A stretch of DNA of 64,000 nucleotides from the NCBI GenBank assembly GCA_002869565.1, contig PKUJ01000027.1:318801-382800 (forward strand), written 5' to 3'. The translations under genes were made by a program, and so were the position numbers. Under the pieces are notes generated by a model. It was given only the letters and a program-made list of their open reading frames with translations. It searched no databases and was not told the origin of the DNA. The stretch is from Arcobacter sp. (GTDB taxonomy: Bacteria > Campylobacterota > Campylobacteria > Campylobacterales > Arcobacteraceae). Each line of letters starts with the position of its first letter. Positions within the stretch are counted from its first letter, which is position 1. Shown piece by piece: positions 1 to 64,000 of this stretch.

Positions 1-1725
1 ACTTCAGTAATAGTTAGTCCTAGTTATGGAAACACCTTTTCACAAAAAATTGATTTAAGAGGTTATGGTATTGGTGATGGATATCAAAATGTTGCAATAT
101 CTGTAAATGGCAGAAGATTAAATAATATTGATATGGTTACGCAGTTATTGTCTTCTATTCCAATAGAATCAATAGAAAAAATAGAAATTATTAAAGGTAG
201 TGGCTCTGTACAATATGGAGATGGAGCAAATTCAGGTGTTATAAATATTATAACAAATGGAAAAAATGAAAACTATATTAAATCATACTATGGTAGTAAT
301 GGAACAAAAAATGGAACTGTTAGTTTAGGCTACAGTAATGATAAAGTAATTTTAAATGCTTCTATTGACCGTACTTCTACTAGTGGTACAAGAAGTTTAG
401 CTTCTGGAAATAAAGACAAAAATTACAATTTAAATAAAAATATAAATATTATATATTTTCCTACGGATGATTTAGAATTAAGAGTAGGAAGAACTTTCTC
501 AAATATGAATACTATATATGGTGGAGATTTAACTTTATTAGAATATAAATTAAACCCTAATCATTCAAATAAACTTACAGAACAATATTTTAGATCATAT
601 GTTACGGATGTAGGAGCAACTTATGAGATAAATAAAAATTATTCTATTGATTTAAATTATAATAAAGAGAAAAAGTTAAGTGCTTATTCTACAGGATTTA
701 GATCAAACTACGAATACAAATCTTATAATTCAACTTTTAATATCAAACAAGATGATTTTAACGTTGTTATAGGAGTGGATGCCTTTAAAGCAAATAGAAA
801 TAGCTCTTCTGATAAAACTACTAAAAACAATAAAGCAGCTTTTGTATCTGCTGAATATTACCTAAGTAAAGATTTGACTTTATCAGCAGGTGTAAGAAAA
901 GAAAAAGTTGAGTATATTTATGCTCCAAATACAGGTACTTCTTTAAGTGATGAATTAACACTTGAGTCTCATGATATTGGATTAAATTATAAATTAAATG
1001 AAAATAGTTCAATATTTGCAAACTATAACAGAGCATATCAGGCACCAGATATCGATAGGTTTTTTGCTTCAACATGGGTTTTTAGTGGAGGAGCTTGGAA
1101 TAGTACAACAAATTTTAATGGTTTTATAGAACCAGCAAAAGTTAGAAACTTTAATATAGGATATACAAATATACAAAAAAATAATAAATTAAAAGTTACT
1201 TTGTTTAGAACTAATCTTAGAAATGAGATTTATTATTATAATGTTGGATTTACTAATAGAAATACAAATATTGATAAATCGCATAAATACGGAGTTGAGA
1301 TATTTGATAAGTATTTAATCAATGACAACTTATATACATCATTTAACTACTCTTACATTGTTGCAAAAATTGATCATGAAAATGAATCTAACGGTGCATA
1401 TAATGGAAAATATTTGCCAGGTGTATCTAAACATAATGCTACAATAAACTTAGGATATAACTATGATAAGTTTACTACAGTTTTATCTCATAGTTTTAGA
1501 AGTGGTGCACATGCAGCAAATGATTTCCAAAATAACTTTTTTCAAAAACAAGAAGTCTATAACTCTACAAATTTAAGTCTAACTTACAATTATAAAAATT
1601 TAGAGTTTTTTGCTAAAATAGAAAATCTTTTTAATGAAGATAATGCTTTATGGATAAGAGATGACGCAATTTATCCTAATAATTTTGAGCGTTCATATTA
1701 TGCAGGGATGAAAATTAAATTTTAA
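1..1725 (+). CDS. btuB: TonB-dependent outer-membrane receptor, BtuB-like, 5' truncated
   Basis: The frame is open from base 1, so the N-terminus (signal peptide, TonB box, start of plug) lies outside the window. The first visible residues are plug domain (RGYG, VNGRR, then IEIIKGSGSVQYGDGANSGVINI, the usual plug end). The rest is a beta-barrel rich in Asn, Tyr and Ser that ends in an aromatic residue (KIKF), as outer-membrane barrels do. The stop overlaps the start of a BtuF-like gene in an ATGA arrangement, and the following genes are a vitamin B12-type importer and B12 assembly enzymes. A corrinoid substrate is therefore likely. Sequence alone does not exclude a siderophore receptor; the substrate call rests on context. 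Confidence 0.85.
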   Translation, partial: TSVIVSPSYGNTFSQKIDLRGYGIGDGYQNVAISVNGRRLNNIDMVTQLLSSIPIESIEKIEIIKGSGSVQYGDGANSGVINIITNGKNENYIKSYYGSNGTKNGTVSLGYSNDKVILNASIDRTSTSGTRSLASGNKDKNYNLNKNINIIYFPTDDLELRVGRTFSNMNTIYGGDLTLLEYKLNPNHSNKLTEQYFRSYVTDVGATYEINKNYSIDLNYNKEKKLSAYSTGFRSNYEYKSYNSTFNIKQDDFNVVIGVDAFKANRNSSSDKTTKNNKAAFVSAEYYLSKDLTLSAGVRKEKVEYIYAPNTGTSLSDELTLESHDIGLNYKLNENSSIFANYNRAYQAPDIDRFFASTWVFSGGAWNSTTNFNGFIEPAKVRNFNIGYTNIQKNNKLKVTLFRTNLRNEIYYYNVGFTNRNTNIDKSHKYGVEIFDKYLINDNLYTSFNYSYIVAKIDHENESNGAYNGKYLPGVSKHNATINLGYNYDKFTTVLSHSFRSGAHAANDFQNNFFQKQEVYNSTNLSLTYNYKNLEFFAKIENLFNEDNALWIRDDAIYPNNFERSYYAGMKIKF

Positions 1726-2558
1726 TGAAGTATTTAAATAAACTTTTTTTTATATTTTTATTTACAATTAATTTAATGGCAGGAGAGAGAATAATCACTC
1801 TCTCACCTTCCATAAATGAAATTGTTTTTGCTTTAGAAAGTGGAAATGATATAGTTGCTAATACAGAGTATTGTAATTTTCCAGAGGAATCAAAACAGAT
1901 ACCTAAAGTAGGTGGCTATTCAAATGTTTCATTAGAAAAACTTCTACTTGCAAAACCAAGTATCATACTAGCTCAAGACTATGATAAAGAATTAATTTTA
2001 AATATTAAAAAACTTAATTTGAATGTTCAAACATTTAAAACAAATAATCTTAAATCTATTAAAACAACTATAAAATCAATTGGTCAAATATTAGTTAAAA
2101 ATGAAAAAGCAAAAGAGTTAATTACGGGCATTGATAATAGTTTAGAAAGTATAAAAGATATAGTTTCTAATAAAAAAATTTTAGTTGTAATTAGTCCAAG
2201 AGAAGATTTAAATAAAATAATATATGTAGCTGGTAATAACCTGTATTTTAACGATATAATTGAAGCTTCAGGAAATAAAAATGCTTACTTTTCATCATCA
2301 TTATCTCAGCCAATTGTAAATGTCGAAAAGATTATAAAAATGAATCCTGATATTGTTATTATGTTAACTCCATATATTAATGAAAGAAAAGTTTCTAAAG
2401 ATGAAATAAAACAACCTTGGTTAGAGTTGCCAATAAATGCAGCAAAGAAAAATAAGATTTATTTTATAGATAAAGAGTATGCAGGAATACCAAGTAATAG
2501 AGTTGTAAATTTTATAAATGATTATAAGGATATTTTGGTAGATGTTAGAGATAAATAG
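1725..2558 (+). CDS. btuF: Periplasmic corrinoid-binding protein, BtuF-like
   Basis: 277 residues with an N-terminal signal peptide (hydrophobic stretch ending near Met-Ala-Gly at about residue 20). The mature start RIITLSPSINEIVFAL is the typical opening of BtuF/FecB class III binding proteins, followed by the VGGYSNVSLEKLLLAKPSIIL segment of that family. It should carry a corrinoid from the outer-membrane receptor to the inner-membrane ABC transporter. The start codon overlaps the receptor stop by one base and its 3' end overlaps the ATPase gene by 17 bases, so the four uptake genes are translationally coupled. An iron-siderophore ligand is the main alternative, made less likely by the B12 genes nearby. 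Confidence 0.85.
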   Translation: MKYLNKLFFIFLFTINLMAGERIITLSPSINEIVFALESGNDIVANTEYCNFPEESKQIPKVGGYSNVSLEKLLLAKPSIILAQDYDKELILNIKKLNLNVQTFKTNNLKSIKTTIKSIGQILVKNEKAKELITGIDNSLESIKDIVSNKKILVVISPREDLNKIIYVAGNNLYFNDIIEASGNKNAYFSSSLSQPIVNVEKIIKMNPDIVIMLTPYINERKVSKDEIKQPWLELPINAAKKNKIYFIDKEYAGIPSNRVVNFINDYKDILVDVRDK

Positions 2559-3240
2559 TTTTACAAATCAAATTTTAACTGATATATCTTTTAAACTAGA
2601 TATAGATGAAAACCTTATTATTTTAGGTAAAAATGGTGCTGGAAAATCAACTTTAGCAAAAGTTTTGTGTAATTTAATTTCAAATAAAAATGTAAAACTT
2701 TTTGAGAAAAATGTTCAGGACTTACATGAAAGTCAAAGAACAGGATTTATAAACTATATTCCACCAAAGTTAGAAATATTTGATGAATATATCACAACAA
2801 AAGAGTATCTTGAAATGTCTGCAATTAAAGATAGTAAAAAAAATAAAATCGACAATATAATTACTCTTTTAAAACTTGAAGATGTAAAAGATAGATATTG
2901 TGTAAATTTAAGTAGTGGTGAGCAACAACTATTGCTTTTGGCTTCTGCTTTTGTGCACAATGCACAGATTACAATTTTCGATGAGTTAACAGCAAATTTA
3001 GATATATCAAGAGTAAAAGAAGTATTTGATATATTTAAATCTGCAACTTTAAAACAAAAAATTATAATTACTCATAATTTGGATTTAGCTTATAATCTAA
3101 AATACAAGATTCTTTTTTTAGAAAAAGGAAAAATAGAATTTTTTGGTTCAAGTCAAGATTTTTTTCAAATTGAAAACCTAAATAAATTTTATGACAATAC
3201 TATTAAAATAGTAGATAATCATTTGGTGGTAAACCTATGA
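2542..3240 (+). CDS. btuD: ABC transporter ATP-binding protein, BtuD-like
   Basis: 232-residue ABC ATPase. Visible motifs are Walker A GKNGAGKST at residues 29-37, signature LSSGEQQ near residue 133, Walker B ITIFDE near residue 155 and the switch histidine in IITHNLD. The C-terminal part is short, as in FecE/BtuD-type importers. It should energise corrinoid import with the permease that follows. It begins inside the end of the btuF-like gene and overlaps the permease gene by four bases (ATGA). It is clearly an importer ATPase; the substrate is inferred from the operon. Confidence 0.85.
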   Translation: MLEINSFTNQILTDISFKLDIDENLIILGKNGAGKSTLAKVLCNLISNKNVKLFEKNVQDLHESQRTGFINYIPPKLEIFDEYITTKEYLEMSAIKDSKKNKIDNIITLLKLEDVKDRYCVNLSSGEQQLLLLASAFVHNAQITIFDELTANLDISRVKEVFDIFKSATLKQKIIITHNLDLAYNLKYKILFLEKGKIEFFGSSQDFFQIENLNKFYDNTIKIVDNHLVVNL

Positions 3241-4199
3241 GAAAACTTTTTTATGTCATTGGACTTTGTATTATTTTATTTTCACCTTTTTTAGGAGATA
3301 CTTCCTTAGTATATAGAGATATTTTTGATTCGAGTACTACTTCATATACAATATTTTGGGACTTAAGAGTTCCTAGAATTATTCTTGCATTTTTTGTGGG
3401 TTCAATTTTAAGTCTTAGTGGTTTGATTTTCCAAACTATATTTAAAAATGCACTTATTACCCCTTATACTTTAGGAATAGCAAGTGGTACAACACTTTTT
3501 ACAGCTATTTCAATAGTTTTCTTCCCTAGTATTATGTTAGCAGTTTCTGGGGTTTTGGGTTCTTTTTTTACTATTATTATTTTATATTTAATTTCTCAAA
3601 AAATAAATAAAAGTTCTATGGTAGTTTCAACAAATTCTATTTTACTTATTGGTATTGCATTATCATTTTTTTACTCTTCTGGATTAATGTTAGTGTTTTT
3701 TATGAGTAATTTACAAGAGAATTATTCTATTGTAAGATTTACCCTTGGAAGTTTAGATGTTGTAGGATTTAACAGTTCTTTGATTGTTTTGATTGTATCA
3801 ATAATTTTACTTTCAACAGTATTATTCTATAAAGATAAAATCAAACTTCTTTTAATATCAAATGATACGGCATTTTTAAAAGGTTTAAATGTAAATAAAC
3901 TAAATCTTACACTTCTAATTGTTATATCATTGGCAGTTGGAGTTAGTATTAGTTTTGTTGGACCTATTGGCTTTGTTGGACTTGTAATACCACATATCAT
4001 AAAACTTATGTATAAAAAAAGTGCTCATAAATTGATTTTACCTGTATTTTTTTATGGGGGAGTTTTTTTAGTAGTTGCTGATTTTATTTCAAGAAATTTA
4101 AATACTGCTTCAAGTTTACCAATTGGTGTTGTAACCTCATTTATTGGTGCACCATTTTTTGTTTATTTACTTATAAGAAGAAGTTCACAAAATAGATAG
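3237..4199 (+). CDS. btuC: FecCD-family ABC permease, BtuC-like
   Basis: 320-residue polytopic membrane protein with about nine or ten hydrophobic segments. Family hallmarks are LRVPRIILAFFVGSILSLSGLIFQ near the N-terminus and GPIGFVGLVIPHIIKL, the ATPase-contact region, near residue 245. It forms the membrane channel of the corrinoid importer with the BtuD-like ATPase. It is last in the forward uptake group, and its 3' end overlaps the 3' end of cbiB on the opposite strand by 29 bp. Confidence 0.85.
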   Translation: MRKLFYVIGLCIILFSPFLGDTSLVYRDIFDSSTTSYTIFWDLRVPRIILAFFVGSILSLSGLIFQTIFKNALITPYTLGIASGTTLFTAISIVFFPSIMLAVSGVLGSFFTIIILYLISQKINKSSMVVSTNSILLIGIALSFFYSSGLMLVFFMSNLQENYSIVRFTLGSLDVVGFNSSLIVLIVSIILLSTVLFYKDKIKLLLISNDTAFLKGLNVNKLNLTLLIVISLAVGVSISFVGPIGFVGLVIPHIIKLMYKKSAHKLILPVFFYGGVFLVVADFISRNLNTASSLPIGVVTSFIGAPFFVYLLIRRSSQNR

Positions 4200-5061
4200 T
4201 TGCTAAAATAGCCATGATTAAATCAAATTTTGATTTGAATTTTAGAGCTTCTATTATATTTTCTTTTTTTATGACTTCTTCTCCTTCTCCAAAATAAGGT
4301 TTATTTTTAATTTTTCCAAAATAAGAAGTGGGACCACCAAGTTTTATATTTAAAACTAAAGCCATAGCAGAAATTGGATGACCTGCATTTGGACTATCAT
4401 GAAGTTTCCCAAATCTATAAAAGTTTTTAAGAGCATGTTTTGATCTAAAAAGTAGGGCAATTAGTATTGCAGTTAAACGGGAGGGAATATAGTTTACTAT
4501 ATCATCAACTTTTGCTGAAAACTTACCAAAATTTTCATATCTTTTATTTCTATATCCAACCATTGAATCTAAAGTATTAATAGCTTTATAAATAAAGGCT
4601 CCATATAGTCCAAAAAATAGTAGGTAAAACAGTGGTGCAATTACTCCATCACTTAAGTTTTCTGCATAAGTCTCTATTGCGGCTTTATTTACATCAGAGT
4701 CAGTCATATCTTTTGTATCTCTACTTACTAACATTGAAATACTCTGTTTAGGGTTTTGGGATATTATAATTTCTTTTACACAGTCATATAACATTTTAGA
4801 AGATATAGTAAATGATGCTATAAAAGCTTGAAAGATTAGATTATCAAATAAGTTTAATATAGAAGTTACTGTAATAACTATAATAAAAAGTGATATTGTA
4901 AGTAAAAATCCCCTAAAAATTGAATCTTTATAAAACATTTTTTCAAACCATGAAATATAATTACCCATATAAATTATAGGATGTTTAAAATATTTAAATT
5001 GACTAAATTCTCCAAATAAAAAATCAATAAAATATGATAAAAAAAGAAGGTTTAAAAACAT
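4171..5061 (-). CDS. cbiB: Adenosylcobinamide-phosphate synthase CbiB (CobD in Pseudomonas naming)
   Basis: 296-residue integral membrane protein. The N-terminus (DFLFGEF, then HPIIYMGNYISWFEK) and the central motifs ETYAENLSDGVIAPLFYLLFFG, DSMVGYRN and HDSPNAGHPISAMA are characteristic of CbiB. It joins the aminopropanol (phosphate) side chain made by CobD to adenosylcobyric acid. It is immediately preceded by cobD on the same strand with a one-base overlap, so the enzyme making the side chain and the enzyme attaching it are made from one transcript. Length is normal for the family. Confidence 0.92.
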   Translation of the reverse strand: MFLNLLFLSYFIDFLFGEFSQFKYFKHPIIYMGNYISWFEKMFYKDSIFRGFLLTISLFIIVITVTSILNLFDNLIFQAFIASFTISSKMLYDCVKEIIISQNPKQSISMLVSRDTKDMTDSDVNKAAIETYAENLSDGVIAPLFYLLFFGLYGAFIYKAINTLDSMVGYRNKRYENFGKFSAKVDDIVNYIPSRLTAILIALLFRSKHALKNFYRFGKLHDSPNAGHPISAMALVLNIKLGGPTSYFGKIKNKPYFGEGEEVIKKENIIEALKFKSKFDLIMAILATIYFVNFFL

Positions 5062-6095
5062 TATTTATATCTTTTTTCAATTTTTTCAAAAGCTTTTATT
5101 AGGATTTTCATTTTTGCTTTTTCTTTTATAGCAATTCGAACATATTTATCATCTAAAAAATCGAAATTGGAACAATCTCTTATCATGATTTTATATTTTA
5201 TTAATTCATTTTCTAATCTATGAGCACTAAGTTTATTTAGTTTAATCATAAGGAAATTTGTATCACTTTTATAAACTTTTTCTATGAAATTATATCTTTT
5301 GAGTTTATCTATTAAATCATCTTTTATATTTGATGTGATTTTTTTTGTTTCTTCATTAAATTTTTTATCTTTTAGTGCATTTTGTAAATATATTGAATCA
5401 AAATGAGAAATCTTCCATAATGGCTCTTTTTCTTTTAATTTTCTTATATTGTTTTCTGATGAAATTAATATTCCAACTCGTATACTAGCACTACTATAGA
5501 ATTTTGTCATTGATTTTAGAATGTATAATTTATCATACTCTTTTAGATATTTTATTACAGATTCTTTGTCTGTAAAGTCTAAAAAACTCTCATCTATTAA
5601 GATAGTTGCATTTTTTTTAATCCAAGATTTAATCAATTTTTTCAAATCATAATATTTGCCTTCAGGTGTTGAAGGATTTACAAAAATCACCAATGAGTTT
5701 TCTTTTATTTCTTTATTGATATTATCAAATCTATTAATTAAGTCAAGTTTATAATCAAATATTTTTGCAGCTTTTTTATATTCTAAATATGCAGGTGAAT
5801 AAATTGTACAGTGATTTAAGTCTAAATGTTTAAAAAAAGTAAAAATTGCTGAGCTTCCACCGTTAAATATTTCAATTTCTGAAGCTTTTACACTATAAGT
5901 TTTAGATATTATTTTATATAATTTTTCATATGTTGGATATTCAGAAATTTCTAATTTATTTAGATTGTTTTTTATTTTAGGTTTTATAAAATTTATGTTT
6001 GATGAGAGATCAATAATATCTTTTTTTTTACATGCTATTTTTTTTGAAAAAGCTTTAATATTTCCGCCATGTGCAAATTGGTTAATAGATTTCAA
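5061..6095 (-). CDS. cobD: Threonine-phosphate decarboxylase CobD (PLP aminotransferase fold)
   Basis: 344 residues, class I/II aminotransferase fold. The N-terminal HGGNIKAFSKK and DLSSNINF match CobD/CobC proteins. Asn140-Pro, Asp168-Glu-Ser, the PLP lysine Lys198 in LKSMTKFYS and Arg206 form the cofactor site. It decarboxylates L-threonine-O-3-phosphate to aminopropanol phosphate, the linker of the nucleotide loop. Histidinol-phosphate aminotransferase is the close relative, but the N-terminus and the adjacency to cbiB favour CobD. It is transcribed divergently from bluB across a 65-bp gap that must hold both promoters. The enzyme needs phosphothreonine, which draws attention to the kinase gene at 6784. 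Confidence 0.88.
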   Translation of the reverse strand: MKSINQFAHGGNIKAFSKKIACKKKDIIDLSSNINFIKPKIKNNLNKLEISEYPTYEKLYKIISKTYSVKASEIEIFNGGSSAIFTFFKHLDLNHCTIYSPAYLEYKKAAKIFDYKLDLINRFDNINKEIKENSLVIFVNPSTPEGKYYDLKKLIKSWIKKNATILIDESFLDFTDKESVIKYLKEYDKLYILKSMTKFYSSASIRVGILISSENNIRKLKEKEPLWKISHFDSIYLQNALKDKKFNEETKKITSNIKDDLIDKLKRYNFIEKVYKSDTNFLMIKLNKLSAHRLENELIKYKIMIRDCSNFDFLDDKYVRIAIKEKAKMKILIKAFEKIEKRYK

Positions 6096-6160
6096 GTATA
6101 GTCTTTCTTTTTTAGATGGATAATACTGTAAATTTGATATATAAATGCTAAGAGGTAGCT

Positions 6161-6784
6161 TTGAAAAAGTTCAATAAAAAAGATATTAAATGTCTACAAG
6201 ATATTATGTTGGCAAGACGTGATGTACGTGGAAATAAGTTTAATAATAAAAAAATAAAGAATAAAATATTAAATGAGCTTTTAACTGCTGCAAATTGTGC
6301 ACCTTCTGTAGGTTTTTCCCAGCCTTGGAAATTCGTAATTATAAAAAGTAAAAATAAACGTAATAAAATATATGATAATTTTCAAGAAGAAAATAATAAA
6401 GCAAAGAAAAAATTTAAAAATAAACCTTTATATAACAGCCTTAAACTTGAAGGTATAAAAGAATCTTACTTAAATATTGCAGTTTTATATGAAAAATCAG
6501 AAAAAAATGTCTTAGGTCAAACCTCACAAAAAAAGATGGGTGAGTACAGTGTTGTTTGTGCTATTCAAAACTTTTGGTTGATGGCTAGAACATATAATAT
6601 TGGTGTTGGATGGGTTAGCATTTTAAAACCAAAAAGAGTAAAGAAAATTTTAGATATAGATAAAAAATATAAACTTATAGCATATTTATCCGTAGGTTAT
6701 GTGGATGAATTTTTAGATGAACCAGAACTTTTAAAATTAGGCTGGAGTGATAAAAAAACATTAGATGAGATTAAAGTAATTTAA
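6161..6784 (+). CDS. bluB: 5,6-dimethylbenzimidazole synthase BluB
   Basis: 207 residues of the nitroreductase fold. Arg-Arg-Asp-Val-Arg at 19-23 and APSVGFSQPWKF at 47-58 are BluB hallmarks, as is the later SVVCAIQNFWLMARTYNIGVGWVS segment. BluB uses oxygen to cut reduced FMN into dimethylbenzimidazole, the lower ligand of cobalamin. Translation most likely starts at a TTG codon with an AGAGG ribosome site about five bases upstream; there is no better in-frame ATG nearby. It heads a forward run of lower-ligand genes and overlaps the next start by one base. Its presence implies an oxygen-exposed lifestyle. Confidence 0.9.
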   Translation: MKKFNKKDIKCLQDIMLARRDVRGNKFNNKKIKNKILNELLTAANCAPSVGFSQPWKFVIIKSKNKRNKIYDNFQEENNKAKKKFKNKPLYNSLKLEGIKESYLNIAVLYEKSEKNVLGQTSQKKMGEYSVVCAIQNFWLMARTYNIGVGWVSILKPKRVKKILDIDKKYKLIAYLSVGYVDEFLDEPELLKLGWSDKKTLDEIKVI

Positions 6785-7584
6785 TGGGAGTTCATACAAA
6801 AATTTCACTAGAAGATCTAAAGCCTTTTTTTGATGTTGATTCACTACAGGAAACTAATCATGGTAATACAGATACTGTTTATATTTTAAATGATGATTAT
6901 ATTCTTAAAATATATGAAACAAATAGTTTCGAAAATATTAAGGCAGAAGTTGAGATCTTGGGACTATGTGAGAGTTTATGTGTTCCTCATATAAAAAAAG
7001 ATTGTTTTAAAATTAAAGATAAATATGCTTTGATTTTTTCAAGAGGAAAAGGTAAAAGTTTAGAAAAAGCAAATATTCAACACCTTGAACAAATAGCAAA
7101 TTTTTTAAAAAAGTTTCATCTTTTAACTAAAGGAAAGAAACTTAATATAAAATCGAGTTATAACAATGAAAATATAAAACTTCTTATAGATAAAACAAAT
7201 CATCAAACTTTTAAAGAGATATATGACTCTTTGAATCTAAAATTAAATGATGATGGAATTATTCATGGGGATTTATTTTTAGATAATGCAACTTTTTTAG
7301 AAAATAAATTAGAGTGTGTATTTGACTTTAGCGATGCTTGCAATGGTGATTTCTTGTTTGATTTAGCAGTGATTGCTTTGTCTTGGTGCGAGGATAAAAA
7401 GAGTATTGAACACTTATTAAACTTTTATGATTCAAGTGTTTCCTTAGAAGTGTTTGAAAAATATATAAGATATGCATCTTTATATTATTGTGTAAAACGA
7501 TATTTAGAAAATAGAAATTATGAGGACATAATTTTTGAAAAGAAATTTAAAGAATTTATTCAAATAGGAAAAGAAATTGGTTAA
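6784..7584 (+). CDS. APH-fold kinase, type II homoserine-kinase-like; candidate threonine kinase for B12
   Basis: 266-residue choline/aminoglycoside-type kinase fold. Visible are N-lobe Lys42 (ILKIYE), Glu56, the catalytic loop HGDLFLDN with His161, Asp163 and Asn168, and the metal-binding Asp181 in VFDFSDACNGDFLFDLAV. The last segment closely resembles the DFxxACND...YDLA pattern of type II homoserine kinases (ThrB2), which phosphorylate the hydroxyl of a small amino acid. It overlaps bluB by one base and cobT by eight, so it is embedded in the B12 operon. CobD needs L-threonine phosphate, and no PduX-type kinase is seen here. My inference is that this enzyme makes it. A homoserine kinase or an unrelated small-molecule kinase are alternatives. 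Confidence 0.75.
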   Translation: MGVHTKISLEDLKPFFDVDSLQETNHGNTDTVYILNDDYILKIYETNSFENIKAEVEILGLCESLCVPHIKKDCFKIKDKYALIFSRGKGKSLEKANIQHLEQIANFLKKFHLLTKGKKLNIKSSYNNENIKLLIDKTNHQTFKEIYDSLNLKLNDDGIIHGDLFLDNATFLENKLECVFDFSDACNGDFLFDLAVIALSWCEDKKSIEHLLNFYDSSVSLEVFEKYIRYASLYYCVKRYLENRNYEDIIFEKKFKEFIQIGKEIG

Positions 7585-8635
7585 GAATATTATAGGAAAA
7601 AATGATTTTGTTGAGAGTTTAAGAGGTAAAAAAGCTACATTTTTATTATCTTTAAGTAATACAAAAACTTCTGAAATAGAAGGTATCACACAAGCTGGAA
7701 TACCTGGAAAGATTTATCTGACACCTACTTTAGATAGTGAATTTTTGTGTACAGGAGAAGTTAGAAGTTTAGATAATATTGCTGAAACTCCTAAAGGTGT
7801 TCCTACCCCTGCTTTAATAACAAGAGCAGTGCATTTACTTAAACCTTATGGAAATATTGAATTATTAGATTTAGGTTTGCTAATTCCTCCAAAAGTATCT
7901 TATTTCAATATTCATAATTTTGAAATAACTCCTAGTATGAGTATTGCTGAGGATGCAAAGATTGATGCAATGGCTGTTTTTCAAAAAGGTTTAGCATTTG
8001 GACAAACTTTTGAGTGTAAAGATGACTACATTATTTTATCTGAGTCTGTTCCTAGTGGTACTACTACAGCTTGTGCAACAGCTTTGGCTTTAGATTATGA
8101 TACAAAAAAACTATTTAGTAGTTCTTTTAAAGATGTTCCAACTAGTATTCGGGAGCTTACAATTGAGTCTGCATTAAAAAATATAAATAATGAGGATGAC
8201 CTTTTTAGCAGATTAGGAAAAGTAGCTGATAATATGTTGATTTTCAATGCTGGATTTATTTTAGGTTTAAACAATAAAACAAAGATAATACTTGCAGGGG
8301 GAACACAAATGGCTTGTGTTTTACTTATAGTAAATAGCATACTTAAAACTATGGGTGGAGAATTTGATACTTCTAATCTTGCACTTTGTACAACTAAATG
8401 GGTTTATGAAGATGAAAATAGTGATATAAAAGCTCTTCTTGAAATGTTAGACTTTTCTATAAATGCATATTATCCAGAGTTTGATTTCTCAACTTCAAAT
8501 CATCCTGCACTTAAATTATATGATCAAGGTGAAGCAAAAGAGGGTGTAGGAGCTGGCGCTGCTTTAGTTTATGGATTAATAAACGGTCTAAACAATGAAA
8601 ATATTATAAAACAAATAGAAAGCTTTTTAGGATAG
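7577..8635 (+). CDS. cobT: UPF0284-type nicotinate-nucleotide dimethylbenzimidazole phosphoribosyltransferase
   Basis: 352 residues. The pattern GIPGKIYLTPTLDSEFL, then TPKGVPTPALITRA, ESVPSGTTTACATAL and LAGGTQMACVLL belongs to the CobT-like UPF0284/TIGR00303 family known mainly from archaea and cyanobacteria, rather than the classical enterobacterial CobT. It should transfer phosphoribose from nicotinate mononucleotide to dimethylbenzimidazole, giving alpha-ribazole phosphate. The start is TTG inside the end of the kinase gene (eight-base overlap). Position between bluB and cobU supports the role strongly. Confidence 0.85.
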   Translation: MVKNIIGKNDFVESLRGKKATFLLSLSNTKTSEIEGITQAGIPGKIYLTPTLDSEFLCTGEVRSLDNIAETPKGVPTPALITRAVHLLKPYGNIELLDLGLLIPPKVSYFNIHNFEITPSMSIAEDAKIDAMAVFQKGLAFGQTFECKDDYIILSESVPSGTTTACATALALDYDTKKLFSSSFKDVPTSIRELTIESALKNINNEDDLFSRLGKVADNMLIFNAGFILGLNNKTKIILAGGTQMACVLLIVNSILKTMGGEFDTSNLALCTTKWVYEDENSDIKALLEMLDFSINAYYPEFDFSTSNHPALKLYDQGEAKEGVGAGAALVYGLINGLNNENIIKQIESFLG

Positions 8636-8638
8636 ATA

Positions 8639-9130
8639 ATGAAAATTTTATATTTTGGTGGACAAAAATCAGGAAAATCAACACTTTCTGAGGCAAAAGC
8701 TTTAGAATTATCGAAAAATAAACCATATTATATTGCTACATATGATAAAAGTTTTGATGATAAAGAGATGAATTTAAGAGTTTTAAAACATCAAAATCAA
8801 AGAGAAGAGAGGTTTATTACAATAGAAGAGCCTTTAAATATTGTATCAAAAATAGAAGAGGGTAATACTTATCTTGTTGATTGTATTTCTATGTGGATTT
8901 TAAATAATATTGAAAACAGTGAAGAAGAACTAGTCAAGCAACTAGAAGATATAAAAAATATAGATGCAAATATTGTATTTGTATTAAATGATGTTAATAG
9001 TGGAGTAATTCCATTTGATAAGCAGAGTAGGGAGTTTGTAGATTTAACAGGAATTATAGGTCAAAAGTTAGCTTCTTTTTGTGATGAAGTGTATGAAGTA
9101 AAACTTGGACTTGCTAGTAGGTTGAAATAA
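8639..9130 (+). CDS. cobU: Adenosylcobinamide kinase / guanylyltransferase CobU
   Basis: 163 residues, the usual length for CobU/CobP. The P-loop GGQKSGKS lies at residues 7-14. His51 in LRVLKHQNQRE is in the place of the histidine that carries GMP in the Salmonella enzyme. The VDCISMWILNN segment and the ending GLASRLK are also family-like. The enzyme phosphorylates adenosylcobinamide and then activates it with GTP, preparing it for CobS. Three bases separate it from cobT and two from cbiP. Confidence 0.88.
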   Translation: MKILYFGGQKSGKSTLSEAKALELSKNKPYYIATYDKSFDDKEMNLRVLKHQNQREERFITIEEPLNIVSKIEEGNTYLVDCISMWILNNIENSEEELVKQLEDIKNIDANIVFVLNDVNSGVIPFDKQSREFVDLTGIIGQKLASFCDEVYEVKLGLASRLK

Positions 9131-9132
9131 AT

Positions 9133-10527
9133 ATGAAAAATATCTCTATTTTTGGTACAAGTTCAGATGCTGGAAAATCTACAATAACCTTTGTAATTGG
9201 AAAGATATTACAAGATTTAGGAGTGAGTGTAGTTCCTTTTAAAGCTCAAAATGTATCTAACAATGCTTTTGTATGTGATGATGGTAGAGAAATTGCTGTT
9301 GCACAATATTTTCAAGCTCATGTATTAGGCCTTGAAACTTCTTATCATCTAAATCCTATATTGCTTAAATCAGGACGAGGAAGTAGTGCTTCTTTGATAG
9401 TTGAAGGAAAAGTAGTTGCAAATAAAGATGTACTTGAGTATTACAATGACTTAGATAGTTTAAAACCTGCTGTAGATAGATGTTTTGAATATCTTGATGA
9501 AAAGTATGATTGTGTAGTTTGTGAAGGTGCAGGAAGTCCTGTAGAGCTAAATCTTATGGATAAAGACCTTTCAAATATTTATATTGCAACAAAATACAAC
9601 ACAAAAATCATTTTAGTTGCAGATATTGAAAAAGGTGGAGTTTTTGCTTCTATATATGGTGTTTATCATTTATTGCCAGAACAGTTACGTAAAAACGTTG
9701 TTGGTGTGATTGTAAATAAATTTCGCGGAGATATGTCTTTATTTGATGAAGGTATAAATATAATTGAAAATCAGTTTAACATACCAGTTTTAGGAGTGTT
9801 ACCTTATATACCTTTTAATCTTGGCTTTGAAGATTCTCAAAGTTTAAAAAATTATACTCAGGATACAAGTAATACTTTGATAAGTGTAGCAGTGATATTT
9901 TATCCTTATATGAGTAATTATAATGATTTTGAACCTTTAATAGCAGATGAGAGTATAAATTTAGAATTTGTTGAATCAAATATCTCATTAGATAAGTTTG
10001 ATATGATTATTTTACCTGGTTCTAAACTTGTAATTAAAGATTTGAAGTGGTTAAAAGAAATAGGGCTTTTTGATAGAATAAAAAAGTATGATAAAGAAAT
10101 CTTGGGTATTTGCGGTGGATATGAGATGATGTTTGAAAATCTCTATGATACTTATGCTTTAGAAAATGATGAGTCTTGTTCTGAAGTTGGTTTAGGATTT
10201 ATTGATGATGTAATTACTTTTGAAAAAGATAAAACTCTTCAAAAATCTGATTACAATATTTTTGGCTGTGAAATAAGTGGATTTGAGATACATCAAGGAC
10301 AAAGTAATAAATATCCAATAAGCTATGAAAGTAATAAAATAAATGGTACTTTTATCCATGCGATATTTGATAATGATAATTTGAGAAATAAGATATTTGG
10401 AAATATTAATCCAAATTACAAAGAGTATAACTTTGAAGAATACAAAAAAAATAGAATAAATACTTTTATAGAAGAGTTAAAAAATAGACTTGATATTAAG
10501 AGAATTTTGGATGCAATAAATGAATAA
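9133..10527 (+). CDS. cbiP: Cobyric acid synthase CbiP/CobQ
   Basis: 464 residues with two domains. The N-terminal half is a dethiobiotin-synthetase-like P-loop amidoligase (FGTSSDAGKST at 8-18, then VVPFKAQNVSNNAFV and CEGAGSPVELNL). The C-terminal half is a class I glutamine amidotransferase with the nucleophile in GICGGYEMM and the histidine in FIHAIFD. It amidates the b, d, e and g side chains of adenosylcobyrinic a,c-diamide. It is the only gene in this window from the stage before side-chain attachment. It overlaps cobS by eight bases. Confidence 0.9.
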   Translation: MKNISIFGTSSDAGKSTITFVIGKILQDLGVSVVPFKAQNVSNNAFVCDDGREIAVAQYFQAHVLGLETSYHLNPILLKSGRGSSASLIVEGKVVANKDVLEYYNDLDSLKPAVDRCFEYLDEKYDCVVCEGAGSPVELNLMDKDLSNIYIATKYNTKIILVADIEKGGVFASIYGVYHLLPEQLRKNVVGVIVNKFRGDMSLFDEGINIIENQFNIPVLGVLPYIPFNLGFEDSQSLKNYTQDTSNTLISVAVIFYPYMSNYNDFEPLIADESINLEFVESNISLDKFDMIILPGSKLVIKDLKWLKEIGLFDRIKKYDKEILGICGGYEMMFENLYDTYALENDESCSEVGLGFIDDVITFEKDKTLQKSDYNIFGCEISGFEIHQGQSNKYPISYESNKINGTFIHAIFDNDNLRNKIFGNINPNYKEYNFEEYKKNRINTFIEELKNRLDIKRILDAINE

Positions 10528-11278
10528 AATTAATAAATTTGAACAGTATTATTTAGGGTTAAAATTTGCCTTTAGTTACTTTACAATTATACCAATAAAT
10601 TTTGATAAAAATGATGATTTAACTCAGAAAAAAGTTTTAAACTCTATGCTTTATTTTTTGCCTTTTTTAGGATTTGTCTTAGGATTTATAGTTATATTTT
10701 TATATAGTTTCTTAAATCATCTAGAATGGTTTGGAGCACTGCTTTGTGCCTTTGTATATATGTTAATGTATGGTTTTATACATACAGAAGCTATTTTGGA
10801 CACTGTTGATGCCCTTTATGCTAAACACTCTGGAAAAGATGCATATGAAATAATAAAAGATTCTAGCGTTGGCGCAATGGGTGTTTTATATTCTGTTGGA
10901 TTTGTAATTGTAAAATTATCAGCTATTGTTTTTCTTTTGTCAAAGGGGTTCTTTTTTGAATTAATTTCAGTACTTATTATTAGTCGTTTTATACTAATCT
11001 TTTTGATAAAAATATTTGATTTTAAATCAACTTTTGTAAATATGTTAAAGGATGCATTATCTTTTAATTGTCTTTTATTTACATTTATTTTTACATTAAT
11101 TATGATTATATTTCTTAGTGGTTTTAAATCTTTATATTTATTAATTATTGCTTTTATTGTTTCTTTTTTAATTTTTAAATTCATAAAAAAGAATTTAGGT
11201 TTTCTAAATGGGGATACGCTAGGTATGACATTAGAATTGACAGAAATAGTACTATTTATAGTGGTGGTTTGTTTATGA
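10520..11278 (+). CDS. cobS: Adenosylcobinamide-GDP ribazoletransferase CobS (cobalamin synthase)
   Basis: 252-residue polytopic membrane protein. YFTIIPI near the N-terminus, the acidic motif in HTEAILDTVDALYA and KDSSVGAMGV match the CobS/CobV family, although the usual DGLADT motif reads EAILDT here. It joins adenosylcobinamide-GDP to alpha-ribazole (phosphate), the last condensation in cobalamin assembly. CbiB, which works just before it, is also a membrane protein. The stop overlaps the likely cobC start in an ATGA. Confidence 0.87.
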   Translation: MNKINKFEQYYLGLKFAFSYFTIIPINFDKNDDLTQKKVLNSMLYFLPFLGFVLGFIVIFLYSFLNHLEWFGALLCAFVYMLMYGFIHTEAILDTVDALYAKHSGKDAYEIIKDSSVGAMGVLYSVGFVIVKLSAIVFLLSKGFFFELISVLIISRFILIFLIKIFDFKSTFVNMLKDALSFNCLLFTFIFTLIMIIFLSGFKSLYLLIIAFIVSFLIFKFIKKNLGFLNGDTLGMTLELTEIVLFIVVVCL

Positions 11279-11802
11279 TTCTAATAACGCTTCTAAGACA
11301 TGCTCCTGTACCTTTGGAATATCAAAAAAGTTATATTGGTCATAGTGATATTAAAATTGACTTATCTCTAACAGATATATCAAAGCTTGATAATATTAAG
11401 AATAGAAAATATGATTATGTTTATTCTTCTGATTTGCAAAGATGTACACAGACTTTAGACTTAATAAAATTAAATTATAAAAAAGATTTTAGACTAAGAG
11501 AAGTAAAATTTAAAGATGAATTTGAAGGTAAAAATTTTTCTGAAATAGAAAATTTAGCTTCATATGACATAAAATATTTATCCTCAATGAAACGCTGGCA
11601 TAAATTTATATGCTCTGAAACTCTAATTGAATTTGAAAGTAGAGTAAGATCATTTTTAAAAGAACTACCTACTGATGGTGATATTTTAATTTGTTCACAT
11701 GGTGGAACTATAAAAATGATTCATTCAATTCTAGAAAAACAAAATTATGAAACTAGCTTATTAAAAGTAGAGTATATTGACCCAATAGATTTCATATTAT
11801 AA
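11275..11802 (+). CDS. cobC: Histidine phosphatase family protein, alpha-ribazole phosphatase CobC
   Basis: About 175 residues. The motif LLRHAP near the N-terminus carries the phospho-accepting histidine and its arginine partner, and ICSHGGTIKM carries the second histidine of the phosphoglycerate-mutase-like family. I prefer the ATG at 11275, which overlaps the cobS stop as ATGA, to the TTG six bases earlier. In this operon it should remove the phosphate from alpha-ribazole phosphate or from adenosylcobalamin phosphate. Members of this family are hard to separate by sequence, so the substrate comes from context. Confidence 0.82.
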   Translation: MILITLLRHAPVPLEYQKSYIGHSDIKIDLSLTDISKLDNIKNRKYDYVYSSDLQRCTQTLDLIKLNYKKDFRLREVKFKDEFEGKNFSEIENLASYDIKYLSSMKRWHKFICSETLIEFESRVRSFLKELPTDGDILICSHGGTIKMIHSILEKQNYETSLLKVEYIDPIDFIL

Positions 11803-11871
11803 GTTTAGCTTATGATATATTTATAACCTAGTTTAATAATAATTTCAAGTTAATATTAGTATAATCCAAAA

Positions 11872-12075
11872 TTATAATGGTTTGATTATTGATTTAATAC
11901 TTTTGGGTAAATGAGCAAACACTATTGTACTATTTTTTACGAATTCACCATTTTCAAATATTGCAACGTCTAAAGACATATTTGATTTTTTAAAAGATAG
12001 TAATTTTATTGTTTGATGATTAACTTTATAGGTAATATTATGGGATTTTAAATCAATAAATGGTTTCTTAGCCAT
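11872..12075 (-). CDS. Small conserved-looking hypothetical protein, 67 aa
   Basis: Not recognised. The 67-residue product is basic, with alternating hydrophobic and charged residues (ITYKVNHQTIKLLSF, SLDVAIFENGEFV) that suggest a small beta-rich fold. It has no signal peptide, cysteine or membrane segment. A strong ribosome site (AGAAGGAG) sits five to six bases before the ATG, which is the best argument that it is a real gene. It is convergent with cobC and divergent from the TDT transporter gene 54 bp away. Confidence 0.6.
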   Translation of the reverse strand: MAKKPFIDLKSHNITYKVNHQTIKLLSFKKSNMSLDVAIFENGEFVKNSTIVFAHLPKSIKSIIKPL

Positions 12076-12129
12076 ATTTCTCCTTCTTTCAAACCATTAT
12101 AAAAAAATTTCTCTTAAAGGACTCATTTT

Positions 12130-13107
12130 ATGGAACAGACTGAAAATATAAAGTCAATTCCCTCAGATAGATTACAATTTTTCCCAGTGATGATGTTTGC
12201 CATTGTAATGGGGTTTACCGGACTATCAATTGTTTTGACAAAGACTAGTGCAGTTTTATACTTTCCTTCTATTATTGCTACTGTTTTCTCTTTTATTTCA
12301 TTAGTTCTTTTTTTAGTTATTCTTTTCTTTTATACTAAAAAATTCATTTCTTATAAAGAAGAAGTTAATAAAGAGTTTGTACATCCAATTAGAGTGAATT
12401 TTTTTGCAGCAATATCAATTTCAATGCTTCTTTTATCTATTCTTTTTAGACATAGTATTATTGAATTATCACAGATTTTTTTTGTTTTAGGTGCATGTCT
12501 GCATTTTTTTCTTACATTTTATACTTTTAAGTTTTGGATTAATAATAATCTTGAAATACAACATTCAAATCCTGCTTGGTTTATTCCTATTGTTGGTAAT
12601 ATTATTGTGCCAATTGCTGGAAAAGGTTTCATAAGTGATTCAGTTTTATATTTCTTTTTTTCAATAGGTATTTTCTTTTTGATTGTTCTTTTCGCCATTA
12701 TTCTAAATAGAATAATTTTTCACAAACAGTTTGCTCCTAAATTTATGCCAACATTATTTATATTAATAGCTCCACCTGCTATAGGTTTTATTGCATATAT
12801 TAAGTTAACAGCATCTTTAGATTTTTTTGCTCATATTTTATATAGTCTGGCACTATTTTTTACAATTTTGGTTTTTGTTATGTACAAAAATTATATAAAT
12901 ATTAAATTTTTTATCTCTTGGTGGGCATTTACATTTCCTATGGCTGCTATTACTTTAGCAACTCTTTTGATGTATGAATTAACACATGAGAGCTTTTATG
13001 GTTTTCTATCTTACTTTTTCTTAATTATCACCTCTGTAATTATATTTTTAGTTGCAAAAGAGACTATATTACATATGTTTAAAAAAGAGATTTGTATTAT
13101 GGAGTAA
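12130..13107 (+). CDS. TDT/SLAC1-family transporter (TehA-like)
   Basis: 325 residues with about ten hydrophobic segments. The start FFPVMMFAIVMGFTGLSI and the central WFIPIVGNIIVPIAG match the tellurite-resistance/dicarboxylate transporter family, which includes TehA, Mae1 and the SLAC1 anion channels. It should move an anion such as a dicarboxylate, sulfite or chloride across the inner membrane; the substrate cannot be read from sequence. Sulfite export is an attractive idea in a thiosulfate oxidiser but the sox locus is 14 kb away. It stands alone between short intergenic regions. Confidence 0.8.
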   Translation: MEQTENIKSIPSDRLQFFPVMMFAIVMGFTGLSIVLTKTSAVLYFPSIIATVFSFISLVLFLVILFFYTKKFISYKEEVNKEFVHPIRVNFFAAISISMLLLSILFRHSIIELSQIFFVLGACLHFFLTFYTFKFWINNNLEIQHSNPAWFIPIVGNIIVPIAGKGFISDSVLYFFFSIGIFFLIVLFAIILNRIIFHKQFAPKFMPTLFILIAPPAIGFIAYIKLTASLDFFAHILYSLALFFTILVFVMYKNYINIKFFISWWAFTFPMAAITLATLLMYELTHESFYGFLSYFFLIITSVIIFLVAKETILHMFKKEICIME

Positions 13108-13142
13108 TTTAAAAAGATATTTTAGATTAAAAGATAAAGAGA

Positions 13143-13148
13143 TATAAT
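13143..13148 (+). promoter_or_regulatory. Predicted -10 box of the aldo/keto reductase gene
   Basis: TATAAT with a flanking GA in a T/A-rich context, 30 bases before the ATG at 13179. This is the form of housekeeping promoter common in Campylobacterota, where the -35 is weak. An AAAAGG ribosome site follows at about 13165-13170. Confidence 0.5.
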
Positions 13149-13178
13149 CAATCTTAAATTTATAAAAAGGTTATAAAT

Positions 13179-14198
13179 ATGAAATATAATTATATTGGGA
13201 AAAGTGGTCTAAGAGTTACTCCTATTTGTTTAGGAACTATGACTTTTGGAACTACCACTTCAAAAGAAGAAGCATTTAAAATTATGGATAAAGCTTATGA
13301 AAGAGGTATCAATTTTTATGATACAGCTGAGCTTTATCCTGTCCCTCCTAAAGCTAATTTAGCTGGAAATACAGAAATTATTGTAGGAGAGTGGTTAAAG
13401 ACAAAACCTAGAGATTCTATAATCCTTGCAACAAAAGTGGCAGGAGCAGCTTCTGGATGGTTTGTACCTCCTATGAGACATGGATTAACTGCTATAGATT
13501 CTTTTCATATTAAGACAGCTATTGAAGGAAGTTTAAAAAGACTTCAAACAGATTATATAGATCTTTATCAAATGCATTGGCCTGACACAGTTGTTCCAGT
13601 TGAAGAGAGTATGAAAGCTTTTGATGAACTTGTACGTGAAGGTAAAGTAAGATATTTAGGAACTTCAAACGATAGTGCTTATGGACTTACAAAAGCAAAT
13701 GAAGTTTCAAAATATAATAATCTTGCAAGATTTGAATCTATTCAAAATAACTTTTCTCTTTTAAATCCAAGGTTTCATGATGAATTAGCAAATGTATGTG
13801 AAAGAGAAAATATATCTCTTCTTCCATATTCTCCAATAGCAGGAGGAGTTTTATCTGGTAAATATAATGGAGGTTTATACCCTAAAGATACTAGGTTTGG
13901 CATTTATATGTCAAGTGAAAATCCAAGAGTTCAAGCTATGGCAGATAGATTTGTAAATAATAAAACAATAGAAGCCACTAAAAGATATGTAGAATTAGCA
14001 AAAGAGTATGGAATCTCTCCTGTTACTTTAGCTGTAGCATATTCTAAACACTTTGATTTTATTGCTTCAACTATTATTGGTGCTAGAAAATTATCTCAGT
14101 TAGATGAATCTTTTGCAGCTTTAGATTTTAAGATTGATAGTGAGTTATTATCAAAAATTGAAGAAATCCAAAAAGATATTTTATATCCTATGGGATAA
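13179..14198 (+). CDS. Aldo/keto reductase, Tas-like
   Basis: 339 residues. The sequence shows the AKR signature from GINFYDTAELYP (catalytic Asp and Tyr), the lysine in LATKVAG and the histidine in DLYQMHWPD, followed by the NADPH-binding end PVTLAVAYSK and TIIGARKLSQLDE. The insertion after the tyrosine (VPPKANLAGNTE) resembles E. coli Tas and related long-form reductases. It reduces an aldehyde or ketone with NADPH; the natural substrate is unknown. It has its own promoter and is convergent with the following GGDEF gene. Confidence 0.85.
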   Translation: MKYNYIGKSGLRVTPICLGTMTFGTTTSKEEAFKIMDKAYERGINFYDTAELYPVPPKANLAGNTEIIVGEWLKTKPRDSIILATKVAGAASGWFVPPMRHGLTAIDSFHIKTAIEGSLKRLQTDYIDLYQMHWPDTVVPVEESMKAFDELVREGKVRYLGTSNDSAYGLTKANEVSKYNNLARFESIQNNFSLLNPRFHDELANVCERENISLLPYSPIAGGVLSGKYNGGLYPKDTRFGIYMSSENPRVQAMADRFVNNKTIEATKRYVELAKEYGISPVTLAVAYSKHFDFIASTIIGARKLSQLDESFAALDFKIDSELLSKIEEIQKDILYPMG

Positions 14199-14215
14199 AT
14201 AAAAATGGTATAGAA

Positions 14216-15466
14216 TTAAATCTCTGTACCATCATCAAGTATAACTTTGTCTCTGCCACTATTTTTAGCTTCGTACAATAACTTATCAGCATTCTTTTTT
14301 GCATCTATGTAAGAGGTGTAATTATCTCTAAATGCGATTCCTCCACTAAATCTCACATGTATTCTTGTATCTTTGTATACAAAATAGTTTGTTTTTATAA
14401 TTCTTTTTAATCTATATATATATTTTGCAATTTCATCTTTATTTTTATAGTTTATCAAAGAGATAAATTCTTCTCCACCATATCTTGAAATAACATCTTC
14501 TTGTCTAGTCAAACCTTTTAATATAGATGCAAAAGCTTTCAAAATTACATCTCCACAAGCATGTCCATATGTATCATTTACTTCTTTAAAATGATCAATA
14601 TCAATAAAAACTATAGCATATTGTGCATCAAACATGTCATGCTTTTTTTCTATCTTTTCTACTTCTTCTTGATAGGCTCTTCTATTTAGTATATCAGTTA
14701 AAAAATCTGTAGATTTTTCTTCTTTTGCAATTTTAAGTTCTTTTTGAAGTTTTTCTATAGTTTGATTTAGGTCTTCAAATTTAGATTTATTTTGATCTAA
14801 AATATAAAGATTTTTTTGCATAGAGTTTTCTATATTAAAAATAGTATCAATTAATTTACCTTGTAAAACACCTAACTCTCTTTGTGATGAATCTGAAATA
14901 TTTAGTTGTCTTAGCTCATCTTTTATTTTAACTATTTCTTGTGTAGAGTTTGAACTTTCAATAAGAGTTTTTTGAAAGTATTTTTCCATTAGAGTAGTGA
15001 TTTTTATAATATCATCTGTTTTATTTCGTAAAACTTCTCTATCTAAGGCTACTCTATCTCTTGAAATCTGATGTAATCTTCTAATAGTGTCTTTTTTTAG
15101 TAGCTTTCTAGGTTCTTTACTAAGTTTAGAAATAAAATTGTCAATATCATCTTTTTGAATAAAATTAACCGAAGGAGCTAAAATATCATCAAAGATATTT
15201 AATAAATCTTTTATTTCATCATCTGATGCTCTTTTTGAAAGAACTTGAGATAAATCTTTGAAGCTTTCTAAGTATAAGGAGCTTGCTATTTCATTATTTG
15301 TTAGTTCATTTACAAGTTTATCAAAGAATTTTAATTCATCAAAATCAATTGCTGAAATATCAGCTTGTTTTTTGAACTCTTTAAAATAATTTTCTGGTGT
15401 TACTTCAAGGTTATTATCTTTTAAAGTAGTTAAAACGCTCTTTGTTATTTCTTTTATTGCATCCAA
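14216..15466 (-). CDS. Diguanylate cyclase with helical N-terminal region
   Basis: 416 residues. The N-terminal 240 or so are helical, with a predicted coiled coil just before the catalytic domain, and no membrane segment, so it is cytoplasmic. The GGDEF domain has DILNRRAYQEEVEK, DIDHFKEVNDTYGHACGD and the active site RYGGEEF. An RQED inhibitory site lies five residues before GGEEF, so product inhibition by c-di-GMP is likely. The N-terminal sequence opening TKSVLTTLKDN resembles a group of GGDEF proteins common in Campylobacterota. Signal input is unknown. Confidence 0.88.
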   Translation of the reverse strand: MDAIKEITKSVLTTLKDNNLEVTPENYFKEFKKQADISAIDFDELKFFDKLVNELTNNEIASSLYLESFKDLSQVLSKRASDDEIKDLLNIFDDILAPSVNFIQKDDIDNFISKLSKEPRKLLKKDTIRRLHQISRDRVALDREVLRNKTDDIIKITTLMEKYFQKTLIESSNSTQEIVKIKDELRQLNISDSSQRELGVLQGKLIDTIFNIENSMQKNLYILDQNKSKFEDLNQTIEKLQKELKIAKEEKSTDFLTDILNRRAYQEEVEKIEKKHDMFDAQYAIVFIDIDHFKEVNDTYGHACGDVILKAFASILKGLTRQEDVISRYGGEEFISLINYKNKDEIAKYIYRLKRIIKTNYFVYKDTRIHVRFSGGIAFRDNYTSYIDAKKNADKLLYEAKNSGRDKVILDDGTEI

Positions 15467-15632
15467 TTTTATATCCTATATGTATTATTGTAATTATACA
15501 ATAAAAATAATATTTTATAGGAATGATTATTGATTATTATATTTAGAATTGTGAAAAATACAATGCCTATTACTCAAATACATAGAGAATGGCTTATATG
15601 CATATCTATAGGTGCATGAATATAAACTTTGA

Positions 15633-15638
15633 TATAAT
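15633..15638 (+). promoter_or_regulatory. Predicted -10 box of the ybgC-like gene
   Basis: TATAAT 29 bases before the ATG at 15668. An AAAAGGAG ribosome site and a second GGAG stretch lie between it and the start codon. Confidence 0.5.
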
Positions 15639-15667
15639 TATTAATTCAATAAAAAGGAGTTTGGAGA

Positions 15668-16030
15668 ATGAAGATAAGAGTCTATTATGAAGACACAGAT
15701 ATAGGTGGAGTAGTCTACTACGCTAACTATTTAAAATTTTGCGAAAGAGCTAGAAGTAATTTATTTTTTGAAAAAGGTTTATCTCCTCATAATGGCGATG
15801 AATTTTTTGTTGTTAAAAAAGTTGAAGCAGATTATATTAAGTCTGCAACTTTTGCAGATGTTTTAAATGTGACAACAAAATTGTTATCTAAAAAAAATGC
15901 TTCAATTGAAGTTTTTCACGAAATATTTAGAGATGAAGAATTACTTTTTACAGCTAAAATAAGAGTAGCTTATCTAAAAAACTTTAAACCAAATAAAATT
16001 CCAGAAGAAATTTTGAAAATTTTCAAATAA
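15668..16030 (+). CDS. ybgC: YbgC-type acyl-CoA thioesterase (hotdog fold)
   Basis: 120 residues. YYEDTDIGGVVYYANYLKFCERAR at the N-terminus carries the active-site Asp of the 4-hydroxybenzoyl-CoA thioesterase group, and the rest matches YbgC in length and pattern. It hydrolyses acyl-CoA or acyl-ACP thioesters in the cytoplasm. In many proteobacteria ybgC sits with tol-pal genes; here it stands alone with its own promoter. The family call is firm; the physiological substrate is not. Confidence 0.87.
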   Translation: MKIRVYYEDTDIGGVVYYANYLKFCERARSNLFFEKGLSPHNGDEFFVVKKVEADYIKSATFADVLNVTTKLLSKKNASIEVFHEIFRDEELLFTAKIRVAYLKNFKPNKIPEEILKIFK

Positions 16031-16256
16031 AAATATATAATAATGTAATAAGTTTTTAAAAACAGACTATATGGGATTTTTGGATAGTTTTAACCTAGCT
16101 TAATAATAGGTTAATAATTATTTTATAGTTATGAAAATAGTAATAATATATATACAAAAGTATTTAGTTATTATTACTTTAATAAACATTTAATTTAACT
16201 TAAACTTAAACTTAGGTAACATACCTCCTTTAATTGTATAGGGATTGGTTTAACAA
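16031..16256. other. 226-bp intergenic region with short repeats
   Basis: No gene seen. It holds an inverted repeat TAACCTA / TAGGTTA (16091-16097 and 16107-16113), a run of three ACTTAA-type repeats near 16198-16213, and a short dyad AGGTA-ACA-TACCT at 16214-16226. The latter two lie directly upstream of the REC-like GGDEF gene and could be control elements. Confidence 0.35.
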
Positions 16257-17267
16257 ATGGCTAAATATGTGATTGCTTGTATCGAAAATGATGTACAAAT
16301 TCTTGATGAACTTTATAATAAAATTTCACGAATTGTTGATTCTGATTATATTATAGAAAGTTATGTTAATGCTGAACAAGCACTTATTGGTTGTTATAAC
16401 TATATCATTTCTGGAAATGAAATACTGATTACAATTTTAGGAAATGAAACTTCAAGTATGCCTTCTGAAGATTTCCTTATTGAACTACATAAAAATTCCC
16501 CAAATACAAAAAATATAATATTTAATGATGTTGTTGATGTAAAATGCTTAGAAAAGATTATTAACAATGCTTCAATATATCAAATGATACCAAGACGTTT
16601 TGATAGAGTTGATTTTGAACTTATTATTTTAGAAGCTATTAAATTAAATGCTCAAGAGAGAAGACTTAAAGATTATCAAAAAGTATTAGAAAGTGCTGTT
16701 GAAAAAAGAACTTTAGAATTAAATGATATTAACGTAAAACTTGAAATTTTGGCAACTACAGATTCTTTGTCTGGGGTAAGAAACAGAAGAAGTTTTTATG
16801 AATCATCAGCCCCAATGATAAAATACAATAGAAGAGAAAATAAAAAACTTGCTGTACTTATGATTGATATTGATAAATTTAAATTGATAAATGATATTTA
16901 TGGACATGCTGTTGGTGATGATGTAATTAGACTTATGGCTAAAAAGACTGAAAGTACACTTAGAACTTCTGATATTTTTGGTAGATTAGGTGGTGAAGAA
17001 TTTGCTGCTGTTTTACCAAATACTTCTGAAAGAGGAGCTTTAAAAGCTGCTGAAAACATTAGATTTGAAATAGAAAACTTAGAGCACTTAACACCAAAAA
17101 AAGAGAGAATAAAATTTACAGTAAGTGTTGGTGTTGCACTTCTACAAGCAGATGATCCTGATTTGGAAACTATTTTACACCGAGCAGATTTAGCTTTATA
17201 TGAAGCTAAAAGAAGTGGAAGAAATAAGGTAGTCTTATCTCAATCAGATACTAACAAAGAAGACTAA
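16257..17267 (+). CDS. GGDEF diguanylate cyclase with degenerate receiver-like N-terminus
   Basis: 336 residues. Residues 1-130 have the alternating pattern of a response-regulator receiver (YVIACIENDVQILDEL at the start), but the strand that should carry the phospho-accepting Asp reads ILITILGNETSS, with no Asp there. A helical linker (about 135-165) follows. The GGDEF domain has DSLSGVRNRRSF, DIDKFKLINDIYGHAVGD and RLGGEEF, with an RTSD inhibitory site five residues earlier. It should make c-di-GMP in the cytoplasm, but probably is not switched on by phosphorylation. Confidence 0.87.
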   Translation: MAKYVIACIENDVQILDELYNKISRIVDSDYIIESYVNAEQALIGCYNYIISGNEILITILGNETSSMPSEDFLIELHKNSPNTKNIIFNDVVDVKCLEKIINNASIYQMIPRRFDRVDFELIILEAIKLNAQERRLKDYQKVLESAVEKRTLELNDINVKLEILATTDSLSGVRNRRSFYESSAPMIKYNRRENKKLAVLMIDIDKFKLINDIYGHAVGDDVIRLMAKKTESTLRTSDIFGRLGGEEFAAVLPNTSERGALKAAENIRFEIENLEHLTPKKERIKFTVSVGVALLQADDPDLETILHRADLALYEAKRSGRNKVVLSQSDTNKED

Positions 17268-17340
17268 TTTAAATATTCAATTTACAACAAGTTTAATACG
17301 ATAAAATAACTACTTAATTTTATTTATTAAAGGAATATAA

Positions 17341-18591
17341 GTGTTAGAAATTTTTGTTGTAGGGTATTGTTTATACTTTTTATTTACTACATATACATCT
17401 TTTATGCAAATTGGATTTGTTAAAAATGCAAAAAACTTGCAAGCTATTATTTTAGATACAGATAAATATCATGAAGCTGCAAATTATTCAATAGAAAAAG
17501 AAAAAATTGCAATTGTTAGTTCATTTTATAGCTTCATTATTTTTGTTTTTTGGATTGCTTTTGGTCTTTCTTCTTTAGACTCACTTGTTACAATTGAATC
17601 ATCTTGGCAAAAAGCTATTGTTTATGTTGATTTGTTTATTATTATTAACTGGATTTTAGAGCTTCCTTTTGAATTGTACTCAACTTTTAAATTAGATAAA
17701 AAATATGGTTTCTCAAATATGACACCAACTTTATACATCAAAGATACTGTAAAGTCGGGATTTCTTTTCCTTGTTTTTGGTTCAATTGTAATTGGTGCAA
17801 TTTCTTGGATAATTAGTAGTTTTGATACTTGGTGGATTTGGGGATTTGTATTTATATTTGCAGTAATTATTTTAATTAATATGTTATATCCTGTAATTAG
17901 AGATAAAATGTTTGATAAATTTGAATCTTTAAAAGACAAAGAACTTGAAACTAAAATTGAGAATTTATTAGATCAAGTTGGTTTTAAAAGCTCAGGTGTT
18001 TTTTCTGTAGATGCCTCTAAAAGAGACAATAGACTTAATGCGTATTTCGGTGGTCTAGGAAGTACAAAAAGAGTTGTTTTATTTGATACTTTAGTTGAGA
18101 AATTATCTCATAATGAATTACTAGCAGTTCTTGGGCATGAATTAGGACACTTTAAAAATGGCGATATTTTAAAGAATATTGGTATTATGGGTGTTGTTAT
18201 GTTTGTATTTTTTGCAATTTTTGGAAATTTAAATGATGAAATATTTTTAGGTTTATCTTTAAACAATGAACCTTATGCAATTATAACTCTATTTATGATT
18301 TTTTCACCAATTTTATCATTTTTCTTAATGCCTTTCATTTCTTTAATTTCAAGACACAACGAATACGCAGCAGATGAATTTGGTTCAAATATGCAAAGTA
18401 AAGAAGATTTGGTAAGTGCTTTATTAAAACTTGCAAATGAAAATAAATCTTTCCCTTTATCTCATCCAATTTATATTTTCTTTTATTATTCTCATCCACC
18501 ATTAGTGGAGAGATTTAAAGAACTAGGATATGATGTTCATGCAGATTCAGAAGAAGCTTTAAAAGACAGTGTCTTTAGCAATGCAAATTGA
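17341..18591 (+). CDS. M48 family membrane metallopeptidase (Ste24/CAAX protease type)
   Basis: 416 residues with several membrane segments. The zinc motif HELGHFKNGD lies near residue 265, and the third ligand is in the NEYAADEFG motif. The N-terminal half is like Ste24-type proteases rather than the shorter HtpX. It should degrade or process membrane proteins. The start is a GTG 6-7 bases after AAAGGAA. The 3' end overlaps or abuts rmuC. Confidence 0.85.
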   Translation: MLEIFVVGYCLYFLFTTYTSFMQIGFVKNAKNLQAIILDTDKYHEAANYSIEKEKIAIVSSFYSFIIFVFWIAFGLSSLDSLVTIESSWQKAIVYVDLFIIINWILELPFELYSTFKLDKKYGFSNMTPTLYIKDTVKSGFLFLVFGSIVIGAISWIISSFDTWWIWGFVFIFAVIILINMLYPVIRDKMFDKFESLKDKELETKIENLLDQVGFKSSGVFSVDASKRDNRLNAYFGGLGSTKRVVLFDTLVEKLSHNELLAVLGHELGHFKNGDILKNIGIMGVVMFVFFAIFGNLNDEIFLGLSLNNEPYAIITLFMIFSPILSFFLMPFISLISRHNEYAADEFGSNMQSKEDLVSALLKLANENKSFPLSHPIYIFFYYSHPPLVERFKELGYDVHADSEEALKDSVFSNAN

Positions 18592-19978
18592 TAATGTAAA
18601 TCTAATTGCTTTTATAGCTTTATTAATTGGATTAATTTCTGGAGGTCTTATTCTATGGTTAATTTCTAGACAAAGAATAATTCTTTTAGAAGAGAAAATT
18701 GAGTTTACAAAAAACTCTTTTGACTCTTTAGTTGAGAATTATAAAGATTCAATTTCTAAGCTTGAAGATGATTTATTTTTACAATCAAAAACTTATGAAG
18801 ATAAAATAGAACTTTTAGAGTCTAATTTTAATGAAAGTTTGCACTTTGAAAAAAGTAATGCAAGATTGCAAATTGATGCTTTAACAAGTTCTTTTGAAGA
18901 TAAAAAAGAACAAATTAAAAATGAATTTGCAATTAAAGAAGAAAATCTTAAAGAAAAAATCGAACTTCTTGAAACATCAAAAGATAGACTAAAGCAAGAG
19001 TTTGAAAATTTGGCAAATAAGTTATTTGAAGAAAATACAAAAAAATCTACAAATAATCTTTCTCAAATGTTAACTCCATTTAAAGATCAATTGACTACAT
19101 TTGGTAAGAGAGTTGATGATATTTATAATGAAGAGACAAAACAAAGAAGTTCTCTTCTTACTGAGATTAAAAATTTAAAGGATTTAAATAATCAAATTTC
19201 TCAAGATGCTATAAATCTTACAAAAGCGCTTAAAGGTGAAAATAAAACACAAGGTGATTGGGGAGAATTAATCCTTACAAAAATATTGGAACAAACAGGT
19301 TTAAGAGAGGGATTAGAGTATACAACTCAAGGTTCATATACTGATAATGAGGGGAAAAGATTAAGACCAGATGTAATTGTTCATCTTCCTCAGAATAAGG
19401 ATATTGTAATTGATTCTAAAGTATCTCTTACGGCATATTTAAAATATACGGAAGCAGATGATGAAGTTCAAAGAGAACTTGCTATTAAAGAGCTTATTAA
19501 GTCAATATACACACATATAAAAGGTTTAAGTATAAAAAGTTATGAAGATATTGATTCTGTTAATACTTTAGATTTTGTTTTAATGTTTATACCTATTGAA
19601 GGAGCATTTATGTTAGCTGCTTCTGAAGATAACAATCTATTCAAAACTGCTTTTGAAAATAATATAATGCTTGTATCTCCTTCTACTCTTTTTGCAACTT
19701 TAAGAACTGTTGAAAATATTTGGAGATATGAACATCAAAATGAAAATGCTTTGATTATTTCAAAAAAAGCGGCTGATTTATATGATAAATTTGCAAATTT
19801 CGTAACAGATATAGAAGCTATTGGATTAAATATTAGTAGAACTCAAAAATCTTACGATGATGCTATGAAGAAACTAACTTTAGGTAAAGGTAATTTACTA
19901 AAGAGAAGTGAAGAGTTTATTGAACTTGGTGTAAAAGCTAAGAAAAAGATAGATTCTCAACAATTAATAGGGGAATAA
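18581..19978 (+). CDS. rmuC: DNA recombination protein RmuC
   Basis: About 465 residues: an N-terminal membrane segment (IAFIALLIGLISGGLILWLI), a long coiled coil (roughly 30-170) and the RmuC core with GDWGELILTKILEQTGL, RPDVIVHLPQNKDIVIDSKVSL and FMFIPIEGAF-like segments. RmuC is a PD-(D/E)XK-fold nuclease-like protein that limits DNA inversion between short repeats. I chose the ATG at 18581 that overlaps the protease stop; a GTG at 18569 in the same frame is possible and neither has a clear ribosome site. One base separates it from the permease gene. Confidence 0.87.
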   Translation: MQIDNVNLIAFIALLIGLISGGLILWLISRQRIILLEEKIEFTKNSFDSLVENYKDSISKLEDDLFLQSKTYEDKIELLESNFNESLHFEKSNARLQIDALTSSFEDKKEQIKNEFAIKEENLKEKIELLETSKDRLKQEFENLANKLFEENTKKSTNNLSQMLTPFKDQLTTFGKRVDDIYNEETKQRSSLLTEIKNLKDLNNQISQDAINLTKALKGENKTQGDWGELILTKILEQTGLREGLEYTTQGSYTDNEGKRLRPDVIVHLPQNKDIVIDSKVSLTAYLKYTEADDEVQRELAIKELIKSIYTHIKGLSIKSYEDIDSVNTLDFVLMFIPIEGAFMLAASEDNNLFKTAFENNIMLVSPSTLFATLRTVENIWRYEHQNENALIISKKAADLYDKFANFVTDIEAIGLNISRTQKSYDDAMKKLTLGKGNLLKRSEEFIELGVKAKKKIDSQQLIGE

Positions 19979-19979
19979 A

Positions 19980-21167
19980 ATGATATATCTTACAGATTTT
20001 TTAAATAATTTTTTTATATTAGTTGATGCAATGTCAATTTATATTATGCTTGGGCTATTGTTTGCTGGAATATTAAAACAATTAGTTCCTTCAGATTTTG
20101 TCTCAAAAAACTTAGGTAGAGATTCAACTGGTTCTGTTATAAAAGCTACACTATTTGGAATACCTCTTCCTGTGTGTTCTTGTTCTGTTATTCCAATAGC
20201 ACAAGGTTTAAGAAAAGAGGGTGCAAGCAAAGGAGCTGTTCAAAGTTTTTTAATATCAACTCCTATAACGGGCGTTGATTCTATCCTTGCTACTTTTTCT
20301 TTTTTTGGAATAGTTTTTACTATATTTAGAGTTGTAAGTTCAGTTATAATTGCTATATGTGTTGGACTTATTCAAAACTTTGTAGAAAAAGAGAAAATTG
20401 AAGAAGAAAAACCTAAAGCACAGTTCTTTAGTTCTGCTCCAACTTCTGTTAATGTTAAAAAAGAGGAAGAGAGTTGTTCTGATTCTTCTTGTTCTTGTAA
20501 TTCAACTGTGAAAAAGAAATTTTCTATTAAAGAAGTTTTTACATATGCTTATGTGACACTTTTTGTCGATATGGTAAAAGCTTTATCTGTAGGACTTTTA
20601 TTAGGTGCATTATTTACTACTTTTGTACCAAAAGAGTATTCATCTTTATTATTTGATAATCAAATCTTAACTTATTTTGTAATCTTATTATTTGCAATCC
20701 CTTTATATACTTGTGCAACTGCTTCTTTACCTATTGCTGCTGCTTTAATGTTACAAGGTATGAGTGCTGGTGCAGCATTTATATTTTTAACTGCAGGTCC
20801 TGCAACTAGTGCCGTTACCATGAGTGTTGTATATAAAATGCTTGGACGAACTTCTTTAATAGTTTATGTATCTACAATTGCTATATTATCTTTGATTTTT
20901 GGCTTTGGCTTTGATTCTTTATTTGGAAAACTTGAAATTTTAAATATCTCACATGATATGGAAGAGGTATCTATCTTAAATAGACTTGCTTCTATTATAA
21001 TGTTGTTATTGATTTTTTATTATTTATTAAAACCATTTTTTGTTAAAAAAGAGTCATGTTGTTCTTCTAGTTCTAGTTCAAGTTGTTGTTCTAGTGATGA
21101 AAATAAAGAAGAAAAAACAACTTTTTCCTCAACTCCTCCAAAAAACAATTCAACTTTTAGGATATAA
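19980..21167 (+). CDS. SO_0444-type metal efflux permease with Cys-rich segments
   Basis: 395 residues. Two permease halves, each with the motif P-C-S/T-C (PLPVCSCSVIPIA near residue 60, PLYTCATASLPIAAAL near residue 240), belong to the DUF318/ArsP-like permease superfamily. Between the halves is a Cys-rich loop (CSDSSCSCNS), and the C-terminal tail is packed with Ser and Cys (CCSSSSSSSCCSS). These are likely soft-metal binding sites, as in the Cu/Zn efflux group named after SO_0444. It should export a metal such as copper, zinc or arsenite. It lies tightly between rmuC and the DUF922-like gene. Confidence 0.82.
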   Translation: MIYLTDFLNNFFILVDAMSIYIMLGLLFAGILKQLVPSDFVSKNLGRDSTGSVIKATLFGIPLPVCSCSVIPIAQGLRKEGASKGAVQSFLISTPITGVDSILATFSFFGIVFTIFRVVSSVIIAICVGLIQNFVEKEKIEEEKPKAQFFSSAPTSVNVKKEEESCSDSSCSCNSTVKKKFSIKEVFTYAYVTLFVDMVKALSVGLLLGALFTTFVPKEYSSLLFDNQILTYFVILLFAIPLYTCATASLPIAAALMLQGMSAGAAFIFLTAGPATSAVTMSVVYKMLGRTSLIVYVSTIAILSLIFGFGFDSLFGKLEILNISHDMEEVSILNRLASIIMLLLIFYYLLKPFFVKKESCCSSSSSSSCCSSDENKEEKTTFSSTPPKNNSTFRI

Positions 21168-21740
21168 ATGAAAATATTTTTAGCTTTTATTTTTTTAACT
21201 ACTACAATTTTATTTGCAAAACCCTTTGTATACACAGATTATAAATATTATGATATATATCCAACAAATAAACATAAACTGGAAGATAGTATGGATGCTT
21301 CTTCTCCTATTGCCTCTTTTGGTAGTGTTCGCCATGGTACTGTAAACTGGAAGATTAAATATGCTTATAAAAGGCAAATGAAAAGTGGTATTTGTAGTAT
21401 TGCTGAAGTTAAAACAGAAGTTGACATTTTGTATACTGTTCCTAGACTTGCAAAGTTACATAAATCTCCGGAGGGAACTAAAAAAGTTTTTAATAGATAT
21501 TATATAATACTTAAAGATTATCTTAGAAAACATAGTAGTTTTGCGGTATCCGCAGCAGATGAAATTGAAGAAGAATTAGTAAAAATCAAACCTTTGAATA
21601 ATGATTGTGAATTAATTAAAAGTGATGCAAAAAGAGTTGCTAGATCAATTATAAAAAAATATAAAAAGAAAAATAAAGATTATGAAATAAGAACATACGA
21701 AGGCTTTTTAGAAGGTGTTCATGCTGAAAAACTACTATAG
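21168..21740 (+). CDS. DUF922-like exported protein with lost metallopeptidase motif
   Basis: 190 residues with a signal peptide (about 1-17, ending FAKP). The segment GTVNWKIKYAYKR, the conserved Cys in SGICSIAEVKTEVDI and YTVPRLAK follow the pattern of DUF922 proteins, which are predicted secreted zinc peptidases. Where the family has HExxH, this protein reads His122-Ser-Ser-Phe-Ala, so the catalytic Glu and second His are gone. It probably binds rather than cuts. It starts directly at the end of the permease gene and is followed 12 bp later by a true zinc peptidase gene. Confidence 0.65.
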   Translation: MKIFLAFIFLTTTILFAKPFVYTDYKYYDIYPTNKHKLEDSMDASSPIASFGSVRHGTVNWKIKYAYKRQMKSGICSIAEVKTEVDILYTVPRLAKLHKSPEGTKKVFNRYYIILKDYLRKHSSFAVSAADEIEEELVKIKPLNNDCELIKSDAKRVARSIIKKYKKKNKDYEIRTYEGFLEGVHAEKLL

Positions 21741-21752
21741 GAGAGTTTGACG

Positions 21753-22637
21753 ATGAAATGGGAAAATAATCGAGAAAGTTCAAATATAGAAGATAGAAGA
21801 AATTCTTCAACCTATGGAAGTAAAAACAGAGGTGGTAATATGATGGCTTTATTGCCAATTGCTAAGATGCTTCTAGGGACAAAAATAGGAAGAATTGTAC
21901 TTGTTGTTGGAGTTGTTGCTTATTTTTTTGGTTTTAATCCTTTGGCTTTACTTGATTTTTCTTCCTCTTCTTCCTCTCAAAAAAAAGTTGTAAATCAAAA
22001 AGCAGATGATAAAAGTGCTAAGTTTGTATCTGCAGTTTTAGCTCAAACAGAAGATATTTGGAGTGAAATTTTTAAAAAATATGGGTCTTCATATGTTGAA
22101 CCAAAGTTAGTACTATTTAGAGGAAGTACAAAAAGTGCTTGTGGTTTTGCATCTTCACAAACTGGACCTTTTTATTGTCCTAGTGATAAAAAAGTATATT
22201 TAGATTTATCTTTCTTTGATGAATTAGCACGAAGACACAATGCTCCTGGTGATTTTGCACAAGCTTATGTTATAGCACATGAAGTTGGACATCATGTACA
22301 GAATTTAATAGGAACCTTAGATAAAGTACATAAAGCAAAACAAAATTTTAAAAGTGAAAAAAAATCAAATGCCCTACAAGTGAAAGTTGAACTTCAAGCT
22401 GATTGTTATGCAGGTCTATGGGCGCATTATAGTAAAGAGATTTTTAGTTCTTTAGAAGAGGGTGATATTGAAGAGGCTTTAAATGCTGCAAGTGCAATTG
22501 GTGATGATACTTTACAAAAGCAAGCACAAGGATATGTTGTCCCTGATGCTTTTACCCATGGCTCTTCTTCACAAAGAATGTCATGGTTTAAAAAAGGTTT
22601 TGATAATGGTACATTAGAGGATTGCAATAGCTTTTAA
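21753..22637 (+). CDS. ypfJ: YpfJ/KPN_02809-type neutral zinc metallopeptidase
   Basis: 294 residues: a hydrophilic N-terminus with WENNRESSNIEDRR, one membrane anchor (about 45-65), a Ser-rich linker and a peptidase domain. VIAHEVGHHVQN carries the HExxH zinc site, and ELQADCYAGLWAHY carries the third ligand. The CGFASSQTGPFYCPSDKKVYLD segment is also typical. The ATG at 21753 follows an AGGAGAG ribosome site, so I prefer it to the TTG two codons earlier. The active domain should face the periplasm. Function in the cell is not established. Confidence 0.87.
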   Translation: MKWENNRESSNIEDRRNSSTYGSKNRGGNMMALLPIAKMLLGTKIGRIVLVVGVVAYFFGFNPLALLDFSSSSSSQKKVVNQKADDKSAKFVSAVLAQTEDIWSEIFKKYGSSYVEPKLVLFRGSTKSACGFASSQTGPFYCPSDKKVYLDLSFFDELARRHNAPGDFAQAYVIAHEVGHHVQNLIGTLDKVHKAKQNFKSEKKSNALQVKVELQADCYAGLWAHYSKEIFSSLEEGDIEEALNAASAIGDDTLQKQAQGYVVPDAFTHGSSSQRMSWFKKGFDNGTLEDCNSF

Positions 22638-22660
22638 TAGTACTATTATGTTACTTTTCA

Positions 22661-22666
22661 TATAAT
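22661..22666 (+). promoter_or_regulatory. Predicted -10 box of the PAS-GGDEF gene
   Basis: TATAAT 32 bases before the ATG at 22699 in a short intergenic region that has no other clear signal. Confidence 0.45.
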
Positions 22667-22698
22667 CTAAATTAAATCAATTATAAGAGAATTATTAT

Positions 22699-24339
22699 AT
22701 GGAGAAAGTATTACAGTATTTAAATGCAAGCCCAACAGTATTTTTTATTCTAAAAAAAATAAATGGATTGTGGGAACTTGAATATGTAACAGATAATGTA
22801 ATTAAAATTTATGGAAAAACAGCAGATGATTTTTTAAAAAGAAAATATTATCATTCTGATTTTATACATAAAGTAGACTTAAAAAGATTTAATCAGGAGG
22901 CTTCTTCAATTTCTAAAATTGAAGAAGATGAATTTACATATGAACCATATCGTATAGTAAAAGGTAGTCAAATAATTTGGCTGAATCACACAACTAAAAT
23001 AATTAGAGATAAAAATGGTGATGTAAATGCTTACTATGGCTATTTGACGGACATTACAAAACAAAAACAATTATATAATGAGCTTAGTAATACAAGTAAT
23101 ATTCTAGACTCAATATTTAACAATTCTTTTAATTTTATTCTTCTCCTAGATAACAAAGGGAAATTGTTAAAAGCAAATCAAACTTCTTTACAAATAGTTG
23201 GATTAGAAGAGAAAAATGTAATTGGTAAATATTTTTGGAATCTTCCCTGGTGGAGTTATTATTCTGAAAAAGAAAAAGAATCTTTAATAAAAGATATCTC
23301 TCTGATAAGTTTAGGTAGTACTTTAAAAGAACATAAATATTATTTTAATACTTTAAATAAAAGAATTGAAGTAGATTTTTGTTTCTCTCCTGTATTTGAC
23401 GATGAAGGTAATGTAACATACATACTTTGCGAAGCTCATGATATTACTCAAAGTATTAATACTCAAAAAAAACTTGACCAATATATTAATATTGTAAATG
23501 AACATGTCTATATATCGATTTCAGATTTAAATGGAAGGGTAGTAAATATTAGTGATGCTTACTGTAAATTAACTGGTTATTTAAGAGATGAGTTAATGGG
23601 AAAAAATCATAATATATTTAAACATCCAGATAACGATGATCAAACTTTTGTAGAGTTATGGGAAACAATAACAAAAGGAAGACTTTGGAAAGGTGAACAT
23701 AAAAATATAAAAAAAGATGGGTCCTTTTTTTGGGTTGAAAATTCTATTACACCAAATTTTGATGAAAAAGGTAATATAACTGGATATACGTCAATTTATA
23801 ACGATATTACTGACAAAAAAGAAATTTCGGAATTGTTAATAACAGATTATTTAACAAAAATTTATAATAGACGACATTTTAATACTATGTTTAATTTAGA
23901 ATTAAAAAGATCGCATAGGGATAAAAACAATTTTGTATTGATGATTTTGGATATTGATTATTTTAAACAATATAATGATACTTATGGACATGCTGCTGGT
24001 GATATAGCCTTAGAAAAAGTAGCTAATACTCTTAAATATACTTTGAATCGAGCTGAAGATTTTGTTTTCAGATTAGGTGGTGAAGAATTTGGAGTAATTA
24101 CTTCAAAAGTAAATATAAATGGAGTTAAAATTTTAGCTAATAGATTAAAAGAGAGTATACAAAATCTTAATATTAAGCATGAAAGTAGTGTTGTGTGTAA
24201 TTACCTTAGTATTTCAATAGGTATAAAGATTGTCGAACCAACTTCAAAACTTTCACAAAATGATATATATAAACTTGCAGATAAATCATTGTATAAAGCA
24301 AAAGAAGAAGGTCGAAATAAACTTGTAATTTCTTACTAA
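22699..24339 (+). CDS. Triple-PAS diguanylate cyclase
   Basis: 546 residues without membrane segments. PAS-type domains cover roughly 5-125 (ending YYGYLTDITKQKQ), 130-255 (ending CEAHDITQ) and 260-380 (ending TSIYNDITDKKE). The third, with AYCKLTGYLRDELMGKNHNI, resembles Aer-type PAS domains that can bind FAD. The GGDEF domain follows with DYLTKIYNRRHF, DIDYFKQYNDTYGHAAGD and RLGGEEF, and an RAED inhibitory site before it. It should couple a redox or small-molecule signal in the cytoplasm to c-di-GMP synthesis. Transcribed alone and convergent with the EamA gene. Confidence 0.88.
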   Translation: MEKVLQYLNASPTVFFILKKINGLWELEYVTDNVIKIYGKTADDFLKRKYYHSDFIHKVDLKRFNQEASSISKIEEDEFTYEPYRIVKGSQIIWLNHTTKIIRDKNGDVNAYYGYLTDITKQKQLYNELSNTSNILDSIFNNSFNFILLLDNKGKLLKANQTSLQIVGLEEKNVIGKYFWNLPWWSYYSEKEKESLIKDISLISLGSTLKEHKYYFNTLNKRIEVDFCFSPVFDDEGNVTYILCEAHDITQSINTQKKLDQYINIVNEHVYISISDLNGRVVNISDAYCKLTGYLRDELMGKNHNIFKHPDNDDQTFVELWETITKGRLWKGEHKNIKKDGSFFWVENSITPNFDEKGNITGYTSIYNDITDKKEISELLITDYLTKIYNRRHFNTMFNLELKRSHRDKNNFVLMILDIDYFKQYNDTYGHAAGDIALEKVANTLKYTLNRAEDFVFRLGGEEFGVITSKVNINGVKILANRLKESIQNLNIKHESSVVCNYLSISIGIKIVEPTSKLSQNDIYKLADKSLYKAKEEGRNKLVISY

Positions 24340-24347
24340 AACATAAT

Positions 24348-25253
24348 TTAGTTTGATTTTATTTTTTTCATAAATAAAGATAAATAAATTCCAATACCAA
24401 TTAATATTGCACCAATAATATGATAACTTTGTAATTTTTCTCCTAAAAAAATAAAAGCTAATATTGATCCAAATATTGGCATTAAATGTGTAAATTGACC
24501 AGTCTTTTCAGCACTTATTGTATCTATTCCCATATGCCAAAAATAAAATGATAGTATTGATGCAAATAAAGAAACATACAAAAAGAAATACCAATTTTCT
24601 TCTAGTACCTGAATTTCATGTTCTAAACTATATCCTTGAATTAAATACCAAGGAATAAGAAAAATAAACCCTAAATAGACAATAACTAAAAATAATTCAA
24701 TATGTGAAAGATTTTTTGGTTTAAATTTTACAATTACTGAATATGTTGCCCAAACTATAGAACTAACAATTACCCAAAGGTCACCTTTTGTAAAGCTTAT
24801 ATTTAATATATTTAAAAAATCACCTTTTAATACAAGAAAAACAACTCCAATTGTAGATAGAATAATTCCAAATGTTTGTCTTTTTGTAATATTACTTTTT
24901 AATATAAAAAAAGAAAGAATTAAAATCAATATAGGAATAATTGAATTAATTAATAATGCATTTGTGGCAGTAGTGGTCTGTAGTGCAATATATAGAACGG
25001 TATTAAATAAAGTTATACCTAAAAAAGATAAAAAAGATAAAAAAAGAAAATTTTCTTTCACAATCTTTAATACTTTTTTAATATCAATAAAAAATAGAAT
25101 TGGAATAGAAAAAGCTACAACAAAACCCCATCTAAAAAAAGCTAATTCTATTGGTTCAATTTGAGTATTAACAAATCTCCCTAAAATAAAATTACCAGAC
25201 CAGAAAAGTACACAAAGCACTAATAGGATATATACTCTTTGAGTATTAATCAT
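24348..25253 (-). CDS. EamA/DMT-family transporter
   Basis: 301 residues with ten predicted membrane segments arranged as two EamA repeats (SGNFILGRFV near the start; FGSILAFIFLGEKLQSYHIIGAILIGIGIYLS at the end). These are metabolite exporters or importers of broad range; the substrate cannot be told. The start directly abuts the moeA stop on the same strand, so it is probably co-transcribed with moeA. Confidence 0.85.
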   Translation of the reverse strand: MINTQRVYILLVLCVLFWSGNFILGRFVNTQIEPIELAFFRWGFVVAFSIPILFFIDIKKVLKIVKENFLFLSFLSFLGITLFNTVLYIALQTTTATNALLINSIIPILILILSFFILKSNITKRQTFGIILSTIGVVFLVLKGDFLNILNISFTKGDLWVIVSSIVWATYSVIVKFKPKNLSHIELFLVIVYLGFIFLIPWYLIQGYSLEHEIQVLEENWYFFLYVSLFASILSFYFWHMGIDTISAEKTGQFTHLMPIFGSILAFIFLGEKLQSYHIIGAILIGIGIYLSLFMKKIKSN

Positions 25254-26474
25254 TTATTTTAATTCATTTAACAATAAAATATCAACTAATTCACCTGATT
25301 TAATATCTTTGCTATCTTCTTTTTGAATTAGTAGGGCTGGGCTTCCTAACATATTTGTTAAGATTGCACTAGTTCCTTGTTTTTTCCCTTCAAAATCTAT
25401 GACATATTCATTATTTTGATATTTTACATTACAAGCAGTAAACATTGTTTTCTTCTGTTTAAGTATAAAATCTTGATTGATTCTAGCTTTTACAATTGGT
25501 AGTGTTTTATCTGAACCTTCATATTTATAAATCATTGGCAATAGAAAAAGAATAGCACATACTGTTGATGAGTATGCAAAACCAGGCAATGATATAATTA
25601 GTTTATCATCTTTTTTTGCAATTAAAATTGGATTACCAGGTTTTATATTTACCCCATGAAAGAGAACCTCTGCCCCAAGTTTTTCTTTTACAACATCTTG
25701 AACAAAATCATAATCACCTTTTGAAACTCCACCAGTAGTTACAACAATATCAGAATTTTCTAATGCAGTAGTCATCATCTCTGTAATTGATTCCATATCA
25801 TCTTTTACAATTCCCATTTGTATTGTTCTTGCACCAGCTTTTTTTGCTAATGCTTCAACTGTTAAGTGATTTGAGCTTCTAATTTGTGCATTATTAGTTT
25901 GAATTTCACCTATATCTAAAATTTCACTACCTGTACTAGCAATACTAACTACAACTTGAGAGTAAACAGTTACTTGTGCAATATTTAATGATGCCATTAC
26001 TCCAATTTCTGCAAATCCAATAGTTGTGCCTTTTTTTATAAGAACTTCATCTTTTTTATAATTCTCACCAACATCTCTAACTGCAAAACCTTTAGGAACC
26101 TTTTGTGTGATTTTAATTGAATTATCAATTACTTCACAATTTTCAACAGGAATAAGAGTGTCTGAACCTTTTGGCATTAAAGAACCAGTAAAAGTTTTTA
26201 TGCATACACCAGAGTTAACTTCTGATTGTATAACTTTACCTGCAGGGTTAATATCAATAATACTAATTAAATCATTTTCTTGGTCATCAAATTTAATTGC
26301 ATAACCATCCATTCCCGATGTTACGAATTCAGGACTATTATGATCTGCAATCACGTCATATGCTAGAACTCTTCCTATTGCATTTGTTAAAAAAAGCTTT
26401 TCCTTTGTTTTTGCTTTAAAATTTAAATTATTTACTATACTTAAAGACTTATCATATTTCATTAGTTTTTTCAT
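25254..26474 (-). CDS. moeA: Molybdopterin molybdenumtransferase MoeA
   Basis: 406 residues. Family signs in order are HNSPEFVTSGMDGYAIK-type substrate region (here DHNSPEFVTSGMDGYA), GEN-type segment RDVGENYKKDEVL, VSIASTGSEIL, TTGGVSKGDYDFV and LPGFAYSSTVCAILF. It inserts molybdate into adenylylated molybdopterin. It is divergent from soxC, whose product needs molybdenum cofactor, across a 306-bp region. A TATAAT-like box has not been singled out for it. Adjacency to soxC suggests that cofactor supply and Sox activity are linked. Confidence 0.92.
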   Translation of the reverse strand: MKKLMKYDKSLSIVNNLNFKAKTKEKLFLTNAIGRVLAYDVIADHNSPEFVTSGMDGYAIKFDDQENDLISIIDINPAGKVIQSEVNSGVCIKTFTGSLMPKGSDTLIPVENCEVIDNSIKITQKVPKGFAVRDVGENYKKDEVLIKKGTTIGFAEIGVMASLNIAQVTVYSQVVVSIASTGSEILDIGEIQTNNAQIRSSNHLTVEALAKKAGARTIQMGIVKDDMESITEMMTTALENSDIVVTTGGVSKGDYDFVQDVVKEKLGAEVLFHGVNIKPGNPILIAKKDDKLIISLPGFAYSSTVCAILFLLPMIYKYEGSDKTLPIVKARINQDFILKQKKTMFTACNVKYQNNEYVIDFEGKKQGTSAILTNMLGSPALLIQKEDSKDIKSGELVDILLLNELK

Positions 26475-26594
26475 GTTTTCTCCAAAAATTAAGTTGAAAT
26501 ATTACCATATTGAATAAAAAAAGCAACTTTATGAGAATAGATTGAGGCAGATTCAAGCTCCAAAATAGCATCTACATAGCAAATATGGCAATAG

Positions 26595-26610
26595 TGACAC
26601 TTATGTGTCA
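26595..26610. promoter_or_regulatory. Inverted repeat TGACAC-N4-GTGTCA
   Basis: Perfect six-base arms around four bases. It lies about 104 bp before the predicted soxC start point and 121 bp before moeA, so it could serve either gene. The form suits a dimeric regulator, possibly of the CRP/FNR superfamily, but the identity is not known. Confidence 0.5.
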
Positions 26611-26637
26611 AATCTTGACAAAAAAACTCAGTTATTA

Positions 26638-26651
26638 TTGACTTAAATCAA
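26638..26651. promoter_or_regulatory. FNR/CRP-like box TTGAC-TTAA-ATCAA
   Basis: Nine of ten consensus positions match the FNR half-sites TTGAT-N4-ATCAA. Its centre is about 62 bp before the start point predicted from the TATAAT at 26695, a standard place for class I activation by this family. It suggests that sox transcription responds to oxygen, nitric oxide or another redox signal. Confidence 0.5.
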
Positions 26652-26694
26652 AAAAATGGCAATAATTTACACAGCAATATATAACTATTACTTA

Positions 26695-26700
26695 TATAAT
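26695..26700 (+). promoter_or_regulatory. Predicted -10 box of the sox operon
   Basis: TATAAT 81 bases before the soxC ATG, in a T/A-rich stretch without an obvious -35, as expected if an activator is needed. Confidence 0.45.
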
Positions 26701-26780
26701 TGGCTGTTATGATACTTATAAGTAAAAATAAACTATGTTTATTTTTTTTAGTAGAATGACTTATTTTTTGAGGAGGAATA

Positions 26781-28121
26781 ATGACGAAAGTAAGTGAAAC
26801 TTCTGAAAAAACTTTAGATACTAATTATGAGAAGAAATTAAGTAGAAGAGATTTTTTTAGAAAAACTGCAGTTTATTCAGCTGGAGCTATTGCAGCTGCA
26901 AATGTTTTATCACCAGTTAAATTATTAGCTGATGATCCAGCTATTATAAATGAGGCACCATGGGGACAAAAACTTGGAGATCTAGTTAATGAAAACCCTT
27001 ATGGATTACCTTCTCCATTTGAGCATAATAATATTAGAAGAACACACCCTATCTTTTCATCGGGAGATTATTATGCATCAGTATCTATGTGTCCTATACA
27101 TGAATCACAGGGTATAGTTACGCCAAATGGATTGTTTTTTACAAGAAATCATGGTGGTACTGCACATGTAGATCCAAATCAGTGGAGATTAATGATTTGT
27201 GGGGATCAAGTTGAAAAAGAAATTGTTTTAACACTTGATGACTTAAAAAAATATCCTAGTGAAAGTAGAATATACTTTATTGAGTGTCCTGCAAATGGAG
27301 CTCCTGAATGGAGAGGTCCACAGTTTAACTCACTACAGTTCCAAAAAGGGCTAATGAGTGCTGCTGAATGGACTGGTGTTATGTTAAAAGATATTTTAGA
27401 AGATGTTGGATTAAAGAAAGATGCTGTATGGATGCTAGCTGAAGGTAGTGATAATGCATCAAACCCAAGATCGATTCCTGTTGAAAAAGCTTTAGATGAC
27501 GTTATGGTTGTTTGGGGTCAAAATGGAGAAGCTCTAAGGCCTGAACAAGGTTATCCTGTAAGATTAATTGTTCCAGGTTGGGAAGGTAACTTAAATACTA
27601 AATGGTTAAGAAGATTAGAAATATCTGACAAACCATGGCATTCAAAAGAAGAAACTTCAAAATATACTATGGTTCAAAGAGGCGGAAAAGCTATTAGATT
27701 TTTCTGGGTAAACGAAGTTAACTCTGTTATTACTTCTCCTTGTCCTGAAAAACCATGGACTCATCTTAAAAAAGGTGACATGGTAGAAATTGAAGGTATT
27801 GCTTGGTCTGGTCATGGAACTATTTCAGGTGTTGATATTTCACTTGATGGTGGAAATAATTGGACTGAAGCAAAGCTAAAAGGTCTTGTACTTCCAAAAT
27901 CTTGGACAAGATTTTCTTACGTGATTAAGTGGGATGGGAAGCCATTATTATTAGCTTCAAGATCTAGAGATGATTTTGGAAATATTCAACCAACAATTGA
28001 CGAAGAGACAGCAGCTGTAGGTGTTGAATCTGTTTACCATAGAAATGCAATTGTAACTTGGGAAATTACTAAGGAAGGAGTGTGCAACAATGTTCAAATT
28101 AGAAAACACAAAAAAGCTTAA
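26781..28121 (+). CDS. soxC: Sulfite/sulfane dehydrogenase molybdenum subunit SoxC
   Basis: 446 residues. A twin-arginine export signal SRRDFFRK lies at about 21-28, consistent with export of a folded cofactor enzyme. The oxidoreductase molybdopterin domain follows, with the molybdenum-binding Cys in FIECPANGAPEW and the segment RNHGGTAHVD; the C-terminal dimerisation domain covers about 320-430 (SGHGTISGVDISLDGG). SoxC works with the cytochrome SoxD to oxidise the sulfane sulfur bound on SoxY, allowing complete oxidation to sulfate. It heads the operon and overlaps soxD by 32 bases. Confidence 0.93.
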   Translation: MTKVSETSEKTLDTNYEKKLSRRDFFRKTAVYSAGAIAAANVLSPVKLLADDPAIINEAPWGQKLGDLVNENPYGLPSPFEHNNIRRTHPIFSSGDYYASVSMCPIHESQGIVTPNGLFFTRNHGGTAHVDPNQWRLMICGDQVEKEIVLTLDDLKKYPSESRIYFIECPANGAPEWRGPQFNSLQFQKGLMSAAEWTGVMLKDILEDVGLKKDAVWMLAEGSDNASNPRSIPVEKALDDVMVVWGQNGEALRPEQGYPVRLIVPGWEGNLNTKWLRRLEISDKPWHSKEETSKYTMVQRGGKAIRFFWVNEVNSVITSPCPEKPWTHLKKGDMVEIEGIAWSGHGTISGVDISLDGGNNWTEAKLKGLVLPKSWTRFSYVIKWDGKPLLLASRSRDDFGNIQPTIDEETAAVGVESVYHRNAIVTWEITKEGVCNNVQIRKHKKA

Positions 28122-29295
28122 TTCAATTCTTTTAGGACTTGGATTATCTGCTCTTTTAGCTACTTCTTTAGTTGCAAAAAATGAAATGTCTGTAGATGGT
28201 GCGGTTAAGTATCCAATACAAGAGGGTAAGTATGGTCCGTATCATGTAACTTCAAGTGCGAAGGATTACAATAATGGTAGAGCAGCAACAAAAAAAGAAA
28301 TTAAAGCTTGGAACTTAGATGTTCGACCTGATGGTGAAGGTCTTCCTCTATATGACATCGAACATGGTAAGCCTGTAATGGAAGATGGAGAACCAAAAAT
28401 TGCACAAGGTTCAGTTGAATGGGGTGAAGAACTTTATGATGCTCAATGTTCAATGTGTCATGGGGAGTTTGGAGCAGGTGGAAAAGGTTATCCTACGCTT
28501 GCTGGTGGAGATGTAAAGAATTTACATATTCAGAGACTAAATCCAGCAGACAATCCTCCTAATCCTGATGTTGCTAAAAAAACTATTGGATCTTATTGGC
28601 CATATGCTAGTACGCTTTATTGGTATATCCAAGAGTCTATGCCTTTTACAGCACCAAAAACATTAACTAATAGTGAGACATATGCTATTACAGCATTTTT
28701 ACTTTCTTCAAATGGTATAAAAGTTGATGGGGAAGAAATGGATGAAGAGTTTGTTTTAAATAAAGAAAACTTCGCTAAGATTGTAATGCCTAATGTTGAT
28801 GGTTTCTATCCAGAAGTTGATACGAAAGATCCTCATCAAGGTCCTAAAAATATGCAAAAACTTTTATCTGATCCTACAATTTATGGAAAAGGTACAAGAT
28901 GTATGTCAAATTGTATTGAAAAACAATTTGGTAAAGGTAAAACTGTTGAAGATCTTTTATTAAAAATAAAAGTTGATTTAATTCCAAATGTTAATGAGCC
29001 TTTATCCACTGAAAGATCTTGGAAAGAACCTGTAAAAGCTGTAGTAGCTGGTGTTGATCCTGTAATTGCAGAGAACTATGCTACCTATTGTTCAGCATGT
29101 CACTCTAATAAAGCTATTGGAGCTCCTGTTATTGGTGATAGTGATGCTTGGGCAGATGTTTTAGAAAAAGGTATAGAAGAAGTTTATACAAATGCAATCA
29201 ATGGTATTAATGCTATGCCTCCAATGGGGACTAGTACTTTACCAGAAGATGATTTTAAAGCTATTATTGATTATATAATCAATGAAAGTAAATAA
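28090..29295 (+). CDS. soxD: Diheme cytochrome c SoxD
   Basis: 401 residues with a signal peptide (about 1-29, ending LVAK). Two c-type heme sites are visible: CSMCH at 120-124 and CSACH at 334-338. The methionine ligand of the second heme is probably in NAMPPMGTST. A further Cys pair (CMSNC) lies near residue 275. SoxD takes electrons from SoxC in the periplasm. The start lies within the soxC end, preceded by AAGGAAGGAG in the soxC reading frame. Confidence 0.92.
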   Translation: MFKLENTKKLNSILLGLGLSALLATSLVAKNEMSVDGAVKYPIQEGKYGPYHVTSSAKDYNNGRAATKKEIKAWNLDVRPDGEGLPLYDIEHGKPVMEDGEPKIAQGSVEWGEELYDAQCSMCHGEFGAGGKGYPTLAGGDVKNLHIQRLNPADNPPNPDVAKKTIGSYWPYASTLYWYIQESMPFTAPKTLTNSETYAITAFLLSSNGIKVDGEEMDEEFVLNKENFAKIVMPNVDGFYPEVDTKDPHQGPKNMQKLLSDPTIYGKGTRCMSNCIEKQFGKGKTVEDLLLKIKVDLIPNVNEPLSTERSWKEPVKAVVAGVDPVIAENYATYCSACHSNKAIGAPVIGDSDAWADVLEKGIEEVYTNAINGINAMPPMGTSTLPEDDFKAIIDYIINESK

Positions 29296-29307
29296 AGGAG
29301 AAACGCA

Positions 29308-29661
29308 ATGAAATTAATCAAAAAGTTACTTGTAGCATCTGCAGTTAGTGGTTTAGTTCTTACTAGCTCATTAGCTGGGGATATGGATTTAGTAAAAAAA
29401 GGTGAAAAAATCTTTAATACTAAAAATTTAGGAAACTGTTTAGCTTGCCATGATGCTAATGGTAAAAATATAGATGGTCCAGGAAGTATGGGACCAAAAT
29501 TACAATATTTATCTGCATGGCCAGAACAAGCGTTATACGACAAAGTTTATGATCCATACACAACTAATCCAATTTCTCAAATGCCTGCATTTGGTAAAAA
29601 TGGTTGGTTAAGTGATGCTGAAATAAAAGCAGTTGTTGCATATTTAAAAACTATTAATTAA
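29308..29661 (+). CDS. soxX: Monoheme cytochrome c SoxX
   Basis: 117 residues with a signal peptide ending near SLAG at 24. One heme site, CLACH, at 44-48, and the Met ligand in ISQMPAFGKNG. The size and the GPGSMGPKL and LSDAEIKAVVAYL segments match SoxX. With SoxA it forms the enzyme that attaches thiosulfate to the cysteine of SoxY. It lies between soxD and soxY, 12 and 18 bp from its neighbours. Confidence 0.92.
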   Translation: MKLIKKLLVASAVSGLVLTSSLAGDMDLVKKGEKIFNTKNLGNCLACHDANGKNIDGPGSMGPKLQYLSAWPEQALYDKVYDPYTTNPISQMPAFGKNGWLSDAEIKAVVAYLKTIN

Positions 29662-29679
29662 GAAGAAAAGGAAATACAA

Positions 29680-30126
29680 ATGAATAGAAGAAATTTTTTA
29701 AGTTTAGGATTAGGTGCATTAGCAGTTTCAATGGCACCATCTACATTGAGTGCAATCAATTTTAGAGAGACAAAGCCTAAAGCTTGGTCAGCAACTAAAG
29801 TAGATGAAGCAATGACTGAATTATTTGGTACGGCTTCAACAACTGAAGGTAAAGTAAAATTGAAAGCTCCAGATATTGCTGAAAATGGTGCAGTTATTCC
29901 TGTAACAGTTTCTGCTAAATCAGGTTCTAAAGTAGCAATTTTTCAAGATGCAAATCCAGAAGCTACTGTAGCTGTATTCACTGTGCCTAAAGGTGGAATC
30001 ATCGATTATTCAGTAAGAATTAAATTGGCAAAAACTGGAAAAGTTATTGCAGTAGTTGAAGATGGTCGTAAATTATATTCTGCTTCTAAAACTGTAAAAG
30101 TTACAATTGGTGGTTGTGGTGGTTGA
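29680..30126 (+). CDS. soxY: Sulfur-carrier protein SoxY
   Basis: 148 residues. The N-terminus NRRNFLSLGLG is a twin-arginine signal. The product ends in GGCGG, the swinging arm whose cysteine carries the sulfur intermediates. The preceding region matches the SoxY domain. It is exported, probably bound to SoxZ, which has no signal of its own. soxZ follows after 66 bp. Confidence 0.95.
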   Translation: MNRRNFLSLGLGALAVSMAPSTLSAINFRETKPKAWSATKVDEAMTELFGTASTTEGKVKLKAPDIAENGAVIPVTVSAKSGSKVAIFQDANPEATVAVFTVPKGGIIDYSVRIKLAKTGKVIAVVEDGRKLYSASKTVKVTIGGCGG

Positions 30127-30192
30127 TTTAATTCAATCAAAACAAATACAAAAAAATTAAAACAAATTATAGAATAGAAAAAAGGAATAATA

Positions 30193-30510
30193 ATGGCTAA
30201 AAAAACTAGAATTAAAGCAAAATTAAAAAAAGGTGTTGTAACTGTTAAAGCTCTTGCTTCTCACGAAATGTTAAGTAATCAAGAAGCAAAAAGAGCTAAA
30301 AAAGAGGCAAACTATATTACTTATATAACTGCAAAAGTAAATGGTACAATTGTATATGAAGTGTCAACAAGTCAATTTTTATCTAAAAACCCATACATGA
30401 AATTTATGTTTAATGCAGAAGCAGTGGGAGCAAAAAAAGGTGATACGCTTGAGCTAACTTGGATAGACTTAAAAGGTACTACTCAAACTAGTGATGGAAA
30501 AATTAAATAG
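30193..30510 (+). CDS. soxZ: Sulfur-oxidation protein SoxZ
   Basis: 105 residues without a signal peptide, as usual for SoxZ. KTRIKAKLKKGVVTVKALASHEM at the N-terminus and FNAEAVGAKKGDTLELTWIDLKG at the C-terminus fit the SoxZ beta-sandwich. It binds SoxY and takes part in holding it for the other Sox enzymes. Strong ribosome site (AAAGGAA) upstream. Confidence 0.95.
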   Translation: MAKKTRIKAKLKKGVVTVKALASHEMLSNQEAKRAKKEANYITYITAKVNGTIVYEVSTSQFLSKNPYMKFMFNAEAVGAKKGDTLELTWIDLKGTTQTSDGKIK

Positions 30511-30551
30511 TTATTACTTTTTGTAATTATAAAAGACTTAAGGAGATATGT

Positions 30552-31487
30552 ATGTTATTAAAAATTGCTAGAACTACTGCTTTTGTTGCATTAGCTACTT
30601 GTGCTTTAAATGCAAGTAATTTCAATGCACAAGCTGAAAAAGATAGAATTGCTTTAGTTAAATACTTTGAAGCAAAATTTGAGAATCCAGAAAAGAATAG
30701 AAATACTTTTTTCCCATATTCTACGGATGATGAGTTAAAAAATAATATCATGGGTGGAATAAAATATCAAGATTTTGCATTAGGAAACTATGCTTTTTCT
30801 AAAAATGGTAGAGCTTCTTATGATGAAATTAAAGAGTTTCCTCCAACTTTAGATTGGATTGATGCGGGAGAAGAGTTATATAACAAAAAATTTGCTAATG
30901 GTAAATCTTTTGCTAACTGTTTTGCAGACCCAGCTGAAACTGGAGCTGCTTATCCAATGTTTGATGAAAAAAGAAAAGAAGTTGTTTATTTAACACTTGC
31001 TATTAACGAATGTTTAGAAGCTAATGGAGAGAAAAAATGGGGAACTTCAAAAGGTAAAATGGCTCATTTACAGTCTTTTTTTGCAGCGGCAGCTACAGAA
31101 GCTGAAAAAGTTATTGATGTAAAAATCACAAGTGCAGAAGCAGCAGAAGCTTATGAAAAAGGTAAAAAATATTACTATTCTCAAAGAGGATATTTAAAAC
31201 TTAATTGTGCAAATTGTCATATACAAGGTGCAGGACAAAGAGTTAGAAATGAATCATTATCTCAACTTCTTGGACAAACAACACATTTTCCAGTATATAG
31301 ACTTAAATGGGGTGCGGGTAATCCTTCAAATGGTTTAGGAACTTTAGAAAGAAGAATGTCTGGTTGTATTAAAGATGAAGGTCAAGTTCCACCAAAAAAT
31401 ACTAGTACAGAAATGAGAGATTTATTATTTTTTATGGCTTATATGAACAATGGCATGAAATTTGATGGTCCAGACTTTAGAAAATAA
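30552..31487 (+). CDS. soxA: Cytochrome c SoxA, single-heme type
   Basis: 311 residues with a signal peptide ending near LNAS. One heme site, CANCH, at 219-223, and Cys272 in MSGCIKDEGQ, the heme-ligand cysteine that is persulfidated in the active enzyme. In diheme SoxA a first CxxCH is expected in the N-terminal half; here only Cys123 (FANCFADP) and Cys154 remain, placed so that they could form a disulfide, as in single-heme SoxA of Starkeya. With SoxX it joins thiosulfate to SoxY. It lies 41 bp after soxZ. Confidence 0.93.
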   Translation: MLLKIARTTAFVALATCALNASNFNAQAEKDRIALVKYFEAKFENPEKNRNTFFPYSTDDELKNNIMGGIKYQDFALGNYAFSKNGRASYDEIKEFPPTLDWIDAGEELYNKKFANGKSFANCFADPAETGAAYPMFDEKRKEVVYLTLAINECLEANGEKKWGTSKGKMAHLQSFFAAAATEAEKVIDVKITSAEAAEAYEKGKKYYYSQRGYLKLNCANCHIQGAGQRVRNESLSQLLGQTTHFPVYRLKWGAGNPSNGLGTLERRMSGCIKDEGQVPPKNTSTEMRDLLFFMAYMNNGMKFDGPDFRK

Positions 31488-31499
31488 GAGGAGATGATT

Positions 31500-31910
31500 A
31501 TGAGAAATTTATTAAAAATGACAATTGCCGTTACAACTGCATTTACATTAACAACATCTCTTCATGCAATGGACGAGAAGAAAGATTGTGATGTAAAAGC
31601 TAATGGAATTGTACAAGTAATTGCAACTGCAAATGTATATAATGAAAAAGCTAAAAAACAAGGTGTAGAGTTTAGAAGACTTAATGTTAATAATTCTGAT
31701 TTAATAAAATCAGTTGAAGAAGCAATTAAAACTGGAGCAAAAGAGGTTAATCCTGTACATTTCAAAAGTAAAAAACCTTCTAAAACAAAATTAGAAACAA
31801 ATTATGCTGCACAGAGAGCTTGTAAGTTTGCAATTTCTGCATTAACACAAGCAGAAGAAGCAAAAACAACTTGGAGACTTGCAGTTCCAGGTGATGGATA
31901 CAAATATTAA
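31500..31910 (+). CDS. Small periplasmic protein of unknown function in the sox operon
   Basis: Not recognised. About 136 residues with a clear signal peptide (ending near SLHAM). The mature part is mostly helical and basic, with two cysteines (KKDCDVK near the N-terminus, QRACKF near the C-terminus) that could form a disulfide. No heme motif. I choose the ATG at 31500 because the AAGAGGAG ribosome site is then six bases away; the ATG at 31494 would touch it. It follows soxA by 12 bases and is ended by a terminator, so it is the last gene of the first sox transcript. A SoxAX-associated subunit is possible but unproved. Confidence 0.8.
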   Translation: MRNLLKMTIAVTTAFTLTTSLHAMDEKKDCDVKANGIVQVIATANVYNEKAKKQGVEFRRLNVNNSDLIKSVEEAIKTGAKEVNPVHFKSKKPSKTKLETNYAAQRACKFAISALTQAEEAKTTWRLAVPGDGYKY

Positions 31911-31918
31911 TTAGATAT

Positions 31919-31952
31919 AAAAAAGTCGAGGCTAATGCTTTGACTTTTTTTA
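31919..31952 (+). terminator. Rho-independent terminator after the first sox transcript
   Basis: AAAAGTCGAGGC (31921-31932), loop TAAT, then GCTTTGACTTTT (31937-31948), pairing over about 12 bp with two G-T pairs and followed by a T run. It separates soxC-D-X-Y-Z-A plus the small gene from the rhodanese-soxB group. Confidence 0.8.
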
Positions 31953-32003
31953 TTGATTTTGGTTGTTAAAAAATTTAATTATGCATGAAATTAAGGGGAA
32001 GAG

Positions 32004-32642
32004 ATGACAATTTTAAAAAAATTATTAGTAGCTACTACTATTGTAGGTGTTTGTTCAACGGGAAGTTTTGCAGGTGATGTTTTAATCAAAAAAGGTGTTA
32101 AGTCTATTGATATGGAATTAAATGGTGAAAAATTCACTATCATGAGAAATCAAACTGCTGGTAATAAAATATCTGCACTTTATGAAACAACAAATAGAGG
32201 TGTTCCTCAACCAATGAATCTAGGTAAAGGTGTTGAAACTTTAGGTGAATTAGAGTTTATTGATTACATGAAAAAAGCACAAAATGATGCTTCAATTGCA
32301 ATTATTGATTCAAGAAAACCAGGTTGGTATGAAAGATTAAGAATTCCGGGTGCTGTAAATGTACCTTATACAAATTTTGAAGAAAAAGCATCTGCCATAG
32401 AAATGATGGAAGATGAAATGGGTGTAGTTCAAAAAGAAGATGGAACACTTGATTTTTCAAAAGCAAAAATTTTGGCATTATATTGTAATGGATATTGGTG
32501 TGGGCAAACTCCAGGAATGGTTAAAAATGCAAAATTTGCACTTTTAAAAATGGGATATCCAGCTGAAAAAATAAAATACTACAGAGGTGGTATGCAAGCA
32601 TGGACGTCATTAGGATTCACAGTAGTAGGCTCTGGTAAATAA
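32004..32642 (+). CDS. Periplasmic rhodanese-like sulfurtransferase
   Basis: 212 residues with a signal peptide (ending FAGD near 24). The rhodanese domain covers about 75-210, with IIDSRKPGWYERLRIPGAVNVP and the active-site loop CNGYWCGQ; Cys161 is in the usual persulfide position and Cys166 is an extra cysteine five residues later. It could pass sulfane sulfur to or from SoxY or other periplasmic partners. It lies between the terminator and soxB, 37 bp before soxB. A second protein of the same design is at 41279. Confidence 0.88.
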   Translation: MTILKKLLVATTIVGVCSTGSFAGDVLIKKGVKSIDMELNGEKFTIMRNQTAGNKISALYETTNRGVPQPMNLGKGVETLGELEFIDYMKKAQNDASIAIIDSRKPGWYERLRIPGAVNVPYTNFEEKASAIEMMEDEMGVVQKEDGTLDFSKAKILALYCNGYWCGQTPGMVKNAKFALLKMGYPAEKIKYYRGGMQAWTSLGFTVVGSGK

Positions 32643-32679
32643 TTTAGAATATGTCTAAATTAAAAGAAGGAATTAATTA

Positions 32680-34443
32680 ATGAGTAAATTAAGTAGAAGA
32701 GAATTTGTTTATATGATGGCAGTACATGGTTCTGTTCCGGTGTTTGCTAATTCACATACGCGAATGACTAACACAAATAAACTTGAGGATTATTATAAAT
32801 TAAAACCTCATGGTAATGTAAGACTTATGCATATGACAGATTCTCATGCACAACTTTTACCAGTATATTTTAGAGAACCTAGTGTAAATCTTGGTTTTTA
32901 TGGTAACTATGGAAAACCACCTCATATTGTAGGTGAAAAGTTATTAGATTATTATGGTATTAAAGGTGACAAAAGATTAGAGTATGCATATTCATGTGTA
33001 AATTTTGAAAAGCATGCAAAAGCAATGGGCAGAGTAGGTGGTTTTGCTCAAATCAAAACTGTTGTTGATTTCTTAAAAAACAATTTTGGTGCTGAAAAGA
33101 CTCTCCTATTAGATGGTGGAGATACTTGGCAAGGAAGTGCAACAGCTCTTTACACTAGAGGTAAGGATATGGTTGGTGCAATGAATAAGCTTGGTGTTGA
33201 TGTTGCTGTTGGACACTGGGAATTTACATATAAAGCGGAAGAAGTTTTAGCTAATGTTGAGTTATTAGAAGCCGAATTTTTAGCTCAAAATGTAAAAGTT
33301 AAAGAAGATTCTATGATGAATGGTGTTGAAGCTTTTGATGAAGATACTGGACATGCCTTTAAACCATATACAATCAAAAAAATGGGTAATGCAAGAATAG
33401 CTATTATAGGTCAAGCATTCCCTTACACAACTATTGCAAATCCTCAAAGATTTATTCCGGATTGGACTTTCTCTATCAATGATGATGGTATGCAAGAGAT
33501 GGTTGATATGGTTCGAGAAGAAGAAAAACCTGACGCTGTAATTGTGTTATCTCATAATGGTTATGATACAGATAAAAAAATGGCAGAAATTGTTACTGGT
33601 ATTGATTTTATTATGGGTGGACATACTCATGATGGTGTTCCCGAAGCATATCCTGTTAAAAATGAAGCAGGTACTACTTATGTATGTAATGCTGGTTCAA
33701 ATGGTAAATTTTTAAATGTTCTTGATTTAAATATTCAAAATGGAAAAATCAAAGACTTTAAATTTACACTTCTTCCAATTTTTTCTGATTTAATTCCTGA
33801 AGATAAAGAGATGAAAAAATACATCGAAGATGTAAGAGCTCCTTTCTTAAAAGAATTAACAAGAGAAATTGCTACAACTGAAAATACTCTTTTTAGACGT
33901 GGTAACTTTAATGGTTCTTGGGATCAAATTATTTGTGATGCTTTAATTGATGTAAAAGGTGCAGATATTTCATTATCTCCTGGATTTAGATGGGGAACAT
34001 CTGTTATGCCAGGTCAAGCTATTACATTTGATGATTTGATGACTCAAACTGCTATGACATATCCTGAAACTTATGCTAGAGATATCTCTGGTAAAGGTAT
34101 TAAAGATATTTTAGAGGATGTAGCAGATAACTTATTTAACGAAGACCCATTTTATCAACAAGGTGGGGATATGGTTCGAACAGGTGGTATTTCTTATAGA
34201 ATTAATCCAACTGCTAAAATGGGAAATAGAATTTCTGATATTACACTTACTAAAAATGGTCATAAACTTGAATCAAGTAAAAATTATAAAGTTGCAGGTT
34301 GGTCAACTGTTGGTTCTAAATCACCAGGTGAACCTGTGTGGGAAACTGTAGAAACTTATCTAAAAAATGTTAAGCATATTGCTAACTTGAAAGTTGATAC
34401 TCCTGATATAGTTGGTATTAAAGGAAATCCTGGAATCGTATAA
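32680..34443 (+). CDS. soxB: Thiosulfohydrolase SoxB
   Basis: 587 residues. The N-terminal SRREFVYMM is a twin-arginine-type signal. The metallophosphoesterase fold shows HMTDSHAQLLP (Asp54, His56), LLDGGDTWQGSATALYTRG, GHWEFTY, SHNGYDTD and MGGHTHDG, the di-manganese site of SoxB. The C-terminal 5'-nucleotidase domain covers about 390-570. It releases sulfate by hydrolysis from the SoxY-bound intermediate. Length is as usual for the family. Confidence 0.95.
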   Translation: MSKLSRREFVYMMAVHGSVPVFANSHTRMTNTNKLEDYYKLKPHGNVRLMHMTDSHAQLLPVYFREPSVNLGFYGNYGKPPHIVGEKLLDYYGIKGDKRLEYAYSCVNFEKHAKAMGRVGGFAQIKTVVDFLKNNFGAEKTLLLDGGDTWQGSATALYTRGKDMVGAMNKLGVDVAVGHWEFTYKAEEVLANVELLEAEFLAQNVKVKEDSMMNGVEAFDEDTGHAFKPYTIKKMGNARIAIIGQAFPYTTIANPQRFIPDWTFSINDDGMQEMVDMVREEEKPDAVIVLSHNGYDTDKKMAEIVTGIDFIMGGHTHDGVPEAYPVKNEAGTTYVCNAGSNGKFLNVLDLNIQNGKIKDFKFTLLPIFSDLIPEDKEMKKYIEDVRAPFLKELTREIATTENTLFRRGNFNGSWDQIICDALIDVKGADISLSPGFRWGTSVMPGQAITFDDLMTQTAMTYPETYARDISGKGIKDILEDVADNLFNEDPFYQQGGDMVRTGGISYRINPTAKMGNRISDITLTKNGHKLESSKNYKVAGWSTVGSKSPGEPVWETVETYLKNVKHIANLKVDTPDIVGIKGNPGIV

Positions 34444-34452
34444 TTCCAAATT

Positions 34453-34492
34453 ATTGAAAAGGTATAAAGAGAATTCTTTATGCACTTTTCAA
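34453..34492 (+). terminator. Hairpin after soxB, probable terminator
   Basis: ATTGAAAAG (34453-34461) pairs exactly with CTTTTCAAT (34484-34492), and the inner bases TATAAAGA and TCTTTATG pair in most positions. A T-rich stretch follows. It is AT-rich, so it may attenuate rather than stop transcription into the cytochrome-thioredoxin gene. Confidence 0.55.
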
Positions 34493-34544
34493 TTTATTAA
34501 ATATTTTTCTTGAAGTACTTAATAAGTTGAAATAAGGGGATTAT

Positions 34545-35345
34545 ATGATTAAAAAGGGATTATTTTTATTGCTTAGCTTATTTATAGCAATAAATTTACA
34601 AGCAGATTTTAATGCAGGCAAGAAATTATTTGAAGAGAAGTGTGCTTCTTGTCATAAAGAATATGTATCTTTTAAAAAATTAAAAGAGAATTTTTTTAAA
34701 AGAAATAATACATTATTAAATCTTACTATTCCAACTGAAAATATGTTAGCTTGGGCAATTATGGAAAGTTCGAAAAGGATTGGTGATCCTGAAGATCCAG
34801 AAATTCAATTAATGGAGATTGAGGAGTATCTAAAATCTTATTTAGAAAACCCTGATATCAATGATAGTATTTGTGATAGACATGTTTTAAAATATTATGT
34901 AAAAAAAGAACCCATAATAATTACTGAAGAAGAATCTACTCTTTTAGCCCAATATTTTATGGGATATAAATCAAATAGATTAAAAAATTACCCAAATCTT
35001 AAAAAAAGTTTAGCTGATAATCCAGATGAAGAGAAAATATTATCTAAGGCAATTAATGAGGGAAAACAACTAATAGTTTTTGCTACTGCTAAAAGTTGCT
35101 ACTTTTGTAAAAAGATGAAAAAAGAAGTTCTAAGTTTAAAAGATGTTAAGGATGAAATTAATGAAGATTATATTTTTATAGAAATTGATGTAGACTTAGT
35201 AAAACTACCTTTTGGGCTTGATAAAAAATTTAAAGGTATGACTCCAACATTTTTTGTTTTAAATCAAGATGGTATTCTTTTAAATACATATCCAGGGGCA
35301 TGGGTAAAAGATGATTTCTTGCTAATTTTAAAGGAAAACTTATAG
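34545..35345 (+). CDS. Cytochrome c-thioredoxin fusion, SoxW-like
   Basis: 266 residues with a signal peptide (1-20). A single heme site CASCH lies at 33-37 in an N-terminal cytochrome-like region with NMLAWAIMESS. A thioredoxin-like domain covers about 165-266 with the redox pair CYFC at 185-188 and the cis-proline in GMTPTFFVLNQDG. Sox clusters often have a periplasmic thioredoxin (SoxW, SoxS) that keeps SoxY reduced; here a heme domain is joined to it, suggesting direct electron exchange with periplasmic cytochromes. It overlaps the MOSC gene by one base. Confidence 0.85.
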   Translation: MIKKGLFLLLSLFIAINLQADFNAGKKLFEEKCASCHKEYVSFKKLKENFFKRNNTLLNLTIPTENMLAWAIMESSKRIGDPEDPEIQLMEIEEYLKSYLENPDINDSICDRHVLKYYVKKEPIIITEEESTLLAQYFMGYKSNRLKNYPNLKKSLADNPDEEKILSKAINEGKQLIVFATAKSCYFCKKMKKEVLSLKDVKDEINEDYIFIEIDVDLVKLPFGLDKKFKGMTPTFFVLNQDGILLNTYPGAWVKDDFLLILKENL

Positions 35346-35815
35346 TGAAAGAGATAGGAAAAGTATTAGATACTTTTAGTGCAAAAAAAGGACAAAGTGG
35401 ATTGCCTCGTCCAAAAGTTCAGGAGTTAAAATTAATTAGTGGTTTTGGAATTGACGAAGATAAATTTGCTGGATTAGATGAAGAAAAAGCTGTGATGGTT
35501 GTGGGAAAACATACATATGATTTAGCAAAAGAAAATGGTATTAATCTTGAATTTGGAAGTTTAGGTGAAAATATTTTGTTTAATTTCAATCCACATGAGT
35601 ATAATGTTGGTACAATTCTACAAATTGGTAGTGTTGTATTAGAAATAACACAAGCTTGTACTATTTGTAATCATTTAACTGTTTTTAATGATGATTTACC
35701 AATTTTACTTCAGGATTGCAGAGGATTATATTGTAAGATTGTGAAAAGTGGCAATATATCTTCTTCAATGTCAGTTAAATTTAAAAAAGATTACCAAAAA
35801 GAAATTGCTTTATAA
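35345..35815 (+). CDS. MOSC-domain protein
   Basis: 156 residues; the GTG start overlaps the previous stop by one base. GLDEEKAVMVVGKHTYDLAKENGI, FGSLGENILFNF and ITQACTICNHL show the MOSC fold, which is related to the molybdenum-cofactor sulfurase C-terminus. The conserved Cys could carry sulfur or contact molybdopterin. No signal peptide, so cytoplasmic. Its place in a sox locus that contains the molybdenum enzyme SoxC suggests work on the cofactor or on sulfane sulfur, but this is inference. Confidence 0.83.
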   Translation: MKEIGKVLDTFSAKKGQSGLPRPKVQELKLISGFGIDEDKFAGLDEEKAVMVVGKHTYDLAKENGINLEFGSLGENILFNFNPHEYNVGTILQIGSVVLEITQACTICNHLTVFNDDLPILLQDCRGLYCKIVKSGNISSSMSVKFKKDYQKEIAL

Positions 35816-35829
35816 TTAAAGGAATAATA

Positions 35830-36267
35830 ATGAAAAAAGTTTTACTATTCATATTGATATCTGTTTTCGTATATGCAGAGTCAACTTTTAGCGATCCTAA
35901 ACCAACATTTGATTTGCCAAGAAAAGTGGCGATTCAATTATATGATTCAGACTTAAAAAAAGTAAATCATAATTTAAGTACGATTTATAATATTTTGAAA
36001 GAGTATCCAGCAGAGAGCCTTAAAGTAGTGGTTATTACATATGGAAATGGCATTAGAGCACTTAAAAAAGATTACGACAAAGATACCCTTGCTAGAATCA
36101 AGTCTTTAATGGAATATGATGTCGAATTTATAGTATGTAAAAATACAATGGAAACAATGAAGTGGACTAAAGATGATTTTATTGATGATGTAGAATATGT
36201 TCAAGCTGGAATTGTAGAACTAATTGAGAGACAAGTAAATGGTTATATAGGCATGATTGCCTACTAA
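35830..36267 (+). CDS. Periplasmic DsrE-like protein
   Basis: 145 residues with a signal peptide (ending VYAES near 17). LPRKVAIQLYDSD, LKVVVITYGNGI and VEFIVCKNTMETM follow the DsrE/DsrF pattern, and Cys103 is in the place of the sulfur-carrying cysteine of DsrE. It could relay persulfide sulfur in the periplasm. It is part of the same forward gene group as the MOSC gene and the hydrolase, 14 and 18 bp from them. Confidence 0.78.
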   Translation: MKKVLLFILISVFVYAESTFSDPKPTFDLPRKVAIQLYDSDLKKVNHNLSTIYNILKEYPAESLKVVVITYGNGIRALKKDYDKDTLARIKSLMEYDVEFIVCKNTMETMKWTKDDFIDDVEYVQAGIVELIERQVNGYIGMIAY

Positions 36268-36285
36268 TTCATAAAAGGAATCAAA

Positions 36286-37074
36286 ATGTTAAAAAAAATT
36301 TTACTATTAAGTGTTTTAGCTTTTTTATTTGTAAGTAATGCGTATGCCAAAAAAGTTTCACAAGATGAGTGTAGTTTAAAAGGTGAATATTTTATTTTTG
36401 CAGGTGATGAGTGTATTGAGTTTCGAGCATTTGAGGGTGAAACTAAGGATCATATAATAGTGATTGTTCACGGTACTTGGGATGAAGGCACAAATACACT
36501 TGGAAGATATGCCCCTTTTGCTGAAACGATAAATTTAAACACAGATTTAACAACTATTGCTATTGCACTTCCCGGGTATTCAAACTCTTCGACTAACAAC
36601 TTTACATCATTAGCTCATAAAGGTGTAAAAAACTTAGCAGCTAAAAAAGAGTATGTTTTATTTCTTGGGAAACTTATTAGTGCATTAAAAGCTAAATACG
36701 AAGCAAAAACAGTTTCTTTAATGGGTCATAGTGCTGGTGCCATGATGAGTGCAACTCTAACAGGATTAAAGCCTAATCTTATTCAAAATATTGCCCTTGT
36801 TGGGGGAAGATATGATATTCATAAAGATGAAAAAGGTGATTTAATCTCTATGATTGATATTATAGATAATATTAATAAAGATACAAACTTTTTATTTATT
36901 TATGGAACAGAAGATAAAATTTCAAAACCAGAAGTTACAACAGAGTTTTTTAAAATAGCTATTGATAAAGGTTTAAAAGCAAAACTTGTAAAAGTCCAAG
37001 GTGCAGGGCACATCGATTTAGATATGACTGATAGTGCGGTTGAAGCTTTTAGTGTAATGTTAGAAGAAGAGTAA
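36286..37074 (+). CDS. Exported alpha/beta hydrolase
   Basis: 262 residues with a signal peptide (ending AYAK near 22). The oxyanion region IVHGTWDEGTN, nucleophile Ser149 in MGHSAGAMMS, the Asp in FIYGTEDKIS and the His in GAGHIDLD complete a catalytic triad. Two cysteines (CSLKG, DECIEF) near the N-terminus may form a disulfide. The substrate is unknown. It ends the forward sox-associated gene group and is convergent with the metallo-beta-lactamase-fold gene three bases away. Confidence 0.8.
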   Translation: MLKKILLLSVLAFLFVSNAYAKKVSQDECSLKGEYFIFAGDECIEFRAFEGETKDHIIVIVHGTWDEGTNTLGRYAPFAETINLNTDLTTIAIALPGYSNSSTNNFTSLAHKGVKNLAAKKEYVLFLGKLISALKAKYEAKTVSLMGHSAGAMMSATLTGLKPNLIQNIALVGGRYDIHKDEKGDLISMIDIIDNINKDTNFLFIYGTEDKISKPEVTTEFFKIAIDKGLKAKLVKVQGAGHIDLDMTDSAVEAFSVMLEEE

Positions 37075-37076
37075 TT

Positions 37077-37997
37077 TTACTCTTCTTCATAAAACTCTAA
37101 CTCTCCATAGGCATCAAATACATTTCTTTTATTTAGTTGTTCAAATAAAGCTTTATCTTTAAATTCTTCCATTTTTACAACCTTTGTTACTTCTCCTACA
37201 CCAATGTCATCTTCAACAGCTTTCATAACTCTTTGTTTTAGAAGAGTAAAATATTGTTTTGTTTCATTTATTGCATTTTTACTAGTATCATGACCATGTC
37301 CAGGAATTAAATTTTCATAATCCATTTCATTCATCATTTTAACAGCTTTTAGTTCTCCTATAACAGAACCATCTCTATTTGATGTAATTCTTCCATTCAT
37401 AACTAAATCACTTGAAAAAATTGTTTTGTTACTTGGTATATAAACAAATAAATCTTCACTTGTATGAGCTTTTACTCCTACTGGAATAATTTGAAATTCA
37501 GTATTGTCAACTTTTATAATTGTTGGTTCTGTAATCTCTTTTTCAACTTTTATTATTTTTGTATTTTTAATTTCATCTTTAGATAAGGTCTTAAACATTC
37601 TAGTTTTGGAATCTAAAGTATAATTTTTATTTATGAGAGAAGTTCCTATTAGTTTGGAATTGAATTTTTCTTTATAATAAGAGGCTCCTAGCCAATGATC
37701 ATCATGCTCATGAGTCAGAATTACTGTATGTACAGGAAGTTTTGATATCTTGCTCATTTCTTCATATGCCTGTCTTGCAATTTCATATGTACCACCTGCA
37801 TCAATTAAAACATAGTTTTTCCCAGTATTTACAAAACAATGATTTGACATAAATCCACCATTCTTTTTTGATGGAGCTTCAAGCTTTCCTAAAAAACACC
37901 AAGTATTTTGATTTATTTTTTTTGGTTCTAAATTATAATCAAATGCAAAAAGGGATATTGTCCCAATTAAAAAAGTACTAACAACTATTTTTCTCAT
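37077..37997 (-). CDS. Periplasmic metallo-beta-lactamase-fold hydrolase, SoxH-like
   Basis: 306 residues with a signal peptide (ending FAFD near 20). The zinc motif THEHDDHW lies at 95-102, followed by SDLVMNGR and the histidine in LIPGHGHD. Such proteins (SoxH and the quinoprotein-associated hydrolases) often accompany sox genes, with an unknown thiol or glutathione-type substrate. Cysteines near the N-terminus are Cys34 and Cys54. It is encoded nine bases after the sensor kinase on the same strand. Confidence 0.83.
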   Translation of the reverse strand: MRKIVVSTFLIGTISLFAFDYNLEPKKINQNTWCFLGKLEAPSKKNGGFMSNHCFVNTGKNYVLIDAGGTYEIARQAYEEMSKISKLPVHTVILTHEHDDHWLGASYYKEKFNSKLIGTSLINKNYTLDSKTRMFKTLSKDEIKNTKIIKVEKEITEPTIIKVDNTEFQIIPVGVKAHTSEDLFVYIPSNKTIFSSDLVMNGRITSNRDGSVIGELKAVKMMNEMDYENLIPGHGHDTSKNAINETKQYFTLLKQRVMKAVEDDIGVGEVTKVVKMEEFKDKALFEQLNKRNVFDAYGELEFYEEE

Positions 37998-38006
37998 CTT
38001 TAACCT

Positions 38007-39950
38007 TTAAATTGGAATATTTATTTTAAATTCACAACCATCAAAAATTTTATTTTCATAGGTATATTGAATATTTTTTACACTAATTGTACCATGTAGA
38101 TGTTTGTTTATTATTTGGTTTGTCATAAATAATCCTATACCAGTGCCTAAACTTTGGTGTTTAGTAGTGAAATATGGTTCAAATATATTATTAATTATAT
38201 TTTTATCAATCCCTCCTGCACTGTCTTTAAATATAATTACTATATTTGAATCTTCTTTTTTTGCTTCTATAAAAACATATCTAAAATTTTTTGGTATAAG
38301 TTTTATATTAAACGCGTCGTGGGAGTTATTGAAAATATTTAGTAAAGCTTGTATAAAGAGGTTTTCATTTAGACTAACAAGTAGTTTTTTATCAATATCT
38401 GAAATACATATAATATCGTTACTATCATATGATTCTTTGACTAAATTTAGTATTATATAAAAAGTATCAGATAAATCTATTAATTCTTTTTTTTGAATAT
38501 TATTATCAAAGTATGATGCAAAATCATTAATAGTTTTTGCTAAATAATTTCCATTGTTCATTATTTTATCTGCGTAATTAATTAATTCTTTTTCACTTAA
38601 TTCTCTCTTTAGTTCAAAAGATAATTTTATGCTACTAGCTATTGTTGTAATAATAGATAATGGTTGTTTCCACTGGTGAGAAATATTTTTAAGCATTTCC
38701 CCAACTGCTGTAACTTTTGCTTGATTATGTATTAAAATCTCTTGTTCTTGCACTTTTAATTCATTTAATTTTTTTTGATGAATATTTCTATGAATTCCAC
38801 ATATTTGTGTTGCTTTTTCATTTTTATCTCTTTGAACAACTCCTCCTACACTCTCTATCCAAATATAATCACCATTTATATGTTTTATCCTATATTCAAT
38901 TGAAAATGAGTCTTTTTCTTTGAAATTATTTTCTATTAATGGGAGCAAAATTTTTAAATCATTAGGATGTATTTTATCAATCCATTCTTCAGTTGAATTT
39001 GTAAACTCTTCATTACTTAGTCCTATCATTTTTAACCAAATATCATTAACATGTAATTGTTTAGTTTTTAAGTTCAAGTCCCAATAGCCTAATTCACTAC
39101 TGTTTATTACATTTAATAATTGATTTTTAGAATTTTCTAGTTCTTTTGTTCTGTATTTTACTTTTAAATCTAATTTTTTATTGAGTAGTTCAAGTTTTAA
39201 ATTTTGTATATAGAGTTTTTTATTATATTGGTAATAAAAATATATAAAAATAAGTGTGGCAATTAAGATATAAAAAGCCGTTTTAAATGTTTGCCTATAT
39301 GCTTTTTCATATGCTTTGTTAAGAGGTTTTTCAACAGACATAATAGCTTTTATATTACCTATTTTTTCACCAAAACCTGCTTTATCTCCGTAAATATCAA
39401 CAAGTTGTTTAGGTGCAATTTCAGGTGTATCATGGCATCGCATACATTTTGACTCTAATTTTCTAGTAGGTAAAGCTATATATAAAATATCTCCATTTTT
39501 ATTTTTTTTGATTGACTCATATCTTTTTAATTCATTTGAAATAAATTTATTTAGAATTATCTTTTCTTCATCACTTGCAGTGTTTTTAGGATTTCTTGGG
39601 TTAGGAGATGCAAATCTAATATCTATAGTAGGAAGATTATTTTCTTTCTTTATTTCATTATAGTATTCATTTACTTTATTTGCGCTATAGGTCGAGGAAA
39701 GTAGGGGGGAAGTAAAATAATGATGTGGAATTATACCTTCTTGTTGTAGTTTATAGATTTCATCTTTTTGATCATTACTTACATACTTTCTTAAAGCACT
39801 AGTTTGCATTAATACATCTTCTATGTGTATTATCTCGCTATTTATCACATTTTTTTTATTATCTTGATGTATAAAATAAATAACTATAAGATATAAACAA
39901 AATGCTAGTAAAACTATTTTTTTAAATTTGTACATTTCTTTGTAATTCAA
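38007..39950 (-). CDS. Sensor histidine kinase with periplasmic c-heme (Tll0287-like) domain
   Basis: 647 residues: membrane segment about 9-27, periplasmic domain about 28-222, second membrane segment about 223-241, coiled coil, a PAS domain (about 275-400, ending ICGIHRNIHQKK), then the kinase core. The periplasmic domain resembles Tll0287/DUF3365 and carries CMRCH at 169-173 in the usual place of the heme site. The phospho-accepting His is in NISHQWKQPLS, and GGIDKNIINNIFEPYFTTK and GTGIGLFM form the ATP site. The start is TTG four bases after GGAGA. No response-regulator gene is adjacent. It probably senses redox state or a gas in the periplasm. Confidence 0.85.
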   Translation of the reverse strand: MNYKEMYKFKKIVLLAFCLYLIVIYFIHQDNKKNVINSEIIHIEDVLMQTSALRKYVSNDQKDEIYKLQQEGIIPHHYFTSPLLSSTYSANKVNEYYNEIKKENNLPTIDIRFASPNPRNPKNTASDEEKIILNKFISNELKRYESIKKNKNGDILYIALPTRKLESKCMRCHDTPEIAPKQLVDIYGDKAGFGEKIGNIKAIMSVEKPLNKAYEKAYRQTFKTAFYILIATLIFIYFYYQYNKKLYIQNLKLELLNKKLDLKVKYRTKELENSKNQLLNVINSSELGYWDLNLKTKQLHVNDIWLKMIGLSNEEFTNSTEEWIDKIHPNDLKILLPLIENNFKEKDSFSIEYRIKHINGDYIWIESVGGVVQRDKNEKATQICGIHRNIHQKKLNELKVQEQEILIHNQAKVTAVGEMLKNISHQWKQPLSIITTIASSIKLSFELKRELSEKELINYADKIMNNGNYLAKTINDFASYFDNNIQKKELIDLSDTFYIILNLVKESYDSNDIICISDIDKKLLVSLNENLFIQALLNIFNNSHDAFNIKLIPKNFRYVFIEAKKEDSNIVIIFKDSAGGIDKNIINNIFEPYFTTKHQSLGTGIGLFMTNQIINKHLHGTISVKNIQYTYENKIFDGCEFKINIPI

Positions 39951-40091
39951 AAGGTCTCCAAAATAAGTGTAAGTTATAATTATACAATAGATTAAATTAA
40001 AAATTTATATAATCATTATTTCCTATTTACACTATATTTAGTAAGTCTATTGTAGGATTACTTAATAATTACAAATTAGGGATTTTTATAT

Positions 40092-41249
40092 ATGGATAAA
40101 AAGAAAGAAATACAATTTAATTTAAATAATTTTTTATTATCAGTTTCTCTTGGTCTTGAATTAGTAGAAAAAGATATTCATAGTACAACAAATAATCATT
40201 CAAAAAGGGTTGCTTATATAAGTTTAAAAATAGGTCAACAATTAAATTTGAAACCACAAGAATTATCAGATTTATGTGCATATTCTTTAGCACATAATGT
40301 AGCTCTTAAAAAAAAGAGTGAATACAACAAAGAGCATTTAGAACTTACACAAGAATTAGTAGATAAATTGCCTTTTTTATGTGGATATAGAGATGTACTT
40401 AAATATTATCGTGAATACTTTGATGGTAGTGGAATCTTTGGATTAAAAAATAATGATATTCCTCTCTTTTCTCAAATCATATCATTTTCACATATTTTAG
40501 ATGATAAATTTGATTTAAGTGGTGATAATATTGAAAATAGAAAAGGTATTGTAGCTTTTTTAGAACAAGAAGAAGAAGTTCTTTTTTCAAAAGAAATAGT
40601 CGATAAATTTTTGGATGCTTCATCAACTATTGATTTTTGGTTAGATATGCAAAATGAAAATGATATATTATATTTTATTTTTGGTTCTTTATATGATTTT
40701 ACTATTTCTCCTAGATTTGAAGAAGTATTAACATTTACTTCTGTTTTTGATTCATTAATTGAGGGAGAAAACAATTTTTTAGATTTGTGTTCAAAGATGA
40801 GTGATTTCTATAAATTTGATCATAAAGATAAATATACTTTTTTAATAGCTGCATCTTTACATAAAATAGGAAAGTTAGCGATACCTAAAAAAATATTAGA
40901 TAAAAAAGAGAGTCTTACTGATGCTGAATATGAAGTAATTAAATCTTATCCTTACTATACAAAAAAAATATTAAATAACTTGATGGGATTTAATGATATA
41001 ACAAATTGGGCTTGTCGTGTACAAGAATCAATAGATGGTACTGGTTATCCATATAAATTGTCAGGGAAAGAGCTAAGCTTAAAAGATAGATTAATGGCAG
41101 TTTTAAATATATATTATTCTTTGATAAATAAAAAATCATACAGAAATGCTTATTCTCATAATGAATCAATTGAAATCATGAGAAAGTTGGCTATTACAAG
41201 TAAATTAGATTCTTCAATAGTTGAAGATGTAGATACTCAATTTTCTTGA
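40092..41249 (+). CDS. Tandem degenerate HD-GYP-type protein
   Basis: 385 residues in two related halves. The first half has HSKRVAYISLKIG, then AHNVALKK where HD would be, and DGSGIFGLKNNDIPLFSQIISFSHI. The second half has LHKIGKLAIPKKILDKK, where the metal-binding HD reads His-Lys, then DGTGYPYKLSGKELSLKDRLMAVLNIYYSL. The GYP region is well kept in the second half but the key Asp is lost in both. It probably no longer cuts c-di-GMP as normal HD-GYP enzymes do, and may be a sensor or adaptor. It is divergent from the sensor kinase. Confidence 0.8.
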   Translation: MDKKKEIQFNLNNFLLSVSLGLELVEKDIHSTTNNHSKRVAYISLKIGQQLNLKPQELSDLCAYSLAHNVALKKKSEYNKEHLELTQELVDKLPFLCGYRDVLKYYREYFDGSGIFGLKNNDIPLFSQIISFSHILDDKFDLSGDNIENRKGIVAFLEQEEEVLFSKEIVDKFLDASSTIDFWLDMQNENDILYFIFGSLYDFTISPRFEEVLTFTSVFDSLIEGENNFLDLCSKMSDFYKFDHKDKYTFLIAASLHKIGKLAIPKKILDKKESLTDAEYEVIKSYPYYTKKILNNLMGFNDITNWACRVQESIDGTGYPYKLSGKELSLKDRLMAVLNIYYSLINKKSYRNAYSHNESIEIMRKLAITSKLDSSIVEDVDTQFS

Positions 41250-41277
41250 TTATAAACCCAAAATGTTGGGTTTATAA
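41250..41277. terminator. Bidirectional rho-independent terminator
   Basis: TTATAAACCCAA (41250-41261), loop AATG, and TTGGGTTTATAA (41266-41277): a perfect 12-bp stem. It lies exactly between the stop codons of two convergent genes and has T-rich tails on both strands. Confidence 0.85.
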
Positions 41278-41278
41278 T

Positions 41279-41962
41279 TTATTCTGATATTGTTGTTAAA
41301 TTCAACATTTTCCATGCATACATTCCACCTCTGTACCATCTAATTTTTTCTTGAGGAAAACCAATCTTTATTAATGTTTTAATTGCAAAAGTTGATTGCG
41401 GACACCATGGACCATTACAAAAAAGTAATAATTCTTTTGCTTTTGAAAAGTCATAGTTATTTTTACTTATTTCTTTCGCTCCAATCATTTCTAAAACATC
41501 ATAAAAATCATCAGGATATTTTTCTTTATTAAAATAAGTAAAAGGGATATTTTCTGCAGTAGGAATTGTCATCTGTAAAAACCAATCAGGTAATCTAGCA
41601 TCAATTAAAAGCATTTTTTTATTTGTTTGAGATTCCTTGATAAAATTGATTACTTCGACTTCTCCGACAGTTTTTATTTTATCATTTATATTCATTGGAG
41701 TAATTTTACCTACCGTAGTAACAAATTTTTTAACACATTTCTCTGGAAGATTCGGATTTGCGTAATTTCCTGACCAAATATTTATTGGATCAGCACCATT
41801 TATTGTTCTACACTCTTCATCATGCATTCTCTTTATCACATAAGTTGTGTCTTCATCATAAGTAATATTAATGCCATTACCTTTTAAATCTAAATCATTA
41901 GCAGTTAATGAGATTACTAACAAGCTAGAAATCAATAAGTACTTAATTGTTTTTCTTAACAT
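41279..41962 (-). CDS. Periplasmic rhodanese-like protein, paralogue of the sox-linked one
   Basis: 227 residues with a signal peptide (ending LTAND near 21). The rhodanese domain is at about 95-225 with LLIDARLPDWFLQMTIPTAENIP and the active loop CNGPWCPQ (Cys182, Cys187), the same two-cysteine spacing as CNGYWCGQ in the protein at 32004. An N-terminal extra region holds Cys51 and Cys76. The ends WYRGGMYAWKMLNL and YYRGGMQAWTSLGF also match, so the two are paralogues. It should handle sulfane sulfur in the periplasm. A clear AGGAG lies upstream of its ATG. Confidence 0.83.
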   Translation of the reverse strand: MLRKTIKYLLISSLLVISLTANDLDLKGNGINITYDEDTTYVIKRMHDEECRTINGADPINIWSGNYANPNLPEKCVKKFVTTVGKITPMNINDKIKTVGEVEVINFIKESQTNKKMLLIDARLPDWFLQMTIPTAENIPFTYFNKEKYPDDFYDVLEMIGAKEISKNNYDFSKAKELLLFCNGPWCPQSTFAIKTLIKIGFPQEKIRWYRGGMYAWKMLNLTTISE

Positions 41963-41998
41963 TTTATTCTCCTAAATATAAACTTAATATAAATAAAT

Positions 41999-42004
41999 AT
42001 TATA
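41999..42004 (-). promoter_or_regulatory. Predicted -10 box of the rhodanese gene at 41279
   Basis: TATAAT on the minus strand, 36 bases before the start codon, in an extremely AT-rich stretch, so chance occurrence is possible. Confidence 0.35.
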
Positions 42005-42076
42005 ATAAAAACATATTATATAACTTAAATAAATAATATAATTTTATAGAATAGATTAATTGAAAATCAAATTTTC

Positions 42077-42082
42077 TATAAT
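42077..42082 (+). promoter_or_regulatory. Predicted -10 box of the HELAH metallopeptidase gene
   Basis: TATAAT preceded by TTTTC, 23 bases before the ATG at 42106, with AAAGG at 42093-42097 as ribosome site. Confidence 0.45.
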
Positions 42083-42105
42083 GTATCTAAAGAAAGGTAA
42101 TTAGC

Positions 42106-43050
42106 ATGAAAAATGATATTAGTATAAAAATAAATGGTTTCTCAGAAGAAATTTCATTACAAATAGTAGATAAATTAAAAAAAATTATAAATGAATTTAC
42201 TACTTTAGATTTTAGAAGATTAAAAAATATTATAATTACTTCAAATTTTGAACAAGATATTGATAAATTAACAACTAACAATCAAACTAGATTTAAAAAT
42301 AGATATAAAACAAGTTCTGATACATATGCTTCAGTACTTACTATTCCTAATAAAACTGATTTTGAATTAATTTTAATAATAAAATCAGATTTTATTAAAA
42401 ATTTATTAGAAGATAACAAAGATCAAGGATATAAAAATGCTTTACATATAATTAATCATGAATTAGCACATATTCATGACAATAATAAAAAGATTGATGT
42501 ATTCAAAGATTTAATGAAAACAAATTCTTATAAGGGCAAAGATTCAATTATTTATCCTATGGCCGAGACTTGTTGGAGTGAATATATTGCGAACTACTTA
42601 TCTTCACCAAGTGCTTTGAATACTGATTATCCAAAAATTATGGCAAAAGCACTTACAATAAAAATAAAAGAGACAAGCTTTAATATAAAAACAGAACTTA
42701 CAGCTTACAAAATAAATAAAAATAGAGAGGATTTAGTAGAGTCATGTATTGAGCAAGTAGAATCATTACTTAAGAATGCTTCTTATCTCTTAGGTTATTT
42801 ACATGGTTTAAATATTAGCTTAGAAGAGTTGGACTATGAATCAGATTATATTTTAGAAACTTCATATTTTAAAGATATTTGGGAAGCTTTACAAAGTGAA
42901 TTTTATTCTATTGGAAATATTTATCCAAATGGTTTTATAAATTTAAGTATTTATAAAAATTTAACTTTTTACATAGAAGCATTTTATAACCAAATGGGGA
43001 TTGTATTTGATGAAAATGAAAAAGAGAAATTGAAAATCCATATTATGTAA
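42106..43050 (+). CDS. Uncharacterised cytoplasmic zinc-metallopeptidase-like protein
   Basis: 314 residues with no signal peptide or membrane segment. HELAH at 118-122 (NHELAHIHDNNK) is a zinc-peptidase HExxH, and Glu159 in WSEYIANYLSS, 37 residues later, is a likely third ligand, as in gluzincins. The rest is helical with no family I recognise. It stands alone, with its own promoter, convergent with the universal stress protein gene. It might be a peptidase acting on a regulator, as the ImmA/IrrE type does, but there is no DNA-binding gene beside it. Confidence 0.7.
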   Translation: MKNDISIKINGFSEEISLQIVDKLKKIINEFTTLDFRRLKNIIITSNFEQDIDKLTTNNQTRFKNRYKTSSDTYASVLTIPNKTDFELILIIKSDFIKNLLEDNKDQGYKNALHIINHELAHIHDNNKKIDVFKDLMKTNSYKGKDSIIYPMAETCWSEYIANYLSSPSALNTDYPKIMAKALTIKIKETSFNIKTELTAYKINKNREDLVESCIEQVESLLKNASYLLGYLHGLNISLEELDYESDYILETSYFKDIWEALQSEFYSIGNIYPNGFINLSIYKNLTFYIEAFYNQMGIVFDENEKEKLKIHIM

Positions 43051-43072
43051 GAAGGAAAAAAATTCCTTCTTC

Positions 43073-43924
43073 TTAATGAGCCATAAAAATTGGTAAAGTA
43101 CTATGACTTAGCATATATTTAGTTGTACCACCAAACATTAATTCTCTTAAGCCTTTATTTGTACCAAATGCACCTGCTACAATTAAGTCAAAATTTTCTT
43201 CTTGAGCATATTTTAGTAGTGCCTGTCCAGGTGTTTTCGTAGTTTTAACTATTTCATAAGTAGTTTTTATATTATGTGATAGTAAATAATCCTGTAATCT
43301 AGTCATTTGACTTAGATCTTTTATATATTCTTTTGATGAGATAATATGAACTCTTTTTGCTTTTCTTAAAAGAGGCATTGCTCTTGATACAGTTTTTGAA
43401 ATTTCAGGAGAATCATTCCATCCTATTAAAATATTATCAGTATTAAATTCAGTCATTTCTCTAGGAAACATTAATGCAGGCTTCCCACTTTTTGTTATTG
43501 TTGCTTCAAATGTTGCAGTAATTCTACCATCATGAGGAGACGAAACAATAACTAAATCACAATATTTTGATTCTTGTTCAATTAGTTTACTTCTAAATCC
43601 TTCACCTGTAATAGTCTCTGCTGTGGCTTGACCATCTTGTGGTTTAGAAGCAGTTATATCACCAATCTTTTTGATTTCTTCATTAAAAATTGTTTCATGT
43701 ATGTGTAACTCTTCTTCAAATCTATCTTTTGTCATCGCATTTAATTCTTTTAATACCGGCTCTGGTAAATTATTATCGAATTTCATCATTTGACTTGGTT
43801 TTACTTGTGCTTTAAAAATTTCTATATGTGCCTTAAAATATTTTGCAATCAATAATGCACCATGTATTCTTCCTCTAAGTTCTCCACCACCACCTAGTGG
43901 GAAAAAAATTCTTTTATACTCCAT
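43073..43924 (-). CDS. Two-domain universal stress protein
   Basis: 283 residues with two UspA-type halves. The N-terminal half opens IFFPLGGGGELRGRIHGALLIAKYF; the second half starts near residue 165 (ILIGWNDSPEISKTVSRAMPLL) and ends with DLIVAGAFGTNKGLRELMFGGTTKYMLSHSTLPIFMAH, which contains the G-2x-G-9x-G-S/T-like ATP-binding pattern. It is a cytoplasmic stress protein; the exact role is unknown. Its promoter region carries phased repeats and a palindrome (43951-43992). Confidence 0.83.
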   Translation of the reverse strand: MEYKRIFFPLGGGGELRGRIHGALLIAKYFKAHIEIFKAQVKPSQMMKFDNNLPEPVLKELNAMTKDRFEEELHIHETIFNEEIKKIGDITASKPQDGQATAETITGEGFRSKLIEQESKYCDLVIVSSPHDGRITATFEATITKSGKPALMFPREMTEFNTDNILIGWNDSPEISKTVSRAMPLLRKAKRVHIISSKEYIKDLSQMTRLQDYLLSHNIKTTYEIVKTTKTPGQALLKYAQEENFDLIVAGAFGTNKGLRELMFGGTTKYMLSHSTLPIFMAH

Positions 43925-43942
43925 GTCTTTTCCTTTTGAGTA

Positions 43943-43948
43943 ATTATA
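43943..43948 (-). promoter_or_regulatory. Possible -10 box of the universal stress protein gene
   Basis: TATAAT on the minus strand, 18 bases before the ATG. If used, the leader is very short but still includes the AGGA ribosome site, and the -35 region falls within the palindrome at 43957-43978. Confidence 0.35.
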
Positions 43949-43950
43949 AA

Positions 43951-43992
43951 ATATTCACAATATATTCATATATATTGTATAATATATTCATA
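43951..43992. promoter_or_regulatory. Palindrome and helically phased repeats before the universal stress gene
   Basis: ACAATATAT-TCAT-ATATATTGT (43957-43978) is a perfect dyad with nine-base arms. ATATTCA occurs at 43951, 43962 and 43984, i.e. 11 and 22 bases apart, and AATATATTCATA is repeated exactly at 43959 and 43981. The spacing of one and two helical turns suits cooperative binding of a dimeric regulator. AT-richness raises the chance level. Confidence 0.45.
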
Positions 43993-44110
43993 ATATAACA
44001 TGTTTTTTTCAAAAAGTATAGAAAAAATGTAAAAAGAATTGCTTTTATAGAAATTTTTTAAGTAAATTTTTTGTTTATTTATTTATACTACACTTTCAGT
44101 TAATTTTATA

Positions 44111-45004
44111 ATGGAGTATATTATTAAATCAAATTCAAATGCGTATAAATATGCTTTAATATCAGTTTTTTTATGGTCTACTGTTGCTACTGCTTTTAAA
44201 TATTCTCTTAAATATTTAAGTCCAGAAGAGTTAGTCTTATATTCATCTATTAGTTCTCTTTTAGTACTTTTTATAGTATTAGTTATAGAAAAAAAGTTGA
44301 ATTTGGTTTTAACTCATATAAAAAATAATTCTGTACTTATCTTAATTTTAGGTGCAATTAATCCTTTTTTATATTACCTAGTTTTATTTAGAGCTTACGA
44401 TTTACTACCAGCACAAGAAGCACAAGCTATCAACTATACGTGGGCTTTAATGTTAGCTTTTCTTTCTGTACCTTTACTTAAGCAGAAGCTAACTCTCTCA
44501 GATATAGTTGCGGGAATAGTTTGTTATTTCGGAGTTTTGATTATATCAACAAAAGGTGATCCTTTTGGATTGAATTTTTCTAATTTAGAAGGTGTTAGTT
44601 TTGCATTAATTAGTACAATTCTTTGGGCTTTATATTGGATATTTAATACAAAATCAAAAAGTGACCCTGTTGTAGGACTTTTTTGTAACTTTTTATTTGC
44701 ATTGCCTTTAATCCTTACTTACTATTTGTTAACTCAAGATATAGTAGTACCTAAAACAAATGGTCTTCTAGGTGCAATATATGTGGGCTTATTTGAAATG
44801 GGTATTACTTTTCTTTTTTGGCTAAAAGCTATGCAGAGTTCTGAAAATACATCTAAAATTGCAAATTTAATATTTATTTCACCATTTCTATCTTTAATAT
44901 TCATTTATTTTATAATTGGTGAAAAAATATATATGTCAACTTTATTTGGTCTTCTTGCAATTATTATAGGCTTATTTATACAACAATATAAAAGTTCTAA
45001 ATAA
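44111..45004 (+). CDS. EamA/DMT-family transporter
   Basis: 297 residues with about ten membrane segments in two EamA repeats (YALISVFLWSTVATAFKYSLKYLSPEELVLYS at the start, IGEKIYMSTLFGLLAIIIGLFIQQ at the end). A metabolite transporter of unknown substrate. It is clearly different from the EamA protein at 24348. It is divergent from the stress protein gene and followed by a 202-bp gap. Confidence 0.85.
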   Translation: MEYIIKSNSNAYKYALISVFLWSTVATAFKYSLKYLSPEELVLYSSISSLLVLFIVLVIEKKLNLVLTHIKNNSVLILILGAINPFLYYLVLFRAYDLLPAQEAQAINYTWALMLAFLSVPLLKQKLTLSDIVAGIVCYFGVLIISTKGDPFGLNFSNLEGVSFALISTILWALYWIFNTKSKSDPVVGLFCNFLFALPLILTYYLLTQDIVVPKTNGLLGAIYVGLFEMGITFLFWLKAMQSSENTSKIANLIFISPFLSLIFIYFIIGEKIYMSTLFGLLAIIIGLFIQQYKSSK

Positions 45005-45149
45005 TATACAACTTATCTACTTGGGATTAGATAAATAGCATCAAAATAGCATTTTTTATAAAATACTCTTTTTTAATCGAAATAGGCTAATTTTTATACA
45101 AATTTTAGCTAAAATTTAAGTTTCAGTTAAGTTTTAGTGTGCAAGAATC

Positions 45150-45155
45150 TATAAT
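45150..45155 (+). promoter_or_regulatory. Predicted -10 box of the ribbon-helix-helix gene
   Basis: TATAAT 51 bases before the ATG at 45207. The predicted start point (about 45162) coincides with the left edge of the 27-bp palindrome. Confidence 0.5.
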
Positions 45156-45160
45156 ATATA

Positions 45161-45187
45161 TTTAGTACTACTTTAAGTACTACTAAA
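45161..45187. promoter_or_regulatory. 27-bp palindromic operator candidate before the ribbon-helix-helix gene
   Basis: Around the central base 45174, twelve of thirteen symmetric base pairs match (TTTAGTA...TACTAAA outer arms and ACTTTAAGT core). It also contains AGTACTACT twice as direct repeats 12 bases apart (45164 and 45176). It covers the predicted transcription start. Direct repeats with dyad symmetry at this place are typical of operators bound by ribbon-helix-helix autorepressors. Confidence 0.6.
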
Positions 45188-45206
45188 ATAAAATTAGGAA
45201 AAGAAC

Positions 45207-45434
45207 ATGGCTAAACAAAAAAATTCTAGAACAGTTATTAAAAATGTTATTAGTAAACATACGAAAAAATATAAAAAAGAGATTTCCCAAGTTACTATCA
45301 AAATTGATAAAAAACTTGATAATGCTCTTATTATTCTTTCTTCTCAACTAAACATTTCAAAAAACAGACTTATTGAAGATATACTTAATGAAAGCGGTAT
45401 ATTAGAAGAAGTTGATGAAAACTATATAGGATAA
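45207..45434 (+). CDS. Small ribbon-helix-helix (CopG-like) DNA-binding protein
   Basis: 75 residues. A very basic N-terminus (residues 1-27) leads to a strand ISQVTIKIDKKL, then helices LDNALIILSSQLNI and SKNRLIEDILNES, the ribbon-helix-helix layout, and an acidic tail. It should bind DNA as a dimer. A strong AGGAAAAG ribosome site precedes the ATG. Its own promoter carries a near-perfect palindrome, so autoregulation is likely. It is followed four bases later by a gene of unknown function. Confidence 0.75.
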   Translation: MAKQKNSRTVIKNVISKHTKKYKKEISQVTIKIDKKLDNALIILSSQLNISKNRLIEDILNESGILEEVDENYIG

Positions 45435-45438
45435 TAAT

Positions 45439-46098
45439 ATGAACAAATTTCCTAATCAAGAAGATATTGTAAATGCAGTTTTAAAAGGTATTAGAACTGC
45501 CAAAGCAAATTATTCAAACTGGACATCAGATGAATTATATCTTTCTTATGCACCACCAAAATTTTTAACTATTCATGTTTCTCAAGAAATTGCAAAGTTA
45601 GATAATGCACCTGAAATTTTTATTGATGCAACAATTGCGGATATATTAAGATGCTCATTACCTAAAAGAGATGCATTTAGAGATTTTATGAAACAGAAGT
45701 ATTTAGCTCAAGATGTAATGTGTTTAACATTAGATGAGAGATTTGAGCATAAGACAGATAACGATTCTGTTTCAAAAGTTGTAATGAGTATAAAAAATGG
45801 TGTTAGAAATGTACAAGAAGAGTATAAAATTGAAGTAGAAAAAATGTGTAAAATGATTGAAAGAGATAAAAAAGAGGATTCAACTCTTGATTATGGTCTT
45901 TTTGCATTTTATTTAGATATTTCTAATTCTGCAAGAAAAAAATCACAAAAAAGATTAGATGAAATAATAGAGTCTTTTGACAAGATTGTATTAAATCATA
46001 AAAATCTAAAATCTAGTTTTAAAAGGGGGAATATACAAGTTATTGAAAACATCGGTGAATGGTGTGTGGGTTGTTATATTATAGAACCTACATTTTAA
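45439..46098 (+). CDS. Unknown 219-aa protein paired with a ribbon-helix-helix gene
   Basis: Not recognised. A soluble protein without signal peptide. The N-terminal part (NYSNWTSDELYLSYAPPKFLTIHVSQEIAKL) is followed by a mixed middle, a long charged helical region (about 110-190) and a C-terminal IGEWCVGCYIIEP with a CxxC-like pair. The four-base gap to the ribbon-helix-helix gene shows co-translation. It is followed 37 bp later by livJ/K without a visible terminator, so it may belong to the same transcript as the amino-acid transporter. Confidence 0.75.
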   Translation: MNKFPNQEDIVNAVLKGIRTAKANYSNWTSDELYLSYAPPKFLTIHVSQEIAKLDNAPEIFIDATIADILRCSLPKRDAFRDFMKQKYLAQDVMCLTLDERFEHKTDNDSVSKVVMSIKNGVRNVQEEYKIEVEKMCKMIERDKKEDSTLDYGLFAFYLDISNSARKKSQKRLDEIIESFDKIVLNHKNLKSSFKRGNIQVIENIGEWCVGCYIIEPTF

Positions 46099-46135
46099 AA
46101 CTATATTTAAAAATTAACTTTATAAAGGGAAATAA

Positions 46136-47260
46136 ATGAAATTAACAAAAATTGTAAGTGCTTTAGCACTAAGTACAGTAGTTGCTGCATCTTTGTATGC
46201 TGCAGATACAGTTAAAATAGGTGTACAAGCACCAATTACAGGAAAATACGCAAATGAGGGACAAAGTATTGATAACTTTGTAAAACTTATTGTTGATGAA
46301 AAAAATGCAGAAGGTGGTCTTTTAGGTAAACAAATTGAAGTTGTAACTTGTGATGATGAAGCAAAAGCTCAAAAAGCTGCGGTTTGTGCTAAAAAACTAG
46401 TAAATGCTGGTGTATTTGCTGTAATCGGTTCTTATACTTCTGGTGCAACTGAAGCTGCTCAAACTACTTATTATAGAAAAAAAGTTTTACAAACTTCTGA
46501 TGGTACTTCTGATTCTTTAATTGGAAAAAAATACTGGACTTTCTTTAGAAATTCATTCCCTAATTCATCACAAAGTGATTTTACAGCTGAATATATGATT
46601 AAAACTAAAAAATACAAAAATATTGTAGTTCTTTCTGATTATTCTTCATATTCAGCAGGTCTTGGGGATGCAACTGAAGCTTCAGTTAAAGCTCTTGGCG
46701 GAAATGTTGTATTTAGAGGAAAAGTTAAAGCTGGTACTCAAAACTTTACAGCAATGCTTACAAAAGTTAAAGCAATGAATCCTGATGTTATTTACTACTC
46801 TGGTTACTATACAGATGGTGGGTTAATTAGAGCTCAACAAAAACAATTACAAATTAATGCTGACTTTATTGGTGGAGATTCAAATGATAACCCTGATTTC
46901 TATAAATTAGCAGGTGCAGCAGCAGAAGGTACAGTTTTAATTAACTTCCCAACTCCTGAAATTTTACCTTATCCAGAAGCTAAAAAATATTTGGCAGCAT
47001 ATAAAGCAAGATTTAAAATGGATCCTCCATCAATCTGGCCTGTTACTAATGCAGATGGTTTAAGAGCAGTTATTGAAGGTGTTGAAAAAACAAATTCTTT
47101 TGATACTAAAAAAATCTCTGATTATATTAGAAATACAATGAAGGATTTTGCAGGAATTACTGGACCATTTAATATTAGAGAAGATGGAGAAAGAGTTGGT
47201 GCTAAATTTGTTGTTTATAAAATGGCAAATGATGGTACAAAAAAAGTAGTTAGTGAATAA
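46136..47260 (+). CDS. livK: Branched-chain amino-acid ABC transporter substrate-binding protein
   Basis: 374 residues with a signal peptide (ending LYAAD near 23). KIGVQAPITGKYANEGQSI, VVTCDDEAKAQKAAVCAKKLV and the later VIYYSGYYTDGGLI segment are typical of type I periplasmic binding proteins of the Leu/Ile/Val type; the disulfide Cys pair near residues 79-90 is kept. It delivers amino acids to LivHMGF encoded next. Substrate range (branched-chain or broader) is unknown. The strong GGGAAA ribosome site suggests high expression. Confidence 0.9.
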   Translation: MKLTKIVSALALSTVVAASLYAADTVKIGVQAPITGKYANEGQSIDNFVKLIVDEKNAEGGLLGKQIEVVTCDDEAKAQKAAVCAKKLVNAGVFAVIGSYTSGATEAAQTTYYRKKVLQTSDGTSDSLIGKKYWTFFRNSFPNSSQSDFTAEYMIKTKKYKNIVVLSDYSSYSAGLGDATEASVKALGGNVVFRGKVKAGTQNFTAMLTKVKAMNPDVIYYSGYYTDGGLIRAQQKQLQINADFIGGDSNDNPDFYKLAGAAAEGTVLINFPTPEILPYPEAKKYLAAYKARFKMDPPSIWPVTNADGLRAVIEGVEKTNSFDTKKISDYIRNTMKDFAGITGPFNIREDGERVGAKFVVYKMANDGTKKVVSE

Positions 47261-47275
47261 TAAGGCAAAAAAATA

Positions 47276-48178
47276 ATGGATACTTTACTTCAACAGTTAA
47301 TAAATGGATTAACAGTAGGAAGTCTGTATGCATTAGTAGCTTTAGGATATACAATGGTTTACGGTGTGATGAAGTTAATTAACTTCGCACACGGTGACCT
47401 TGTTGCCTTTTCTGCTTATGTGGGACTGACTATTTTTACACAGTTTTATGGTTCGAATGCATTGTCTTTAGTGAATATTGTAATAGTATTTTCTCTAACT
47501 GCAATAGTTGTTGCTTTTATAGGTGTTCTTCTTGAGCGTCTAGCATATAGACCTTTAAGAACGGCACCAAGATTAAGTGCTGTAGTTTCAGCTTTAGGAG
47601 CTTCTTTAGTAATTCAAAATGGAATTATGCTAATTTGGGGTCCAAATATGGAAATTTTTCCAGCTGATGTTTTTCCTAGTACATCTTGGAATTTTGGTGG
47701 AGTGATTATTTCATTTACACAATTGATAATTTTAGCATTATCAGCAATTTTAATGGTTTCTCTCTATATATTCATTAATAAAACAAAAATGGGTACTGCA
47801 ATTAGAGCAACAGCCATAGATCAAGATGCTGCTAAGTTAATGGGTATTAATGTTAATAGAATCATTATGATTATTTTTATCGTGGGTTCTATGCTTGGTG
47901 CAATTGGTGGATTATTTATTGGTATTTATTATAGAGGACTAACATTTGATATGGGTTGGCTTTATGGTTTAAATGCATTTATTGCTGCAATTATTGGTGG
48001 TATTGGTTCAATTCCGGGAGCGATGCTTGGTGGATTATTACTTGGATTATTTAATGCTTTAATTTCAGGATATATTTCAACTACTTGGGCTGAGACATTT
48101 ACATTTATATTATTAATTATAATTTTAATTGTAAAACCTACTGGAATTCTTGGTGAAAAAACGGCGGAGAAAGTATAA
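47276..48178 (+). CDS. livH: Branched-chain amino-acid ABC transporter permease LivH
   Basis: 300 residues, polytopic. QLINGLTVGSLYALVALGYTMVYGVMKLINFAHGDL at the N-terminus and AIGGLFIGIYYRGLTFDMGWLYGLNAFIAAIIGGIGSIPGAMLGG near the C-terminus are the standard LivH motifs. It forms half of the membrane channel and overlaps livM by one base. Confidence 0.93.
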   Translation: MDTLLQQLINGLTVGSLYALVALGYTMVYGVMKLINFAHGDLVAFSAYVGLTIFTQFYGSNALSLVNIVIVFSLTAIVVAFIGVLLERLAYRPLRTAPRLSAVVSALGASLVIQNGIMLIWGPNMEIFPADVFPSTSWNFGGVIISFTQLIILALSAILMVSLYIFINKTKMGTAIRATAIDQDAAKLMGINVNRIIMIIFIVGSMLGAIGGLFIGIYYRGLTFDMGWLYGLNAFIAAIIGGIGSIPGAMLGGLLLGLFNALISGYISTTWAETFTFILLIIILIVKPTGILGEKTAEKV

Positions 48179-49134
48179 TGAATAAAACTACAATTATAGC
48201 TACACTTTTTATTGTGTTTATGGCACTTTTCCCGTTTATTGTTGATTCTGCTTGGTTAAGTATTGGAATTACATTTTTAGTTTTTGCAGTGGTTGCATTT
48301 TCTCAAGATATTATCTTAGGACGTGCAGGAATTTTTAATATGGGGCATGCGATATTCTTTGGAATGGGAGCTTACACAACTGCAATCTTAAATGTACATT
48401 TTGGTTTTGAAATTATTGCAACAATTCCATTTGCAATTATTATTCCTGTAATTTTTTCAATATTACTTGCAGGTCCAATTATCCATTTAAAAGGAGACTA
48501 TTTATTAGTTGCGACTATTGGATTTAATATTATTTTTGAACAAGTTTTATCAAATGATGTATTTGGTTTAACTGGTGGTCCTAATGGTATTTTTGGAATT
48601 GATGTGTTTAGAATTTTTGGTTATGAACTATTTTCTGATACTTCAATTTATTATCTAGCATATGCTTTATTAGTTGTTACATTACTAATTATTAGAAATT
48701 TAGATACTTCAGCATATGGAAGAGCTTTATATTACATTCATAAAGATGAAATAGCAGCTAAATCTATGGGAATTAATGTTTCTTATTACAAACTATTTGC
48801 ATTTGCACTTGGTGCTGCAATTGCTGGTGCGGCAGGTTCAGTTTTTGCTATTCAGTATTCAGCTGTATCTCCTGAGTCATTTAACTTTATGCAGTCAGTT
48901 ATGTTCTTTGCTATTGTACTTGTTGGTGGTTCAGCGTCATTACCAGGTATTATTATTGGTACTTTTGTAATGTTTGTATTACCAGAACTGTTTACAGAAT
49001 TTAAAGAATCAAGATATTTAATTTTTGGTGCTGCAATGGTATTAACAATGATCTTAAGACCAAATGGCGTTTGGCCCGCGAAATTTGGAAATATCCCAAA
49101 ATTTCTTAAAAAGAAAGCAAGGGAGGCAAAATAA
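48178..49134 (+). CDS. livM: Branched-chain amino-acid ABC transporter permease LivM
   Basis: 318 residues, polytopic. DIILGRAGIFNMGHAIFFGMGAYTTAIL, then GRALYYIHKDEIAAKSMGINVSYYKLFAFALGAAIAGAAG with the ATPase-contact EAA loop, and VLVGGSASLPGIIIG are typical of LivM. It pairs with LivH. It overlaps both neighbouring genes by one base. Confidence 0.93.
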   Translation: MNKTTIIATLFIVFMALFPFIVDSAWLSIGITFLVFAVVAFSQDIILGRAGIFNMGHAIFFGMGAYTTAILNVHFGFEIIATIPFAIIIPVIFSILLAGPIIHLKGDYLLVATIGFNIIFEQVLSNDVFGLTGGPNGIFGIDVFRIFGYELFSDTSIYYLAYALLVVTLLIIRNLDTSAYGRALYYIHKDEIAAKSMGINVSYYKLFAFALGAAIAGAAGSVFAIQYSAVSPESFNFMQSVMFFAIVLVGGSASLPGIIIGTFVMFVLPELFTEFKESRYLIFGAAMVLTMILRPNGVWPAKFGNIPKFLKKKAREAK

Positions 49135-49913
49135 TGGAATATGTATTAGAAATTGAAAATGTTTCAAAATTTTTCCATGGTTTAGTTGCAATTGATGATT
49201 TAACTATAAAAGTTAAACCAGGTCAAATATATGGAATTATTGGTCCAAATGGTGCAGGTAAAACTACACTATTTAACTGTGTAACTGGCATTTATACTCC
49301 TGAAAAAGGGACAATTAAATATAAAGGTGAAAAAATTACAGGTATGGAACCTCATAAAATTGCTCAAAGAGGAGTTTTAAGAACTTTTCAAAATATTCGT
49401 CTTTTTAAAGAGATGAGTGTTGCTGAAAATATTATTGCTGGTTGTCATACAAAGTCAGAACAAAAATGGTATCACTCAATTATTCATACTCCAGCATATA
49501 GAAGAGATGAAAAGAAACATTGGGAAAAAGTTGGCGAACTTATGGACTTTTTTGGATTAACTAAATATGCTAAAACTCCAGCAGGAGATTTATCATATGG
49601 GAATCAAAGAAAAATTGAAATGGCAAGAGCTCTTGCAGCTGATCCTGAAATTTTAATTTTAGATGAACCTGCTGCTGGATTAAATGAAAATGAGACAATT
49701 GAGTTAACAAATATCATTTTAAAAATTAAAGAGATGGGTCTTGGAATCATGATGATTGAGCATGATATGGATATGGTTATGAAATTAACTGATTACATTA
49801 CAGTTATTAATTTTGGAAAAGAGATTTCTCAAGGGCTTCCTGCTTTTGTACAAGGTGATCCAAAAGTTATTGAAGCTTATATTGGAACAGATGATGATGA
49901 GGAGGATGAGTAA
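49134..49913 (+). CDS. livG: Branched-chain amino-acid ABC transporter ATPase LivG
   Basis: 259 residues. Walker A GPNGAGKTT near residue 37, the family-specific RTFQNIRLFKEMSVAENI, signature LSYGNQRKIEMARAL, Walker B ILILDEPAAGLNENE and the histidine in IEHDMDMVM. LivG is the longer of the two ATPases. It ends in an acidic tail (DDDEEDE) and overlaps livF by one base. Confidence 0.93.
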   Translation: MEYVLEIENVSKFFHGLVAIDDLTIKVKPGQIYGIIGPNGAGKTTLFNCVTGIYTPEKGTIKYKGEKITGMEPHKIAQRGVLRTFQNIRLFKEMSVAENIIAGCHTKSEQKWYHSIIHTPAYRRDEKKHWEKVGELMDFFGLTKYAKTPAGDLSYGNQRKIEMARALAADPEILILDEPAAGLNENETIELTNIILKIKEMGLGIMMIEHDMDMVMKLTDYITVINFGKEISQGLPAFVQGDPKVIEAYIGTDDDEEDE

Positions 49914-50635
49914 TGGTAAATAATGAAATATTATTAGATATAAAAGACCTTCAAGTATCTTATGGAGCAATTGAAGCAATTAAAGGCATCTCTTTGCACG
50001 TTAAAAAAGGAGAAGTTGTTACAATTTTAGGTGCAAATGGTGCTGGAAAAACAACAACTTTACAAACAATTTCTGGACTTTTAAAACCAAAGTCTGGACA
50101 TATTATTTTTGATAAAAATGATATTACAAAATGTGAAGCGCACGATATTGTAAGTCTAGGTATGTCTCATTCTCCTGAAGGAAGAAGAGTTTTTGGAATC
50201 TTAACGGTTGAAGAAAACTTAATGATGGGTGCTTATACTTTAAAAGATCACGATAAAGAGACTTTAGAATGGATTTATGACATTCTTCCAAGACTTAAAG
50301 AAAGACGAAAGCAACTTGCAGGAACACTTTCAGGTGGTGAGCAACAAATGCTTGCAATTGGTAGGGCAATTATGTCAAAACCTAAACTGCTAATTTTAGA
50401 TGAACCATCATTAGGATTAGCTCCTATTTTAATAAAAGCTATTTTTAAAGCTGTAAAAGAGATTGCACAAAGTGGTGTAACTGTTTTATTAGTAGAACAA
50501 AATGCTAAAGCTGCATTAAAATTAGCTGATAGAGCATATGTTCTTGAAGTAGGGAAAATTACCCATGAAGGGACAGCTGAAGAGTTATTAAATTCTGAAA
50601 CTATTCAAGAAGCATATTTGGGTAAAAAACATTAA
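49913..50635 (+). CDS. livF: Branched-chain amino-acid ABC transporter ATPase LivF
   Basis: 240 residues. Walker A GANGAGKTT near residue 42, SHSPEGRRVFGILTVEENL, signature LSGGEQQMLAIGRA, Walker B LLILDEPSLGLAPI and LLVEQNAKAAL, all LivF-type. It is the last gene of the liv group and is followed by a large hairpin. Confidence 0.93.
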   Translation: MVNNEILLDIKDLQVSYGAIEAIKGISLHVKKGEVVTILGANGAGKTTTLQTISGLLKPKSGHIIFDKNDITKCEAHDIVSLGMSHSPEGRRVFGILTVEENLMMGAYTLKDHDKETLEWIYDILPRLKERRKQLAGTLSGGEQQMLAIGRAIMSKPKLLILDEPSLGLAPILIKAIFKAVKEIAQSGVTVLLVEQNAKAALKLADRAYVLEVGKITHEGTAEELLNSETIQEAYLGKKH

Positions 50636-50727
50636 TATGAGACATAAACGTAGATTACAATCAAAAGTACAAGATTTACATAAAGGCCAGGAAAATCCTT
50701 AATTAAAGTAGCAAGATTGCGATACTT

Positions 50728-50763
50728 AGTAGTTAAGCACATTTAAAAATGTGATTAACTACT
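50728..50763 (+). terminator. Hairpin after livF, probable terminator
   Basis: AGTAGTTAA-G-CACATT (50728-50743 region) pairs with AATGTG-A-TTAACTACT (50748-50763), a stem of about 15 bp with one G-A mismatch and a loop TAAA. A moderately T-rich tail follows. It lies 42 bp before putA and separates it from the liv genes. A leader-type regulatory hairpin is an alternative. Confidence 0.6.
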
Positions 50764-50804
50764 TAAATTAATTTAAAAAAACAATAAATTTTTAAGGACA
50801 ATAA

Positions 50805-53800
50805 ATGAAAAATGAAACAAAAATTATAAACTCAGCTGTAGAACTAGCAGAAAAATGGCAAAATAGAGCAACACAGCTTGTAAGTGATTTTGATAGAGAA
50901 TTCTATGTAAAAATGAATAAGATGTTAGATCATCCAAAGGATAAAGCTCTTTTAATAGAGTTAATGGACCAATGTTTTAGATGTGAAACAAATGCAAGAG
51001 TTGCAGATCAAATAATTTTCTTATTAGAGAAACATGGGATGGCTCACTTTTTTACAACTAAAGATAAAACACTTTTATGGTTATTCCAAAATTTTGGAAA
51101 GTTTTTACCAAATTTATCTGTTCCTATGTTTGTAAATCAAATAAGAGAAGACACAAAAACAGTGGTTATTAAAGGAGAAGAAGAGCCTTTTAATAAACAC
51201 TTAGTTATGAGAAAAGAAGAGGGTACGAGGGTTAATATTAACCTTATTGGGGAAGTAGTACTTGGTGAAGAAGAAGCAAGTGAAAGAATGGAAAAATATC
51301 TTAAAGCTTTAACTAATCCAAATATTGATTATATTTATATTAAGATATCAACTATTTATTCTCAAATTAATCCATTAAATTTTGAACATACAGTTCAAGT
51401 ACTTGTTGAAAAATTAACTAAAATTTATGAACAAGCACAAAAATTCCCATATATTGCTCCGGATGGAACAAAATCAAATAAATTTATTAACCTTGATATG
51501 GAAGAATACAGAGACTTAGCTATTACTGTTGAAGTATTCAAAAGAACATTAGATAAACCACAATTTAAAGATTTTTACGCAGGTATTGTTTTACAAGCTT
51601 ATGTCCCAGATTCATTTTTAGTACAAAAAGATTTATTAGCTTGGTCTAAAAATAGAGTAGATAATGGTGGCTCTCCAATCAAGTTTAGACTTGTAAAAGG
51701 TGCTAATATGGAGATGGAAGAGACTGAAGCTAGTCAAAAACATTGGGAAATGGTAACTTATACAGATAAATCAGATACAGATTCAAATTATAAAAGAATG
51801 GCAAGACATGCCCTTGATCCTGAAAATGCTAAATACATGCATATAGGAACTGCTTCTCACAACTTATTCGAACTAGCATATGCAACAACTTTAGCACAAG
51901 AGAATGGTACTATTGAATACCATACTTTAGAGATGCTAGAAGGTATGAGTGAAGCTGCTAGACTAGCTATTAAAGAGATTTCAAAATCTGTAATTTTATA
52001 TGCACCAACTGCTACAAAAGAGCAATTTACAAATGCAATAGCATACTTAGTAAGAAGACTTGATGAAAATACAGGTCCAGATAACTTTATTAGATACTCT
52101 TTTGGATTAACTGTTGGTTCAAAAGATTGGAATATGCAGAAAGAGTTATTTTTAAAATCTTTTGAAAATGAAAAAACTTCATTTGTAGGTGCAAAAAGAA
52201 CTCAAAATAGACTTACAGAAAAATGGGATGATTTTTCACATACATCATATGACACAAAAGAGTACCATGCAGAAGCAGATACAGATTTTATTTTACCAGC
52301 GAATCAAGAGTGGGCAAAAAACATTATCAAAAAATGGAAGTTTTCAAAAGATACTGAACATAAAATCACTCCAATTGTTGTTGGTGGTGAAGAGATTGTT
52401 GAAGATAGAAAAGTTGTTGAAGCTATTGATAAATGTCAAATTAAAGAAGGTGTATTAGCTGGTAAATTTGCAAATGCAAATGCTGAAGACCTTAAAAGAG
52501 CTGTTGAAGTAGCAAAGGCTGATGTTGATGGTTGGAGAAGTTTAACACATGAACAAAGACATTCTGCACTTAAACATGTTAGTAATAAATTAAAAGAAAG
52601 AAGAGATGACCTAATAGGTGTTGCTGCTGCTGAAGTTGGTAAAGTATTTACTGAAACTGATGTTGAAGTTTCTGAAGCAGTTGACTTTGTAGAGTTTTAT
52701 CCATATAGTGCAAACTATTTTGATAAATATGAAAATATAGAGTTCTCTGGTAAAGGTGTAGGTGTAGTTGTACCACCATGGAATTTCCCTGTTGCTATTC
52801 CATTAGGTGGAGTTGCTGCTTCCTTAGCTGCTGGTAATACAGTAATTATCAAACCTGCATCAGTTGCTGCTTTAACTGCATATGAGATGTGTAAATGTTT
52901 CTGGGATGCTGGTATTTCTAAAAATGTACTTCAATTTGTTCCTTGTCCAGGGGCACTTGCAGGTGAGCATTTAATTGCAAACAAAGATGTGGATTTTGTA
53001 ATTTTAACTGGTGGAGAAGATACAGCTGCAAGTATGTTAAAAACAAGACCAGATTTAATGTTAACAGCAGAAACTGGTGGAAAAGATGCAACTATTGTTA
53101 CAAATATGGCAGATAGAGAACAAGCAGTTAAAAATGTATGTTTAAGTGCATTTAATAACTCTGGTCAAAAATGTTCTGCTACTTCACTTTTAGTTTTAGA
53201 AGAAGAAGTTTATAATGATGAATCATTTAAAAAAGCTTTGGTTGATACTGCTCGTTCTATGAGTGTTGGTTCTATTTGGGATTTCAAAAATAGAATTGGT
53301 ACTTTAGCAAATCCTGTGTCTGGAAATCTTAAAAAAGCAATCTCTGAATTAGAAGGTAATGAAGAGTGGTTATTAGCTCCTGAATATGCAGAAGATAATA
53401 AATATATGTTAAAACCTGCAATAAAATGGGGAGTAAGTGAAGGAAACTTCATTCATATGAACGAACTTTTTGGACCAGTACTTGCCGTTGTAAAAGCAAA
53501 AGATTTAGCTCATGCAGTTAAAATTGTAAATGATACAGGATATGGATTAACTTCTGGTATTGAATCTCTTGATGAAAGAGAAGTAACATACTGGAAAGAA
53601 AACCTTAAAGCTGGAAATCTTTATGTAAATAGAGGAACAACTGGGGCAATTGTTCTTAGACAACCATTTGGTGGAATGGGTAAATCTGCAATTGGTGCAG
53701 GTAGAAAAGTTGGTATCTTTAATTATATTACTCAATTTGTTAATTTTACTGAAAAATCGGCACCTGTTTCTAAAAAAATATATAATACAGAATTAACACA

Positions 53801-54377
53801 ATTAATTTCTGGATCAAAATTTAATTCATTAAATAAAGAAGATTTTGAAAAACTTGAATTAGCACTTCAATCTTATTATGAAAATTATGAGAATGAGTTT
53901 AGTGTGGCAAAAGATTATTGTGAAGTTAGAGGAGAAGATAATCACTTTAGATATCTTCCTTTAAAAAATGTATTAATTAGAGTTTCTTCTGATGATACAC
54001 TTTTTGAAGCTGTATCTAGAGTTCTTGCTGCAAAAATTTCTAATGTTAGTTTTAAAGTTTCGATTTCTGAGAATACTGCTGTTAAATCATTTTTAGAAAA
54101 AAATAAAAACATTTTATTTTCATTAGAAGATTCACTTGTGGAAGAAAAAGATGATGAATTTGTTAAACATATAGCTTCTTTTGATAGAGTTATTTATTCA
54201 AATATTTCAAAAGTACCTTCTCATGTTTTTGATAAAGCTTCAGAATCTTTAACTTTTATTGTTAGACAAGCTCCTATGATGGAAGGAAGATTAGAACTTC
54301 TAAACTACTTTATTGAGCAATCAATTTCTCACTCATATCACAGATATGGAAATATTGGCGCAAGAGGACTAAAATAA
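50805..54377 (+). CDS. putA: Bifunctional proline dehydrogenase / glutamate-semialdehyde dehydrogenase PutA
   Basis: 1190 residues. The N-terminal part (about 100-470) is the FAD-dependent proline dehydrogenase barrel (NINLIGEVVLGEEEA, DMEEYRDLAITVEVFKRTL, VKGANMEMEETEAS, GTASHNLFELAYA). The middle (about 540-1000) is the aldehyde dehydrogenase with PPWNFPVAIPLGG, the Glu in LTAETGGKDA, the catalytic Cys in NNSGQKCSATS and QPFGGMGKSAIG. There is no N-terminal ribbon-helix-helix domain, so it is not an autorepressor of the E. coli kind. The enzyme oxidises proline to glutamate at the inner membrane. Downstream is a GltB-like gene of glutamate metabolism. Confidence 0.93.
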   Translation: MKNETKIINSAVELAEKWQNRATQLVSDFDREFYVKMNKMLDHPKDKALLIELMDQCFRCETNARVADQIIFLLEKHGMAHFFTTKDKTLLWLFQNFGKFLPNLSVPMFVNQIREDTKTVVIKGEEEPFNKHLVMRKEEGTRVNINLIGEVVLGEEEASERMEKYLKALTNPNIDYIYIKISTIYSQINPLNFEHTVQVLVEKLTKIYEQAQKFPYIAPDGTKSNKFINLDMEEYRDLAITVEVFKRTLDKPQFKDFYAGIVLQAYVPDSFLVQKDLLAWSKNRVDNGGSPIKFRLVKGANMEMEETEASQKHWEMVTYTDKSDTDSNYKRMARHALDPENAKYMHIGTASHNLFELAYATTLAQENGTIEYHTLEMLEGMSEAARLAIKEISKSVILYAPTATKEQFTNAIAYLVRRLDENTGPDNFIRYSFGLTVGSKDWNMQKELFLKSFENEKTSFVGAKRTQNRLTEKWDDFSHTSYDTKEYHAEADTDFILPANQEWAKNIIKKWKFSKDTEHKITPIVVGGEEIVEDRKVVEAIDKCQIKEGVLAGKFANANAEDLKRAVEVAKADVDGWRSLTHEQRHSALKHVSNKLKERRDDLIGVAAAEVGKVFTETDVEVSEAVDFVEFYPYSANYFDKYENIEFSGKGVGVVVPPWNFPVAIPLGGVAASLAAGNTVIIKPASVAALTAYEMCKCFWDAGISKNVLQFVPCPGALAGEHLIANKDVDFVILTGGEDTAASMLKTRPDLMLTAETGGKDATIVTNMADREQAVKNVCLSAFNNSGQKCSATSLLVLEEEVYNDESFKKALVDTARSMSVGSIWDFKNRIGTLANPVSGNLKKAISELEGNEEWLLAPEYAEDNKYMLKPAIKWGVSEGNFIHMNELFGPVLAVVKAKDLAHAVKIVNDTGYGLTSGIESLDEREVTYWKENLKAGNLYVNRGTTGAIVLRQPFGGMGKSAIGAGRKVGIFNYITQFVNFTEKSAPVSKKIYNTELTQLISGSKFNSLNKEDFEKLELALQSYYENYENEFSVAKDYCEVRGEDNHFRYLPLKNVLIRVSSDDTLFEAVSRVLAAKISNVSFKVSISENTAVKSFLEKNKNILFSLEDSLVEEKDDEFVKHIASFDRVIYSNISKVPSHVFDKASESLTFIVRQAPMMEGRLELLNYFIEQSISHSYHRYGNIGARGLK

Positions 54378-54407
54378 TAGAGAGTTTTTCTCTTATTATA
54401 GTTTTTT
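54374..54407 (+). terminator. Terminator after putA
   Basis: ATAATAGAGAG, loop TTTTT, CTCTTATTAT with one bulged base, followed by AGTTTTTTAG. It begins at the putA stop codon. Confidence 0.65.
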
Positions 54408-54555
54408 AGCCATATAAAACTTACTATATAAATAAAAAGAAGATTAGTTTTAAACTTTTCTTCTCTTTATGATAGTTGATTTTCAAATAGTTAAAATACT
54501 AATAATAATGATACTGTTTGAATACGGTCTTCAGTAATAATTAAAAATTAAAAAA

Positions 54556-54627
54556 ACTTGTATTAACAAGTGATAACTAGCTAAACGATGGTGCATTCAA
54601 TCTGTGAAGTTACCATTGGGTTAAGTA
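54556..54627 (+). promoter_or_regulatory. Candidate structured leader RNA before the GltB-like gene
   Basis: Within an otherwise AT-only gap there is a richer 72-base segment. It starts with ACTTGT-ATTA-ACAAGT (54556-54571). It then has CGATGGT (54586-54592), which can pair with ACCATTG (54612-54618) around an inner TTCA...TGAA, and flanking TAA/TTA bases that can extend the stem. No known riboswitch was recognised. It ends about 20 bases before the ATG, so it may control translation. Confidence 0.35.
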
Positions 54628-54646
54628 AAAATTATAGGAAATATAT

Positions 54647-56350
54647 ATGGAAACATGGTTTGTTATATTAGTGGCTTTTGGTGTGAGTATATTTATGTGG
54701 TATGTACATGATAAATATGTACAAAGGCAACATCAAATTTTGGTAAATTATCCAATTATTGGACGACTTAGATTTGTATTTCAAGAATTTAGAGAGCCTT
54801 TTAGACAATATTTTGGTGATGAAAAATTTTATGAATCAATGGATAAATTAGATTGGGTTTATAATGCATCAAGAGATAAAGTGAATTATGCTTCTTTTTC
54901 ACCATCTCAGCCCTTACCTAAACCAAAACTTATGTTAAAACATACAAATTTTGTATTAAATGATGATGAAGTTGATAATGATTTCTCTATTATTTTTGGT
55001 GAGAATAGAAGAAGCCCTTTTATTTCAAATTCTATAATAGGACGGGGACCTATGAGTGATGGTTCTATTTCTCCCGAAGGAACAAGAGCTTTTGTATATG
55101 GTGCTAAAGATGGAAACTTTCCAATTAATTCAGGTGAAGGTGGATTAACATCAAACTTTTTTGTAACTCATAATAACTATGATACTAGATATATGAAAGA
55201 AGTTAGAGGAACTGCTTTTCAAGAAAAAGTATTTAAATTATCTAAATTTCTATTCAATGTTCCTGTTGCTATTGATTTTTATAGAAAAGTGGTTTTTAGA
55301 AAAGATTTAGAAGCTGACACTTATGTTTATAATAAAGAAAAAGACTGTTTTTATAGACCTAATTGGGATGCACCTCTTGAGTATTTTCCAAATGAGGTTC
55401 CTAACGATATGGCTGACATAATTTTACAAATTAGTTCAGGTCTATATGGTGTTAGAACAAAAGCTGGAAAATTTGATATTGAACGTTATAAAAAACAGAT
55501 GAGCTTTTGTCGAATGACTGAAATTAAAATTGCACAAGGAGCTAAACAAACTGGTGGAAAATTGATTGCTGAGAAAGTTACTCCTTCAATTGCTTATTAT
55601 AGAAATATAGAGGCAAATAAAGATGCCTTTTCACCTAATAGATTTCCTTATGCAACTTCAAATGAAGAACTATTTGATTTTATTGGAGAGTTGCAAGAAG
55701 CTTCGGGTAAGCCTGTTGGTATAAAAATTGTTATCTCTGATTATGATAACATTGTTCCTATGGCAAAAGAGATAAAAAGAAGAGTTGCTTTAAATTTACC
55801 TTTCCCTGATTATATCTCTCTTGATGGAGGAAGTGGTGGTAGTGCTACAGCTCCATTGGATATGATGGAAAGAATTGGTATGGACATTAGGGATGCTATA
55901 TACTTAGTAGATAAAGTACTTAAAGAATATGGTGTTAGAGAATATGTAAAAATTTCTGCAAGTGGTAAGGTTCTTACTCCTGATGATGTAGTAATTACTC
56001 TTTGTATTGGTGCTGACTTTGTTCAAATTGCACGTGGATTTATGATGAGTGCAGGGTGTATACGGGCAAGATATTGTTCTGGAGCAGGAAAGCATCAATG
56101 TCCAGTTGGACTAGCCACACAAGATATTAAAAAAAGAAAACACTATTTTGTTAAAAAACACTCAGATTACGTAAAAAATTATCACAATAATATTTTAAAA
56201 AGTATGAAAAGTTTATTAGCAGTAATGGGATTAAAAAATATAAAAGAGTTAGATAAAGATAAATTAATCTTTTTAGATAAAAATTCGATTATACATGATG
56301 ATATTGAAAGTGTATTTGAAAGAAGAGTTTTTAATAAAAAAGAGATTTAA
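54647..56350 (+). CDS. Membrane-anchored GltB-like FMN-binding glutamate synthase family protein
   Basis: 567 residues. One N-terminal membrane segment ([17 protein letters not shown]) is followed by the FMN/Fe-S synthase domain of glutamate synthase: [56 protein letters not shown] and the cysteine cluster [24 protein letters not shown] (3Fe-4S type). The glutaminase domain and the rest of GltB are absent, as in archaeal-type or stand-alone members. It may make or oxidise glutamate with another electron donor, or do a different FMN reaction. Placement after putA links it to proline-glutamate flow. Confidence 0.85.
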
Positions 56351-56364
56351 AAAAGGGGTTAGAA

Positions 56365-58227
56365 ATGTTAGGTTTAAATAATTTAAAGATTGGTAAAAAA
56401 GTTTTAATTGCACCAACTATTGCTTTAGTTTTTTTAATTGCTTTAGCTATATTTTCAAATAATTCTTTAAAATCAAATAAGAGTACATTAAAAGAAATAG
56501 TTGAAGTTAAATTTGAACTATATGTGCTTAGCAATAAGCTTTTAGTAGATATGGAACTTTATAATACCGTGCTTTATAAAGTATTTAATTATGTAACAGG
56601 GGCATATGATGAGCCAGAAATTCTTGCTGAAATTAAAATATTAAATACTCTTCAAAAAGATGTTGTTTTTGATTTAAAAAAATTAAAAAAAGCTACAGTA
56701 CATGATAAAAAAGTTATAAAGAGTATTAAACAAATAGAACTTAACTTGAAAGATTACAATTTACAAATAAATGATGCAATGAATGATGTAATGAATATTT
56801 ATTTAGATAAGGTTCTTGAAACGGACATTCCTTTTTCTAATATAACTAAAGAATTAAATAGCATTACAAAATTTGCATATAATGAAAACAATAAAAGTTA
56901 TGATAATGCATTAGAAAAGATTGATAGTACTCTTAATACTCTTTATCTTCTAGTCGCAATTGTTGTAGGCTTATTATTTTTTATTATTATTGCTGTAACT
57001 AATTCAATTAAAAAACCACTTGCTATATTTCAAGAAGGATTATTAGAATTCTTTCAATATATTAATCAAGAAAAAGATGATGCAAAACTAATTCAATTAG
57101 AATCTAATGATGAATTAGGTGAAATGGCAAAAATTGTAAATAGAAATATTGATAATACAAAATTAAGTATAGAAAGTGACAGATTATTAGTTGATAGTGC
57201 AATAAAATGTGCAAATGAAGCTAAAAAAGGTTTCCTAAATGTAAAAATTGATGGAAAAACAACAAATCCTGCCTTGAATGAATTAAAAGATGTAATAAAT
57301 CAAATGTTATGTGCAATAGAAGATAATATTACTGATGCAATGAATGTTTTATCTGAGTATTCAAAATATGATTATAGGTCAAAAATTGATATATCTAATA
57401 TGGATGGTGATTTTAAGTCATTATGTGAAGATATTAATAATTTAGGTGAAGCAATTACCTCTATGCTAATTGAAAATAAAAATATAGGATTATTTTTATC
57501 TTCAAATGCCAATAATTTATCAAGAAATGTAAATACTTTGACAACTGCTGCAAATAGCCAAGCTGCCTCTCTAGAAGAAACAGCTGCTGCAATAGAAGAG
57601 ATAACTTCAAATATGCAAAATAGTTCAAAAAATATTTTAGATATGACTTCTTATGCAAATGAAGTTTCTAGTTCAGTAACTGAAGGAGAAACATTAGCTT
57701 CAAAAACTGCAATATCAATGGACGAAATAAATGAACAAACAAATGCCATTGCTGAAGCAATAACTGTAATTGATCAAATAGCATTTCAAACAAATATCCT
57801 TTCTCTAAATGCTGCCGTTGAAGCAGCAACCGCAGGAGAATCAGGAAAAGGATTTGCAGTTGTTGCACAAGAAGTTAGAAACCTTGCTTCAAGAAGTGCA
57901 GATGCAGCAAAAGAGATTAAAGATCTTGTGGAAAATGCTACAAATAAAACAAATGAAGGTAAGAAAATATCAAGTGATATGATAAATGGATATGAGAGAT
58001 TAAATACTAATATTCAAAATACCTTAGGCTTGATAGCTGATGTATCTACCTCATCAAAAGAACAATTTAGTGCAATGGAACAAATCAATGACACAGTTAA
58101 TAAGTTAGATCAAGTAACTCAAGAAAATGCTGCAGCAGCAAGTGAAGCAAATGATGTTGCAAGGGAAGTAAATAAAATTGCTGAAGAAGTAGTTGAAAAT
58201 ACAAATAAAAAAGAATTTAATGAATAA
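56365..58227 (+). CDS. Methyl-accepting chemotaxis protein
   Basis: 620 residues: membrane segment about 12-30, periplasmic helical sensor about 31-190, second membrane segment about 191-212, HAMP-like and linker region about 213-360, then the methyl-accepting signalling domain with tip [44 protein letters not shown]. No C-terminal CheR-tethering pentapeptide. The signal is unknown; neighbouring amino-acid genes make an amino acid reasonable. It follows the GltB-like gene by 14 bp and may share its transcript. Confidence 0.9.
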
Positions 58228-58244
58228 GAGGTATAAATAATTAT

Positions 58245-59075
58245 ATGTTATTAGATATTTTAAAAGATTATTTAGGTTTTGCAGTTGCTGGAAATTTTGC
58301 AAATCATTTAGGTGAAGCAGGAGAAGCTGACGAGTTTTCAGTAATTGAAACAGAAGATAAAAATGCCCCAAAAGGTATGTTCCCATTTTATATAAAAGAT
58401 CATGATAGTTTTTTAGGAACATATCCATTATGTAATGAAATTATATTAACACATGGTAGAGAAGATGATAAATTACAGGCAGAAGCAGAAGTTGCATTAA
58501 TTTGTGATTTTATATATGAAGATGGAAAAGTTAAAGACATAGTGCCAAAGTATTTTTCTGCATTTAATGATTGTTCAATTAGAACTCAAGATGGCAAGAA
58601 GTTAAGTACAAAGAAAAATTGGGGACCTAAAACCAAAGGTATTTCAAAAGACTTAATTGAAATTGATAATTTTACAGAAGAGGGAATCTTATCAAAATAT
58701 CATATTTCATCATTTATTAAAAGAGATGGTGTCTTACATAATTATGGAACAATATCTGCTGTAAAATCATATGCATATTTTTTTACACAATTAAAAGATT
58801 GGATGATTGATAAATTAAATACTCAAGTAGAGTGTGGGCCATTAGAGGAAATTACGCAATTTTTAAAAAAAGCTAAAGAAGCCAAAGGTATTCTTATTGC
58901 TGCTGGTGCTACTGCATATAGTGAATTTGGAAAGAAAAATTATTTGAAAAAAGGTGATGAACTTTTTATATATGTTTATAATGCTCATGTTAATAGTCAT
59001 GTAGACATAATAAACAATATTGATTCAAATGATAAGTTAGTAGATTGCTCAAAATTACATCAGATTATTGCTTAG
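58245..59075 (+). CDS. DUF5718-type protein, fumarylacetoacetase-fold-like
   Basis: 276 residues, cytoplasmic. I recognise the LDILKDYLGFAVAGNFANHLGEAGEA opening as belonging to a conserved Campylobacterota family (DUF5718). The middle AEAEVALICDFIYEDGKVKDIVPKYFSAFNDCSIR, with acidic metal-site-like residues and a following Lys (KNWGPKTKGIS), resembles fumarylacetoacetate hydrolase folds. Activity is unknown. It is 17 bp after the chemoreceptor gene. Confidence 0.72.
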   Translation: MLLDILKDYLGFAVAGNFANHLGEAGEADEFSVIETEDKNAPKGMFPFYIKDHDSFLGTYPLCNEIILTHGREDDKLQAEAEVALICDFIYEDGKVKDIVPKYFSAFNDCSIRTQDGKKLSTKKNWGPKTKGISKDLIEIDNFTEEGILSKYHISSFIKRDGVLHNYGTISAVKSYAYFFTQLKDWMIDKLNTQVECGPLEEITQFLKKAKEAKGILIAAGATAYSEFGKKNYLKKGDELFIYVYNAHVNSHVDIINNIDSNDKLVDCSKLHQIIA

Positions 59076-59105
59076 TATTAAATTAAAAAAAAAGAACTTA
59101 GTTTT

Positions 59106-59303
59106 CTAAGATATTCTTCCATTATATTTCATAATTAGGATTTGTTCATAAAGCATATTAGAAAAACCTTCAGGTAGTTCAGGATTGTTTTTTTCAACAT
59201 TCTTAATAGTATTTTTAATTTGTTCTTCAGTCATATACTGGACAATAGGCATAATTGTAGTTGCAATTGTTTCTTTAAATTCTTGTATTTCTTCTTGGGT
59301 CAT
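59106..59303 (-). CDS. Small hypothetical protein, 65 aa
   Basis: Not recognised. A helical, acidic 65-residue product (TQEEIQEFKETIATTIMPIVQYMTEEQIKNTI) with regular amphipathic spacing and no cysteine or signal peptide. The ribosome site is weak (AAAGAA). Its protein-like composition and lack of an overlapping gene favour a real gene. Confidence 0.55.
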   Translation of the reverse strand: MTQEEIQEFKETIATTIMPIVQYMTEEQIKNTIKNVEKNNPELPEGFSNMLYEQILIMKYNGRIS

Positions 59304-59383
59304 TTATAAATTCTTTATTCTTGAAATTGTTATGAAATTATATTCACTTTAACTAAAAAAGTAGTTAATTTTAGAAAAAATTA

Positions 59384-60112
59384 TTAAATATATCCTCCTG
59401 TTGCTTGTAATATATTTGTATTATAAGAACTTATCCATACAGCAAGGGCATATTTATTATTTTCTTTTCTAAATGGAGCTAGTTTTGTCTCAATTTTAAG
59501 ATTATTATTTTTAATTTCAGCAAATTTTTGAATATGTTTTATAACTACAAAGTCATGTTCTAAAAGCTTATTTTTGTTTTCTCCACTTTTTATATCAATT
59601 TTATAATCAAAACCCAAAATTGCAATATTTAAATATAATTTTTCATTTTTGATATTTTTATTATAATAAGATACCTTTAATAAATTATTATCAAATTGAC
59701 TAATTAATTTCCCACCGTACTGTTCATCAAATTTCGGAAAGGATTGGTTTGAAAACCATTTTCTATACTCTTTTGTATTTATTATAAATTGTGGAGTATA
59801 AACTGAATTGTTTTTCCATATTTTATTTGCATAATATCTTTGTCTATTATCATTTAGTTTATCTGCAAAAATATCTTTCCAACCAATGAAATCCCAGTAT
59901 GTAACATGAAAAGCCATAGGAATAAATTTAGTGAAAAGTTTAGGGTGATTTTTAAGTTTTGATAACCACTTATCAGCAGGAGGACAAGAACTACAACCTT
60001 GTGAAGTATAAAGTTCTATTATATTAACCCTTTTGCCATTCGACTCAAAAGTGTGTCCTTGTGCAAATAGAAAACTTATAGTTACCAAGTTAAGTAATAA
60101 AAATTTTCTCAT
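59384..60112 (-). CDS. Exported DUF1223 thioredoxin-fold protein
   Basis: 242 residues with a signal peptide (ending FAQGH near 18). IIELYTSQGCSSCPPADKWLSKL with Cys40 and Cys43 is the hallmark of DUF1223, a thioredoxin-like family of secreted proteins. HVTYWDFIGWKDIFADKLNDNRQRYYA and VYTPQFIINTKEY follow the pattern. It may act on disulfides in the periplasm, but the family has no settled function. Transcribed divergently from ttcA. Confidence 0.85.
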   Translation of the reverse strand: MRKFLLLNLVTISFLFAQGHTFESNGKRVNIIELYTSQGCSSCPPADKWLSKLKNHPKLFTKFIPMAFHVTYWDFIGWKDIFADKLNDNRQRYYANKIWKNNSVYTPQFIINTKEYRKWFSNQSFPKFDEQYGGKLISQFDNNLLKVSYYNKNIKNEKLYLNIAILGFDYKIDIKSGENKNKLLEHDFVVIKHIQKFAEIKNNNLKIETKLAPFRKENNKYALAVWISSYNTNILQATGGYI

Positions 60113-60223
60113 TGTTAAATCCTTTTGTAGAATTTTAAATAAATAGTGTGTAGTTAGTGTAAAATTGAGTATATAACATTTTTTATAGTAGTTACCAAGG
60201 TGGACTATTTACCGTTTTTTTGG

Positions 60224-60229
60224 TATAAT
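60224..60229 (+). promoter_or_regulatory. Predicted -10 box of ttcA
   Basis: TATAAT preceded by a run of seven T and GG, 28 bases before the TTG start. AGGA at about 60246 serves as ribosome site. Confidence 0.5.
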
Positions 60230-60257
60230 CGCGAAAAAATATATAGGATAGATAATT

Positions 60258-61016
60258 TTGGTAGAACTAAGTAAAAAAATATCTAAATTAGTTGGTAAAA
60301 CAAATGCAGAATATGGACTAATAACTGAAGGAGACAAAGTACTTGTCGGTTTTTCAGGCGGGAAAGACTCAACTACACTCTTACATGCACTAAATCATTT
60401 GAAAAGGGTTGCACCTTATGATTTTGAATTTAAAGCTGTTACAGTTACTTATGGAATGGGTGAACAAGTACAATTTTTAGCAGATCATTGTAAAGAACAT
60501 GGTATTGAACATGAAATTATTGATACTGAGATATATGAATTAGCAGGTGAAAAGATTAGAAAAAATTCATCTTTTTGTTCATTCTTTTCAAGAATGAGAA
60601 GAGGGTATTTATATTCTACTGCACAAGAGCAAGGATACAATAAACTAGCACTTGGTCATCATTTAGATGATGCAATGGAATCATTTTTTATGAACTTTTT
60701 ATATAATGGTGCATTAAGATCTATGCCACCAATATATAAAGCTGAAAATGGTTTAGAAGTTATTCGTCCACTTATTTTTTGTAGAGAGAGACAATTACGA
60801 GCCTTTGCTGATACAAATGAAATCATGGTTATAGGGGATGAAGCTTGTCCTGCAATGAGATTTGATATTAAAATGCCCCATGCAAGAGAAACTACAAAAA
60901 AACTTTTAGCACAAATGGAAGAAGATAATCCGCAAATGTTTATTTCTATGAAAGCTGCATTTAACAATATTCAAACTTCAACATTCTTTGAAAAAGAATT
61001 ATTGAATAGAGCTTAA
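60258..61016 (+). CDS. ttcA: TtcA-like tRNA 2-thiocytidine synthetase family protein
   Basis: 252 residues starting at TTG. The PP-loop FSGGKDSTTLLHAL near residue 32 binds ATP, and KLALGHHLDDAMESFFMN, PPIYKAENGLEVIRPLIFCRERQL match TtcA. E. coli TtcA holds an Fe-S cluster with CxxC plus one later Cys. Here the first pair reads CSFF, keeping the first Cys only, and the later Cys is present in DEACPAM. It should thiolate C32 of tRNAs if the cluster can still form. Two to three bases separate it from the DUF523 gene. Confidence 0.83.
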   Translation: MVELSKKISKLVGKTNAEYGLITEGDKVLVGFSGGKDSTTLLHALNHLKRVAPYDFEFKAVTVTYGMGEQVQFLADHCKEHGIEHEIIDTEIYELAGEKIRKNSSFCSFFSRMRRGYLYSTAQEQGYNKLALGHHLDDAMESFFMNFLYNGALRSMPPIYKAENGLEVIRPLIFCRERQLRAFADTNEIMVIGDEACPAMRFDIKMPHARETTKKLLAQMEEDNPQMFISMKAAFNNIQTSTFFEKELLNRA

Positions 61017-61019
61017 TAT

Positions 61020-61508
61020 ATGAAAATTTTAATTTCAGCTTGTTTATTAGGTGAAGATGTAAGATATGATGGAGAAAATTCTTCTATTGCATTTGGCAAA
61101 GATTTTACATTTGCAGAAAAAGAGATATTTATGGATATTCTTTGTGAAAATGAAATATATTCATTTTGTCCTGAGGTTTCAGGAGGATTAGCTACTCCTA
61201 GAGATCCCGCAGAAATAGTAAATAGAACAAAACCTTTTATAGTTAAAAATAAAAATGATGAAGATGTAACAATTAATTTTTTGATTGGAGCTAGAAATAC
61301 TTTAGACCTTTGCAAAAATGAAGATATAAAAATAGCAATACTTAAATCAAAATCACCATCTTGTGGAAATGAAAAAATATATGATGGAACATTTAGCAAA
61401 AACCTTATTGAAGGTCAAGGACTTACCGCCAAATTATTAATAGAAAATGGTATAAAAGTTTTTAATGAAAATCAGTTAAGGGAAATAAAGTTATTATTAG
61501 ATTATTAA
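61020..61508 (+). CDS. DUF523 family protein
   Basis: 162 residues, close to the usual length. ILISACLLGEDVRYDGEN, CPEVSGGLATPRDPAEI and KSKSPSCGNEKIYDGTFSKNLIEGQG are the conserved DUF523 segments, with cysteines in each that suggest a metal or Fe-S site. Function is unknown. It is in an apparent operon with ttcA. Confidence 0.88.
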   Translation: MKILISACLLGEDVRYDGENSSIAFGKDFTFAEKEIFMDILCENEIYSFCPEVSGGLATPRDPAEIVNRTKPFIVKNKNDEDVTINFLIGARNTLDLCKNEDIKIAILKSKSPSCGNEKIYDGTFSKNLIEGQGLTAKLLIENGIKVFNENQLREIKLLLDY

Positions 61509-61588
61509 ATAGATAAAAGGTTGTAAAATTTATCAATAATTAAATATTATATAATTATAATAAACAATTATATATTTAGGAGAGGAAG

Positions 61589-62071
61589 ATGAAAAAATTT
61601 ATATTACTTATGTTATTTTTATGCAGCTATAGTTTTGCATTTGAAAAAATATCAATTGGGTATGGTGGAGATACAAATGATGTAGAATTGTATAACATTG
61701 CATTACATCAAAATTTAGATTATCAGTTAATTGATAATACTAACTTGACTTTAGAGGTATCAGCAGAATATGTAAATGGTAAGGATGATGATCTTTTTAT
61801 TATAAGTACACAACCAATGCTTAGTTATGATATTACTGATAAATTATACATTGAAGGTGGCGTCGGGATAGCTTATTTCAGTGAAAATAAATTGGATGAG
61901 AAAAGATTTGGGATGAGTTTTCAATTTAAAGAGAGTCTTGGCTTTGGATATAGATTTAGTGAAAACCTTGAATCAACGTTAAAATATACACATTATTCAA
62001 ATGCTGATTTAGATAAGAATGAAAATACTGGTTTAGATTTAGTTATGTTAAAACTTGTATATAAATTTTAA
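61589..62071 (+). CDS. PagL-like lipid A 3-O-deacylase / acyloxyacyl hydrolase family
   Basis: 160 residues with a signal peptide (1-18) and an alternating beta-barrel pattern ending in Phe (LKLVYKF), so an outer-membrane protein. THYSNADLDKNENTGLDLVML matches the PagL active site: His135 and Ser137 correspond to the catalytic His-x-Ser, and the third acid is probably Asp150 where PagL has Glu. It should remove a 3-O acyl chain from lipid A. A plain small porin is the alternative. Strong AGGAGAGGA ribosome site; convergent with the thioredoxin gene. Confidence 0.72.
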   Translation: MKKFILLMLFLCSYSFAFEKISIGYGGDTNDVELYNIALHQNLDYQLIDNTNLTLEVSAEYVNGKDDDLFIISTQPMLSYDITDKLYIEGGVGIAYFSENKLDEKRFGMSFQFKESLGFGYRFSENLESTLKYTHYSNADLDKNENTGLDLVMLKLVYKF

Positions 62072-62081
62072 CATATAAATA

Positions 62082-62513
62082 TTATAAATTTTCATTTACT
62101 AAGTTTGAAAGTCTTAGTGGGTCTAACGCTCCACTAACTCTTTTTACTTCACTTCCATTTTTATAAATAACAAGGGTTGGAATAGATTTAATTCCAAACT
62201 TAGCTCCTAAATTTTGTTCAGTTTCTGTATTAACTTTTACGAAAAGCGCTTTTAATGGATATTTTTGTGAAACTTCATTATATATTGGAGCAAACATCTT
62301 GCAAGGTCCACACCAAGGTGCCCAAAAATCAACTATTACTGGGATCTCTGAATTCACAATTACATGGTCAAAGTTTGCTTCATTTAATTCGATTGGTGTT
62401 GTATCTAAAAGAGAATTTTTGCAAGAACCACAATTTGCTTTTGCATAACTATTTTTTTTTGGAATAGAATTCACTTTTTGACAATGGGGACAAACAATAT
62501 TTATTTTTGACAT
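62082..62513 (-). CDS. trxC: Zinc-ribbon thioredoxin, TrxC type
   Basis: 143 residues. An N-terminal zinc finger (Cys8, Cys11, Cys28, Cys31) precedes a thioredoxin domain with WAPWCGPCKMFAP (redox Cys68 and Cys71) and the cis-proline in IKSIPTLVIY. This is the layout of thioredoxin 2, which is linked to oxidative stress. It lies five bases after the mini flagellar-like gene on the same strand. Confidence 0.9.
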   Translation of the reverse strand: MSKINIVCPHCQKVNSIPKKNSYAKANCGSCKNSLLDTTPIELNEANFDHVIVNSEIPVIVDFWAPWCGPCKMFAPIYNEVSQKYPLKALFVKVNTETEQNLGAKFGIKSIPTLVIYKNGSEVKRVSGALDPLRLSNLVNENL

Positions 62514-62518
62514 TTTTA

Positions 62519-62758
62519 TTAAGCCTTTAAATTTAATAATACATCAGCTACTGCATTTTGTGTCTCAATACCCTCTGCATTTGCTTTGTATGATATTACT
62601 TCAGGAATTTGTCCAACTATTGAATCTATTAAATCCTGAGTAACTTCTTGAAATTCTGGATCACCTACTGTATTTGCTACATCAGCTAAATTTGATGCTA
62701 ACTTATCTACTTGTAAAGCAGAAGCTACCATTGCATTTAAATTATTATCAATTCTCAT
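62519..62758 (-). CDS. Mini flagellar axial-like protein, 79 aa
   Basis: 79 residues. The N-terminus (NAMVASALQVDKLASNLADVANTVGDPEF) resembles the first helix of flagellar rod/hook proteins, usually ending NLANVNTxGF. The C-terminus (VISYKANAEGIETQNAVADVLLNLKA) resembles their last helix, usually YEANVKVIKTADEMLxxLLxI. The middle domain of real rod and hook proteins is missing, leaving only the D0-like coiled-coil parts. It overlaps the SprA-like gene by 11 bases. No other flagellar gene is near. Confidence 0.72.
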   Translation of the reverse strand: MRIDNNLNAMVASALQVDKLASNLADVANTVGDPEFQEVTQDLIDSIVGQIPEVISYKANAEGIETQNAVADVLLNLKA

Positions 62759-63257
62759 AATTAACTCCTTCGTTTAGAGTGTTTTCTTGTTTACTTTGTA
62801 ATAATAGTTTGTTAAGGTTTGCAGTACGAGTGATTGCTGCATCTGCACCACTTAAACCATCAACGGAACTTGAAGCATCTTTTAATTGTTCAAGTTTAAC
62901 ATTTGCACTTCCTTCATCTTTAGGAATAGAAGTATCAAACCTAACAGAACCCCCTGTAGCATAAAGTTTGCCATCTGGTCCTATTTGGTAGGTATAAGAT
63001 ATTGGAGCAGTAGTAGCTACTCCTGCGGCATGAGACTGTTCATGAATTTTAGTTTCTGAATCAATGTTTTTAAATTTACTTAATACTCTATTATAATCTT
63101 TTTCATCATATTTATTATCACTAATATTAACTTTATCATAAGATTCTTGAGTAGATTTTTCTAACTCTTTTTTATATATATTTGCAAGTTCTGATCTTTT
63201 TTGAGCAATTTGCTGATAAATTAAAGATGGTGACTGTGAAAAATTATTTAATTCCAT
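62748..63257 (-). CDS. SprA-related putative metallopeptidase (CJM1_0395 family)
   Basis: 169 residues without signal peptide. HEQSHAAG at 72-79 is the zinc-type HExxH of this family, followed by APISYTYQIGPDGKLYATGGSVRFDTS, the conserved segment of SprA-like proteins. The N-terminal region is helical. The role is unknown. It is the first gene of a three-gene minus-strand group with the mini axial-like protein and TrxC. Confidence 0.82.
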   Translation of the reverse strand: MELNNFSQSPSLIYQQIAQKRSELANIYKKELEKSTQESYDKVNISDNKYDEKDYNRVLSKFKNIDSETKIHEQSHAAGVATTAPISYTYQIGPDGKLYATGGSVRFDTSIPKDEGSANVKLEQLKDASSSVDGLSGADAAITRTANLNKLLLQSKQENTLNEGVNYEN

Positions 63258-63318
63258 ATATAACCTATTTTAGTAACTTTATAATATTATATCGAACTTG
63301 TTAGAAAAAGTAAATAAA

Positions 63319-63342
63319 AGGATAAATTTAAAAATCTATCCT
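63319..63342 (-). terminator. Terminator of the SulP gene
   Basis: On the minus strand AGGATAGATTT pairs with AAATTTATCCT (one G-T pair) with a tight A/T loop, followed by TTTATTTACTTTTT. It starts seven to ten bases after the SulP stop codon. Confidence 0.65.
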
Positions 63343-63348
63343 CTGAGA

Positions 63349-64000
63349 TTAGTAGTCTATGGCTACTTTGTAGTTAGGATCATCTTCTTCATATGTACAA
63401 AATGGGCCTGCATCTTTAAGAATTTTTTTACAATCTTCACTTAAGTGACTAATTGTAAGTTTTTTACCAGCTTCTGCATATCTTTTTGTAATAGTATCAA
63501 TTGCTTCAACTCCTGAGATATCCATAACTCTGGCATCTTTAAAGTCTAAAATGATGTTTTCAGGATCATGTTTTGTATCAAATAATTCAAAAAATGAAGT
63601 AGTTGACCCAAAAAATAGTGGACCATCAAATTCATATACTTTTGTTTCTTCATCTTTTCTGTATGTTCTTGAACGAACTTTTGAATGATTCCAAGCAAAT
63701 ACAAGTGCTGAAATGATAATACCTGTAATTACCGCAATTGCAAGATCTGCAAAAATAGTGATAATAGTAACGGCAACTAAAACAAATTTATCAGCATTTG
63801 GCATATATCTAATTCTATTTCCACTTTCCCACTCAAATGTTCCAATTGAAACCATGAACATAATTCCAACTAAAACTGCAACTGGAATCATTGCAATAAA
63901 TCCTGAAAGGGCAACTACAAAAGAAATAAGAAGAATAGCTGCTGTAAAAGCTGATAATCTTCCCCATCCACCATTTGAAAAGTTAATGATAGATTGTCCA
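63349..64000 (-). CDS. SulP-family anion transporter with STAS domain, 5' part outside window
   Basis: The frame stays open to the window end, so the N-terminal two thirds are missing; at least 217 residues are visible. They contain the last membrane segments (ISFVVALSGFIAMIPVAVLVGIMF, FADLAIAVITGIIISALVFAW) and a C-terminal STAS domain with FFGSTTSFFELF and NIILDFKDARVMDISGVEAID. SulP proteins move sulfate, bicarbonate or other anions. The substrate is not shown by the visible part; sulfate or bicarbonate are both reasonable in a sulfur-oxidising autotroph-like organism. Confidence 0.88.
   Translation of the reverse strand, partial: GQSIINFSNGGWGRLSAFTAAILLISFVVALSGFIAMIPVAVLVGIMFMVSIGTFEWESGNRIRYMPNADKFVLVAVTIITIFADLAIAVITGIIISALVFAWNHSKVRSRTYRKDEETKVYEFDGPLFFGSTTSFFELFDTKHDPENIILDFKDARVMDISGVEAIDTITKRYAEAGKKLTISHLSEDCKKILKDAGPFCTYEEDDPNYKVAIDY

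Follow-up and report, generated by a model that had tools for sequence, protein, structure and literature searches.

The window analyzed here, a 64,000-nucleotide stretch of an Arcobacter sp. genome (contig PKUJ01000027.1), carries a compact group of B12 genes (Table 1). The operon runs in the order bluB-KIN-cobT-cobU-cobQ-cobS-cobC, where KIN denotes the small-molecule kinase that is the subject of this work, and cobD and cbiB are encoded divergently. The first-pass annotation had described KIN as overlapping the genes on both sides, with cobD encoded divergently next door, and the open reading frames bear this out. The TAA of bluB (6782–6784) shares one base with the ATG of KIN, which starts at 6784, and the TTG start of cobT at 7577 precedes the KIN stop codon (7582–7584), an overlap of eight bases. 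The divergent cobD lies 65 bases from bluB and has the threonine-phosphate decarboxylase family as its best match, at a score below the cut-off. The immediate neighbors of KIN in the window are bluB and cobT, not cobD. Relatives of the transport genes at the start of the window were also found beside B12 clusters. No cobalamin riboswitch was found in window positions 1–16000, where the sole Rfam match (E ≤0.5), a snoRNA, did not reach its gathering score, and a promoter scan gave a result no better than shuffles.

Table 1. Features of the B12 locus in the window, key segments of KIN, and copies of a Cys-rich protein at other loci (L-numbers; positions within each locus).
Feature	Position	Strand	Basis
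Transport genes: outer-membrane receptor-like ORF and BtuF/BtuD/BtuC-like ABC transporter	133–4199	+	named from sequence
cbiB, adenosylcobinamide-phosphate synthase	4171–5061	-	PF03186, 287.7 bits; TIGR00380, 224.1
cobD, threonine-phosphate decarboxylase, divergent	5061–6095	-	TIGR01140 top match, 219.9 bits, under cut-off 290.55
bluB, 5,6-dimethylbenzimidazole synthase	6161–6784	+	BluB TIGR02476, 208.9 bits, cut-off 150
KIN, proposed L-threonine kinase (266 aa; small-molecule kinase of APH fold, ThrB2-like)	6784–7584	+	ATG start; ORF and profiles
Codon of K42, beta3 lysine of KIN	6907–6909	+	residue alignment
HGDLFLDN catalytic loop, KIN residues 161–168	7264–7287	+	residue alignment
DFSDACNGDFLFDLA metal-binding segment, KIN residues 181–195	7324–7368	+	D181 invariant
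cobT-type (PRK04447/TIGR00303) phosphoribosyltransferase	7577–8635	+	NF003372, 371.8 bits; TIGR00303, 246.2, cut-off 240
cobU, cobinamide kinase/guanylyltransferase	8639–9130	+	PF02283, 128.2 bits
cobQ/cbiP, cobyric acid synthase	9133–10527	+	TIGR00313, 398.4 bits, cut-off 309.9
cobS	10520–11278	+	PF02654, 119.8 bits
cobC-like histidine phosphatase	11269–11802	+	PF00300, 74.4 bits; TIGR03162, 82.9, under cut-off 162.9
Cys-rich protein copies	L057 5404–5829; L068 6139–6564; L184 11726–12169; L191 11764–12189; L199 7537–7968		

KIN matches the APH family of Pfam (PF01636, E = 9.7e-20). Its top NCBIfam matches are homoserine kinases, at scores far under the cut-offs (NF003558, 77.7 versus 271 bits; TIGR00938, 55 versus 255.9 bits), and by these NCBI cut-offs KIN is outside the homoserine-kinase family. 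The sole strong sequence match in the PDB is the Agrobacterium homoserine kinase 2ppq (E = 1.3e-9), which is also the best fold match of the AlphaFold2 model (pLDDT 93.7), with a Z score of 25.7 over 251 residues; the next entry reaches Z 21.6, and lower matches include 6ef6 (Z 19.9, 15% identity) and 3dxq (Z 19.7).

KIN and the ThrB2 family (NF003558/TIGR00938, 2ppq) have in common the fold, the HGDLFxDN loop, the metal-binding Asp, a DF..AC...DLA segment, a similar N-terminus, and the conserved residues Y215 and R239. In the catalytic loop, H161, D163, F165, D167, and N168 are invariant in 53/53 ThrB2 proteins and in 72/72 proteins of the KIN clade, a set that includes partial proteins (e.g., L090, 186 aa) and L189 (from genome G303), which the tree groups with ThrB2. 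Unlike ThrB2, KIN is shorter and differs at three diagnostic positions: residue 42 is a lysine in 71 of the 72 KIN-clade proteins and in none of the 53 ThrB2 proteins, which have T, Q, or R there; residue 30, an asparagine throughout ThrB2 (53/53), is mostly aspartate in the KIN clade (53/72), as in the window protein; and residue 234, always arginine in ThrB2 (53/53), is Y or F in 67/72 KIN-clade proteins (Y234 in the window). Thus, the part of the first-pass annotation that reported ThrB2-type motifs stands, since the HGDLFLDN loop and the metal-binding segment are present, but the sub-cut-off scores and altered diagnostic residues set KIN apart from ThrB2 proper. In a phylogenetic tree that took in 16 ThrB2 rows, L139 from Methylotuvimicrobium buryatense among them, all Campylobacterota KIN rows except L189 (69 rows) were separated from ThrB2 by a branch with support 98/84. 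Changes at positions invariant in ThrB2, with the catalytic core unchanged, suggest that the substrate of KIN is related to, yet different from, that of ThrB2.

The genomic neighborhoods of the two families also differ. A core B12-synthesis gene lies within 7 kb of at least 58 of the 72 distinct KIN-clade proteins, a lower bound since some loci had only ~1.5 kb of flank per side, versus 1 of 53 ThrB2 loci; recurring across Campylobacterota, the association is more than chance. Wider flanks confirmed the linkage at four loci (L019, L022, L024, and L025). When btuC and btuF are counted too, 60/72 loci are B12-linked and 12/72 have neither kind of neighbor. CobD is encoded within 7 kb of 39/72 KIN-clade proteins, and in 17/72 within 150 bases on the same strand. 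The gene orders vary (e.g., bluB-KIN-cobD, cbiB-KIN-cobD, cobT beside KIN, or KIN beside cbiL-cbiK-cbiM), and the persistence of the association despite this shuffling points to function rather than frozen inheritance. At one of the 12 loci without B12 neighbors (L049, 6871–9154), a KIN-clade relative with 31% identity directly follows hisH/hisA-type genes, away from B12 genes, and its role may differ.

A ThrB2 protein in a comparable setting is that of M. buryatense, where cobD, cbiB, ThrB2, bluB, and cobT are consecutive (L139, 5088–9604). This protein scores 318 bits against the homoserine-kinase cut-off of 271, no GHMP-type ThrB over cut-off was found in the genome, and it appears to be the sole homoserine kinase there. 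Its place between cbiB and bluB means that genuine homoserine kinases can occur in B12 neighborhoods. Either chance put a homoserine kinase there, or the enzyme also acts in B12 synthesis, possibly as a single enzyme for homoserine and threonine; as an independent case, it fits both.

We determined the distribution of KIN by profile search in a class sample of 397 Campylobacteria genomes. KIN is present in 43 and cbiB in 62 of them (the cbiB match in G326 being weak, at 62.6 bits): 42 genomes have both, 20 only cbiB, one only KIN, and 334 neither, i.e., 42/43 genomes with KIN also have cbiB, and KIN occurs in 1/335 genomes lacking cbiB. In that one genome (G112), KIN still overlaps cobD. Within Arcobacteraceae, 35 of 104 genomes gave a KIN match in a single-sequence search, counting one weak match (G029, 26 bits) and two fragments (G049 and G065); cbiB is present in 68, and both genes in 31. 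The lower-ligand gene bluB was found in 44 of the 397 genomes. The 62 cbiB-bearing genomes comprise 30 with KIN and bluB, 12 with KIN only, 13 with bluB only, and seven with neither, so that bluB occurs in 30/42 genomes with KIN and 13/20 without it (Fisher p = 0.77, shared ancestry ignored). KIN is therefore independent of bluB among cbiB-bearing genomes and goes with the linker branch, not the DMB branch, and we rejected it as a DMB-branch kinase. Nearly all genomes with KIN have cbiB, but KIN is not universal: it is missing from many relatives with cobD and cbiB, and from 20/62 cbiB-bearing genomes overall.

The 20 genomes with cbiB and without KIN fall into five that carry a norcobamide cluster, two without cobD near cbiB (G354 and G456), and 13 others. 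The norcobamide cluster is >99.9% identical across the five (G156, G300, G327, G338, and G444); it is a recent shared cluster and thus counts as one event. Its order, quinol dehydrogenase-cbiB-CobD-like-cobU-cbiP-cobT-Cys-rich-cobS-cobC-cbiK-btuC, is the one given in passages of PMC7755780 for the norcobamide region of Sulfurospirillum multivorans. The same passages describe 106 bases upstream of cbiB as missing in S. multivorans compared with its relatives, and G327 lacks these bases, which are present in the other norcobamide clusters (L229 versus L182). Gene order and the missing 106 bases together indicate that G327 is S. multivorans, the genera and species of the numbered genomes being deduced. 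The CobD-like protein of the cluster is only 24% identical to the window CobD and differs at many positions that are near-invariant in CobD. The CobD-like enzyme of Sulfurospirillum, SMUL_1544, reportedly uses serine phosphate, a result ascribed to Keller et al. in 2016; with that substrate, the norcobamide genomes would have no need of a threonine kinase, and KIN is absent from them.

Seven of the 13 remaining genomes entered a CobD comparison and keep the canonical CobD residues; thus, the presence of CobD does not strictly call for KIN. Comparing CobD from 23 loci with KIN and 17 without it (18 including the Sulfurospirillum one, which was not counted) revealed no residue that cleanly marks specificity; the differences were of a lineage-like kind. 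The examined clusters among these 13 hold cobD. No alternative kinase was found among the searched neighbors of B12 clusters lacking KIN; these neighbors encode an SDR dehydrogenase, a GDSL lipase, a MarC-type transporter, three unmatched proteins, and, in the de novo type, a calcineurin-like phosphatase. The gene for this phosphatase (L053, 6062–6811) ends where cobD starts in a de novo corrin operon without KIN, and the protein is a candidate alternative ribazole-phosphate phosphatase. Two further proteins recur in these neighborhoods. A Cys-rich protein of 141–147 aa (PDFCPLY..N.KCH...LNCYLC.CPNF; Table 1) is found in Campylobacterota B12 clusters with and without KIN; neither Pfam nor NCBIfam gave a match to the L057 copy, and the protein and the ‘zf-like’ Cys-rich protein of the norcobamide cluster (L182, 17028–17306) may be diverged relatives. 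A protein of ~202 aa with a hydrophobic N-terminus (L057, 11339–11947; relatives in L065 and L068) overlaps or abuts cobD in many Arcobacteraceae clusters without KIN, and its L057 copy has no Pfam match.

The source genome has one copy of KIN and two GHMP kinases, IspE (348.9 bits, cut-off 191) and ThrB (272.5 bits, cut-off 168.25); no third GHMP kinase was found in it. The homoserine kinase role is thus covered, and a PduX-type kinase is absent, since PduX is a GHMP kinase. This agrees with the first-pass annotation, which had proposed looking for a separate thrB and a missing pduX and had placed PduX in a different family. PduX has the same proposed reaction and pathway position as KIN, but KIN has no match to the GHMP domain (PF00288) and was rejected as a PduX member. 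Similarly, TIGR02535, the annotation of the CbiU kinase discussed below, is not among the NCBIfam matches of KIN up to E 0.1, and membership in CbiU was rejected as well. Exactly two GHMP kinases were found in 36 of 38 further genomes of the class (30 with KIN and eight without). A GHMP ThrB over cut-off is present in 8/8 Campylobacterota tested (the source genome and seven others) versus 0/8 genomes with ThrB2; unlike ThrB2, KIN is linked to B12 genes and co-exists with GHMP ThrB. Given this separate ThrB and the differing diagnostic residues, KIN was rejected as an ordinary homoserine kinase.

In our judgment, KIN is probably an L-threonine kinase (EC 2.7.1.177) that feeds CobD during nucleotide-loop assembly, both here and in many other Campylobacterota. 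It would convert L-threonine and ATP to L-threonine-O-3-phosphate, which the neighboring CobD would decarboxylate to (R)-1-aminopropan-2-ol phosphate, to be joined to cobyric acid by CbiB. This reading draws on the kinase fold, the complete catalytic residues, and a hydroxy-amino-acid kinase as closest known relative, together with B12-operon membership, co-occurrence with CbiB, a separate homoserine kinase, and the absence of a PduX-type (GHMP) kinase. The strong linkage and co-occurrence with cobD and cbiB support the original proposal of a candidate threonine kinase in a B12 operon; we infer threonine as the substrate, the flow to CobD, and an origin of the KIN clade from a ThrB2-like ancestor through substrate change. 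The best-supported description is that of a non-orthologous, APH-superfamily, ThrB2-like L-threonine kinase that, in the present sampling, was found in Campylobacterota. Against it, we counted the 20 cbiB-bearing genomes without KIN, 13 of them with no identified threonine kinase, the M. buryatense ThrB2 in a B12 cluster, the 12 KIN-clade proteins without B12 neighbors, and the position between bluB and cobT in the window.

Four other roles were weighed. The first is salvage alongside CobD, in which KIN would phosphorylate free (R)-1-amino-2-propanol (or ethanolamine) and so yield the linker phosphate directly. This would fit the APH-like fold that KIN shares with the microcompartment aminopropanol kinase 6ef6, whose substrate is close to the linker, and with choline/ethanolamine kinases (3dxq, Z 19.7). 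However, 6ef6, an amino-alcohol kinase by its structure title, is less similar, KIN is clearly nearer in fold and sequence to the amino-acid kinase 2ppq, and the activity would be redundant beside cobD, which KIN often adjoins; we regard this role as improbable. Less probable still is a homoserine kinase paralogue merely sitting in the operon: ThrB2 is the closest characterized family and the M. buryatense cluster offers a precedent, but every Campylobacterota genome tested has its own GHMP ThrB, and KIN scores far below the ThrB2 cut-offs, lacks N30 and R234, and has K42.

Placement between bluB and cobT would suit a kinase that acts in the lower-ligand branch, on alpha-ribazole or riboflavin, or in cobinamide salvage. 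This seems very unlikely given the independence from bluB noted above, the 12 KIN-bearing genomes without bluB, and the presence in the window of cobT and cobU, which already cover the ribazole-phosphate and cobinamide-kinase steps. An L-serine kinase supplying ethanolamine phosphate for a norcobamide linker would be compatible with CobD-like enzymes that reportedly take serine phosphate in Sulfurospirillum; yet serine phosphate is already made as an intermediate of serine synthesis, and KIN is missing from all five norcobamide-cluster genomes, so we give this role very little credence.

To our knowledge, no enzyme making threonine phosphate was previously known in the bacterial group of KIN. 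Elsewhere, two L-threonine kinases are described in excerpts of PMC6249242, PMC7242693, and PMC8123684, namely PduX of Salmonella (Fan and Bobik 2008, as cited in PMC4285132 and PMC7242693) and BluE of Rhodobacterales (PMC6249242). BluE shares with KIN the proposed reaction, and no bluE was annotated in three regions of bluB-bearing plasmids. A closer parallel is CbiU (Dehre_1608), the proposed L-threonine kinase of Dehalobacter in passages of PMC4285132: like KIN, it is homoserine-kinase-like and was assigned its proposed role on the basis of its operon, its genome lacking pduX, but it is an archaeal-type homoserine kinase with a phosphoglycerate-mutase annotation (TIGR02535). Searches of an open-access library turned up no paper that puts forward a threonine kinase of the APH/ThrB2 type for cobamide synthesis. 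According to portions of PMC6461909, pduX is missing from most verified cobamide producers and was hence omitted from genome-based predictions, and signature genes for cobalamin versus norcobamide are absent.

The threonine kinase is thus a gap in most cobamide producers, one that KIN makes directly testable. KIN would add another enzyme family to those known for the step, with support from linkage and co-occurrence throughout a class of bacteria, and, if this is true, the ‘homoserine kinase’ labels on KIN-type proteins would be corrected. KIN may also help predict cobalamin versus norcobamide. It is conceivable, although we lean against it, that in Campylobacterota KIN with a canonical CobD marks an aminopropanol linker, and that genomes without KIN fall back on serine phosphate and make norcobamides, including many Arcobacteraceae besides the PCE-respiring Sulfurospirillum. 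If so, a single kinase would predict the structural class of the cobamide, for which no signature gene was previously known.

Follow-up and report, generated by a model that had tools for sequence, protein, structure and literature searches.

What is a pair of small genes doing directly in front of an amino-acid transport operon? In the window (the whole stretch of 64,000 nucleotides from Arcobacter sp. analysed here), two reading frames with a gap of four bases encode proteins of 75 aa (45207–45434, + strand) and 219 aa (45439–46098, + strand), just as originally predicted. They are followed by livKHMGF-type amino-acid ABC transporter genes (46136–50635, + strand; livK starts at 46136) and by putA (50805–54377, + strand), which encodes a bifunctional proline dehydrogenase/P5C dehydrogenase without a ribbon-helix-helix (RHH) domain and is probably part of the same regulon. 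The layout had been taken to recall either an antitoxin-toxin pair or a regulator of amino-acid uptake.

The gene pair and its genomic setting

The first protein proves to be of the RHH type, as had been proposed. Pfam RHH_1 matches 8 out of 21 orthologues (best 9e-5), with the copy in the window itself below detection, and there is a match to a phage Arc-like repressor (3e-4). The predicted monomer has helices at residues 35–48 and 52–63, preceded by a strand region that it leaves unformed; this strand, the two helices, and the RHH_1-like sequence place the protein in the RHH family. A PDB sequence search with the RHH profile found no relatives.

Between 46098 and 46136 we find nothing terminator-like on the + strand, in agreement with the original prediction, and the liv genes are therefore probably cotranscribed with the pair. 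Directly after the pair comes livK in 37 out of 49 loci, usually with putA beyond, and in these the gap from the 219-aa gene to livK is 17–223 bp. The distance between the RHH and 219-aa reading frames ranges from −20 to +4 bp in all 49 loci (mostly an overlap of 8 bases or 1 base), and this overlapping or abutting arrangement suggests translational coupling. On the other side of the pair, many relatives share with the window a directly adjacent EamA-family permease gene (44111–45004), which may be part of one physiological unit with the pair.

Among 60 genomes, including the window's own, the RHH gene (located by profile) and the liv/putA-type 219-aa gene occur in the same 20 and never one without the other (P = 2e-16, Fisher); weak matches to the 219-aa profile in two genomes (G053 and G058) belong to an orphan branch described below, not to the liv/putA type. 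The sole genome of the 60 with two copies of the 219-aa gene, G020, also has two RHH copies. Judged by this comparative evidence, the pair is a genuine unit. A survey of 399 genomes of the order finds the 219-aa family in 54, which come mainly from two families, one of them the window's, and named relatives come from Arcobacter, Halarcobacter, Poseidonibacter, and other Campylobacterota records.

The pair also goes together with putA, which is present at full length in 20 out of 20 pair-bearing genomes versus 4 out of 40 others (P = 2.5e-12, Fisher). Among the four putA-bearing genomes without the pair, G007 has a contig end inside livK, exactly where the pair would be, and in G032 putA is partial; in G019 and G038 the pair is absent and we found no operator nearby. 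Where the pair is not followed by livK, its neighbors are of the same kind: it lies divergent to putA and convergent with liv (L041–L045), directly 5′ of putA with liv absent (L040, L060, and L062), or 5′ of another amino-acid ABC transporter plus putA (L051 and L068). The second copy in G020 (L034:6368-11880; 58% identity for the RHH protein and 54% for the 219-aa protein) has its own operator variant and precedes DDAH-like, ornithine cyclodeaminase, and arginase genes. A gene with a glutamate-synthase domain, which comes after putA in the window (54647–56350), is found again beside this copy.

For all copies with readable surroundings (the target of L066 excluded), the position of the pair is fixed at liv/putA loci, apart from the one second copy at the arginine/ornithine cluster. 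This is not the mobile, patchy placement expected of a type II toxin-antitoxin module, and the antitoxin-toxin reading finds no support in this survey, given the fixed position and the strict co-occurrence with putA.

The tandem operator and the predicted regulon

The operator-like palindrome noted at 45161–45187 resolves into a tandem AGTACTACT-TTA-AGTACTACT, two 9-bp palindromes at 45164–45184 (no strand assigned) with a 12-bp spacing. Its general form, AGTANTACT-NNN-AGTANTACT, occurs upstream of nearly every RHH gene, usually 14–32 bp 5′ of the start codon and behind a conserved −10-like block, with weak versions in some copies (L032, L042–L045, and L056). In the window, the putative −10-like block (TGTGCAAGAAT; 45138–45148, + strand) is part of a conserved promoter stretch 5′ of the operator. 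The proposal that the pair has its own promoter holds in part: The conserved TGTGAAATAAT-type block argues for one, whereas a simple sigma-70 scan found none there. Similar TGTGAAATAAT-like blocks with the same spacing precede orthologous pairs and the agcS operator in the window's genome.

The strict form of the operator has only two matches in the window's 3.49-Mb genome. It is present in 16 out of 17 pair-bearing genomes versus 0 out of 24 pair-less genomes (P = 1.6e-10, Fisher), and in 26 out of 38 further pair-bearing genomes versus a single match for the reversed-pattern control. Conserved in both position and sequence, the operator is the presumed binding site of the RHH protein.

When putA and liv are split from the pair, the operator is found at their own starts. 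At L041–L045 it lies 30–37 bp 5′ of putA and 54–71 bp 5′ of livK; at L040 and L060 it lies 25 bp 5′ of putA, with another 5′ of an SBP_bac_3 transporter gene; and it precedes putA in 10 out of 10 further genomes. In G018 it stands 5′ of a gene for D-amino-acid dehydrogenase, which belongs to a hydroxyproline cluster together with genes for 4-hydroxyproline epimerase and delta1-pyrroline-2-carboxylate reductase. The other strict match in the window's genome lies 5′ of the gene for an AgcS sodium:alanine symporter and has the same promoter-like block. A site with one mismatch about 160 bp 5′ of a dctP TRAP gene is a less certain target, and two further sites in this genome, one with one mismatch and one with two, lie inside long ORFs of the chemotaxis-receptor type. 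We rejected a wider regulon at two mismatches, since the counts equaled those of the reversed-pattern control and most sites were inside genes.

The presence of the operator before putA and livK when these are apart from the pair, together with the hydroxyproline cluster and agcS, suggests that the RHH protein regulates a proline-family regulon. On this comparison of upstream regions, the protein is very probably a repressor of a small set of such genes, whose predicted membership through the shared operator is well supported. The suggestion that the pair may regulate amino-acid uptake is thus strongly borne out, and the predicted control extends beyond liv to putA, hydroxyproline genes, and other amino-acid genes.

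Between livF and putA, we also observe a conserved structured RNA in about nine genomes of the window's family (50703–50767 in the window; relatives at L030:14203-14285, L036:14166-14247, L102:4684-4761, L104:14205-14285, and L172:4087-4167). It forms a three-way junction with stem P1 AAGTAGC/GCTACTT and loop ACTTGGCGG, and the copies fold alike despite different stem sequences; RNAalifold, run on a rough alignment, recovers the structure only in part, and a search of six loci against Rfam gave no match. In the window the middle hairpin has been lost, yet the RNA folds strongly (z = −4.8). The RNA is seen only where putA is without its own AGTANTACT operator, and may control putA as a candidate riboswitch or attenuator.

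Predicted fold and lost motif of the 219-aa protein

The 219-aa protein had been described as of no known family. Direct searches agree, with no convincing family in Pfam, NCBIfam, PHROG, or PADLOC and no PDB sequence relatives of its profile, but it can be tied to Tin-type PD-(D/E)XK proteins through a distant branch of homologues. Its AlphaFold2 model is confident (pLDDT 91.3, pTM 0.90) and alpha/beta, with the core order alpha-beta-(alpha alpha)-beta-beta-alpha-beta plus a C-terminal extension. Matches to solved structures are weak: The best is the restriction-endonuclease-like 3ijm (Z = 7.0), and a bunyavirus cap-snatching endonuclease, 4ic1 (Z = 5.9), and NucC (Z = 5.1) also appear, mixed with unrelated folds. 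These similarities of a predicted model to PD-(D/E)XK folds would not stand alone, and since they are weak, the link rests more on sequence homology. A viral structure library gave no informative match for the model. Similarity of residues 110–219 to Alba/IF3-C/SpoVS was rejected as not specific, and a HEPN/AbiV identity was set aside because the hits are weak and scattered over few members and the predicted fold is alpha/beta, not the all-helical fold of HEPN.

The homology comes from the orphan branch, genes of ~205 aa in Campylobacterota that lie outside liv/putA loci. Each of the 12 orphans has GR(S/F/A)D(I/V)...P(R/L)(A/G)(I/V)IEVK, a PD-(D/E)XK signature that maps onto predicted beta2 and beta3, and the 219-aa family aligns with them over 168 columns (hhalign E = 8.8e-16). 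The fold core and the homology to motif-bearing members place the 219-aa protein in the PD-(D/E)XK superfamily. However, the catalytic D...(D/E)xK is kept in 0 out of 59 liv/putA-linked proteins versus 12 out of 12 orphans: E is replaced by S, T, C, A, F, or D; K is variable; and D is not conserved. The one equivocal case, L068, is nearest to an intact motif, with D-I-K in place of ExK. The liv/putA-linked proteins also have seven residues inserted between beta2 and beta3, beside a near-invariant LDER...H...DS, and the inserted loop has the conserved sequence LDERFxH..DNDS. Invariant polar residues are H46, Q49, E50, D99, H104, and D109; we identified no ligand pocket. By comparison with the orphans, this pseudo-nuclease has kept a predicted PD-(D/E)XK-like fold and lost the nuclease residues of the catalytic triad, and is presumably catalytically dead.

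The orphans match PADLOC Tin (E = 4e-8 to 6.5e-11), and phage P2 Tin matches the orphans (E = 1.9e-4), with GRxDI...IEVK common to both. This similarity is restricted to the orphan branch: The Tin profile finds 0 out of 23 liv/putA-linked proteins at E ≤ 1, which by direct match places them outside the Tin family, and the window's 219-aa protein compared directly with P2 Tin gives E = 0.13. The P2 tin gene (L231:2685-3446) itself encodes GRIDIAIL...IEVK, a PD-(D/E)XK signature, which suggests that P2 Tin is a nuclease-fold protein.

The orphan genes (L090:9153-9773, L094:1477-2097, L096:8102-8716, L097:8870-9487, and loci L179, L180, L181, and L183) sit in Campylobacterota islands, some beside HTH, ADP-ribosylglycohydrolase, or FtsK-gamma genes. 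We found no phage or IMG/VR relatives of the branch, and a PDB sequence search with the orphans returned chance-level rows only. It is possible that these ~205-aa Tin-type proteins are anti-phage nucleases.

Proposed function and comparison with known systems

We regard it as reasonably likely that the pair is dedicated to regulating how proline and related amino acids are taken up and catabolized, with the 219-aa protein as a domesticated Tin-like partner. RHH dimers would occupy the two AGTANTACT boxes, which lie directly 3′ of the −10 region, and so block their own operon (RHH-219-liv, often then putA) as well as genes elsewhere that carry this operator (putA, livK, a polar-amino-acid ABC transporter, hydroxyproline genes, and agcS). 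It is the position of the operator behind the −10-like block that argues for repression as the direction of control. The 219-aa protein, always made with the RHH protein, would most plausibly bind it and modulate how far the operator is occupied, much like the toxin of an autoregulated toxin-antitoxin module. The 219-aa protein is best read as an obligate co-regulator of the RHH repressor or as its ligand sensor, most likely a co-repressor or anti-repressor that would sense an amino acid or derivative; the nature of the regulated genes points to a proline-, hydroxyproline-, or ornithine-type amino acid as the presumed signal. More tentatively, and with somewhat less than even odds, a defence-type nuclease of the Tin branch may have been domesticated in Campylobacterota into a dead amino-acid sensor gating an RHH repressor, a two-protein counterpart of PutA-RHH built from unrelated parts.

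Alternatively, the RHH protein might regulate alone, with the 219-aa protein serving the pathway otherwise, for example by binding PutA or the transporter or by serving as a scaffold for either. It is common for RHH proteins to work without a partner, the RHH-219 complex is itself our supposition, and the conserved loop of the 219-aa protein could bind any partner; we nevertheless consider this rather unlikely, given the strict co-occurrence and tight coupling of the two genes and a second copy of the pair (L034) away from liv and putA. We think it very improbable that the 219-aa protein still cuts or otherwise acts on DNA through a rearranged active site, and that the locus is an anti-phage element lodged within an amino-acid operon. 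The homology of the protein to Tin-like PD-(D/E)XK proteins and its invariant polar residues would fit such a role, but the absence of the motif from all 59 proteins, the metabolic neighbors, and the operator targets speak against it. A type II toxin-antitoxin module, with an autoregulating RHH antitoxin and the 219-aa protein as putative toxin, deserves hardly any credence: Layout, autoregulatory operator, and kinship with a defence-like nuclease branch are countered by fixed amino-acid loci, operators at metabolic genes, and a lost nuclease motif.

We found no description of the RHH/219 pair in the open-access literature searched. The ingredients are of known kinds; their combination appears to be new, and is new to us. 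If the preferred reading, a dedicated proline-family regulator, is correct, Campylobacterota have such a regulator, for which we found no earlier description in the literature searched, with a precise operator and targets that lend themselves to testing, and the 219-aa protein clearly exemplifies how the fold of an anti-phage nuclease can lose catalysis and turn into a metabolic regulator. As a by-product, phage P2 Tin is predicted to be a PD-(D/E)XK protein.

The closest functional parallel is the trifunctional (type C) PutA of E. coli and Salmonella, in which an RHH domain fused to PutA represses putA and putP and controls proline uptake autogenously (PMC5293562). Here, too, an RHH unit would control putA and proline uptake, but it has a gene of its own, which forms a pair with the 219-aa gene, and the system has a tandem AGTANTACT operator as well as targets beyond these. 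A domain search of the window's PutA (~1190 aa) finds Pro_dh and Aldedh only, so that it is not an RHH-PutA fusion and the separate RHH unit would be a functional analogue in another arrangement. PruR of Pseudomonas is likewise a dedicated putA regulator encoded beside putA, but it is an AraC/XylS-family activator (PMC5879082) unrelated to either protein of the pair. With RHH type II antitoxin operons (CopG/Arc-like), the pair shares a small basic RHH gene in first place, an autoregulatory operator, and an overlapping second gene, but differs in its fixed metabolic location and in operators at separate amino-acid genes. With the PD-(D/E)XK superfamily (HSDR_N, Mrr, Cas4, and NucC), the 219-aa protein shares the core order alpha-beta-beta-beta-alpha-beta, whereas the liv/putA-linked branch is without the catalytic D...ExK. 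From the P2 Tin/PADLOC Tin family, to which its orphan homologues are tied by profile match and shared GRxDI...IEVK, the window's protein is set apart by the missing Tin match and motif, by its inserted loop, and by its place in a metabolic operon.
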